NCBI RefSeq assembly: GCF_003337245.1
Contig: NZ_QPJE01000021.1
Coordinates: 1-37,428, forward strand
Length of the DNA stretch: 37,428 bases
Reading direction: 5' to 3'
From: Halanaerobium sp. MA284_MarDTE_T2
Lineage (GTDB): Bacteria; Bacillota; Halanaerobiia; Halanaerobiales; Halanaerobiaceae
A program made the position numbers and the translations under genes. The notes beneath the pieces were generated by a model, which saw nothing but the letters and a program-made list of their open reading frames with translations, made no database searches and was not told where the DNA came from. Below are positions 1 through 37,428 of the stretch, piece by piece (the first letter of the stretch is position 1; each line of letters opens with the position of its first letter).

Positions 1-122
1 AATACAAAAGGCAAGTTAGAGGATATACTGTTGGGCTAACAGGATTTTAAGCCTGTGGAGATGGTGGGTTACCACTTCTAAGAAGCAGGAATCCTTGTGG
101 GCTTGCCCCGAGGAGGGTCAAT
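1..122 (+). mobile_element. IS200/IS605-type right end with TnpB omega-RNA region (partial)
   Basis: The first 122 bases recur exactly, in inverted orientation, as the last 122 bases of the window (37307-37428). They contain the end of a TnpB-like reading frame, then several hairpins: CTGTT/AACAG at about 28-42, GGT/ACC at 64-74, and a terminal stem in which CCTTG-bulge-GGGC pairs with GCCC-CGAGG (about 92-112), ending in GGAGGGTCA. This succession (tnpB 3' end, structured RNA, subterminal hairpin, no inverted partner) is the known design of IS200/IS605 right ends, where the RNA serves as the TnpB guide scaffold. The left end and transposase genes lie outside the window. The boundary at 120-122 is where the two copies diverge. 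Family assignment is inferred from architecture and the TnpB-like C-terminus. Confidence 0.7.
3..50 (+). pseudogene. tnpB: 3' end of a TnpB-like gene (cut by window edge)
   Basis: The frame starting at base 3 reads YKRQVRGYTVGLTGF and stops at TAA 48-50. A tail of the type YTVGxTG just before the stop is common in IS200/IS605 TnpB (OrfB) proteins, and the stop is followed directly by the structured right end, as expected. Only 15 residues are visible, so whether the gene is intact beyond the window cannot be judged. Confidence 0.5.
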
Positions 123-215
123 GTCAACAGGAATAATTATTTCCTCTTTAAGGGGAATATTGCCTCTAACTAAATAAGGACCATCCTTAATAATTTTAAT
201 CTTTTTCTTTTCCAT
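121..215 (-). pseudogene. CDGSH iron-sulfur protein, N-terminal fragment cut by IS insertion
   Basis: An ATG at 215-213, preceded on the minus strand by AGGTGAT, opens a frame starting MEKKKIKIIKDGPYLVRGNI and continuing PLKEEIIIPVD. This matches the N-terminal part of small CDGSH-type [2Fe-2S] proteins, in which a KDGPYLVxGxxPLxEEI segment precedes the CxC...CDGxH cluster ligands. After residue 31 the frame runs into the insertion sequence end and stops at 80-78, so all cluster-binding residues are missing. The gene has therefore been disrupted by the element at 1-122, and the rest of it should lie on the far side of that element or be lost. The family call rests on this short segment. Confidence 0.55.
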
Positions 216-269
216 TTTATCACCTAATTAATAATTATTTTTAATTAACTTGTCACTTTAAATAGTATT

Positions 270-296
270 AGAGGGAGCAGTTTCCCCGCTCCCCCT
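270..296 (-). terminator. Strong hairpin downstream of the HydG-like operon
   Basis: AGAGGGAGC (270-278) pairs with GCTCCCCCT (288-296) in a 9 bp stem with one G-T pair. It lies about 20 bases past the stop of the 315-647 gene. On the minus strand it is followed by an AT-rich stretch without a clean T-run, so it is a plausible but imperfect intrinsic terminator. Confidence 0.45.
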
Positions 297-314
297 GATA
301 GTTTTTATACAATT

Positions 315-647
315 TTAATTATAACATAATTCTTTTATTAAAGAAATAAACTGATCCCAATCATTTTCATTCAGCTGACTGTAGTTTTCAACAACCAGGC
401 CGAGTTTATCATTAACCTTAATTTTTCTCTTATTAACCATCAGTCCTTCATAACCTGCTGTATAAGACCAGCGCCTTCCCCCTTTTATCTGACAGAGATT
501 AAATTTGATATCATAGTCAGCTGCAAGTTTTTTAGACAGCTTATCGATATTTTCTCTGAAAGGAAGTTCAAAATTGATTTCTTTTTTAAGTTTTTTTACA
601 TCTAAACTTTTTTCTCTATTTTTAGATGTAGATGTCTCTTTCACCAT
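315..647 (-). CDS. Small hypothetical protein coupled to the HydG-like gene
   Basis: This 110-residue protein is not one I recognise. The ATG at 647 is chosen because AAAGGA lies six bases upstream; a longer frame from 719 would overlap the upstream gene by nearly 100 bases. The chosen start still overlaps the end of the HydG-like gene (stop at 622) by 26 bases, which suggests translational coupling. The first 25 residues are charged and lysine-rich; the remainder looks like a compact alpha/beta domain with the segment CQIKGGRRWSYTAGYEG and a hydrophobic C-terminal helix (FISLIKELCYN). There is no signal peptide or membrane segment. Position as last gene of the unit suggests a job connected with the radical SAM enzyme, but nothing in the sequence proves it. 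Confidence 0.7.
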   Translation of the reverse strand: MVKETSTSKNREKSLDVKKLKKEINFELPFRENIDKLSKKLAADYDIKFNLCQIKGGRRWSYTAGYEGLMVNKRKIKVNDKLGLVVENYSQLNENDWDQFISLIKELCYN

Positions 648-2121
648 TTTTAATCCTTTCATAAAAGTTTTTAAAGTCAGCCAGCAGTTTCTTATCCTCA
701 AAAAAGGGGTCATTTTCAATCTGCTTTAATTCTTCCTGCAGAACTTTTTCTCCAACTTCTTTTGTTTCCGGAGAGGCAAAGTCATCAAGCCATTCTCTAA
801 AGGTTAAAACAGCATTTAACTTGCAGAACTTCCCTTCAGTTCCACACTTTAAGAGATTCATGATCTTATCACCGGTTCTGCCGCAGCGGTAACCTGCTGT
901 ACAGAAGGAAGTTATCATTCCCATTTCGGCAAATTCTTTAATTACGGTATCTAAACCTCTGGTATCTCCCAGCATAAACTGCTGTTTTTCTTTTTCCTGT
1001 TCGGTAAGCTGCTCACTGTAAGAACCAATACCCAGTTTTGTTGAAGCATCAGTCTGAGTTGAGCCGCGTTTAATTGCCTCTCTCCTCATCTCTGGAGTTT
1101 CTCTGGCTGTAACTATTAAACCAGTATAAGGAACAGCAAGTCTGAGCACAGTTACCAGTTTTTTAAATTCTTCGTCAGATACACTGTACCGGCTGCTTGC
1201 AGAATAATCCGTACCACTGGCATCCCTCAATCTTGGGAAGGAAATTGTATGAGGACCTATACCATCAAACTGCTTTTCTAAATCCATTGTATGATACAGA
1301 AGACCCATTACCTCAAATTTCCAGTCATAAAGACCAAATAAAGCACCGATTGCCACATCATCAATTCCAGCCTCCATTGCTCTATGCAGAGAATATAATC
1401 TCCAGCGATAATTTGATTTGGGACCAGAGGGATGAACTTTATTATAGGTGGGGCGGTGATAGGTTTCCTGGAATACCTGATAGGTTCCTACTCCAACCTC
1501 CCACAGTTTTTCTAAATCTGCAACCGTCATTGGAGCTGCATTGATATTTACCCGCCTAATTTTACTGGTCGAATTACCTGTAGGTACTTCGACATCATAA
1601 ACTGATTTAATAGAATCAACAATATAATCCACATCAGATGCAGGGTGTTCACCATAAACTACTATACTTCTTTTATGACCTTCTTTAACAAGTGCCTCTG
1701 TTTCTGCTTTAATTTCATCCATATTTAAAACCCTGCGCTTTTCCTCTTTGTTATCTTTTCTAAAACCGCAGTACTTACAGTTATTAACACAGAGGTTGCT
1801 GCAGTAAAGTGGGGCAAAGGTTACTATTCTATTGTCATATACCTTCCTTTTTACCTCAAGTGCCGCTTCATCCATCATTTTTAAAATTTCTGGGTCATCT
1901 ACATTTAAAAGTTTTGCCGTTTCTATTGGTGAGAGTCTCTCTATATCTAAAGATTTCTGAATAATTGCTTCTACCTCTTCTTTAGAGGGAGATGTATTTT
2001 CCTGCAGCTGTCTTTTAATCAGATCTTCATTCATAAAATCTTCATCATCTATTAGATACCTATCAATTTCATCCTGTTTAATTACATTTTCTGCCCATTT
2101 CTGTGGTGACATTGTACTCAT
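622..2121 (-). CDS. hydG: HydG-like radical SAM tyrosine lyase (HydG/ThiH family)
   Basis: This 499-residue protein belongs to the HydG/ThiH family. HydG cleaves tyrosine to make CO and cyanide for the [FeFe]-hydrogenase active-site cluster. The radical SAM motif CX3CX2C is present (C111, C115, C118 in LCVNNCKYCGF), followed by a TIM-barrel region containing GEHPASD and VNINAAPM. HydG proteins carry a C-terminal CX2CX22C motif that binds a second cluster. Here the stretch reads CTAGYRCGRTG ... KFC: the first and last Cys (about C407 and C433) keep the usual spacing, but the middle Cys is Gly (G410), and extra Cys occur at about 413 and 426. It may thus be a HydG paralog rather than the standard maturase; hydE and hydF are not in the window. 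The ATG follows AAGGAGGA. The N-terminal region is somewhat longer than in typical HydG. Confidence 0.85.
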   Translation of the reverse strand: MSTMSPQKWAENVIKQDEIDRYLIDDEDFMNEDLIKRQLQENTSPSKEEVEAIIQKSLDIERLSPIETAKLLNVDDPEILKMMDEAALEVKRKVYDNRIVTFAPLYCSNLCVNNCKYCGFRKDNKEEKRRVLNMDEIKAETEALVKEGHKRSIVVYGEHPASDVDYIVDSIKSVYDVEVPTGNSTSKIRRVNINAAPMTVADLEKLWEVGVGTYQVFQETYHRPTYNKVHPSGPKSNYRWRLYSLHRAMEAGIDDVAIGALFGLYDWKFEVMGLLYHTMDLEKQFDGIGPHTISFPRLRDASGTDYSASSRYSVSDEEFKKLVTVLRLAVPYTGLIVTARETPEMRREAIKRGSTQTDASTKLGIGSYSEQLTEQEKEKQQFMLGDTRGLDTVIKEFAEMGMITSFCTAGYRCGRTGDKIMNLLKCGTEGKFCKLNAVLTFREWLDDFASPETKEVGEKVLQEELKQIENDPFFEDKKLLADFKNFYERIKNGERDIYI

Positions 2122-2269
2122 TTTTTAAAGTTCCTCCTTCAAGATTGCTCTAACAATCTCTGCTTTCATATTCAAAGATTAATGATTCCAATTACCCAAT
2201 TACCGACTCTGCTATCTGCTTTCAAATTTAGGTCTGCTGCTTACAATAAAGTCCTTATAAAATGAAAAT

Positions 2270-2291
2270 AACTTATCATAAAAGATAAGTT
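2270..2291. promoter_or_regulatory. 22 bp inverted repeat upstream of the HydG-like gene
   Basis: AACTTATC (2270-2277) and GATAAGTT (2284-2291) form perfect 8 bp arms around a 6 base spacer, about 150 bases upstream of the HydG-like start. It could be an operator or a small hairpin in the leader; there is no T-run typical of a terminator. The rest of the stretch 2122-2487 shows no gene: an open frame from 2322 runs into the mobile element and is not credible. Confidence 0.3.
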
Positions 2292-2487
2292 CTAAAAATT
2301 AAATAATATCGGTGACTCTTCATGATCAGGAAATCCCCCTTTCAATTAGAACCATATCTTTTGGCACCCTTCAGCTCAGATTTCTCCCAGCTGGCAGGAA
2401 ATAATTATTTTTTGAATATTATTTTGAAATATTATTCACAATATAATAATAGCACATCTTTCTCCTTCATTCAAGAATATATTCACA

Positions 2488-2748
2488 TAGACTTTCCCCA
2501 TTTTTTATATACTGCTGCAAAAAGGGGAGATGCAGGAATATTGAAATTTTTAGTCAATGAATCTTAACGAAATGAAGGAAGAAATAGGGTTGAACTGCAG
2601 GATGGAGTGAGCTAATCATGAGTCAGGAGGACTCATTGATTAGTGTGCCCTATTTCACACCCGAATTGAGTTTTAGATAAATCTAAAAATTTCGTTGATG
2701 ACTAAAGCCCCCTTTTTGCAGCTTGAAAATAAATTTTGGGGAAACTCC
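2488..2748 (+). mobile_element. Foldback MITE, copy A
   Basis: This is one of four near-identical copies (others at 9354, 16442 and 20789). Its ends are imperfect inverted repeats, GACTTTCCCC on the left and GGGGAAACTCC on the right. Internally nested complementary arms are visible: GCTGCAAAAAGGGG with CCCCTTTTTGCAGC, GAAATTTTTAG with CTAAAAATTTC, AAATAGGG with CCCTATTT, and a central CTAATCA-T-GAGTC with GACTC-AT-TGATTAG. It is flanked by the 11 bp direct repeat ATATATTCACA (2477-2487 and 2750-2760), a target-site duplication. It has no credible reading frame. It lies between the HydG-like gene and fsa; the stretch 2761-2848 after it holds nothing I can identify. Confidence 0.85.
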
Positions 2749-2848
2749 TATATATTCACAAATTTTTCGCACTTACTTCTATCACACTGAACAGATACAA
2801 TTTTATCTCTTACAGCCGAAGGAATATCAAAGCAAAAATCACCTGTTA

Positions 2849-3526
2849 TTAATATTGATACATAAATTTGTCCCCATATAAACTTTTCCAGTCAGCATCA
2901 AACTGCTCAACTGCCTGATAAGTTAATGGATGTGCAGCAGCTTCCTCATATAATTCTGCACTAACAGTAGCAGTATCTGCACCTGCAAGACAGCATTCTT
3001 TAATTTGATTGACATTTTTAAAACTTGCAGCAATTATTTTGCTTTTAATATTATGTATTTTAAACATCTCTGCTATATCTCTTACTACCCCTACTCCATC
3101 AGCTTCTATATTATCCAGTCTGTTCACATATGGTGCAATAAAACCAGCGCCAGCATTGGCCGCTATTACAGCCTGCTGGGTAGAAAATACTGCTGTTGCA
3201 GCTGTATTAATCCCCATGCCGTTTAATTTTTTGATAGTTTTTAAACCTTCAGGAATAACAGGTATCTTAATATATAAGTTTTCTCGAATATTTTCTACCA
3301 GAAACTCTGCTTCTTTAATCATTTCTTCACAATTAGAAGCAGTTACCTGGACAAACAACAGCTGTTCAGAAGAAAGAATTTCATCAATACTTTTAAGCAG
3401 ATCAAGCCAGCTTTCTGCATTTTCTCTGGTCAGTATAGTTGGATTAGTTGTTACTCCTCGAACAGGATACAGATCATTCAGTCTTTTAATATCTTCTAAA
3501 TTAGCAGTATCAAGTAAAATTTTCAA
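2849..3526 (-). CDS. fsa: Fructose-6-phosphate aldolase (transaldolase-like)
   Basis: This 225-residue protein belongs to the small (about 220 aa) class I aldolase/transaldolase family. The Schiff-base lysine lies in YIKIPVIPEG. Compared with E. coli FsaA as I remember it, the residues that separate true fructose-6-phosphate aldolase from transaldolase are of the aldolase type: Gln in FVQVTAS (Gln59 of FsaA) and Tyr in APYVNRLD (Tyr131). GVTTNPTIL and AASFKNVNQ are further family signatures. FSA cleaves fructose 6-phosphate to dihydroxyacetone and glyceraldehyde 3-phosphate; the in vivo role is unclear in most bacteria. I chose the TTG at 3526 because AAAGGTGA lies just upstream and the protein then starts (M)KILLDTAN, as in relatives; the GTG at 3535 overlaps that ribosome site. 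It appears monocistronic. Confidence 0.85.
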   Translation of the reverse strand: MKILLDTANLEDIKRLNDLYPVRGVTTNPTILTRENAESWLDLLKSIDEILSSEQLLFVQVTASNCEEMIKEAEFLVENIRENLYIKIPVIPEGLKTIKKLNGMGINTAATAVFSTQQAVIAANAGAGFIAPYVNRLDNIEADGVGVVRDIAEMFKIHNIKSKIIAASFKNVNQIKECCLAGADTATVSAELYEEAAAHPLTYQAVEQFDADWKSLYGDKFMYQY

Positions 3527-3630
3527 AGTAATCACCTTTTTTAATAGATTTTACTGTTATTTCTCTTATAATCAAAGTAAAGCTGCAGAGAGAGTTTTCT
3601 TTTATTCACATTAAGAAGCCATATCAGAAA

Positions 3631-4173
3631 TTATTCTTCCTTTTTAAACTCTACATAATTAAGAGCACCTTCAAGATAACGGGCCAGAACATAAAGTAGA
3701 TCAGATAATCGGTTAATATATTTCTGCACAAGTAGACTTATCTCTTCTTTAGCTGCCAGAGTTGTAATTCTTCTTTCTGCTCTCCGGCAGATTGTACGCG
3801 ACATATGCAGAGCTCCACTGCCTTTTGTACTACCTGGTATTATGAACATAGATCGCTCTTTTTTATTCATCTGTTCAAGATAATAATCAATTTTTTCTTC
3901 CAGTTCTTTTATATCTTTTTCATCAATTTTATCCGGAAAAGACTCATAATTAGGGGTGGCAAGCTGTCCTGCTGCATTAAAAAGCTTTCTCTGTATATTT
4001 TTTATTAGTTCAACGATTTCTTTATCATCAACAAAATTTTTTGCAAATCCAAGGGAGGAATTAAGTTCATCAACAGTACCATAACTTTCCACACGCGGAG
4101 AATCTTTATTTACTCTGCTGTTGTCAAAAAGACTCGTCTTACCTTTGTCACCGGTTTTTGTATAAATTTTCAT
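3631..4173 (-). CDS. PduO-type cob(I)alamin adenosyltransferase
   Basis: This 180-residue protein transfers the adenosyl group of ATP to cob(I)alamin, making coenzyme B12. Family marks are the N-terminal ATP-binding stretch KIYTKTGDKGKTSLFDNSRV, then ESYGTVDELNSSLGFAK, the motif SRTICRRAERRI (Arg-rich ATP/cobalamin contact) and YINRLSDLLYVLARYLE near the C-terminus. Length and motif order are those of the PduO/MMAB type, not CobA or EutT. The ATG is preceded by AGGTG. No B12 pathway or B12-dependent enzyme lies nearby, so it is likely a housekeeping salvage enzyme. No cobalamin riboswitch is visible in the 110 bases upstream. Confidence 0.9.
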   Translation of the reverse strand: MKIYTKTGDKGKTSLFDNSRVNKDSPRVESYGTVDELNSSLGFAKNFVDDKEIVELIKNIQRKLFNAAGQLATPNYESFPDKIDEKDIKELEEKIDYYLEQMNKKERSMFIIPGSTKGSGALHMSRTICRRAERRITTLAAKEEISLLVQKYINRLSDLLYVLARYLEGALNYVEFKKEE

Positions 4174-4231
4174 TTAATACACCTGCCTTAAAAATTAATT
4201 AGATTGTTGATAATATTATATCATCTTTAAA

Positions 4232-4266
4232 GCAAAAAGAAAAAGCAGCCTGGAAAAGACTGCTTT
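4232..4266 (-). terminator. Intrinsic terminator after the coiled-coil gene
   Basis: On the minus strand AAAGCAG (4266-4260) pairs with CTGCTTT (4248-4242), followed by TTCTTTTT. It lies just past the stop of the 4284-4664 gene. Confidence 0.7.
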
Positions 4267-4283
4267 ATAAATTCATTATATAA

Positions 4284-4664
4284 TTAACTGGCTTTTTCTT
4301 CAGGTTTTCCTGTTTCGATAACTATTGTATGTGTATGGTGGATAAATCTATCCTCAAGTTCATCTACTTTTTCATACTTCCCCAGGAGATGAGCTATATC
4401 ATTCTCCATCCTGTCCATCTGTGCACTGCGAATTTCATTATTTTCTTCCAAAGATCTAAGTATAAGGGTATTTTCACTAACCTGTTTTTTAAGTGAAGAG
4501 ACATCTGTTTTAAGTGATGAGATATCGTCTCTCATATCTGCAGTTTCCTCACGCACTATCTTTCTGGTTTCTTCGCGAACTATTTTTCTGGTTTCTTCAC
4601 GAACAATTTTCTTTGTTTCCTCACATACTATTTCTCGAATACTATCCAGAAGTTCCTGATCCAA
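4284..4664 (-). CDS. Coiled-coil protein with tandem 8-residue repeats
   Basis: I do not recognise a function. The predicted product is about 126 residues, strongly charged and almost wholly helical. Near the N-terminus a unit of eight residues, EET(K/R)KIVR, is repeated three times plus a degenerate fourth copy, encoded by tandem 24 bp DNA repeats between about 4545 and 4625. This is followed by heptad-like SSLKTDVSSLKKQ and ENTLILRSLEENN segments, and a tail containing FIHHTHTIVIETG. There is no signal peptide or membrane helix. The TTG at 4664 fits an AGGTGG site eight bases upstream; a GTG at 4676 would add four residues. It resembles uncharacterised coiled-coil proteins of Firmicutes in composition only. 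It stands alone, with a terminator behind it. Confidence 0.75.
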   Translation of the reverse strand: MDQELLDSIREIVCEETKKIVREETRKIVREETRKIVREETADMRDDISSLKTDVSSLKKQVSENTLILRSLEENNEIRSAQMDRMENDIAHLLGKYEKVDELEDRFIHHTHTIVIETGKPEEKAS

Positions 4665-4808
4665 AGTCTTCACCACCTATCTCTTAATAGTTTCCACATG
4701 CTGTATTAGCTGTTATATCAAAACTATGTTTAGTGCTTCAAGTATTATATTAATACATATAGTATTCAAAACCAATCTCCCTTATTAAGAATTAGATATA
4801 TTTTCCTT

Positions 4809-5291
4809 TTAATAGCTGGTTTCTTCTTCTAAAAACTCCAAAAACCTTTTAATATCCCCAATTATTTTATCAATATTTTCATCAAGATCTTCTACAAGAA
4901 CTTTAATTTTTTTAGCTGAATAATTATAAGAATAAACATTCCTTACTATATGCCTGAATCCTCGATATTCATCAAGTATCTTTTTAGTATTTTTATCAAT
5001 AATAGAAGGACGTATCTTTTTTATTTTTATAGCCATCTGCTCTAATAATTCCTGATGCCATGAACCACCTTCCGGTACACTCTCATCTATTTCCCGTGCA
5101 ATTAACAAAAATATCTTCTCAAGTCCAGAGTAAAAACCATGCAGATTGAGTGCAACACTATCTAAATAAAATTCTTCTGATTCCATATTATATTTTTCCC
5201 AGGCTCTATCAATTTTATTTTTTAATAATATGAGTTCTTCTAGATCATCATCAATTCTAGAAATTAATGTTAAAAAAGCTTTCTCAGTCAT
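4809..5291 (-). CDS. HEPN-domain toxin (HepT-like)
   Basis: This 160-residue, mostly helical protein overlaps the upstream nucleotidyltransferase gene by 4 bases, the standard arrangement of HEPN/MNT (type VII, HepT/MntA) toxin-antitoxin pairs. The HEPN-like signature is DEYRGFRHIVRNVYSYNY (about residues 108-123). HEPN RNases use an RX4-6H motif; here the best fit is R113-HIVR-N118, with Asn where the catalytic His would be expected, or alternatively R110 with H114. If so, it may be catalytically altered, or the subfamily may use a variant motif. In characterised pairs MntA polyadenylates HepT near this motif to silence it. The conserved HGFYSGLEKIF helix (about 51-61) is typical of this HepT-like subfamily. 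Toxin activity is inferred from context. Confidence 0.8.
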   Translation of the reverse strand: MTEKAFLTLISRIDDDLEELILLKNKIDRAWEKYNMESEEFYLDSVALNLHGFYSGLEKIFLLIAREIDESVPEGGSWHQELLEQMAIKIKKIRPSIIDKNTKKILDEYRGFRHIVRNVYSYNYSAKKIKVLVEDLDENIDKIIGDIKRFLEFLEEETSY

Positions 5292-5632
5292 AATTTCACC
5301 CCATTATTCAAAATTGATTCCTTAATAGACTCTCTACAATCTTTAACATCAATAAAATCAACAGATATCCCTTTATATAGTGAACTTATTTCTCCATAAG
5401 CTTTAAAAAATAATTCCTCCTTCAAACCATCAACTGCAATATCTATATCAGATTCCAGAGAAAAATCCTCACTTTTAAGCACAGAACCAAATAAAATTAC
5501 TTTTTTAACATTATATTTTCTATATAAAAGTTCCGCAATTTTTTTGGCTTTAAAAAGTGCTAACTGTCTTTTTTCTTCAACCTTTTCTCTAGATTTTTTA
5601 GGTTTGTATAAAAGAGGATATTTATCCACCAT
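5288..5632 (-). CDS. MNT-type minimal nucleotidyltransferase antitoxin (MntA-like)
   Basis: This 114-residue protein carries the polymerase-beta-type nucleotidyltransferase signature GS-X11-DXD: G49 S50 in VILFGSV, then D62 and D64 in SDIDIAV, with a third acidic position likely at SVDFID (about residue 95). The spacing between GS and DXD is one residue longer than the usual ten. The first 30 residues form a basic, lysine-rich extension. In known pairs this protein AMP-modifies the partner HEPN toxin and so acts as antitoxin. It precedes and overlaps the HEPN gene (ATGA). The ATG has a GAAAGGGGAG site upstream. The pair is a self-contained unit, likely acquired as a mobile defence or maintenance module. 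Confidence 0.85.
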   Translation of the reverse strand: MVDKYPLLYKPKKSREKVEEKRQLALFKAKKIAELLYRKYNVKKVILFGSVLKSEDFSLESDIDIAVDGLKEELFFKAYGEISSLYKGISVDFIDVKDCRESIKESILNNGVKL

Positions 5633-5680
5633 ATTACTCTCCCCTTTCTATTGTTCTATTTTTATTATATCACAGCAAAC

Positions 5681-5712
5681 TAAAAAAGACAGCTCCATAA
5701 AAAGGAACTGCC
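5681..5712 (-). terminator. Intrinsic terminator downstream of ugd
   Basis: On the minus strand GGCAGTTCC (5712-5704) pairs with GGAGCTGTC (5696-5688) with two G-T pairs and a 7 base loop, followed by TTTTTT. It sits 17 bases past the ugd stop. Confidence 0.8.
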
Positions 5713-5728
5713 TCCCATTCTTTATTAT

Positions 5729-6895
5729 TTAATTATTGTTAAACAGGTCTCTCGTATATACTTTATCTTCAACATCTTCTAATTCTGGAGCCATTCTATT
5801 GGCCACAATGACATCTGCTTCTTTTTTGAATTCGTCTAAATCTTTAATTACTCTGGAACGATAAAATTCCTCTTCTTCCAGTACTGGCTCATAAACAATT
5901 ACTTCAATACCTTTTGCTTTTATTCTCTTCATTACACCCTGAACTGAAGACTGTCTAAAGTTATCAGAGTTTTTCTTCATAGTTAAACGATATACACCAA
6001 CTATTTCTGGCTTTTTCTCTATTATCATTTTAGCAATATGGTCTTTTCTGGTTCTATTGGCATCAACAATTGCCTGCATAATATTATTTGGCACATCTTC
6101 ATAATTGGCCAGCAGCTGTTTTGTGTCTTTAGGAAGACAGTAACCACCATAACCAAAAGAAGGATTATTATAATGGTCTCCAATCCGTGGATCAAGTCCA
6201 ACACCTTTTATGATCTGCTCTGTGTTTAGATTCCGCATTTCAGCATAGGTATCAAGTTCATTAAAAAAAGCAACCCTCATGGCCAGATATGTATTGGCAA
6301 AAAGTTTAATTGCTTCTGCTTCAGTAGGATCAGTATAAAGTACAGGTATATCTTCTTTTTTGGCACCTTCTACAAGTAATGATGCAAATTCTTCTGCTCT
6401 TTTTGACCTTTCTCCCACAATAATTCTTGAAGGATAAAGATTATCATAAAGTGCCTTCCCCTCCCGCAAAAATTCAGGAGAAAAAATTATGTTTTCTGTA
6501 TCAAACTTTTCTTTGGCCTCTTCTGTATAACCAACCGGTACAGTTGATTTAATAATCATAACTGCATCTTCATTAAGTGATAGAACATTGGCAATCACAG
6601 CTTCTACTGTTCTGGTATTAAAATAATTCTGTTCTGGATCATAATTTGTTGGTGTTGCAATAATAACAACTTCAGCTTCCCTGTAAGCTTTATATCCCTC
6701 AGTAGTAGCTTTTAAGTTAAGGCCATTATTGGCCAGATAATCTTCTAATTCTGGATCAACAATCGGTGATTTTAAATTATTGATCATATTAACTTTTTCT
6801 TCAACAATATCAACAATAGTAACATCATGGTTCTGAGCAAGTAAAACGGCATTGGATAGCCCTACATAACCTGCTCCTGCAACAGCAATTTTCAT
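5729..6895 (-). CDS. ugd: UDP-glucose 6-dehydrogenase
   Basis: This 388-residue enzyme oxidises UDP-glucose to UDP-glucuronate with two NAD+, feeding acidic polysaccharide synthesis. The N-terminal NAD fold is shown by [16 protein letters not shown]; the central domain has [20 protein letters not shown]; the catalytic Cys is in [18 protein letters not shown] (about C259); the C-terminal UDP-sugar domain ends with [20 protein letters not shown]. Length and many long motifs closely match the 388 aa enterobacterial Ugd rather than the longer type (about 440 aa) common in Firmicutes, which suggests horizontal transfer of the locus. The ATG has only a weak upstream ribosome site. It lies close to the Wzz-like gene, consistent with an exopolysaccharide role. 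Confidence 0.93.
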
Positions 6896-7057
6896 TTTAT
6901 CATTCCTTTACAGCTAATTTTAAAATTATGTATAAAAAAATTTCTTTATAATTTTCAGTTATTAGTATTTAATTCAATATGAAATGTTTTGTCAAAATTT
7001 CTTAACCTCTATCATATATTCTATCATAAAAAAAAGAAAAATAAAGGCTGTGATTAT

Positions 7058-7109
7058 TTGCTTTGTTAATTTATATGATGTATAATTTAATTGTGGGTAA
7101 AACCCACAA
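7058..7109 (+). promoter_or_regulatory. Promoter with 19 bp palindromic operator for the AbrB-type gene
   Basis: TTGCTT (7058-7063) and TATAAT (7081-7086) are 17 bases apart. Directly after the -10 box lies a perfect palindrome, TTGTGGGTAAAACCCACAA (7091-7109), covering the likely start of transcription. AbrB/MazE-type antitoxins usually repress their own promoter by binding such palindromes, so this is the probable autoregulatory operator. Confidence 0.65.
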
Positions 7110-7133
7110 AATGATTAAAAGGCGGTATTTACT

Positions 7134-7388
7134 TTGAGCAAAAAACTTACAGTTAAAGTTGATTCACGAGGTCGAATTACTATTCCTAAAGAAGCTCGCA
7201 AAACTGCACAAATTGAAAATGGAGATACTTTATTTATGAATTTAAAACCAGGCAAAATTGAATTTATCAGAGCCGTAGAAGATCCTGTAGTTGTTCTTCG
7301 TGAGTATTCTGAACAAGAATATGAAAATGGAAGAACAAAAAATTTAAGAGATTATGCAGAAAAATCAGGAATAAAACTTGATGAGTAA
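7134..7388 (+). CDS. AbrB/MazE-family antitoxin-like DNA-binding protein
   Basis: This 84-residue protein has a SpoVT/AbrB swapped-hairpin domain at its N-terminus: KLTVKVDSRGRITIPKEAR (about residues 3-21) is the classic signature, followed by GDTLFMNLKPGKIEF. The C-terminal half (from about residue 48) is acidic and flexible, as in antitoxins that thread into a toxin. The TTG at 7134 is the start: it follows AAAGGCGG by a normal distance and the only upstream in-line ATG hits a stop at once. The gene behind it is reduced to an 18-codon relic, so this is an orphan antitoxin or has taken on a regulatory role. Autorepression through the palindrome at 7091 is likely. Confidence 0.85.
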   Translation: MSKKLTVKVDSRGRITIPKEARKTAQIENGDTLFMNLKPGKIEFIRAVEDPVVVLREYSEQEYENGRTKNLRDYAEKSGIKLDE

Positions 7389-7437
7389 TTTTAACGTAGA
7401 AATAACAAGAGCTGTGGAAAAAGATGATTTATTATAA
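7381..7437 (+). pseudogene. Probable relic of the partner toxin gene
   Basis: An ATG overlapping the end of the antitoxin gene opens MSNFNVEITRAVEKDDLL and stops after 18 codons. Starts such as VEITxxVEKD are typical of RelE/ParE-family toxins, and the overlapping start is typical of the second gene of a toxin-antitoxin pair. The rest of the toxin has been deleted, with a terminator hairpin directly behind. It could instead be a chance short frame. Confidence 0.4.
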
Positions 7438-7500
7438 AATCCCCTTTTTAGTAAACAGATTTTCAATGTTTAATCTGTCCACTTTAAGGGGATTATTTAT
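7438..7500. terminator. Two-stem hairpin between convergent genes
   Basis: AATCCCCTT (7438-7446) pairs with AAGGGGATT (7486-7494), and within the loop ACAGATT (7455-7461) pairs with AATCTGT (7472-7478). It separates the antitoxin relic (plus) from the Wzz-like gene (minus) and probably ends transcription from both sides, though neither side has a pure T-run. Confidence 0.6.
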
Positions 7501-7517
7501 ATTAATTATAAGTTTTT

Positions 7518-9269
7518 CTATTCTTCTTTCATAAATTCTTTAAAGAATACTATAAATACTCCCAGCATTAAGGCTAGTACTCCGGCAATGGCAAGATTTA
7601 ATTTCAAATTATTTTCTACTGGTTCTGTTGGCTCTACAGCTTTTGCAAAGAATTTAACATCACTGGTTCTCTGGGCTTCTGCTATTCTTGCTTCTTCTAC
7701 TCTTTTAGCAAGCATAGAATATGTATTCTTTACATTATCAATTTCCTGCTGAAGTCTGTCCTGAATGTTTTCCGCTTTCCAGATATTGTTCTGCAGTGTT
7801 TTTATTTCTACTTTTAAATTATTTCTAGAATCTTGATAAAAATCAAGTTGAGCACTTAATGATTCAACCTCAAGTTTTGTATTCATTTCCGCAGCAAGTA
7901 GTTCCTTATATTTATTTGCATGATTTAAATATATTTTTTTATATTTATCCAGATCACTTGCTAAATGATCTTTCTTAATACTAAGCTCTTTATATCTGGC
8001 ATTATATCTATTTAATTCCATAACTTCATTATTAAGTTCACTTCTATAATATTCTATTTCCTGTGGTAAAGTTTCTAAAGTAACTTTGTTGTCTGAATAT
8101 CTTACTTTCAACCTTTGAAATACAGGATTTATAATTTCATTACTTAGTTGTAAATCTTTAAGAATCTCTATTTTCTCTTTATTTAGTATATTTTCCCAAA
8201 AAGCATCATTGCTTAAACTTTTATTTAAATTCCATTTTTCCGGTTCTTTATCTAAAATATTTTTAATATTTTTATTTTCTTCTTTTAATTTTTGCAGACT
8301 ATTATTTAAATTAGAAATCATTTCTTTATATCTTTGTATTCTATTCTGCTTAAGTTCAATTTCCTGTTTCATTAATTCTAAATTATTATTTTTATTAAAA
8401 TCAAGCAGCTTATTTTCTGTTTTTAGATAATTATTTTTTGCTATCTGTAATTCGTTATTCTTATCTGTATCCAGATTTAAATCACCGGACCAGTATCCCT
8501 CTTTCTGTAAATTATTAATCTGCTTTTGCAAATTGGTATATACTGCTTTTTGTGATCCTAATTCAGACTTCAAATCTACAATTCTATTATTTAAATTATC
8601 AAGTTTATTTTGTTTAGAATTTAATTCAGAATTTGCTATCCTCAATCTATGTTCTTTTTTAAACTGCAGTAATTCATCTTTTAAATTTTTAAGTTTAATT
8701 TCTGTTTCTGAAAACTGATTCTGTATAACTTCACTTACTTCTTGAATCTCTCCAATTCGTATTTGTTTACTATCACTAATAAATTTTTCAGCCCAGAGAT
8801 TTGCCATTTTTGTTATCAATTCTGGATTTTTTCCTTTGACTGTAAGCACAATCAAAGGAGCATTTTCTTGAGAATTATCGGATGCTCCTCCAATAATTAC
8901 TTCTATATGCATCATTCTTTCCAGCTGTGCAGTAGTCAATTTTTCATTTTTTTCATTTTTCAAATCCAATTCATCTATAATTGACTGTTTAATTGTATCT
9001 GTAGTCGCAAGATTTTTGTATGTTTCAATCGGCAGTGTAGAAACTTCTAACGAGGTCTTATATTTAGGGGGCAAAATAAGCAGTGTTGATTTTGCTTCAT
9101 AAACTGGGCCAGCTAGAAAAAAGCTATAAAAAAATGTTATTATTAAAGCAGCAGCAACTAGTCCAGCAATAAACCATTTATTATCCCACAAAAGCATTAT
9201 ATACTCTCTTAAATCTATTTCATATTCATCATAATATTCAGTTCTTATATTTTCATTGTTCTCATCCAC
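7518..9269 (-). CDS. Wzz/GNVR-type polysaccharide chain-length determinant protein
   Basis: This predicted inner-membrane polysaccharide co-polymerase has 583 residues. It has a cytoplasmic acidic N-terminus, a first membrane helix (about residues 36-58, WFIAGLVAAALIITFFYSFF) followed by the Wzz signature GPVYEAKSTLLILPP, a very long coiled-coil region (about 150-520), and a proline-rich VEPTEPVENN just before a second membrane helix (LAIAGVLALMLGVFIVFF). There is no tyrosine kinase domain. Such proteins set the length of exported polysaccharide, which fits ugd next door. I chose the GTG at 9269, eight bases after GGAGGG. A longer open frame to 9407 exists only because it reads into the mobile element upstream, so that extension is rejected. 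Confidence 0.85.
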   Translation of the reverse strand: MDENNENIRTEYYDEYEIDLREYIMLLWDNKWFIAGLVAAALIITFFYSFFLAGPVYEAKSTLLILPPKYKTSLEVSTLPIETYKNLATTDTIKQSIIDELDLKNEKNEKLTTAQLERMMHIEVIIGGASDNSQENAPLIVLTVKGKNPELITKMANLWAEKFISDSKQIRIGEIQEVSEVIQNQFSETEIKLKNLKDELLQFKKEHRLRIANSELNSKQNKLDNLNNRIVDLKSELGSQKAVYTNLQKQINNLQKEGYWSGDLNLDTDKNNELQIAKNNYLKTENKLLDFNKNNNLELMKQEIELKQNRIQRYKEMISNLNNSLQKLKEENKNIKNILDKEPEKWNLNKSLSNDAFWENILNKEKIEILKDLQLSNEIINPVFQRLKVRYSDNKVTLETLPQEIEYYRSELNNEVMELNRYNARYKELSIKKDHLASDLDKYKKIYLNHANKYKELLAAEMNTKLEVESLSAQLDFYQDSRNNLKVEIKTLQNNIWKAENIQDRLQQEIDNVKNTYSMLAKRVEEARIAEAQRTSDVKFFAKAVEPTEPVENNLKLNLAIAGVLALMLGVFIVFFKEFMKEE

Positions 9270-9309
9270 TACAATATCCCTCCAATAAATTATTATCAAT
9301 GATAAAGCT

Positions 9310-9338
9310 ATATTAAAATAAATAAAGATAAAAATCAA
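9310..9338 (-). promoter_or_regulatory. Candidate promoter of the Wzz-like gene
   Basis: On the minus strand TTGATT (9338-9333) and TAATAT (9315-9310) are separated by 17 bases, with the GTG start about 40 bases downstream. The foldback element B ends only about 15 bases upstream of the -35 box. Confidence 0.4.
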
Positions 9339-9353
9339 GTATAAAAATTGTAA

Positions 9354-9615
9354 GGAGTTTCCCCAAAATTTATTTTCAAGCTGCAAAAAGGGGGCTTTAG
9401 TCATCAACGAAATTTTTAGATTTATCTAAAACACAATTCGGTTGTGAAATAGGGCACACTAATCAATGAGTCCTCCTGACTCATGATTAGCTCACTCCAT
9501 CCTGCAGTTCAACCCTATTTCTTCCTTCATTTCGTTAAGATTCATTGACTAAAAATTTCAATATTCCTGCATCTCCCCTTTTTGCAGCAGTATATAAAAA
9601 ATGGGGAAAGTCTAT
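9354..9615 (-). mobile_element. Foldback MITE, copy B
   Basis: Same element as copy A, in opposite orientation, with GGAGTTTCCCC at the left and GGGGAAAGTC at the right. It differs from A mainly by two changes in the small stem near 9430-9445, where CACAATTCGGTTGTG has become fully complementary, suggesting the hairpin is under structural selection or by chance. Flanking direct repeat TAAAAATTGT (9342-9351 and 9616-9625), 10 bp exact. It lies just upstream of the Wzz-like gene and past the end of the next gene. Confidence 0.85.
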
Positions 9616-9627
9616 TAAAAATTGTTA

Positions 9628-10263
9628 TTAAAAATTAATCTCCTTTAAATCAGAAGCATTAACAGAAAATATGCGGCCTGCACCCGGTTTTATTACAAAA
9701 GTTTTAAGTGTGATCTCAGTATCTCTTTTTTTGCCATCTTTTAACATAATTACAGCTTTATTCCCACTGTTAAATTTAATGTTTTTAATCTGATCTGATG
9801 CAATTTCTAAATTACTGCCAAAAGGACTTTTTATAGTTATAGTTTTATTCATCAATTTACCTAAAAAAGAGTCCTTATTGTTCATTTTAAACACTGTTTT
9901 ATTATCTGCAGCTATTTTTTTTACTTTATCAAACAATATTCTTTTTATATCTTCATTTTTGATTGTTAAAATTTCTCCTTCAGCATCAAAAACAAGGGCT
10001 TCCCCTATTATTTTACCCGAAAATATATTTCTATCTCCAGCTGCAATAACAAAACTATCCCCTCTGTTTTCAACACCTGTAAGGTAAACTTCCACCAGTC
10101 TTATATCAGCATATGGAGTTTTTATTTCCAGATATTCATTTAATACATCTCCAAAATAATTTTCTCCAGAGTTGAGATAAAGCCTATCAGCATTTGCTGT
10201 AAGAGTAAGCATAATAATAGTAAATATTATTAAGAATATTACAGATGAATATTTTTTAAACAT
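9628..10263 (-). CDS. Secreted protein of four related beta-type repeats
   Basis: I recognise no named family. The product (about 211 residues) has a clear signal peptide: basic start, then VIFLIIFTIIMLTLTANA with cleavage expected before DRLYL. The mature part consists of four units of about 43-46 residues, each of the pattern x-G-x-x-x-x-x-x-I-x-I-K-(T/S)-P-(Y/F)-x-x-x-x-x, ending in a hydrophobic LxxIxF-like strand. Examples are YFGDVLNEYLEIKTPYADI and FLGKLMNKTITIKSPFGSN. This resembles short beta-hairpin repeats found in cell-surface proteins that begin with a GxVxxxxxxIkTpyG pattern. The ATG at 10263 is eight bases after AAGGAG and gives the better signal peptide; the GTG at 10272 overlaps that site. 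Confidence 0.75.
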   Translation of the reverse strand: MFKKYSSVIFLIIFTIIMLTLTANADRLYLNSGENYFGDVLNEYLEIKTPYADIRLVEVYLTGVENRGDSFVIAAGDRNIFSGKIIGEALVFDAEGEILTIKNEDIKRILFDKVKKIAADNKTVFKMNNKDSFLGKLMNKTITIKSPFGSNLEIASDQIKNIKFNSGNKAVIMLKDGKKRDTEITLKTFVIKPGAGRIFSVNASDLKEINF

Positions 10264-10380
10264 TACTTTCACTCCTTCTTACTTCTATATTATACAGATT
10301 TAATTTAATTCCTTCTTAAAATAGCTAAATTTGGCCAAACTTTATCAGATCAGTTTGTATTCTAATCAAAACTATTTATC

Positions 10381-10437
10381 TAAAACAGCCAAGAAAACTC
10401 CATCTAAACCTGTGATTTAGGTGGAGAGGTTCACATT
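10381..10437. repeat. 57 bp stem-loop repeat, copy 1
   Basis: This sequence recurs at 33438-33494 with three differences in 57 bases. It begins with TAAAACAGCCAAGAAAA, contains a stem CTCCATCTAAA / TTTAGGTGGAG (11 bp, one G-T pair) around a loop CCTGTGA, and ends GAGGTTCACATT. This copy lies between the secreted-repeat gene and the YvlD-type gene. The remaining part of the 280 base gap (10264-10545) holds the terminator at 10462 and nothing else I can name. Confidence 0.7.
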
Positions 10438-10461
10438 ATAGCCAAAAACATGAGATAAATA

Positions 10462-10488
10462 AATGAAAAAGCCCTACTTGAGGGCTTT
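10462..10488 (-). terminator. Intrinsic terminator downstream of the YvlD-type gene
   Basis: On the minus strand AAAGCCCT (10488-10481) pairs with AGGGCTTT (10475-10468), followed by TTCATTTA. It lies about 58 bases past the stop of the 10546 gene. Confidence 0.7.
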
Positions 10489-10545
10489 AAAAATAATAAC
10501 ATCAATAATAAATAATCATTTTAATACAATATCTTACTGATAAAT

Positions 10546-10884
10546 CTATTCTAAAAATCCATGCAGTATACTAGAAGCAAGACTGATAATTACAGACCCT
10601 AAAATTGCTGAAAATATACCCTGAACAATAAAACCAGGTACTAAAACTGCAGTTAAGGCAAGCATGATTCCATTTATCACCAGCAAAAATAGTCCAAATG
10701 TCAATATCGTAAAAGGAATAGTAAGAATTGTAAATATAGGGCGCAAAAACCCATTTATAAAACCTAATACCACTGCTGCAAAAAATCCTGCCCAGATGCT
10801 CGTTACAGTAATCCCTGGTAAGACATAAGCTGCCAGCAGTAAAGCCACCATCGTTGTCAATACTTTAGCAAAAAATTGGGACAT
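10546..10884 (-). CDS. YvlD/phage-holin-family small membrane protein
   Basis: This 112-residue protein belongs to the 'phage holin family 4' (YvlD-like) group, which despite the name are bacterial membrane proteins of unknown role. Four hydrophobic segments are visible: about 5-22, 30-46 (WAGFFAAVVLGFINGFLRP, containing the family's conserved N-x3-RP motif), 52-77 and 86-107. It is of normal family length. GAGGAGAGATAG lies just before the ATG. It is probably monocistronic, with a terminator downstream. In Bacillus, yvlD belongs to an envelope-stress unit; a PspC protein occurs in this window too (25005) but is not adjacent. Confidence 0.85.
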   Translation of the reverse strand: MSQFFAKVLTTMVALLLAAYVLPGITVTSIWAGFFAAVVLGFINGFLRPIFTILTIPFTILTFGLFLLVINGIMLALTAVLVPGFIVQGIFSAILGSVIISLASSILHGFLE

Positions 10885-11050
10885 TTCTATCTCTCCTCAT
10901 TTTTAGAGTTTAACACTCCAGTATACATAATTCGACAGTTTGCAATTTTTTCCTGCATAAAGAAAAAATATTTTTAAAAAGCAGCTGTTAATCTTTTCCC
11001 CTAAATCAAAATAAAAATTTAGAGTGAGTTTTCTTTTTAATGATAATTTT

Positions 11051-12493
11051 TTAAAGAAGAGGACTAAAATCATCTTCATCAGAACTTCCCAGATAATCTC
11101 TAACTACTTCACTAAGAATATCCATCCCTTTTTTAATCTCTTTTTCATCTACAGCAGCAAAGCTCAGCCGAAAATACTCTGATTTTGCAGATGAAGCAGT
11201 AAATAAATACCCAGGAGAAAAAACAACTCCTTTTTCTGCAGCCTGTTCGTATAATTTGCTACTATCTTTACCCTGCGGTAATTTCAGCCAGAAATAAAGG
11301 CCGCCTTCAGGCTTAATAAAACTTTCTATCTCTTCTGGCAGTTTTTTATCAATCTCTTCTGACATTACTTCAAATCTTTTTTTAAATAAATTCCTTTTTA
11401 AGCTTATATGTTTTTCAAAAAATCCTTCTCTTAGATAATAATCAAAAGCTCGTTGAGTTAATCCAGCGCTAGAAATATCAGTTGCATACTTTGTTTCCAG
11501 CATTTCTGGAAGAAGTTTTTGGGGCAGAACAATCAAAGCCAGCCTTAATCCCGGCATAAATACCTTAGAAAAACTCTTAATATAAATTACTCTTTCATTT
11601 TTGTCAAGCTGCTTAAGAATAGATGGTGCATTTTCAGTATAGTAAAGATCCGAAAGAAGATCATCCTCTACTATAAAAAAGTTGTATTTTTCGGCAAGTT
11701 CTAAAAGATGCTGCTGCTTTTCTCTGCTCCAGTTAACACCAGTTGGATTCTGGAAATTCTGCATGGTGAAAAAAAGCTTAATCTTATTTTTCTTAAGATA
11801 ATCTTCAAGTTCATCAAGATCCAGTCCATCTCTTTTTATCTCTATGCTTTTTATTTCCGCTTTCCGAGAAGCAAAAGCCTGTAAAGCTCCGAAATAAGTG
11901 GCTTTTTCCACAACAACTTTATCACCATAATCCAGCAGTATTTTGGCAATTATATCGATCGCCTGCTGTGCACCAGAAACAATCTGTATTTCTTTTAAAT
12001 TATTATAAATACTTTTACTCTTTAAATAATCCTGAATATATTTTCTTAAAGGTAAAAATCCCTGACTTTTTTGATAGGTAAAAGCTTCACCCTGATCTCT
12101 ATCTAAAACATGATTTATGGCATATTTAAAATCATCTACTGGAAAAAGATCAGTACTTGGTGTAGCACTGGCAAAATTAATGCTCTTATCTAGCTTTATC
12201 TGGCCATGATTTAACATACTGTCATTTTTATCTTCTTTAAAGCCTGCTGAAACTGCAGCTGGTGCAACAAAACTACCACTACCAACTTTTTTGTAAATTA
12301 AATTATCCTGGGCCAGCATATCATATGCTTTAACAACAGTAGCCGGATTAATCCCCAGCATATCGCTCAGCTTCCTAATTGGCGGCAGCTTTGTATCAGC
12401 ACTCAGTTCATCTACTATTTTCTCTTTTAGCTTTCTGTAAAGCTGTAGATAAAGAGGCGTATTACTTTCTTTATCGATTTTAATTTTAAGCAT
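11051..12493 (-). CDS. pdxR: PdxR-like MocR-family transcriptional regulator
   Basis: This is a 480-residue fusion of an N-terminal GntR winged helix (about 10-72: SNTPLYLQLYRKLKEKI, LPPIRKLSDMLGINPATV) and a class I aminotransferase-like domain (about 100-470). The PLP-binding Lys lies in VIYIKSFSKVFMPGLR, with NFQNPTG and VEDDLLSDL upstream. MocR/PdxR proteins sense pyridoxal phosphate and control its synthesis genes. It is divergent from pdxS, with the promoter and operator-like repeats in between, which strongly supports PdxR. I chose the ATG at 12493 because GAAGGAGAAGGAGAT is directly upstream; the ATG at 12529 has no ribosome site. It probably activates pdxS when PLP is low. Confidence 0.85.
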   Translation of the reverse strand: MLKIKIDKESNTPLYLQLYRKLKEKIVDELSADTKLPPIRKLSDMLGINPATVVKAYDMLAQDNLIYKKVGSGSFVAPAAVSAGFKEDKNDSMLNHGQIKLDKSINFASATPSTDLFPVDDFKYAINHVLDRDQGEAFTYQKSQGFLPLRKYIQDYLKSKSIYNNLKEIQIVSGAQQAIDIIAKILLDYGDKVVVEKATYFGALQAFASRKAEIKSIEIKRDGLDLDELEDYLKKNKIKLFFTMQNFQNPTGVNWSREKQQHLLELAEKYNFFIVEDDLLSDLYYTENAPSILKQLDKNERVIYIKSFSKVFMPGLRLALIVLPQKLLPEMLETKYATDISSAGLTQRAFDYYLREGFFEKHISLKRNLFKKRFEVMSEEIDKKLPEEIESFIKPEGGLYFWLKLPQGKDSSKLYEQAAEKGVVFSPGYLFTASSAKSEYFRLSFAAVDEKEIKKGMDILSEVVRDYLGSSDEDDFSPLL

Positions 12494-12602
12494 ATCTCCT
12501 TCTCCTTCTATTACAAAATTGTTTAACACTAAATATAATTTACCACCATTTAATTAATTAACCTTTTCCAAATTATATTAGCACAATAAAAATTATATTA
12601 TT

Positions 12603-12652
12603 TTGTATTATACCATTGACAATTTGTACTATATTATTCTATAATTGTATTA
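12603..12652 (+). promoter_or_regulatory. pdxS promoter with three 21 bp-spaced direct repeats
   Basis: TTGACA (12616-12621) and TATAAT (12640-12645) are 18 bases apart. Threaded through them are three direct repeats TTGTAYTA at 12603, 12624 and 12645, each exactly 21 bases (two helical turns) after the last; a further TTGTATCA at 12686 lies 41 bases on. MocR-type regulators bind direct repeats in the intergenic region, so these are the likely PdxR sites. A strong AGGAGG (12717-12722) precedes the pdxS start. Confidence 0.65.
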
Positions 12653-12729
12653 GTTTGAAGCTAAAAAAAGCTTTATTTACCTATATTGTATCATTACAAT
12701 TTTAAAAAATCAACTTAGGAGGAATTAAA

Positions 12730-13608
12730 ATGTCAAAAAATAACCATGTTAACAAGGACTTAGCTCAGAGGTTAAAAGGTGGAGTAATTATGGATGTGAC
12801 AAATGCAGAAGAAGCAAAAATTGCTGAAGATGCAGGGGCGGCGGCTGTTATGGCCCTGGAGAAAGTTCCAGCTGATATCCGTAAAGATGGTGGTATTGCC
12901 CGTATGTCTGACCCTAAAATGATAAAAGAAATTGTCGAAACCGTATCAATCCCGGTTATGGCAAAGGTAAGAATCGGGCATTTTGTAGAAGCACAGATTT
13001 TAGAATCACTTGCTATTGATTACATAGACGAAAGTGAAGTACTTACCCCTGCTGACGAAGAATTCCATATTGATAAAAATCAATTTAAAATCCCTTTTGT
13101 CTGTGGTGCCCGCAATTTAGGTGAAGCACTCCGCAGAATAGGTGAAGGTGCAGCAATGATCAGAACTAAAGGTGAAGCTGGCACTGGTAATGTAGTTGAA
13201 GCTGTACGCCATATTAGAAAAATAACATCTCAGATGCGTGCTTTAACCCAGATGGGCAGTGAAGAATTAATGACTGCTGCTAAAGATATGAAAGCTCCCT
13301 TTGAACTTGTTAAATATGTTGCAGAAAATGCTGAACTACCTGTGGTTAATTTTGCTGCCGGTGGTATTGCCACTCCTGCTGATGCAGCACTAATGATGCA
13401 GCTTGGCTGTGATGGTATATTTGTTGGTTCAGGTATTTTCCGCTCCGGGAATCCTGCCAGACGAGCAAAGGCAATTGTTGAAGCAGTAAAACATTATCAG
13501 GATGCCGAAATAATAGCAGAGGTTTCTGAAGATCTTGGTAAGGCAATGTCAGGTCTTGATATCAATGGCCTTACAGAGGCTGAAAAAATGGCCAATAGAG
13601 GCTGGTAA
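12730..13608 (+). CDS. pdxS: Pyridoxal 5'-phosphate synthase subunit PdxS
   Basis: This 292-residue (beta/alpha)8 enzyme makes PLP from ribose 5-phosphate, glyceraldehyde 3-phosphate and ammonia. Family marks are [19 protein letters not shown], then the first catalytic lysine in [18 protein letters not shown] (about K82), the second in [15 protein letters not shown] (about K149), and [20 protein letters not shown] and [12 protein letters not shown] for phosphate binding. Full length. The partner glutaminase PdxT, usually the next gene, is not here: the following 250 bases hold only a terminator and the cysK promoter. The subunit must pair with a pdxT elsewhere or use free ammonia. Controlled by the divergent PdxR-like gene. 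Confidence 0.97.
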
Positions 13609-13732
13609 TCTGGAAAATTTGTACAGAATTCACCGGAGAAGATAGCTGCAGTTAAAAACGCCCCTCTACCTGTGCTCCGTTTCATCCTTAGTAAAAAAAT
13701 AGCAGCAGTTTTGGCAGTTTTTTATAAATATT

Positions 13733-13786
13733 AAGGAGTTTCCCCATTTTTGCAGCTCTAAAAATAATTTTGGGGAAACTTTTTTT
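13733..13786 (+). mobile_element. 48 bp miniature of the foldback element; pdxS terminator
   Basis: AGGAGTTTCCCC and GGGGAAACT enclose TTTTTGCAGCT and AAAATAATTTT, matching the outermost parts of the 262 bp elements with the centre removed. The ends pair as AGTTTCCCC/GGGGAAACT, followed by seven Ts, so the unit forms an intrinsic terminator behind pdxS. It is flanked by an exact 15 bp direct repeat, TTTTTTATAAATATT (13718-13732 and 13781-13795). The stretch 13609-13717 before it shows no gene. Confidence 0.75.
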
Positions 13787-13798
13787 ATAAATATTTTG

Positions 13799-13827
13799 TT
13801 GACAAAAACACTCATCTATAATATAAT
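13799..13827 (+). promoter_or_regulatory. cysK promoter
   Basis: TTGACA (13799-13804) and TATAAT (13822-13827) with a 17 base spacer, about 50 bases before the cysK start. The leader is too short for a T-box. The -35 box begins four bases after the 15 bp duplication of the miniature element. Confidence 0.75.
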
Positions 13828-13875
13828 ATAAATTAAAGTAAAGTAGTCAAGTTTATTATTGAGGAGGTTTTATGG

Positions 13876-14790
13876 ATGAAGATCTATGATGATATTACAG
13901 AAATGATTGGCAGTACTCCTGTAGTTAGATTAAATAAGCTCACAGCTGAAAATGATGCAGAAGTGCTTTTAAAATTGGAAAGTTTTAATCCTGGTGGAAG
14001 TATTAAAGATAGAATAGCATATAATATGATAATTGAGGCAGAAAAATCAGGAAAGTTAAAAAAGAGTGACACCATTATTGAACCTACCAGTGGTAATACT
14101 GGTATTGGACTGGCCATGGTAGGAGCAGCTCGAGGATATAAAGTAATTTTAACAATGCCCGAATCCATGAGCAGTGAGAGGAGAAAACTCCTTAAAGCAT
14201 ATGGAGCAGAACTTATCCTAACTCCTGCAGATAAAGGTATGAAAGGAGCAATTGCTAAAGCAGAAGAAATTGCAGCCGAAAAAGGCGGCTTTATTCCCGA
14301 TCAATTTGAAAATCCGGCCAATCCTGATATACATGCCCGTACAACAGCAAGGGAAATAATTTCTGCTGTTGGCGGTAATCTGGACTATTTTGTTGCAGGT
14401 GTTGGTACAGGTGGTACTATCACAGGTACAGCAAAAACCCTTAAAGACATGATTAAAGATATTAAAATTGTTGCTGTAGAACCTGAAAATTCTGCGGTTT
14501 TATCGGGCGAAAAGGCAGGCTCCCATAAAATACAGGGTATTGGAGCTGGATTTATACCAGAAGTACTTAATATAGATTTAATTGATATGATAGAAAAGGT
14601 AAGTGACGAAGAGGCATTTAAAACCACACGCAAATTAGCAGTTGAAGAAGGTATATTTGTCGGAATTTCTTCTGGAGCAGCAGTTTCTGCAGCCTTAAAG
14701 CTGGCTTTAGACCTTGATAAGGATAAAAGAATTCTTGTCATAGCACCAGATAGTGGTGAAAGATATTTAAGTACAGACATTTACTCATAA
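13876..14790 (+). CDS. cysK: Cysteine synthase (O-acetylserine sulfhydrylase)
   Basis: This 304-residue PLP enzyme makes cysteine from O-acetylserine and sulfide. Visible marks: the PLP lysine in FNPGGSIKDRIAYNMI (about K43), the substrate loop EPTSGNTGIGLAMV, the lid region MPESMSSERRKLLKAYGA, the phosphate-binding GVGTGGTITGTAKTLK, and GISSGAAVSAALKLA near the C-terminus. Full length for the CysK/CysM family. The ATG at 13876 follows GAGGAGG; an ATG four bases earlier stops at once. With cysE 1 kb away on the other strand it completes the serine-to-cysteine route, though the two are not co-transcribed. Confidence 0.95.
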   Translation: MKIYDDITEMIGSTPVVRLNKLTAENDAEVLLKLESFNPGGSIKDRIAYNMIIEAEKSGKLKKSDTIIEPTSGNTGIGLAMVGAARGYKVILTMPESMSSERRKLLKAYGAELILTPADKGMKGAIAKAEEIAAEKGGFIPDQFENPANPDIHARTTAREIISAVGGNLDYFVAGVGTGGTITGTAKTLKDMIKDIKIVAVEPENSAVLSGEKAGSHKIQGIGAGFIPEVLNIDLIDMIEKVSDEEAFKTTRKLAVEEGIFVGISSGAAVSAALKLALDLDKDKRILVIAPDSGERYLSTDIYS

Positions 14791-14817
14791 TTGAGATAAA
14801 ATAGATTTCCCCTGTGA

Positions 14818-14858
14818 TAAGTCCTGATGGCTCCCCACCGTCAGGACTTAATTTTTTT
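14818..14858 (+). terminator. Intrinsic terminator of cysK
   Basis: TAAGTCCTGATGG (14818-14830) pairs with CCGTCAGGACTTA (14838-14850) with one G-T pair and a 7 base loop, followed by ATTTTTTT. Confidence 0.9.
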
Positions 14859-14890
14859 ATAAAAAAAGAGAGCAGTTTTTATACTGCTCT
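14855..14890 (-). terminator. Intrinsic terminator of the zinc-ribbon methyltransferase gene
   Basis: On the minus strand AGAGCAG (14890-14884) pairs with CTGCTCT (14875-14869), followed by CTTTTTTT. It lies back to back with the cysK terminator. Confidence 0.8.
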
Positions 14891-14898
14891 TTCGTATT

Positions 14899-15528
14899 TT
14901 ATATTTTTCTAAAAGTAATATAATTTTTATTATTTGTATAAATAATCTCAAGTGGAAAATTATCTGCAATCCACTGAAAGGTCTTTAAACTGTATAAACT
15001 TATATGTGTATCATCTCTTATATACCACCAGTCTGCAAAACTGTCAGCCTCAGTATAAAAATTAGTCATCACTGCCAGCAGTCCACCATCTTTTAAAATT
15101 GAGCATAGATGCTCTATTTCTCTGTGCGGATTTAAAAAGTGCTCATAAACCTCAGTTGAAGTGATTAAATCATATTTCTTTTCCTTATAATCAAGATTAG
15201 GAAAAAAATGCGGATCATAAATTGTAGTGGAAAACCCTTCTCTCCCCACAAGCTCTGCTAAAACTGGGCCAGGGCCAGCCCCAAAGTCAAGCATATCACC
15301 ATCAGGATCAGCAAAAGGCAGAACAGCTGAATCCAGAAACTGCCTGAACATATTGACATAACCCTCATTTTTAATAGAATTATTGTGTTCCTGATACCGC
15401 TTTTTTTCAGCCTCAGCAGTCAAAATATATTTCTCATCTTTAAAGATTAAACCACATATCTGACATTGAAAAAAACGCCGCTCATCCTGCCGGCGCTCTG
15501 CTGTACTTCCACATAATTTACATTTCAA
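14899..15528 (-). CDS. Zinc-ribbon SAM-dependent methyltransferase
   Basis: This 209-residue protein begins with a zinc ribbon, CKLCG (C3, C6) and CQICG (about C22, C25), joined to a class I methyltransferase domain: motif I is DMLDFGAGPGPVLAELV (about 77-92), with STEVYEHFLNPHREIEHL and LKDGGLLAVMTNFY further on. It resembles the Methyltransf_23-type proteins whose N-terminal ribbon probably recognises the substrate; the substrate is unknown. The start is TTG at 15528, eight bases after AGGAGG, which places the first Cys at residue 3. It lies between cysE and cysK, transcribed with neither, and has its own terminator. Confidence 0.85.
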   Translation of the reverse strand: MKCKLCGSTAERRQDERRFFQCQICGLIFKDEKYILTAEAEKKRYQEHNNSIKNEGYVNMFRQFLDSAVLPFADPDGDMLDFGAGPGPVLAELVGREGFSTTIYDPHFFPNLDYKEKKYDLITSTEVYEHFLNPHREIEHLCSILKDGGLLAVMTNFYTEADSFADWWYIRDDTHISLYSLKTFQWIADNFPLEIIYTNNKNYITFRKI

Positions 15529-15660
15529 AATAATTCCTCCTGCAGGATTATTTTAACACAAACCTTATATATATTCTTAAACTGGCTGATAAATTTTTCC
15601 AGACTTTTAAAAAGTTAGAGATGATTTTTGCATTTTCTGTCATTTTCTGTTAAAAATGAT

Positions 15661-16317
15661 TCAACTTATATTCTCGTAAGCTGTCTGCTCTACCAGTTTC
15701 TTTTTCAGCTCTATTAATTCTTTTTCCAGTTCCATCATCTTTTCTTTAATCGGATCAGGCAGATCCGCATGTTCCAGATCTCTTTCTGCATGAATTTTCC
15801 TGCCATTTTGGGCAACAACACGTCCCGGTACTCCTACAACTGTTGCATTTGCTTCTACTTCTTTGAGCACAACTGAACCTGCACCCACCTTTACATTATC
15901 ACCGATCTTCATGGATCCAAGCACCTTTGCCCCAGCACCGATTATTACATTATTTCCAACGGTCGGATGGCGCTTACCTTTTTCTTTGCCTGTTCCACCA
16001 AGTGTAACACCCTGAAACAATGTTACATTATCACCTATTTCGGCAGTTTCTCCTATTACAACTCCCATACCATGATCAATAAAAAATCCCTGCCCAATTT
16101 CAGCACCTGGGTGAATCTCTATTCCGGTTAAAAATCTGGTCAGCTGTGAGATGATTCTGGGTAACGTTCTCAAACCTCTTTTGTAAAGAAAGTGAGAAAA
16201 GCGGTGAAAAAGCAGTGCATGCAGCCCTGAATAAGTCAGTATAACTTCCAGCAGATTATCTGCAGCAGGATCCCTATCAAAAACAGCATCTATATCAGCT
16301 TTAAACGTTTTAAACAT
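15661..16317 (-). CDS. cysE: Serine O-acetyltransferase
   Basis: This 218-residue enzyme acetylates serine with acetyl-CoA, the first step of cysteine synthesis. It is the short CysE/EpsC type: an N-terminal helical part with a [20 protein letters not shown] motif, then hexapeptide repeats forming a left-handed beta helix ([20 protein letters not shown]; the His in IDHGMG is the catalytic base), [19 protein letters not shown], and [14 protein letters not shown]. The last 40 residues are a charged helix. GGGAGG precedes the ATG. A 15 bp perfect inverted repeat lies 46 bases upstream and may be its operator. Confidence 0.95.
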
Positions 16318-16362
16318 AATAAAAAAACCTCCCTGAAGATATTTATAATCAATAAAATAATT

Positions 16363-16402
16363 AATATAAATATAAGTAAAATGCTCAACTTATATTTATA
16401 TT
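16363..16402. promoter_or_regulatory. Perfect 15 bp inverted repeat upstream of cysE
   Basis: AATATAAATATAAGT (16363-16377) and ACTTATATTTATATT (16388-16402) are exact complements around a 10 base spacer, in the cysE leader or promoter region. No T-run follows, so a dyad operator for a sulfur or cysteine regulator is more likely than a terminator. The rest of 16318-16430 shows no gene. Confidence 0.5.
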
Positions 16403-16441
16403 ATAACATCAGAGAGGCCAAATGCAAGTAAAATATTAATA

Positions 16442-16703
16442 GGAGTTTCCCAAAAATTTATTTTCAAGCTGCAAAAAGGGGGCTTTAGTCATCAATGAAA
16501 TTTTTAGATTTATCTAAAACTCAATTCGGGTGTGAAATAGGGCACACTAATCAATGAGTCCTCCTGACTCATGATTAGCTCACTCCATCCTGCAGTTCAA
16601 CCCTATTTCTTCCTTCATTTCGTTAGGATTCATTGACTAAAAATTTCAATATTCCTGTATCTCCCCTTTTTGCAGCAGTATATAAAAAATGGGGAAAGTC
16701 CAG
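16442..16703 (-). mobile_element. Foldback MITE, copy C
   Basis: Same orientation as copy B. Ends GGAGTTTCCC and GGGGAAAGTCC. It is flanked by an exact 11 bp direct repeat, AAATATTAATA (16431-16441 and 16704-16714). It differs from A at only a few bases (for example GGATTCATTG where A is AAGATTCATTG on the same strand). It sits between cysE and the end of purD, where it may contribute to ending purD transcription. Confidence 0.87.
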
Positions 16704-16738
16704 AAATATTAATATTTAATTATTTTTATTCTGCCCAA

Positions 16739-18025
16739 TCAGCCTTCTCTCTTTAACTGCATAGCAGTAAAGCCAATATCAGTTCTGTAGTGCATGTCTT
16801 CAAATTCTACTTCTTCGATATACTGATAAACTTTATCTACTGCCAAAAATAATCCTTCAGTAAGTACAGTAAGATTAAGCACTCTGCCTCCATCGGTTAT
16901 AAACTTCCCGTTTTCCAAACGTGTGCCGGCATGAAATAACAGCAGATCATCAAAATGTTTTAATCTGTCAATTCCCTTTATTTCCTTACCACCAATATAT
17001 GTCAGCGGATATCCTGCAGAACAGAGTACAACACAGGCAGCAGCTTTACTGTCAAATTCTATTTTCTCTTTTTTGTCTAATTTACCTTCAATAACCATTT
17101 CCAGAAGATCTATAAGATCTTCTTTTAACCTGGGCAGTATAACCTGAGTTTCTGGATCACCAAAACGGGCATTATAATCCAGCACCTTTGGCCCCTGTTC
17201 GGTAAGTATAATACCAACAAATAATACACCCTTATATTCAATATTTTCCGCCTCAAAGGCAGCAAACGTAGGGAGCAGAATTTTTTCACATATCTCTACC
17301 ATTATTCTCTCATCCACAAATGGAGAGGGGGAATAAGCTCCCATCCCACCGGTATTGGGTCCTTCATCACCATCAAAAACAGCCTTATGATCTCTGGCTG
17401 TGGAAAAGGGGAGCATTGTCTCTCCATCACTTAAAGCAAAAACAGATACTTCTTCACCCTGCAAAAAGTCTTCTACTACAATACGGTCTCCTGCATCTCC
17501 AAAAACTTTATCTTCCATAATTCTCTCTACAGCATCCTGAGCTGATTCAAAGTTATGAGCCAGAATTACACCCTTACCGCGGGCCAGCCCTTCAGCCTTA
17601 ATGACAATCGGGTAATCAGCATTTTTAAGATAGTCCAGTGCAGAATCAGGATCAGTAAAAATTTCAAATTCAGCTGTCGGTATATTATATTTTTTAAGAA
17701 TATTTTTTGCATAAACTTTGCTTCCTTCCAGCAGAGCAGCCTGTTTTTTAGGGCCAAATATCTTTAAACCCCTCTCTTCAAAATAGTCAACAATACCTGC
17801 CACCAGAGGTTCTTCCGGCCCCACTACTGTGAGATCTATTTTATTTTCTTCTGCAAAATCTGCCAGCTGCTCAATATCATCTGCAGCAATATCCACCAGT
17901 GAGGCAAGTTCGGACATGCCGTCATTTCCTGGTGCGGCATAGATCTCCTCCACCCGTTCACTCTGGAATATTTTCCAGACTAATGCATGTTCTCTACCAC
18001 CACTGCCGACAACTAAAACCTTCAT
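16739..18025 (-). CDS. purD: Phosphoribosylamine-glycine ligase (GAR synthetase)
   Basis: This 428-residue ATP-grasp enzyme catalyses step two of purine synthesis. Marks: the N-terminal VVGSGGREHALVWKI, VGPEEPLVAGIVD, the ATP-grasp part with PIVIKAEGLARGKGVI and VEDFLQGEEVSVFAL, and the signature GDEGPNTGGMGAYSPSPF followed by DYNARFGDPETQVILPRL. Full length. It is the last gene of a purB-purA-purD unit, 26 bases after purA, with GGAGG ahead of the ATG. Other purine genes (purE, purK, purC, purF, purL, purM, purN, purH) are not in the window. Confidence 0.97.
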   Translation of the reverse strand: MKVLVVGSGGREHALVWKIFQSERVEEIYAAPGNDGMSELASLVDIAADDIEQLADFAEENKIDLTVVGPEEPLVAGIVDYFEERGLKIFGPKKQAALLEGSKVYAKNILKKYNIPTAEFEIFTDPDSALDYLKNADYPIVIKAEGLARGKGVILAHNFESAQDAVERIMEDKVFGDAGDRIVVEDFLQGEEVSVFALSDGETMLPFSTARDHKAVFDGDEGPNTGGMGAYSPSPFVDERIMVEICEKILLPTFAAFEAENIEYKGVLFVGIILTEQGPKVLDYNARFGDPETQVILPRLKEDLIDLLEMVIEGKLDKKEKIEFDSKAAACVVLCSAGYPLTYIGGKEIKGIDRLKHFDDLLLFHAGTRLENGKFITDGGRVLNLTVLTEGLFLAVDKVYQYIEEVEFEDMHYRTDIGFTAMQLKREG

Positions 18026-18051
18026 AAACTGATCCTCCCTCCTTATCTAAC

Positions 18052-19335
<1,284 letters not shown>

Positions 19336-19385
19336 TTATCCTAAAATAAGCGGACTTCCTCCTCTCATATTTACATAATTCTTTT

Positions 19386-20684
19386 TTATATTAATAATCC
19401 CGTTCTTTTATAAATATAATTTATATTTTTTAAATACGCCTGCCAGTCAAATATTTTATCAAGTTCATCTTCACTTAAAATTTCCATTATCTCTTTATCA
19501 TTTTGTACAAGTTTTTTGTAATCTTCTTTTTTATCCCAGGCTTTAAGCGCATTCCGCTGAGCGAGTTCGTAAGCTTCTTCTCTGCGCAGACCCTTTTCTA
19601 CCAGAGCAAGCATCAGCCGCTGAGAAAAGATAAGTCCATGTGTTTTTTCAAGATTATCCAGCATATTATCCTTATTTACAACCAGCTCTTCAATAACTTC
19701 CTTAAATTTAACCAGCATATAATCTATCAAAACTGCACTGTCAGGAAGTACTATTCTTTCAGCAGAAGAATGAGTTAAATCCCTCTCATGCCAGAGAGCT
19801 ACATTTTCTAAAGCAGGTATTACATTACCACGTACAGCCCGGGCCAGCCCTGTCAGCCTCTCACAGATAATGGGATTCTTTTTGTGAGGCATGGCAGATG
19901 AACCTTTCTGTCCTCTGCGGAATCCTTCTTCTACCTCAAGAATATCTGTTCTCTGCAGGTTTCTAATCTCTGTGGCAAATTTTTCTATTGATGCTGCCAC
20001 AAGGGCCAGCCTCTCAATAAAATCTGCATGGCGGTCACGCTGAAGAATCTGACTTGTAACAGCAGCGTTCTTGAGAGAAAGCTTTCTGCAGACTATCTCT
20101 TCTACTTCAGGTTTTATGCTGGCAAATGTACCAACAGCACCAGAAATCTGTCCCACAGCAACTACTTTAAGCAGCTGTTCAAATCTCAAAATATGTCTTC
20201 CTATTTCCTGATACCAGGTAAGAACCTTAAGTCCCCAGGTAATTGGTTCTGCATGTACCCCATGGGTTCTTCCCACCATTATGGTATCTTTATGTTCTAT
20301 TGCCTCTGCTCCCAGAACAGTTGATAGCTCCCCTAAATCTTCCAGCACAAGCTCTACTGTTTCTTTCATCTGTACTGCTCTTGCTGTATCTTTAATATCA
20401 GAAGAAGTGAGTCCTTCGTGAATAAATCTTGCTTCCTCTCCCAATGAAGCAGAAATACCTTCAATAAAAGCTATCATATCATGTCTTGTTGTCTTCTCAA
20501 TTTCTTTTATTTCTTTCAGATCAAGCCGAACATTATCTTTTATCTTTTTTACATCACTTTTTGGAATCTCTCCCAGTTCAGCTCTGGCTTCCAGAACTGC
20601 AATTTCTATATCAAGCCATATTTTGTACTTATTTTCCTCACTCCAGATCCTCTCCATTTGAGGTCTGCTGTATCTAGGCAGCAA
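19386..20684 (-). CDS. purB: Adenylosuccinate lyase
   Basis: This 432-residue member of the fumarase/aspartase superfamily cleaves SAICAR and adenylosuccinate. Marks: YSRPQMERIWSEENKYKIWL at the N-terminus, HDMIAFIE, EGLTSSDIKDTARA (catalytic His region of this family), GRTHGVHAEPITWGLK with the catalytic His, and the flexible signature loop GSSAMPHKKNPI. The start is TTG at 20684, behind AGAAAGGAAG. It is the first gene of purB-purA-purD, with its own promoter about 50 bases upstream. Confidence 0.97.
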   Translation of the reverse strand: MLPRYSRPQMERIWSEENKYKIWLDIEIAVLEARAELGEIPKSDVKKIKDNVRLDLKEIKEIEKTTRHDMIAFIEGISASLGEEARFIHEGLTSSDIKDTARAVQMKETVELVLEDLGELSTVLGAEAIEHKDTIMVGRTHGVHAEPITWGLKVLTWYQEIGRHILRFEQLLKVVAVGQISGAVGTFASIKPEVEEIVCRKLSLKNAAVTSQILQRDRHADFIERLALVAASIEKFATEIRNLQRTDILEVEEGFRRGQKGSSAMPHKKNPIICERLTGLARAVRGNVIPALENVALWHERDLTHSSAERIVLPDSAVLIDYMLVKFKEVIEELVVNKDNMLDNLEKTHGLIFSQRLMLALVEKGLRREEAYELAQRNALKAWDKKEDYKKLVQNDKEIMEILSEDELDKIFDWQAYLKNINYIYKRTGLLI

Positions 20685-20730
20685 TTCAATCTTCCTTTCT
20701 AAACTTATTTAAACATTTTAATCCAGTTTA

Positions 20731-20759
20731 ATATTAGCAGATAGATATCCCAGTGTCAA
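20731..20759 (-). promoter_or_regulatory. purBAD promoter
   Basis: On the minus strand TTGACA (20759-20754) and TAATAT (20736-20731) have a 17 base spacer. The leader is only about 40 bases, which leaves no room for a purine riboswitch. Foldback element D begins about 30 bases upstream. Confidence 0.7.
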
Positions 20760-20788
20760 GAAATAGGCGGAAGTCCAGTTGTTTTCTT

Positions 20789-21050
20789 CTGGACTTTCCC
20801 CATTTTTTATATACTGCTGCAAAAAGGGGAGATGCAGGAATATTGAAATTTTTAGTCAATGAATCTTAACGAAATGAAGGAAGAAATAGGGTTGAACTGC
20901 AGGATGGAGTGAGCTAATCATGAGTCAGGAGGACTCATTGATTAGTGTGCCCTATTTCACACCCGAATTGAGTTTTAGATAAATCTAAAAATTTCATTGA
21001 TGACTAAAGCCCCCTTTTTGCAGCTTGAAAATAAATTTTTGGGAAACTCC
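20789..21050 (+). mobile_element. Foldback MITE, copy D
   Basis: Same orientation as copy A, with ends GGACTTTCCCC and GGGAAACTCC. It is flanked by GTTTTCTT (20781-20788 and 21053-21060; 9 of 10 match if two more bases are counted). It sits exactly between the divergent purB and dnaD promoters: the dnaD -35 box starts 13 bases after its right end. It could insulate the two promoters or change their activity. Confidence 0.85.
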
Positions 21051-21063
21051 TAGTTTTCTTTTA

Positions 21064-21093
21064 TTGACATTTCCCTTTACTTAATATTATAAT
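21064..21093 (+). promoter_or_regulatory. Upstream promoter of the dnaD-dnaI-dnaB operon
   Basis: TTGACA (21064-21069) and TATAAT (21088-21093) with an 18 base spacer. A small hairpin AACAGC/GCTGTT (21118-21137) followed by ATTTTTAT lies in the leader and could be a weak attenuator. Confidence 0.6.
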
Positions 21094-21181
21094 GGTTATC
21101 CGCAAAAAATTAAACTAAACAGCCGATTTCTGCTGTTATTTTTATATCAGCACTTAAAAATATAAAACTCTTGGTTTACTA

Positions 21182-21209
21182 TTGGCTTTTGTTATCTTAT
21201 AATTATAAT
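21182..21209 (+). promoter_or_regulatory. Second candidate promoter of the dnaD operon
   Basis: TTGGCT (21182-21187) and TATAAT (21204-21209) with a 16 base spacer, about 55 bases before the chosen dnaD start. Confidence 0.45.
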
Positions 21210-21265
21210 ATGAGTGAATTTTTGTACCCTCTGATCCACCTTACAAAATGAAAGGAAGAACAGGG

Positions 21266-22360
21266 ATGATAAAACAGAAAGATTTTAATCCATATAGAAA
21301 AAATATTAACTTTACAGATGGAGAAAGCCGTCAGACAGTCAATATTGCTGATAATTTTATAGAAAAGGGAATTTTCCGCAAATTAAATGGTCTGGAGTTT
21401 AAAGTTTTTATCTATCTTATTACCCACAGAGAGCAGCAGAGTGAAGCTGTAATAGAGATTCCCAGAACTGCCGCAGCACTGGGGCTTAAAATATCTCAAT
21501 TAAAATATGCCCTTTCAGAACTTGAAGACAAATCTATTATTTCTGAAGGAGGAGAAAAAACACGTTCTTTAAAAACTTATTTTATTCATCTGGATGTCCT
21601 TCTTTCTGCTGAACCTCAACCTAAAAAGGAAGATGATGTCCCTCAGCATAAGGGCAGAGAGCTGAGAAAAGAAATTATCCGCTCAAATAAAGTCTCCAAA
21701 AATGAAATTGCAGCAGCTATTATTTCTTTTATCCCTCCAGACAGCAGAAGCCGCTACCGGAGGGATGAAATAAACGGGTGGCTGGAAGATTTTGAACTCA
21801 AAATGTTAAAAGAACTGGTTCGTCGGGTTGATAAGTGGATGGATCGTCAGGGTGGAAGTGATTATATGCAGGGTGCATATGCCTATCTTAGAGCAATCAT
21901 TCAGAGCTGGTATGAAGATGAAATAACCAGCTATGAAGAGCTTCAGGAACAGGATAGGCTCCACCGGGAGACAAAAGAGCTGGCACAGGCTTATGGTATT
22001 AGAAGGTCTGATCTCAATACAGCCCAGCTTAAAACTTTTTTAAACTGGATTACCGGCAGTCAGGCTCTCAGCAAAGATCTGGCACTTGCAGCTATCCGCG
22101 AAGCTGTGCGCCGCAAAAGAGATGGTCAGCCTTCTTTAAAATATATAGAAGATAATTTTATCAATCCTATTAAAGAACTAGGTATTAAAAACAGGGCAGA
22201 GTTTAAACGCTGGCTGGAAAAAGAAATGAACAGCAGTCCGGCACAAAACTCAGGAAATAATAATTCCGGCAGCAGTAAAACTAAAAAGGACAGCACTGAT
22301 GAAGCTGAAGAATATAAATGGAAGGACTTTTTTATCGATTTTGATAAATATAAAAAATAA
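21266..22360 (+). CDS. dnaD: DnaD-like primosome protein
   Basis: This 364-residue protein has an N-terminal winged helix (about 25-105: FRKLNGLEFKVFIYLITH, then SQLKYALSELEDKSIIS), as in B. subtilis DnaD and DnaB, and a C-terminal helical region (about 235-330) with the sequence KYIEDNFINPIKELGIKN resembling the DnaD C-terminal domain. DnaD acts at replication initiation and restart, linking the initiator to helicase loading. The ATG at 21266 is chosen because AAAGGAAG lies seven bases upstream; the ATG at 21248 has none. It is longer than B. subtilis DnaD (232 aa) owing to a middle linker. It heads an operon with the loader and helicase, which supports the role. Confidence 0.75.
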   Translation: MIKQKDFNPYRKNINFTDGESRQTVNIADNFIEKGIFRKLNGLEFKVFIYLITHREQQSEAVIEIPRTAAALGLKISQLKYALSELEDKSIISEGGEKTRSLKTYFIHLDVLLSAEPQPKKEDDVPQHKGRELRKEIIRSNKVSKNEIAAAIISFIPPDSRSRYRRDEINGWLEDFELKMLKELVRRVDKWMDRQGGSDYMQGAYAYLRAIIQSWYEDEITSYEELQEQDRLHRETKELAQAYGIRRSDLNTAQLKTFLNWITGSQALSKDLALAAIREAVRRKRDGQPSLKYIEDNFINPIKELGIKNRAEFKRWLEKEMNSSPAQNSGNNNSGSSKTKKDSTDEAEEYKWKDFFIDFDKYKK

Positions 22361-22374
22361 AGGATGTGAAGCAG

Positions 22375-23397
22375 ATGCCGTTTTCTTTTGAGGCCGATAA
22401 GTACAGAGGTAAGGCCAGAGAAAAATATCTGGAAGCAGAAAAAAGAATGATAAAAATACATAAAAAATATCCAGAAGTAAAACAGGCCTACAGCTACCTT
22501 CAGTCCTTAAAAAGAGAGTATTCTATGGCTAAGGTCGGGATTTTTAATAAAAATAAGATGCAGAAACATGAAATAAAAGAGCTGGAAGGTGCAATAAAAG
22601 AACTGGAAAAGCAGTATCATGCAATTCTCAAGAAAAATGATATATCTCTTAATTATAAAGAACCTGACTGGGACTGTGAGAAATGTCATGATACAGGCAG
22701 AATCTATGATGGTCAAAAATATGTAGTCTGCAGCTGTATTAAAGATGAGCTCAGAAAGAAAAAACAGCTGGCAGGCAATCTGCCCTCACATCTGCACAGT
22801 GCCACATTCAGCAGTTCCAATTTGAACTATTATGAACATAATATTATGAAAAACTCTGAACTCAGCTATTTTGAAAATGCAAAGAAAATTTACAAAATGG
22901 CAGCAACCTTTGTGCAGAACTTTAAAATTAATGAATTTAACCGCGGCCTAATTATTGAAGGTCCGATTGGAAGTGGAAAATCCTACCTTTTAGGCTGTAT
23001 AGCAAATGCTTTAATTGATAGAGGTATCAGATTCCGCTATATTGTTTACTCAGATCTCCTTCAGCAGATAAGAAGTACATATAATGAAGAAAATCCCAGT
23101 CAGGATGAAAAAAAGATAATCAATGATGTTCAGGATATACCGGTACTGCTGATAGATGACCTGGGCACAGAAAAAGCATCTGATTTTGCAGCTTCTATTC
23201 TCTACCAGATTATAGATAAACGCTACCGTGAAGAAAGGCCGATTATACTTTCTACCAATTATTCTCTCGAAAATCTCAAAAAAAGATTCCCGATCATGGG
23301 AGAGCGGATCTTCCAGCGCCTTTTGGAAATGAACGAATATGTTGAATTAGCAGGTAATGTAAGAATTAAAATCATAGATGAACAGCAGGAGGCCTAG
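22375..23397 (+). CDS. dnaI: DnaI/DnaC-type replicative helicase loader
   Basis: This 340-residue AAA+ ATPase loads the DnaB helicase. The N-terminal region is helical; a zinc-binding motif follows at CEKCHDTGRIYDGQKYVVCSC (CX2C...CXC). The AAA+ core shows Walker A in EGPIGSGKSYLLGCIANAL, Walker B in VLLIDDLGTEKASDF, sensor 1 in PIILSTNYSLENLKKRF, and an arginine finger candidate in GERIFQRLLEM. An upstream GTG at 22366 overlaps the ribosome site AAAGGA, so ATG at 22375 is preferred. It follows dnaD by 14 bases and dnaB follows by 2, a tightly linked helicase-loading operon. Confidence 0.88.
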   Translation: MPFSFEADKYRGKAREKYLEAEKRMIKIHKKYPEVKQAYSYLQSLKREYSMAKVGIFNKNKMQKHEIKELEGAIKELEKQYHAILKKNDISLNYKEPDWDCEKCHDTGRIYDGQKYVVCSCIKDELRKKKQLAGNLPSHLHSATFSSSNLNYYEHNIMKNSELSYFENAKKIYKMAATFVQNFKINEFNRGLIIEGPIGSGKSYLLGCIANALIDRGIRFRYIVYSDLLQQIRSTYNEENPSQDEKKIINDVQDIPVLLIDDLGTEKASDFAASILYQIIDKRYREERPIILSTNYSLENLKKRFPIMGERIFQRLLEMNEYVELAGNVRIKIIDEQQEA

Positions 23398-23399
23398 AT

Positions 23400-24791
23400 A
23401 TGTCAGGTAATTTAAGCTCATTAAATAAAAACGAAGATCGTTTTAACAAAAAAGAATATCAGCTTCTGGGTATACTGCTTCAGTTCCCAGATAAAATAGA
23501 TGAAGTTGCCGATCTGCTGGAAGTAAAACACTTTTCCGATCCACAGGCACAGATAATTTTTGACATGCTTTTAAAACAGTACTATCACGAAAATCAGATT
23601 TCCAGAACCAAACTGCTGATAGATCTACAGGATCAGAATGCGGTATCTGAGCCAGAAGAAGTTATAGAAAGGCTTACTTCAGGTTTTAACTCAGAAGATG
23701 AATTAAAACCAACAGTAGATCTGATAAAAAAAGATTATCAGCGCTCACTTTTAAAAAAAGCAGCCTCCCGGATAAATGAGTTGGCTGACTCTAAAGATCT
23801 TTCTATTGATGATTATCAGGCAAGAGCTCAAGAACTTATCTTTGAAGCCACCAGTGAAAGTGATGATCTGCAGAAGCATGTTTATACCATGGAAGATGCA
23901 CTTATGGAATCTTTTTCTAAATATATGGACCGCAAACACAAAAAAACCGATGTAGGTCTGCGGAGTGGTTTTATCTCCTTAGATAATCTGATCGGTGGTT
24001 TTAAACGCGGCCACCTTAATGTAATAGCTGCTTCGACCAGTATGGGAAAAACTGCTTTTGCCATCAATATTGCCAAAAATGTGCTGAAGAGAAATGCTCG
24101 GGTTGCTCTTATAAGTCTGGAGATGGATGCATCAGAGGTAATAGACAGAATGATCATACAGGAAGCACAGGTTAATGGCTGGAAATATAATCAGGGAGAA
24201 ACAAATGATGAGGAAGATCAGCGGATTTCTAAAGCCCTGGATAATTTACACGATCTGCCGCTTATGATTTCAGATGAAAGAGGTTTAAACACAGCTCAGA
24301 TAAGGGCACGGCTGCGCAAATTTAAAGCTCAAATGAATGGAATGGATCTTGCTGTTGTCGATTATCTGCAGATGATCCAGCTGCCGGAAGAACATGCTCA
24401 GAATACAGCTCGGGCTGTAGGAGAAATAGTTCTTCAGCTGAGGAATTTAGCTTCAGAACTGGATATACCTATTTTACTCATCTCTCAGATAAGCAGAAGC
24501 TTTACAGGCAGGACAGACAAAAGACCTGTTCTATCTGACCTGCGTGATTCCGGAAATATTGAAGAAGTTGCAGATGGGGTTATATTCCTCTACCGCTATG
24601 CACACACTTCTGCTAAAGCCAGAGAAGAAGCTGAAGCTGATGGAACAGAAAATGAAACCAATGTAATTATTGCTAAACAGCGTACAGGGCAGACTGGAGA
24701 AATTTTGCTTTACTTTGAAGATGAATTTATACGTTTTGCTGACCCCGAAAACATGTCTCTGGAAGGAATGATTCCTGATGATGAACTGTGA
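23400..24791 (+). CDS. dnaB: Replicative DNA helicase DnaB
   Basis: This 463-residue helicase unwinds DNA at the fork. The N-terminal DnaB domain runs from about 15 to 115 (KEYQLLGILLQFPDKIDEVA), the RecA-like C-domain from about 175: SGFISLDNLIGGFKRGHLNV, with the P-loop at ASTSMGKTAFAI, then ISLEMDASEV, the Walker B-type AVVDYLQMIQL, and the arginine-finger and DNA-loop region ISQISRSFTGR... LSDLRDSGNIEEVADGVIFL. Full length; no intein at the usual P-loop site. GGAGG lies within the end of the preceding gene. In Bacillus dnaC (the DnaB homolog) follows rplI; here it has been separated from rplI by about 9 kb. Confidence 0.95.
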   Translation: MSGNLSSLNKNEDRFNKKEYQLLGILLQFPDKIDEVADLLEVKHFSDPQAQIIFDMLLKQYYHENQISRTKLLIDLQDQNAVSEPEEVIERLTSGFNSEDELKPTVDLIKKDYQRSLLKKAASRINELADSKDLSIDDYQARAQELIFEATSESDDLQKHVYTMEDALMESFSKYMDRKHKKTDVGLRSGFISLDNLIGGFKRGHLNVIAASTSMGKTAFAINIAKNVLKRNARVALISLEMDASEVIDRMIIQEAQVNGWKYNQGETNDEEDQRISKALDNLHDLPLMISDERGLNTAQIRARLRKFKAQMNGMDLAVVDYLQMIQLPEEHAQNTARAVGEIVLQLRNLASELDIPILLISQISRSFTGRTDKRPVLSDLRDSGNIEEVADGVIFLYRYAHTSAKAREEAEADGTENETNVIIAKQRTGQTGEILLYFEDEFIRFADPENMSLEGMIPDDEL

Positions 24792-24978
24792 TAAACTTGA
24801 TCTTAAGGTTATTTTATCTTTTGCTAATTCCTACCGCAATCTTTATCAGGAAGGTACTATAAGTAAAGAACAGCTGAATAATGTTCTTTACTTAATCGAC
24901 CACTATCAGGATTATAGGCCGGAAGAATTTCAACAAAATTTAAAGAATATTTTTCCTGACAGCACAGATAATCTCTAA
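24778..24978 (+). CDS. Small hypothetical protein overlapping dnaB
   Basis: This predicted 66-residue protein starts 14 bases before the end of dnaB (ATG at 24778, with GGAAGGA ten bases upstream; a second ATG follows directly). It reads as a plausible small helical protein: LKVILSFANSYRNLYQEGTI, then SKEQLNNVLYLIDHYQDYRP. No known family is recognised and there is no membrane helix. The overlap and codon composition, like those of its neighbours, suggest a real last gene of the dnaD operon, but it is short enough that this is not certain. Confidence 0.55.
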   Translation: MMNCDKLDLKVILSFANSYRNLYQEGTISKEQLNNVLYLIDHYQDYRPEEFQQNLKNIFPDSTDNL

Positions 24979-25004
24979 TGCTTTTTAGTAAAATCTTTTC
25001 CTGC

Positions 25005-25304
25005 TTACTGCCCGGGCCGATTATCCTCTTTTTGCTGATCCTCTCTGTAATGTGGATCAGCCTCTTTCTCTGCTGCATAATAATTGTTAGATCTGTTTTC
25101 AGATCTCCCTGCAGAACCAGGCGGCCTGTCTGGAATAATGGCCCATGCTATAAAATAAGCTATTAATCCTCCTCCACCTGTAGCAAAAATAAATATTATC
25201 GCTGCTAGCCTTACCAGAGTTGGATCAATATTAAAATATTCGGCCACACCACCACAGACTCCACCTATCTTTTTATCTTTTCTGGAACGATAAAGTCTTT
25301 TAAT
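25005..25304 (-). CDS. pspC: PspC-domain membrane protein with probable ATT start
   Basis: PspC-domain proteins begin with a stretch like [19 protein letters not shown]. On the minus strand the in-frame sequence from 25304 reads (I)[18 protein letters not shown] directly joined to [17 protein letters not shown], but the first codon is ATT. A TAA stop lies one codon further up, so no ATG/GTG/TTG can serve unless translation begins at GTG 25247, which would delete the conserved domain start. GAGAGGTGA lies 5-6 bases before the ATT. The protein (99 residues) has one membrane segment (about 35-58) and a hydrophilic tail. PspC proteins work in envelope stress. The short gap to the convergent 24778 gene has no clear terminator. 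Confidence 0.8.
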
Positions 25305-25584
25305 TTAAATCACCTCTCTCTAAAACAATTTCTTTTTTAACCATTCAAAATTATCTCCTTAAACGACTCCTGATTTATATTTAAATAATACTTAAAATCA
25401 AGAAACTTTCTTATTACAAGTGATTGATATGAAGCTGCTTCAAAATTTTATTTTTTTGTCCTCTTCCATAATTTTCCCCCAGATTTAGCAGATCTGTATA
25501 TTCAACTTATCTGCTTTAATTATACAAAATTCACCTTATAAAAGCAAAATTATCTATGCAGGATTTTGCCAAAAATTTAATGAA
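25305..25584. other. Gene-free stretch upstream of pspC
   Basis: I see no credible gene on either strand here. It is AT-rich and should hold the pspC promoter, which I cannot place with confidence. Between the terminator at 25585-25640 and the acoC stop, two direct repeats of AACATCCTATT (about 25778-25802) are the only visible structure. Confidence 0.4.
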
Positions 25585-25640
25585 ACACAAAAAATCTCCC
25601 CCGGCAGACCCAGAACCTGTCTGTATTAAGGGGAGATTAA
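25585..25640 (-). terminator. Terminator of the aco operon
   Basis: On the minus strand AATCTCCCC (25638-25630) pairs with GGGGAGATT (25601-25593), followed by TTTTTG; within the loop CAGAC pairs with GTCTG. It lies about 170 bases past the acoC stop and marks the end of the operon, so no acoL follows. Confidence 0.8.
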
Positions 25641-25809
25641 TTTCTATAACTTAATCATATTTTATTATCTATCATATTTTATTGTCTAATGGACCTCTCA
25701 TAATAATCCAGATACTATATGCTCCTTTTGCTTTAGATATTTTACTTTACACCATTCTGCTCTTTTTACACTCTAACATCCTATTCTTTAACATCCTATT
25801 TTTTAATGA

Positions 25810-26994
25810 CTAAAACATCAAATAGGGCTCTTCTACAAATTCAGCAAATTTCTGCATAAACTCTGCACCTGCTGCTCCATCAACAGCTCTGTGGTCAACA
25901 CCCAGGGTGAAGTTAATAATTTTTTTCTCCCTCACCAGGCCTTCTTCATTAAGATATAATTTGTTTTTGATAGTTCCTACAGCAAGAATTGCTGCCTGAG
26001 GTGGATTAATAATTGCGGTAAATTCGTCTATACCAAACATACCTAGATTTGTTATTGTAAATGTTCCACCTTCCAGTTCATCAAGATTCAGCCTGTTTTC
26101 TCTGGTTCTTGTAATCAGATCTTTACTTTTTTCGGCCAGCTGTTTTAGACTTAACTCTTCGGCATTTTTTACAACAGGTACCAGCAGACCCTCATCTACT
26201 GCTACTGCAAGTCCCAGGTTAACTTTATTAGAAACAGTTCCTCTTCCTTCTTCATCTACCACCATATTTAATTTTTTTGTTTCTTCTAATGCTTTAACTG
26301 CCACATAAGAAATCAAATCATTAAATGAAATATCCTTTCCTTTTTCTTTGAGATTTTTCTTTAGAACGAGAAGCTCATCAACTTCTATTTCTCGCCTCAG
26401 ATAGATGTGGGGAGCACGCCAGCTTTCTGTGAGCCTTCTTGCTATCACATTTCTCATTCCACTTTCTTTTGGAACTTCTTTGTCTTTTTTAGCAGTTTTA
26501 TCTTCTGCTTTACCTACATCTGACAGATATTTTTCGATATCTGCAACACTCAGACGGTCTCTGCCAAGAGCTTCTGCAGCATCTTCAAGTTTAATATTAT
26601 TATCTGCTGCTATTTTTCGTGCCTTTGGTGCTGCCATTACTCTTCTGCCTTTTCTTTCTTTTCTGTCTGATTTATCTTTTTTTTCAGATTTTTCGGCTTT
26701 AGATTCTGTTTCTACTTCAACTTTTTTTTCTGCTTTTTTAGATGATTCATCTTCTTCCCAGCCGACAAGTTTTGCAACCGGTGTTTTTACCTTTACTGTT
26801 TCACCTTCTTCAACCAGAATCTCTTCTATTTCTCCATCTTCATTTGCTTCAACATCATTTGTAAGTTTTTCTGTTTCTACTGAGAATATAAAATCTCCTT
26901 TTTTGAATTTATCTCCTTCAGAAAGGTACCATTTTACAATAGTTCCTTCTTCCATTGTTAAACCAAGTTTGGGCATTACTAGTTCTTTAGCCAT
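25810..26994 (-). CDS. acoC: Dihydrolipoamide acetyltransferase (E2) of the acetoin dehydrogenase complex
   Basis: This 394-residue E2 has a lipoyl domain at 1-78 with the lipoylated Lys in FSVETEKLTNDVEA, a charged Lys/Glu linker (about 85-118), a peripheral-subunit-binding domain (about 119-155: MAAPKARKIAADNNIKLED), and the catalytic domain from about 172 (SGMRNVIARRLTESW) ending in TLGVDHRAVDGAAGAEFM, whose HxxxDG is the catalytic site. It transfers the acetyl group released by E1 to CoA. The ATG at 26994 (GGAGG upstream) is preferred over the preceding TTG. It overlaps the methyltransferase gene by 8 bases. The E3 subunit must be supplied from elsewhere. Confidence 0.93.
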   Translation of the reverse strand: MAKELVMPKLGLTMEEGTIVKWYLSEGDKFKKGDFIFSVETEKLTNDVEANEDGEIEEILVEEGETVKVKTPVAKLVGWEEDESSKKAEKKVEVETESKAEKSEKKDKSDRKERKGRRVMAAPKARKIAADNNIKLEDAAEALGRDRLSVADIEKYLSDVGKAEDKTAKKDKEVPKESGMRNVIARRLTESWRAPHIYLRREIEVDELLVLKKNLKEKGKDISFNDLISYVAVKALEETKKLNMVVDEEGRGTVSNKVNLGLAVAVDEGLLVPVVKNAEELSLKQLAEKSKDLITRTRENRLNLDELEGGTFTITNLGMFGIDEFTAIINPPQAAILAVGTIKNKLYLNEEGLVREKKIINFTLGVDHRAVDGAAGAEFMQKFAEFVEEPYLMF

Positions 26995-27700
26995 CAAAAT
27001 CCTCCTTTTTCTCTACACTTCCAACAAGAAGAGCCCCTCTTTTTGGAAATCTTGTCTTAAATTCATCTTCCAGAGGTTTAAACCAGCGAAAATCTTCTGC
27101 TTTTTTAAAATATGGTGGTACAAAAAGGGTGGATTCCATTTCTACATCACCATATTTGGACAGAAGTGATTCCAGCTCTTCCCAGGTATAGAATTTACCT
27201 TCACTAAAAATAGATTCCTTTTCCAAACTTTCTGCTTTCCTTTTATAGGCCCAGGTGCTTTCTTTGTTTAAAACTCCAATAACAAGTTTTCCACTCTTCT
27301 TTAAAATTCTCCACATTTCTTTGCTTACTTCTTCTATCTTATCTTCATCTATAAATTCTATCATAGAATTTGAATAGACTATATCAAAATAATTATCAGG
27401 AAATGGCAGCTTTTTAGTGACATCTCCTTTTATAAATTCAATTTCTATTCCCTCAGCTTCAGCCAGCTCTTTTCCTGATTTAAGCATTTTTTCAGTTATA
27501 TCAAATCCTACCACCTCTTCTGCTCTAACAGCAAATCGGCGCAGAAAATATCCTGTACCACAGCCAAGCTCTATTATTTTTTTGCCTTCACATTCTCCAA
27601 TATGTCTTTTAAGACATTTATATTCATTTTCACCAACATATTTTCCTCTGTCAGTTCTGTACCAGTCTTCATAACCTTCTGCCAGTTCATCAAGTTCCAT
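26987..27700 (-). CDS. Class I SAM methyltransferase within the aco operon
   Basis: This 237-residue methyltransferase has motif I at IIELGCGTGYFLRRF (about 42-56), the acidic post-I residue in VVGFDITEKML, motif II in FDIVYSNSMIEFID and motif III in ILKKSGKLVIGVLN. It resembles UbiE/BioC-type enzymes; the substrate is unknown. It lies two bases after acoX and overlaps acoC, so it is an integral part of the operon. Standard acetoin operons (acoABCL, with or without acoX) contain no methyltransferase, so it may act on the operon's substrate or a cofactor. GGAGGTG precedes the ATG. Confidence 0.9.
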   Translation of the reverse strand: MELDELAEGYEDWYRTDRGKYVGENEYKCLKRHIGECEGKKIIELGCGTGYFLRRFAVRAEEVVGFDITEKMLKSGKELAEAEGIEIEFIKGDVTKKLPFPDNYFDIVYSNSMIEFIDEDKIEEVSKEMWRILKKSGKLVIGVLNKESTWAYKRKAESLEKESIFSEGKFYTWEELESLLSKYGDVEMESTLFVPPYFKKAEDFRWFKPLEDEFKTRFPKRGALLVGSVEKKEDFDG

Positions 27701-27702
27701 AC

Positions 27703-28722
27703 CTACACCTCCAGCATTTTCTTTTCATCTGCCAGAGCAAGTACATCTTTATATTCTACAAATCTGACCGGTGCATAGCTGAGCTTAACTTCCAGCTGCT
27801 CTGTTTTCTTAACCGAAAGTTCTCGCTCCCCATCAAGGGCAATTATTCTCTGTTTTGAAGGCAGTTTTATTGTTTCCTCCTGCTCAATTTTGCGCCACCT
27901 TTTAATAGGTATCTCTTTAACCACACCAGGAGCAATTGCTGCTTTAACTGTTAGGCTGTTATTACCAATTTCAATAAAAACCCCACCTTCTTCATCTGCC
28001 CGCACCTGTGTCAGCCTGCCGGCAATTGAAACCATACCAATATCATGTGAGGTACTTCTGGTAACAAATAGTTCTTCCAGCTGTTCTGTATGCCAGAGCG
28101 CACGGCTGCCTATATAGGATTCATTTACTATTACAGCATCTATAAGGGCCATGTCTTCTACATTACCATCTCTGATAATATAAATACTCTTGATTGGACT
28201 GGTAACTTTTTGTCTTTCTTCTTCAGTAAAAAAGGTATAGAGACCTGCTGCCATTCCCAGCATTGTGCTTTCGGCCATGATTGGGAAAACATTATTGGTT
28301 CCGGTCGAAATTGACATAACAGGTGTTTTTTTCAGTGCTTTAACAACAACTCTATTTGTACCATCACCACCAAGAACGATAATTATATCAGTATCTTTTT
28401 CTTCCATCAGTTCGGCTGCATTAGAAGAATCTTCAGCTGAACCTCTGATGGACATATCCATAATCTCTACATCAAGTTTAAAGTTTTCTTTTTCCTCTCC
28501 CCAGAGCCCATTTAAAGCTTCATGCCCTATACCAAAAGAATCCGGCATTATATATACTTTATCAATATCCAGTTTGTTTAAGGCCAGCAGAATTCTTCTT
28601 ACTATATTGACTTTTTCTGCATTATCAAATACTGAGCCATGTGCTACCAACCTCCGGATATCTCTTCCGGAGGCCGGGTTAGCAATAATTCCAACAGTTC
28701 TTTTTTTTCTTTCAGACTGCAT
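27703..28722 (-). CDS. acoX: AcoX, NAD kinase-like protein
   Basis: This 339-residue protein belongs to the ATP-NAD kinase-like AcoX family found in acetoin operons. The N-terminus has VGIIANPASGRDIRRLVAHG, and the nucleotide-binding GGDGTN motif lies in IIVLGGDGTNRVVVKAL (about 117-133), followed by SISTGTNNVFP. The biochemical role of AcoX is unsettled. It overlaps the end of acoB by one base (TAATG-type join) and the methyltransferase gene follows after two bases, indicating a single polycistronic message. Confidence 0.93.
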   Translation of the reverse strand: MQSERKKRTVGIIANPASGRDIRRLVAHGSVFDNAEKVNIVRRILLALNKLDIDKVYIMPDSFGIGHEALNGLWGEEKENFKLDVEIMDMSIRGSAEDSSNAAELMEEKDTDIIIVLGGDGTNRVVVKALKKTPVMSISTGTNNVFPIMAESTMLGMAAGLYTFFTEEERQKVTSPIKSIYIIRDGNVEDMALIDAVIVNESYIGSRALWHTEQLEELFVTRSTSHDIGMVSIAGRLTQVRADEEGGVFIEIGNNSLTVKAAIAPGVVKEIPIKRWRKIEQEETIKLPSKQRIIALDGERELSVKKTEQLEVKLSYAPVRFVEYKDVLALADEKKMLEV

Positions 28723-29696
28723 TAAACCATCTCTTTAACTGCAGATATTATTTTTTCTGGCCCTGGTATATATACTTTTTCTAAAGCACTGCTGAATGGT
28801 ACAGGTGCATCAGGAGCACAGATTCTTTTTATGGGTTGTTCGAGAAGAAATAGTCCTTCTTTTGCAACTACTGCAGATACCTCGGAAGTAAAGGAGCCTC
28901 TTTTTGTTTCTTCAGAAGCAATTATCAATTTACCGGTTTTCTCTACTGAATCCAATACAGTTTCTTTATCAAATGGAACCAGTGTTCTTGGATCTATAAC
29001 TTCAATTTCTATTCCTTCTTCTGCCAGCTTTTCAGCAGCTTCCAGAGCATAGGTAACAAGTATGCCTGTGGCAACTACAGTAAGATCTTTACCTTCTCTT
29101 TTAACATCTGCTTTGCCGAGTGGAATAGTAAAATCTTTGTCATCCGGAACTTCACCTTTGTGATTATAAAGTATTTTGTGTTCAAAAAAGATAACAGGAT
29201 TGTCATCTCTGACAGCAGATTTGAGAAGTCCTTTTGCATCAGCAGGTGTGGATGGATATACAACTTTTAGACCGGGAACATGGACAAACCAGGCTTCAGT
29301 TCTCTCAGAGTGCTGTGCTGCTGCACCAATACCTGCCCCATTGGGAGCCCTTAAAACCATTGGTACTTTTGCCTGTCCACCTGTCATATAACACATTTTG
29401 GCTGCCTGATTGAAAATTTCATCCATCGGTACACCCAAAAATCCAGCAAACATGATCTCTGCTATTGGTCTGCTTCCTGTCATAGCAGCACCGACTGCAC
29501 TACCTACAATTGCTGTTTCAGTAATAGGTGTATCCCGTACTCTATCTTCACCAAATCTTTCTACTAGATCTCCTGTAACTCCAAAACATCCGCCAAAAAC
29601 TCCAACATCTTCTCCCATTATAAATACTGATTTATCTCTTTCCATTTCTTCTGCCATTGCTTCTCGAAGTGCTTCTGCATAAGTTAATTTACTCAT
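28722..29696 (-). CDS. acoB: Acetoin dehydrogenase E1 beta subunit
   Basis: This 324-residue protein is the beta subunit of a thiamine-diphosphate E1. Marks: LTYAEALREAMAEEMERDKS at the N-terminus, FIMGEDVGVFGGCFGVTGDL (with the Glu that activates ThDP), RDTPITETAIVGSAVGAAMT and IAEIMFAGFLGVPMDEI in the N-domain, and the C-terminal transketolase-type domain with EVIDPRTLVPFDKETVLDSV. Its start overlaps the stop of acoA by one base. The alpha/beta E1 could also serve branched-chain or pyruvate substrates, but acoX and acoR favour acetoin. Confidence 0.92.
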   Translation of the reverse strand: MSKLTYAEALREAMAEEMERDKSVFIMGEDVGVFGGCFGVTGDLVERFGEDRVRDTPITETAIVGSAVGAAMTGSRPIAEIMFAGFLGVPMDEIFNQAAKMCYMTGGQAKVPMVLRAPNGAGIGAAAQHSERTEAWFVHVPGLKVVYPSTPADAKGLLKSAVRDDNPVIFFEHKILYNHKGEVPDDKDFTIPLGKADVKREGKDLTVVATGILVTYALEAAEKLAEEGIEIEVIDPRTLVPFDKETVLDSVEKTGKLIIASEETKRGSFTSEVSAVVAKEGLFLLEQPIKRICAPDAPVPFSSALEKVYIPGPEKIISAVKEMV

Positions 29697-30682
29697 TAAA
29701 CTCCCTCCCCATAATAAACATCTGTTGTGACTTCTGAAGGATCAGGATCAGGACTGTTCTGTGAAAAATCAACTGCTTCTTTAATCCTGGCTTCTACTTT
29801 TTCCTTCAGCTCATCATATTCTGCATCGTCGAGGAGTTCCTGATCTTTTAATAAATTTTTAAATCTGCTAATAGGATCTTTCTTTTTCCACTCTTCTAAT
29901 TCTTCATCTGAACGATATACTGTAGGATCTCCTTCAAAGTGGCCGCGGTGGCGGTATGTCTTACATTCTACCAGACTGGGCCCTCCACCATTTCTAGCCT
30001 TTTTAACAGCTTCAGTTACAGCTTCATTTACTGCCATGACATCATTTCCATCTACTGTAACACCAGAAATACCATAGGCTACTGCACGATCTGATACATC
30101 CTTTATATTCTGACCTTTCCGGCCATCTGATCTGTACTGAGGCATAGAAATAGCATACATATTGTTTTCACAGACAAAAACTACCGGCAGATTCCATATA
30201 GAGGCCAAATTTATTGCTTCATGGAATGTACCCCTATTGGAGGCACCATCTCCAAAAAAGCATAAAGTTACTGCACCTGTATCAAGAATCTGACTTGTTA
30301 TACCAGAACCTGCTGCAATAGGCAGGCCAGCACCAACAATACCATTTGCGCCTAAAATACCCAGGCTGACATCAGCAATGTGCATTGAGCCACCCTTACC
30401 TTTGTTATATCCTGTGGCTTTGCCAAAAATTTCAGCCATCATCTTGTTTACATCCCCGCCTCTGGCAAGCAGATGACCATGACCTCTGTGCGTACTTGTA
30501 ATATAATCTTTTTCTTCCAGAGCATTACATGCACCAACTGCTACTGCTTCTTCACCTAAATAAAGGTGAACAAAGCCTGGTATTTCACCTTCTGCAAAAT
30601 GTTTCTGCACTGTTGATTCAAATTCTCTGATTACCATCATATCTTCCAGCATTTGAATCATTTTATCTTTGCTTTCTTTCAA
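29696..30682 (-). CDS. acoA: Acetoin dehydrogenase E1 alpha subunit
   Basis: This 328-residue thiamine-diphosphate subunit cleaves acetoin to acetaldehyde and an acetyl group passed to E2. Marks: MLEDMMVIREFESTVQKHF, the ITSTHRGHGHLLARGG region with catalytic His residues, the ThDP/Mg motif FFGDGASNRGTFHEAINLA ending in CENNMYAISMP, and YRHRGHFEGDP. Start is TTG at 30682, six bases after GGGGGAGA. It is the first gene of acoA-acoB-acoX-methyltransferase-acoC and lies behind a sigma-54 promoter at 30780-30795. Confidence 0.92.
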   Translation of the reverse strand: MKESKDKMIQMLEDMMVIREFESTVQKHFAEGEIPGFVHLYLGEEAVAVGACNALEEKDYITSTHRGHGHLLARGGDVNKMMAEIFGKATGYNKGKGGSMHIADVSLGILGANGIVGAGLPIAAGSGITSQILDTGAVTLCFFGDGASNRGTFHEAINLASIWNLPVVFVCENNMYAISMPQYRSDGRKGQNIKDVSDRAVAYGISGVTVDGNDVMAVNEAVTEAVKKARNGGGPSLVECKTYRHRGHFEGDPTVYRSDEELEEWKKKDPISRFKNLLKDQELLDDAEYDELKEKVEARIKEAVDFSQNSPDPDPSEVTTDVYYGEGV

Positions 30683-30779
30683 ACTTATCTCCCCCTATTA
30701 TTAATATTTCTGTCCAGCAGAAAAGATTGAGCCACCTCCCTTAAAATCATAATTTTTTTCCTTTTCAAAATATTAATAA

Positions 30780-30795
30780 TGCATTAATCGTTCCA
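30780..30795 (-). promoter_or_regulatory. Sigma-54 promoter of the aco operon
   Basis: On the minus strand, the sequence is TGGAACGATTAATGCA, with GG and GC exactly 10 bases apart, against the consensus TGGCACG-N4-TTGCW: only two positions differ. Transcription should start near 30769, giving a leader of about 85 bases to the acoA TTG. It is the kind of promoter that requires AcoR, whose gene lies directly upstream. Confidence 0.88.
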
Positions 30796-30923
30796 TTAAT
30801 TAATTAGTTATTAATTATTAATTAATTTGCTTTAAATTCCCTTTTATATCAAGGAACTTGTTTTTCATTTAAAAACAATAGTGATTAAATATAATTTATT
30901 AATATTGTGAATATTTTAATTTT

Positions 30924-31041
30924 TGTATCATTTTGAAACATTTATATAATTTGAAATCTTTTCTTTTTACTGGTTTGCTAATAAAAAAAGGGTGTATGTC
31001 TCATAATGAGACAATAAAATAATTTGTTTCATAATGAGACA
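30924..31041 (-). promoter_or_regulatory. Three AcoR-type enhancer palindromes
   Basis: Three 17 bp palindromes share the form TGTNTC-N5-GANACA: TGTATCATTTTGAAACA (30924-30940), TGTCTCATAATGAGACA (30997-31013, perfect) and TGTTTCATAATGAGACA (31025-31041). Their centres lie 73 and 28 bases apart and about 145-245 bases upstream of the sigma-54 promoter, the usual reach of a bound enhancer-binding protein. The last abuts the acoR stop. The stretch 30683-31043 contains no gene. Confidence 0.8.
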
Positions 31042-31043
31042 TA

Positions 31044-33002
31044 TTAAAGGTCAATATTGTATTTTTGAGCTTTGCGGTAAATAGTTGACCGGCTGATTCC
31101 CAGCTTTTCTGCTGCCTGAGTAATGTTTTTTGATTTCTTTAATGAAAGATTTATCAAGATCTCTTCCATCTGATCTATTTTCAGCAGTGGAATTTTTTCG
31201 GGATTTAATGGCACACTGGTCTTTTCTTTTTTTAATTCATCAGGCAGCAGATCAGATCTTATTACACCATCATCAGAAAGAAGTGCTGCCCTTTCTATTA
31301 AATTCTGCAGTTCTCTTACATTACCCGGCCAGCTGTAATTTTGAAGGATTTTTATTACTTCTTCTTCTACTCCATAGATATCCTTATTACTCTGCTGATT
31401 GACAATAGAAATAAAATGTTCAATCAGCAGTGGAATATCTTCAGTTCTTTCTCTAAGTGGGGGCATCTTAAGATTAACAGTATTTAAACGAAAATAAAGA
31501 TCTTTGCGAAAATTTCCTTTTTTAACTTCTTCTTCCAAAACTTTATTTGTTGAGGCAATTATCCTTACATCTACCAGAATCGGTTCAAGTCCTCCAATTC
31601 TGGTGATTTCTTTCTCCTGCAGTACCCGCAGCAGGCTGGCCTGCATATTGAGCGGCATCTCTCCTATTTCATCTAAATGAAGTGTCCCACCAGAGGCAAG
31701 TTCAAATTTACCGGGCCTGCCTTTTTTTCGAGCTCCTGTAAAACTACCACCTTCATAACCAAAAAGTTCACTCTCAAGCAGGCTCTGCGGTATAGCTGCA
31801 CAGTTAATACTCAAAAACACCTGTTCACGGCGGGGGCTGCTGTTGTGAATGGCCTGAGCCATCATTTCTTTTCCTGTACCACTTTCCCCTTCTATGAGCA
31901 CAGCTGCATCACTATCACTGATTATCTTAGCCATCTCCACAACCTCATTTAAACTGCTGCTGTTTCCTATAATATCATCAAATTTAAATCTTGCTTCTGA
32001 TCCAGCTATTCTGTTAACCATTTTTTTAACAGCCTTCATCCGGCGCAGTATTATAATAAAACCATCCGGGATCCCCTTTCCACCAGGCAGCATTCTGGCT
32101 GATGAGTTAAAATATATTTTTTTCCCATCTCCGTGCAGATAAATATCTTCATCATTAAATATTCTGTGTTCAGAAAGCATCTTCTCAACTACTTTTTGTT
32201 CTCCTAAAACATCTTTTATATCTTTATTCAGTGCATTTTCTTTTTTTATATTTAACATTCTTGCAGCCGCCTGATTGATACTTATTATACTGCCCATTTT
32301 ATTAATTGATATTAGGCCTTCTGACATAGAGTTAATAACAGCAGTTGCAAACTCATGTGCCTGCTCTAATTCTCTATTTCTTTCCATCAGGGCCAGCTGA
32401 TGTTCAACTGCCTGAGCAGCTGCAGCCACCATCCCCAGAGTATGTGGATGAGCACATTCACAGGGGCCGGTCATATCCAGAATTCCAATCAGCTCTCCCT
32501 CTGGATTATGTATTGGAGCAGCAGAACAGGTCCACGGATGGTGTTTTTTACAGTAATGTTCTTCACCCACTACCTGAAGAGGTTTATCTACTTTAATACC
32601 TGTTCCAATTGCATTAGTTCCGACTTTTTCTTCTGACCAGTATGAGCCAGGAGTAAATCTCATCTCCATAGCTCTGTTCATAATTTTTTCGTCACCTGTA
32701 ACTTCTACTATCATACCTCTGCTGTCAGTCAGTACTACAACAAAATTTGAGTTTTCTACTATCTCTGCCAGCTCATTCATAAAAGGTCTGGCTATTTCTA
32801 TTAAATCTCGGTTGGCTTTCCTTATCCGCATGAGGAGTTTTTTTTCGATTATATTACCTTCTCCACCATATGGATCAACTTTTAAGTTTTTACACCTATG
32901 CCAGGATTCTGTTATTATATTTTTATCAAAATCATCTGATATCTCACCTTTTTCTACAAACGATTTCCACTCTTGATAAGCTTTTTTATTAAAAATATGC
33001 AT
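31044..33002 (-). CDS. acoR: Sigma-54-dependent transcriptional activator AcoR
   Basis: This 652-residue enhancer-binding protein has an N-terminal GAF-type sensor (about 65-205, with EKVGTNAIGTGI and the CKKHHPWTCSAAPIHNPEG stretch), a PAS domain (about 215-320), the sigma-54 AAA+ domain with Walker A IEGESGTGKEMMAQAIHN, a GSFTGA loop (the usual GAFTGA with Ser for Ala), Walker B TLHLDEIGEM, and a C-terminal Fis-type helix-turn-helix (ITQAAEKLGISRSTIYRKAQ). In known systems the sensor detects acetoin or a related compound. It lies upstream of the aco operon in the same direction. GAGGTGAG precedes the ATG. Confidence 0.93.
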   Translation of the reverse strand: MHIFNKKAYQEWKSFVEKGEISDDFDKNIITESWHRCKNLKVDPYGGEGNIIEKKLLMRIRKANRDLIEIARPFMNELAEIVENSNFVVVLTDSRGMIVEVTGDEKIMNRAMEMRFTPGSYWSEEKVGTNAIGTGIKVDKPLQVVGEEHYCKKHHPWTCSAAPIHNPEGELIGILDMTGPCECAHPHTLGMVAAAAQAVEHQLALMERNRELEQAHEFATAVINSMSEGLISINKMGSIISINQAAARMLNIKKENALNKDIKDVLGEQKVVEKMLSEHRIFNDEDIYLHGDGKKIYFNSSARMLPGGKGIPDGFIIILRRMKAVKKMVNRIAGSEARFKFDDIIGNSSSLNEVVEMAKIISDSDAAVLIEGESGTGKEMMAQAIHNSSPRREQVFLSINCAAIPQSLLESELFGYEGGSFTGARKKGRPGKFELASGGTLHLDEIGEMPLNMQASLLRVLQEKEITRIGGLEPILVDVRIIASTNKVLEEEVKKGNFRKDLYFRLNTVNLKMPPLRERTEDIPLLIEHFISIVNQQSNKDIYGVEEEVIKILQNYSWPGNVRELQNLIERAALLSDDGVIRSDLLPDELKKEKTSVPLNPEKIPLLKIDQMEEILINLSLKKSKNITQAAEKLGISRSTIYRKAQKYNIDL

Positions 33003-33353
33003 TTTCTACTCACCTCATCTATTCTCATTTTTTAATACATCATTTTTCAAAACATGATAGTACAAATCTTTTGCTGCTAATATACTCTACTTCCCTATAT
33101 ATACTATTAAATCTCAAACTATCTTTTCCTGCTGTAGAAATCTCAAAAATCAGCATAAGGCTGTCTTTAATTCCTGTTCATTTTTTATCAGGTCCAAACC
33201 AATATTTCCAGACTTATTTTCGAATTCAGCTCTGCTGCAGGATCATCTGCCAGCACCAGTAAGGTAAGTTTTTGATGGTAATATCTCTGATTTGCCGAAA
33301 AGTCTGCAGAAAAAATTAAAGAACATGGATTAGCACAGATTATTGAATTTAAA
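33003..33353. other. Gene-free stretch upstream of acoR
   Basis: No intact gene is visible. It should hold the acoR promoter, which I cannot place clearly. Between about 33130 and 33350 both strands show short open stretches that look protein-like (for example AEKSAEKIKEHGLAQIIEF, plus strand), so a decayed gene is possible but unproven. Confidence 0.3.
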
Positions 33354-33354
33354 A

Positions 33355-33419
33355 AACTCACCCTGTTAATATTATCTCATAAATTCATAACTTCTCTGAG
33401 ATTATTAACAGAATGAGTT
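33355..33419 (-). terminator. Long hairpin terminator of the rpsF-rplI cluster
   Basis: Arms of 23-25 bases (33355-33379 and 33397-33419) pair imperfectly: AACTCA with TGAGTT, TGTTAATA with TATTAACA-like bases, and TCTCA with TGAGA. On the minus strand the second arm is followed by TTTTTT. It lies about 85 bases past the rplI stop, beyond the 57 bp repeat. Confidence 0.75.
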
Positions 33420-33437
33420 TTCTTTTTATATTTTATT

Positions 33438-33494
33438 TAAAACAGCCAAGAAAACTCCCTCTAAATCTGTAATTTAGGTGGAGAGGTTCACATT
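33438..33494. repeat. 57 bp stem-loop repeat, copy 2
   Basis: Same as the copy at 10381-10437 with three changes; here one stem position is mismatched (CTCCCTCTAAA against TTTAGGTGGAG). It begins 11 bases past the rplI stop on the minus strand, so it would be part of the 3' end of that mRNA. Confidence 0.7.
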
Positions 33495-33505
33495 TTTTAA
33501 CTGTC

Positions 33506-33949
33506 TTATTTTTCCTGAACAGATATTTTAAGTTCTGCAGATATATCATCATATATTTTTACATCAATTTTGTGCATACCCAGAGTTTTTATATGATCAT
33601 CAAGATCTATTTTTCTTTTGTCGATATCATATCCTTTTTCTGCAGCTGCTTCTGCAATATCTTTTGTTGTAACTGAGCCAAATAATCTTCCACTTTCCCC
33701 AGCCTTAACTTTAACAACAAACTTTTCTGATTCCAGTTTTTCTTTTAACTGTTCTGCTTTCTTTCTTCTCTGTTCTTCTTTTTTCTCTTTTTTGCGTTCT
33801 TTCTGCTTTAGCTGTTTTATTTTCCCTTCAGTTGCTTCTACTGCCAGTCCGCGGGGAAAAAGATAATTACGTGCATACCCATCGGCTGCATCAACAACAT
33901 CACCTTTACTGCCGAGTTTTTTTACGTCTTTTTTTAGTATTACTTTCAT
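33506..33949 (-). CDS. rplI: 50S ribosomal protein bL9
   Basis: This 147-residue protein has the two-domain L9 form: an N-terminal rRNA-binding domain MKVILKKDVKKLGSKGDVVD ... GYARNYLFPRGLA, a long charged helix (about 45-80, very rich in Lys and Glu), and a C-terminal domain with GRLFGSVTTKDIAEA. Length is typical. It is last in a row with yybS, rpsR, ssb and rpsF. In Bacillus, gdpP (yybT) lies between yybS and rplI; here it is absent. Confidence 0.96.
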   Translation of the reverse strand: MKVILKKDVKKLGSKGDVVDAADGYARNYLFPRGLAVEATEGKIKQLKQKERKKEKKEEQRRKKAEQLKEKLESEKFVVKVKAGESGRLFGSVTTKDIAEAAAEKGYDIDKRKIDLDDHIKTLGMHKIDVKIYDDISAELKISVQEK

Positions 33950-33975
33950 AACTTTTACCTCCTATTTCAGGAATT

Positions 33976-34860
33976 TTAACCAGGTTGATCATTCTGCTTT
34001 CTTAAATTAAACCACATATCTATAAATCCCAGCAATATCAATGCCATCGGAATAGGTGGCAGTATAAGTATTATAAATACTGCCAAAATTTTGGGTAAAA
34101 AAGAATCTGTTTTTGCGGAAATAAAATACATTAAAACAGCAAATCCCTGCAAAAATGCTAAAAAGAATAAATATATATTTAAATTAAAGAAAATAGGATT
34201 ATTTTTTAGAAAAAGCGAAACAACTACGGCAGCAGAAATGGGCCAGCGGGGCATAAACCATTTATTGAATTTTTTATATATTTCAATGTTTAAACCACGC
34301 CTCCGCAAATACCAGGCAGATATATAATAATTAAAAATACCCGTTATTGTTGAAGAAACTGCCAGCAGAGCTGGTAAAATCATACTTATAAATCCGATCT
34401 GGGCATTTACCATCTGTTCTAAAGAAACCTGATCCAGATCACTGCTGAAACTCTTTACTGCATTCTGAATAAAACTCTGCAGGTTAATTCCTAAAATTTG
34501 ATCTGCAATAAGCATTATTAATGTCTGTGAAATTATCACAGCAACTACTGATACAATCAGTGTTTTTTTGGGAGACAGCCCCTCCTTAACTGCATTCCCT
34601 ATAATAAAACCTACCAATCCAAATCCAATAACCGTCATTAAACCCATTAAAGGACCAAATAAAGCACCATTTATTAATGCTGCAATAGCAATAACAGTTA
34701 TTACTCTGCCCGTTTTTTCCTTCTGGACCAGATAAACTACTGGCACCGGCCACAGAATCATTACTGCCAGACTAAAAATTGGCAAATAGAAATTTACCAT
34801 TGTTAATAATATTATATAAATAATAGTTTTTATACTATCTTTATACTCACTAATATTCAT
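33976..34860 (-). CDS. yybS: YybS-family (DUF2232) membrane protein
   Basis: This 294-residue protein has about seven or eight hydrophobic helices over its length, starting with IIYIILLTMVNFYLPIFSLA and ending with ILAVFIILILPPIPMALILL. YybS proteins are integral membrane proteins of unknown mechanism that sit next to rplI in Firmicutes; some belong to an S-component-like fold. The position between rpsR and rplI supports this call more than any single motif. A hairpin GCCGT/ACGGC with the ribosome site TGAGGTGAT in its loop lies directly before the ATG and may moderate translation. Confidence 0.8.
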   Translation of the reverse strand: MNISEYKDSIKTIIYIILLTMVNFYLPIFSLAVMILWPVPVVYLVQKEKTGRVITVIAIAALINGALFGPLMGLMTVIGFGLVGFIIGNAVKEGLSPKKTLIVSVVAVIISQTLIMLIADQILGINLQSFIQNAVKSFSSDLDQVSLEQMVNAQIGFISMILPALLAVSSTITGIFNYYISAWYLRRRGLNIEIYKKFNKWFMPRWPISAAVVVSLFLKNNPIFFNLNIYLFFLAFLQGFAVLMYFISAKTDSFLPKILAVFIILILPPIPMALILLGFIDMWFNLRKQNDQPG

Positions 34861-34919
34861 CTGCCGTTATCACCTCATCAGACGGCAAAAGCTGTCCAAT
34901 TATTATGTTAATATAACTA

Positions 34920-34950
34920 GAGGAGGCATAATTTAACATTTTGCCTCCTC
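34920..34950 (-). terminator. Hairpin between rpsR and yybS
   Basis: GAGGAGGCA (34920-34928) pairs exactly with TGCCTCCTC (34942-34950). On the minus strand it is followed by TAGTTATATT, without a proper T-run, so it may only reduce read-through from the ribosomal protein genes or protect the mRNA end. Confidence 0.5.
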
Positions 34951-34959
34951 AATTATTAT

Positions 34960-35172
34960 TTACTCTTTTACATATGGTAGCAAAGCTACTGTTCTTGCTC
35001 TTTTGATAGCTTTAGTAATATCTCTCTGATGTTTTGAACAATTACCTGTTATTCTGCGCGGTATAATTTTACCACGATCAGTAAGGTACCTATTTAAAGT
35101 TCTTAAATCTTTATAATCTATTTTTTTATCACTGCCGCAAAAATGACAGGATTTATTATGTCCTCGTGCCAT
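34960..35172 (-). CDS. rpsR: 30S ribosomal protein bS18
   Basis: This 70-residue protein is a bS18 of the zinc-binding type, with CHFC near the start and CSKH further on as likely ligands. The core reads [20 protein letters not shown] followed by RRITGNC and [19 protein letters not shown], the family signature. It lies 15 bases after ssb, the standard order rpsF-ssb-rpsR. GGAGG precedes the ATG. Confidence 0.97.
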
Positions 35173-35187
35173 TATTCTACCTCCTTT

Positions 35188-35643
35188 TCAAAATGGTACA
35201 TCAAAATCGTCTGGATCAAATTCATCATCAAAATTTTTGTCAAATTCATTCTGGGCGGAATTATTCTGCTTATTTTCTTTGTTTTGATCTGAATAATTGT
35301 TATTCTGACTCTGATTTTGATTGCTGTTGGCATAATCTAGAAAACGTACATTATCTGCTGTAACTTCTGGATTTATATAAGTACGGTTATTGTTTTCGCT
35401 TTTTCTAATATGCAGTGAACCATCTACACCAACCAGTCTTCCTTTTCCTAGATGACGGGCACAATTTTCTGCCAGTCCACGCCAGGTTACAATCTTAATG
35501 AAATCTACATCTCTTTCTCCCTGACGATTTGTATAGTTTCTTTCAACTGCAAGTGTAAAATTGCAGACTGGAGTTCCATTACTGGTATAGCGGAGTTCCG
35601 GATCACGTGTAAGTCTGCCGATCAGTACTATTCTATTTAACAA
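35188..35643 (-). CDS. ssb: Single-stranded DNA-binding protein
   Basis: This 151-residue SSB has an OB fold at 1-106 (NRIVLIGRLTRDPELRYTSNG, then VDFIKIVTWRGLAENCARHL), a flexible tail rich in Asn and Gln (about 110-135), and the acidic C-terminal tip FDPDDFDVPF that binds partner proteins. The start is TTG at 35643, after GGTGGTGA. Placed between rpsF and rpsR as in most Firmicutes. Likely co-translated with rpsF, which ends 26 bases upstream. Confidence 0.96.
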   Translation of the reverse strand: MLNRIVLIGRLTRDPELRYTSNGTPVCNFTLAVERNYTNRQGERDVDFIKIVTWRGLAENCARHLGKGRLVGVDGSLHIRKSENNNRTYINPEVTADNVRFLDYANSNQNQSQNNNYSDQNKENKQNNSAQNEFDKNFDDEFDPDDFDVPF

Positions 35644-35669
35644 GGTTGTTCACCACCCCGGTATAATAT

Positions 35670-35966
35670 TTAAGATTCCTGACGAATTACCAAGTAACGG
35701 AGTACACCATCCATAATTTTAAATATTCTTTCAAGTTCTTTTACTACATCTGTATTAGCATTAAACTGAAGAATTGTATAATCACCTGAACGGTAATCTT
35801 TAATTTCGTAGGCTAATTGTCTCTTGCCCCAGGCATCAACACCTGTTACTTCACCATCATGATCAAGAATAATTGATTTAACCCTTTCCAAAATCTCTTC
35901 TTTACCTTCATCATCTAGATCCGGCTTGAGAACAAAAGTTGTCTCATAAGCTCTTATATTTTCCAT
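35670..35966 (-). CDS. rpsF: 30S ribosomal protein bS6
   Basis: This 98-residue protein matches bS6: (M)ENIRAYETTFVLKPDLD at the N-terminus, GVDAWGKRQLAYEIKDYRSG in the middle and LKIMDGVLRYLVIR-like strands at the end. The ATG at 35966 follows GGAGGGGGTG; an ATG at 35984 lies before that site and is not used. It heads the rpsF-ssb-rpsR cluster, with a promoter at 36034-36062 and a leader hairpin. Confidence 0.96.
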   Translation of the reverse strand: MENIRAYETTFVLKPDLDDEGKEEILERVKSIILDHDGEVTGVDAWGKRQLAYEIKDYRSGDYTILQFNANTDVVKELERIFKIMDGVLRYLVIRQES

Positions 35967-35980
35967 AATTTTCACCCCCT

Positions 35981-36018
35981 CCATGTGGACAAATGGCCCT
36001 GCTTCCAGCAGAGCATGG
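35981..36018 (-). ncRNA. rpsF leader stem-loop (possible S6:S18 binding element)
   Basis: On the minus strand CCATG (36018-36014) pairs with CATGG (35985-35981), and inside it CTCTGCT (36013-36007) pairs with AGCAGGG (36003-35997) around a GGA loop. It lies directly before the ribosome site of rpsF. Firmicute rpsF leaders bind the S6:S18 complex for feedback control; the position and form agree, but I do not see the usual CCG bulge clearly. Confidence 0.45.
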
Positions 36019-36033
36019 AAATTACCAATCTAA

Positions 36034-36062
36034 ATTATAGCATTAATTTAGCCATGATGCAA
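36034..36062 (-). promoter_or_regulatory. rpsF-ssb-rpsR promoter
   Basis: On the minus strand TTGCAT (36062-36057) and TATAAT (36039-36034), with TGC before the -10 box and a 17 base spacer. Transcription should start near 36028, just upstream of the leader hairpin. Confidence 0.75.
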
Positions 36063-36085
36063 ATTTTTTTATTTTGTATTCGTGT

Positions 36086-36157
36086 ATTCGTACCCGGTAC
36101 TATAGACAGGTATTAGTACCAGGTACTAAAACTCCTATTGGTACCTGGTACTAAAAG
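36086..36157 (-). repeat. Array of three GTACC-N-GGTAC palindromes
   Basis: GTACCCGGTAC (36090-36100), GTACCAGGTAC (36116-36126) and GTACCTGGTAC (36141-36151) are each preceded by TATTN and followed by CTA or TA, giving direct repeats of about 20 bases with a 25-26 base period. A further half-site GGTAC lies at 36157. The array starts 4 bases past the ychF stop and ends upstream of the rpsF promoter. Confidence 0.75.
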
Positions 36158-36160
36158 GTA

Positions 36161-37252
36161 CTATACATTAAATCTAAAATGGCAGACATCTCCATCTTTA
36201 ATAATATAATCTTTACCTTCAAGCCTCAGCAGGCCTTCTTCTCTAGCTGCTGCTATTGAACCAACTCTTTTTAAATCATCAAAACTAACTACTTCTGCCC
36301 TTATAAATCCTTTTTCCATATCAGAGTGTATTTTCCCAGCAGCTTCTGGTGCAGATGCACCTTTCTGTACCGTCCAGGCCCTGCATTCCTGTTTGCCAGC
36401 AGTCAAAAATGTTATCAAATTCAGCAGCTCATAACTGGCACGTATAACTCTATCCAGTCCAGAGCTTTGGAGACCAAGTTCTTGCAAAAATATTTCTTTT
36501 TCTCCTTTATCTAGTTCTGCAATATCTGCTTCAATTTTAGCACTAATTTCTACAACACGAGCTCCATCTTTTACTGCATGTTCTTTTACCTCTTGAACCA
36601 GTTCATTATTGTCAGCACCTATATCCTCTTCATTAACATTGGCCAGATAAATAATCGGTTTAGCACTTAAAAGCTGCAGTTCTTTGATAATTCTTTTTCC
36701 AGTTTCATTTAATTCTAACTGACGAATATTTTTTCCCTCTTCAAGAGTCTCAGCAATCTTTTTGATAACTTCCAGCTCCTGAAGATATTTTTTGTTTCCA
36801 CTTTTAGCCTGTTTTTCTGTCTTCTCCATTCTTTTTTCAACCACAGTTAAATCTGCCAACATAAGTTCTGTATTTATTATATCAATATCTCTATCAGGAG
36901 ATATTTCTCCATCAACATGAGCTATATTTTCATCTTCAAAACATCTTACTACCTGAGCTACTGCATCGACCTCTCTAATATGGGACAAAAACTTGTTGCC
37001 CAATCCCTCTCCTCTGCTTGCACCCTGTACCAAACCTGCAATATCTACAAATTCTATAACAGTTGGGGTAGTTTTCTCAGGTTCATAAAGTTCAGAGAGC
37101 CAATCCAGTCTTTTATCTGGGACCGGAACTATTCCGACATTTGGATCTATAGTACAAAACGGGTAATTTTCTGCATCTGCCCCTGCTTCGGTTAATGCAT
37201 TAAACAGGGTGGATTTTCCTACATTAGGCAGACCAATAATTCCTATTTTCAT
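36161..37252 (-). CDS. ychF: Redox-regulated ATPase/GTPase YchF
   Basis: This 363-residue protein belongs to the Obg-like YchF group. The G domain shows G1 GLPNVGKSTLFNAL (about 7-20), G3 DIAGLVQGASRGEGLGNKFL and YLANVNE in place of the usual NKxD, which in this family shifts specificity to ATP. The C-terminal TGS domain runs from about 280 (LITFLTAGKQECRAWTVQKG ... IHSDMEKGFIRAEVVSFDDL) to the end. Full length. AGGAAGGAAG lies before the ATG. The insertion-sequence end lies about 55 bases upstream and may have separated it from its former promoter. Confidence 0.96.
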   Translation of the reverse strand: MKIGIIGLPNVGKSTLFNALTEAGADAENYPFCTIDPNVGIVPVPDKRLDWLSELYEPEKTTPTVIEFVDIAGLVQGASRGEGLGNKFLSHIREVDAVAQVVRCFEDENIAHVDGEISPDRDIDIINTELMLADLTVVEKRMEKTEKQAKSGNKKYLQELEVIKKIAETLEEGKNIRQLELNETGKRIIKELQLLSAKPIIYLANVNEEDIGADNNELVQEVKEHAVKDGARVVEISAKIEADIAELDKGEKEIFLQELGLQSSGLDRVIRASYELLNLITFLTAGKQECRAWTVQKGASAPEAAGKIHSDMEKGFIRAEVVSFDDLKRVGSIAAAREEGLLRLEGKDYIIKDGDVCHFRFNV

Positions 37253-37306
37253 CTAAAAAAACTTCCTTCCTTCTTTTGTTCATTTATTTCTATATTGACG
37301 GTCATT

Positions 37307-37428
37307 ATTGACCCTCCTCGGGGCAAGCCCACAAGGATTCCTGCTTCTTAGAAGTGGTAACCCACCATCTCCACAGGCTTAAAATCCTGTTAGCCCAACA
37401 GTATATCCTCTAACTTGCCTTTTGTATT
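37307..37428 (-). mobile_element. Second IS200/IS605-type right end (inverted copy)
   Basis: Exact reverse complement of bases 1-122. The element points inward and its terminal GGGTCA is followed (minus strand) by ATAATGACCGTCAATAT, different from the flank at the left end, so these are two separate insertions or a repeat joined twice in assembly. Both have the window end inside the element. Confidence 0.7.
37379..37426 (-). pseudogene. tnpB: 3' end of a TnpB-like gene (cut by window edge)
   Basis: Same final 15 codons and stop as at 3-50, on the minus strand. The rest of the gene lies outside the window. Confidence 0.5.

Follow-up and report, generated by a model that had tools for sequence, protein, structure and literature searches.

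A conserved sigma-54 control region with three predicted enhancer sites upstream of a putative acetoin dehydrogenase operon in Halanaerobiaceae

Introduction

The DNA between acoR and acoA in Halanaerobium sp. MA284_MarDTE_T2 is best read, with a probability of roughly 90%, as the enhancer–promoter control region of an acetoin dehydrogenase operon, which would be activated through three upstream sites by the sigma-54 activator AcoR. This region, which lies in a 37,428-nt stretch of DNA (contig NZ_QPJE01000021.1 of assembly GCF_003337245.1; hereafter, the window), is a good representative of an established type of sigma-54 switch and nothing new in kind. We observe its sequence elements, their improbability in shuffled DNA, their conserved order and spacing in related genomes, and a sigma-54 gene in the same genome.

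Activators of sigma-54 promoters bind their sites as dimers, assemble into an AAA+ ring in response to a signal and, through DNA looping, open the closed complex. For the region studied here, we infer AcoR binding, an inducer, looping and activation, in the following steps. AcoR dimers would most likely bind three TGT-N11-ACA palindromes that precede the start site by ~160-265 bp, and the GAF/PAS domains would sense acetoin or a related signal. The signal-bound AcoR would then form the AAA+ ring and loop the DNA, and this ring would open the sigma-54 RNA polymerase at the -24/-12 promoter.

Promoter and enhancer sites in the window

The spacer between acoR and acoA is 361 bp long (22% GC) in the window, and contains the following elements:

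30795-30780, minus strand: sigma-54 (-24/-12) promoter TGGAACGATTAATGCA, GG-N10-GC with consensus flanks, upstream of the aco operon
31025-31041, no strand assigned: enhancer site 1 (predicted), TGTTTCATAATGAGACA, centre at about -264 from the inferred start site
30997-31013, no strand assigned: enhancer site 2 (predicted), perfect palindrome TGTCTCATAATGAGACA, centre at about -236, 28 bp from site 1
30924-30940, no strand assigned: enhancer site 3 (predicted), TGTATCATTTTGAAACA, centre at about -163, 73 bp from site 2
30905-30910, minus strand: TCACAA box, between site 3 and the promoter, kept in five genomes

A sequence-only reading of this DNA had described a promoter and three palindromes between the two genes, and all four are present at the coordinates listed; the TCACAA box is an addition to that description. 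The predicted transcription start falls near 30769. The three sites are exact matches to TGTNTC-N5-GANACA, and this is improbable by chance: when the 361-bp spacer was shuffled with its dinucleotides preserved, only 3 of 20,000 shuffles contained one such strict palindrome and none contained two, against the three observed. The same reading had called the control region complete, and this is supported, the distance of the three enhancer sites being typical. The window genome encodes sigma-54 (G000; PF04552 match, 5e-55, on contig G000:C16). Additionally, this 2.47-Mb genome is enriched in the sigma-54-type pattern TGGNAYRNNNNWTGCA, with 29 matches on both strands versus 2 for the reversed control. 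By a crude test, most of the 29 lie inside reading frames, so not all of them are promoters, but several directly adjoin enhancer-binding-protein genes, as in the window.

Taking 10.5 bp per helical turn, the 73 bp that separate sites 2 and 3 amount to 6.95 turns and the 138 bp from site 3 to the promoter to 13.1 turns, which puts these elements on one face of the helix. The 28 bp between sites 1 and 2 correspond to about 2.7 turns, which is off-phase and speaks against the main reading (this is arithmetic, with no measured effect attached). Rfam gave no match in the window.

The acoR gene and the aco operon

The genes on both sides of the spacer are the following:

31044-33002, minus strand: acoR, 652-aa sigma-54 activator, recognized from its Pfam domains, GSFTGA loop and C-terminus
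29696-30682, minus strand: acoA, E1 alpha-type subunit, with a TTG start that is kept in the alignment of relatives
28722-29696, minus strand: acoB, E1 beta-type subunit
27703-28722, minus strand: acoX-like gene, NAD-kinase fold
26987-27700, minus strand: SAM-dependent methyltransferase gene, inside the operon and at an equal position in three relatives
25810-26997, minus strand: acoC, lipoyl E2 acyltransferase

AcoR carries sensory and DNA-binding domains, namely a GAF domain (PF01590) and a Fis-type HTH (PF02954), together with a PAS domain (PF00989) and the AAA+ sigma-54 domain (PF00158, 4e-69). The latter has the loop GSFTGA, a variant that is also listed in PMC6615313. Among the NCBIfam equivalogs the best match is DhaR, below its cut-off (442 bits vs 551), and the name AcoR is taken from the operon context, since no NCBIfam equivalog gives that name.

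The gene order acoR-acoA-acoB-acoX-methyltransferase-acoC is found in the window genome and in the relatives G002 and G004 (H. polyolivorans). H. congolense (G001) has the aco genes as in the window, with an acoR that is divergent from acoA and truncated by the contig end, and the contig of a further relative, G012, stops inside acoX. A methyltransferase gene (~66-68% identity) also lies between acoX and acoC in G002, G004 and G001; to our knowledge, such a gene is not a usual component of aco operons.

The operon might instead encode a dehydrogenase for pyruvate or another 2-oxoacid or 2-hydroxyketone, with an AcoR-like activator sensing another compound and the control region working alike. 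The E1 alpha subunit scores 377.9 bits against PDH_E1_alph_y, slightly short of the 393.85-bit cut-off for this pyruvate dehydrogenase family, so that the sequence leaves the substrate unproven; this score and the DhaR match of the regulator both speak for such an enzyme. Nevertheless, we consider it unlikely, given that acoX, which PMC3543383 describes as a typical member of clusters for acetoin dehydrogenase, is present here, and that H. polyolivorans, whose genome carries the same aco operon, grows on acetoin (PMC10536098).

Two kinds of repeats were also noted in this DNA. A 63-bp repeat (94% identical) is found upstream of acoR, at 33432-33494, and at 10375-10437. A 261-bp non-coding element is present in the window at 2490-2750, 20792-21052 and, on the minus strand, 16440-16700, and at least 40 times in the genome (98-100% identity), that is, at least 37 times beyond the window. 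The element forms a long hairpin when folded (z = -6.6 as DNA), its ends nearly match (GGACTTTCCCC and GGGGAAACTCC) and it is flanked by direct duplications of ~8-10 bp, so it resembles a MITE that was amplified recently.

Conserved geometry in the Halanaerobiaceae

The control region was compared in five Halanaerobiaceae genomes (the window genome, G002, G004, G012 and G001). Exactly three TGT-N11-ACA sites occur in the acoR-acoA region of each one, and the spacer length is specific: when lengths from 4 to 21 were scanned, a length of 11 gave 3, 3, 3, 3 and 3 sites, and any other length gave at most one per genome (0-3 in total). The promoter TGGAACGATTAATGCA is kept in the four relatives. 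The distances from the site centres (sites 1, 2 and 3) to the promoter GG are almost the same throughout:

window genome: 239, 211 and 138 bp
G002: 239, 211 and 138 bp
G004: 240, 212 and 139 bp
G012: 237, 209 and 137 bp
G001: 236, 209 and 137 bp

Over the five genomes, these distances thus span 236-240, 209-212 and 137-139 bp, with 27-28 bp between sites 1 and 2 and 72-73 bp between sites 2 and 3. The invariant alignment columns are concentrated in the elements themselves (28 of 51 in the sites and 12 of 17 in the promoter, versus 6 of 56 in the stretch separating sites 2 and 3 and 19 of 109 from the TCACAA box to the promoter). A search of 14 family genomes with the pattern of the whole triad, one mismatch being allowed, returned only aco loci, missing G012 and G001 because of their one-base spacing differences.

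In the window, only 2 nt separate site 1 from the acoR stop codon and the palindrome of site 2 is perfect, which would also suit hairpins at the end of the acoR transcript, acting in termination or processing. We regard this as extremely unlikely, since the acoR strand has no terminator-like stem with a T-run and the spacing follows the other gene: site 1 lies anywhere between 2 and 134 nt from the acoR end, whereas the distances to the promoter are fixed, and in H. congolense, where acoR points away, the triad and the promoter geometry are retained. Based on these distances, the sites are anchored to the acoA promoter and not to the end of acoR.

In each of the five genomes, the TCACAA box follows the start of site 3 by exactly 30 nt. 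A Rex operator (TCACAA/TTGTGA) was considered for it and not adopted, as there are only half-sites and the full palindrome is absent; a second DNA-binding protein at this box is possible. In two genera, the distances among the three sites, the box and the promoter are conserved almost to the base pair. The region might therefore be a rigid assembly and not a loose enhancer, in which several AcoR dimers bind in a defined complex with the help of a DNA-bending second protein at TCACAA, a suggestion that we make tentatively and with some doubt.

Enhancer motif and its targets

The sequence-only reading had taken TGTNTC-N5-GANACA as the AcoR motif. This form proved too narrow, as it has no match in any of the relatives' aco regions that were fetched, although TGT-N11-ACA sites are present at the same place in four relatives; the palindromes are thus conserved in position and not in the exact motif. 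Taken to the letter, the missing strict matches would count against that reading by its own check, which asked for palindromes at this place in related aco operons, but in essence the check is passed. The 15 sites of the five genomes were read on both strands. All of them share TGT, A7, T11 and ACA, pyrimidines nearly always occupy positions 5-6, and the centre is A/T except in one site. C6/G12, specified by the strict form, are retained in just half of the half-sites, while A7 and T11, which it had left free, are always kept. Since A7 and T11 are found in all 15 sites, the better motif is TGTNYYAWWWTRRNACA; the selection of these sites did not impose A7 and T11.

The genome-wide scans are pattern matching. 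In the 2.47-Mb genome, the strict form occurs in four places (the three aco sites and one inside an ORF) and TGTNYYAWWWTRRNACA matches the three aco sites only. Recovery of the window sites is by construction, because the motif was built partly on them; what is informative is the lack of any other match in this genome and the fact that, in G001, G002, G004 and G012, all of its matches are at aco. The earlier expectation that the motif would be specific enough to reveal other AcoR targets is therefore supported as to specificity, but in this genome no further target emerges from the strict form or from the corrected one. With matches at the three aco sites only, AcoR looks like a one-operon activator and, judging from these scans, is probably dedicated to a single target operon in this genome. 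PMC6615313 gives a single target operon for 65% of the Clostridiales enhancer-binding proteins that it analysed.

Other places where AcoR could act were considered. The remaining strict match, at G000:C18:27058, was rejected as a target because it lies inside the ORF. When up to two mismatches were allowed, the count in this genome, after removal of the aco sites, equalled that of the reversed control. No TGT-N11-ACA site was found at the five other sigma-54 promoters of this genome linked to enhancer-binding-protein genes, nor was any site found upstream of acoR itself (33003-33506) that would point to autoregulation. A sigma-54-like match on contig C4 with an upstream TGT-N11-ACA was rejected, being part of a CRISPR array (L110, 1700-2500; G000:C4 ~74.7-75.5 kb; repeat CTAACATTTACCTCTCCGCTTACTAGGAGACTGAAAG), which is the source of this false sigma-54/enhancer match. 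Halanaerobium genomes free of aco have single TGTNYYAWWWTRRNACA matches, and at none of the 7 loci checked was an AcoR-like gene found within 1.5 kb.

Beyond the family, the flanks of AcoR-like regulators (~45% identity, phylum-wide) contain 33 sites with the N11 spacer, versus 4-14 for other spacers, including near-perfect TGTTTCA-NNN-TGAAACA forms. Many of these loci have no aco gene detected within the short flanks examined, and consequently the motif marks a regulator class and is not a signature of AcoR.

Discussion

The closest tested analogue of this region is AdhR of Clostridium beijerinckii with the adhA1 and adhA2 promoters. AdhR has like domains (GAF, PAS, AAA+ and HTH) and three enhancer (UAS) sites upstream of a -24/-12 promoter; the sites were examined by mutation and gel shift, and the loss of any of them severely impairs activity (PMC7017808). 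It belongs to the TGT/ACA motif group of PMC6615313. The likeness to AcoR described here is one of architecture, and AdhR controls alcohol dehydrogenase genes, not acetoin genes.

As described in PMC6615313, the TGT-N10-12-ACA enhancer class includes NifA, FhlA and 15 Clostridiales groups, with several sites per promoter, 100-250 bp upstream, and mostly one operon per activator. The Halanaerobiaceae region resembles it in each of these features and in its 11-bp spacer, all three sites being N11 in each of the five genomes. The Clostridium AcoR motif, in contrast, is described there as distinct from the TGT/ACA class, a description that covers Clostridiales only; compared with that description, the AcoR studied here differs in falling within the TGT/ACA class, and this counts against the main reading.

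The AcoR-acoABCL system of Bacillus (B. subtilis; B. thuringiensis, PMC4428206) likewise has a sigma-54 aco promoter and an AcoR with a GAF domain, and in B. thuringiensis acoR is codirectional with its target, as here (PMC4428206). The operon in the window differs in having acoX and the methyltransferase gene and in having no acoL adjoining acoC. The sites also differ in arrangement: in B. thuringiensis the arms stand back to back in one 30-bp element, GAGACA-GA-TGTCTC (as quoted in PMC12648084), whereas the window has three separate sites with the arms facing, TGTCTC-N5-GAGACA.

The palindromes might bind another regulator (a repressor or a global factor), with AcoR acting elsewhere, as the half-sites also suit other dyad-binding proteins and the TCACAA box indicates that something else may bind in the region. 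Several observations make this very unlikely: the sites are at enhancer distance and not over the promoter, TGTNYYAWWWTRRNACA is found only beside acoR-aco, both in this genome and in those relatives that carry the operon, N11-spacer sites follow AcoR homologues phylum-wide, and the arm AATGAGACA/TGTCTCATT is common to the window sites and the B. thuringiensis AcoR site, as the latter is quoted in PMC12648084.

This work provides a usable corrected motif for probable AcoR binding in the Halanaerobiaceae and assigns a putative regulator of acetoin breakdown to the TGT-N11-ACA enhancer class. Activation by sigma-54 enhancers is usually considered tolerant of distance. The spacing described here has stayed near-constant in two genera (within 4 bp over ~240 bp) amid drift of the DNA around it, and it offers a clean natural system in which to ask how far sigma-54 activation is constrained by the geometry of its enhancers.
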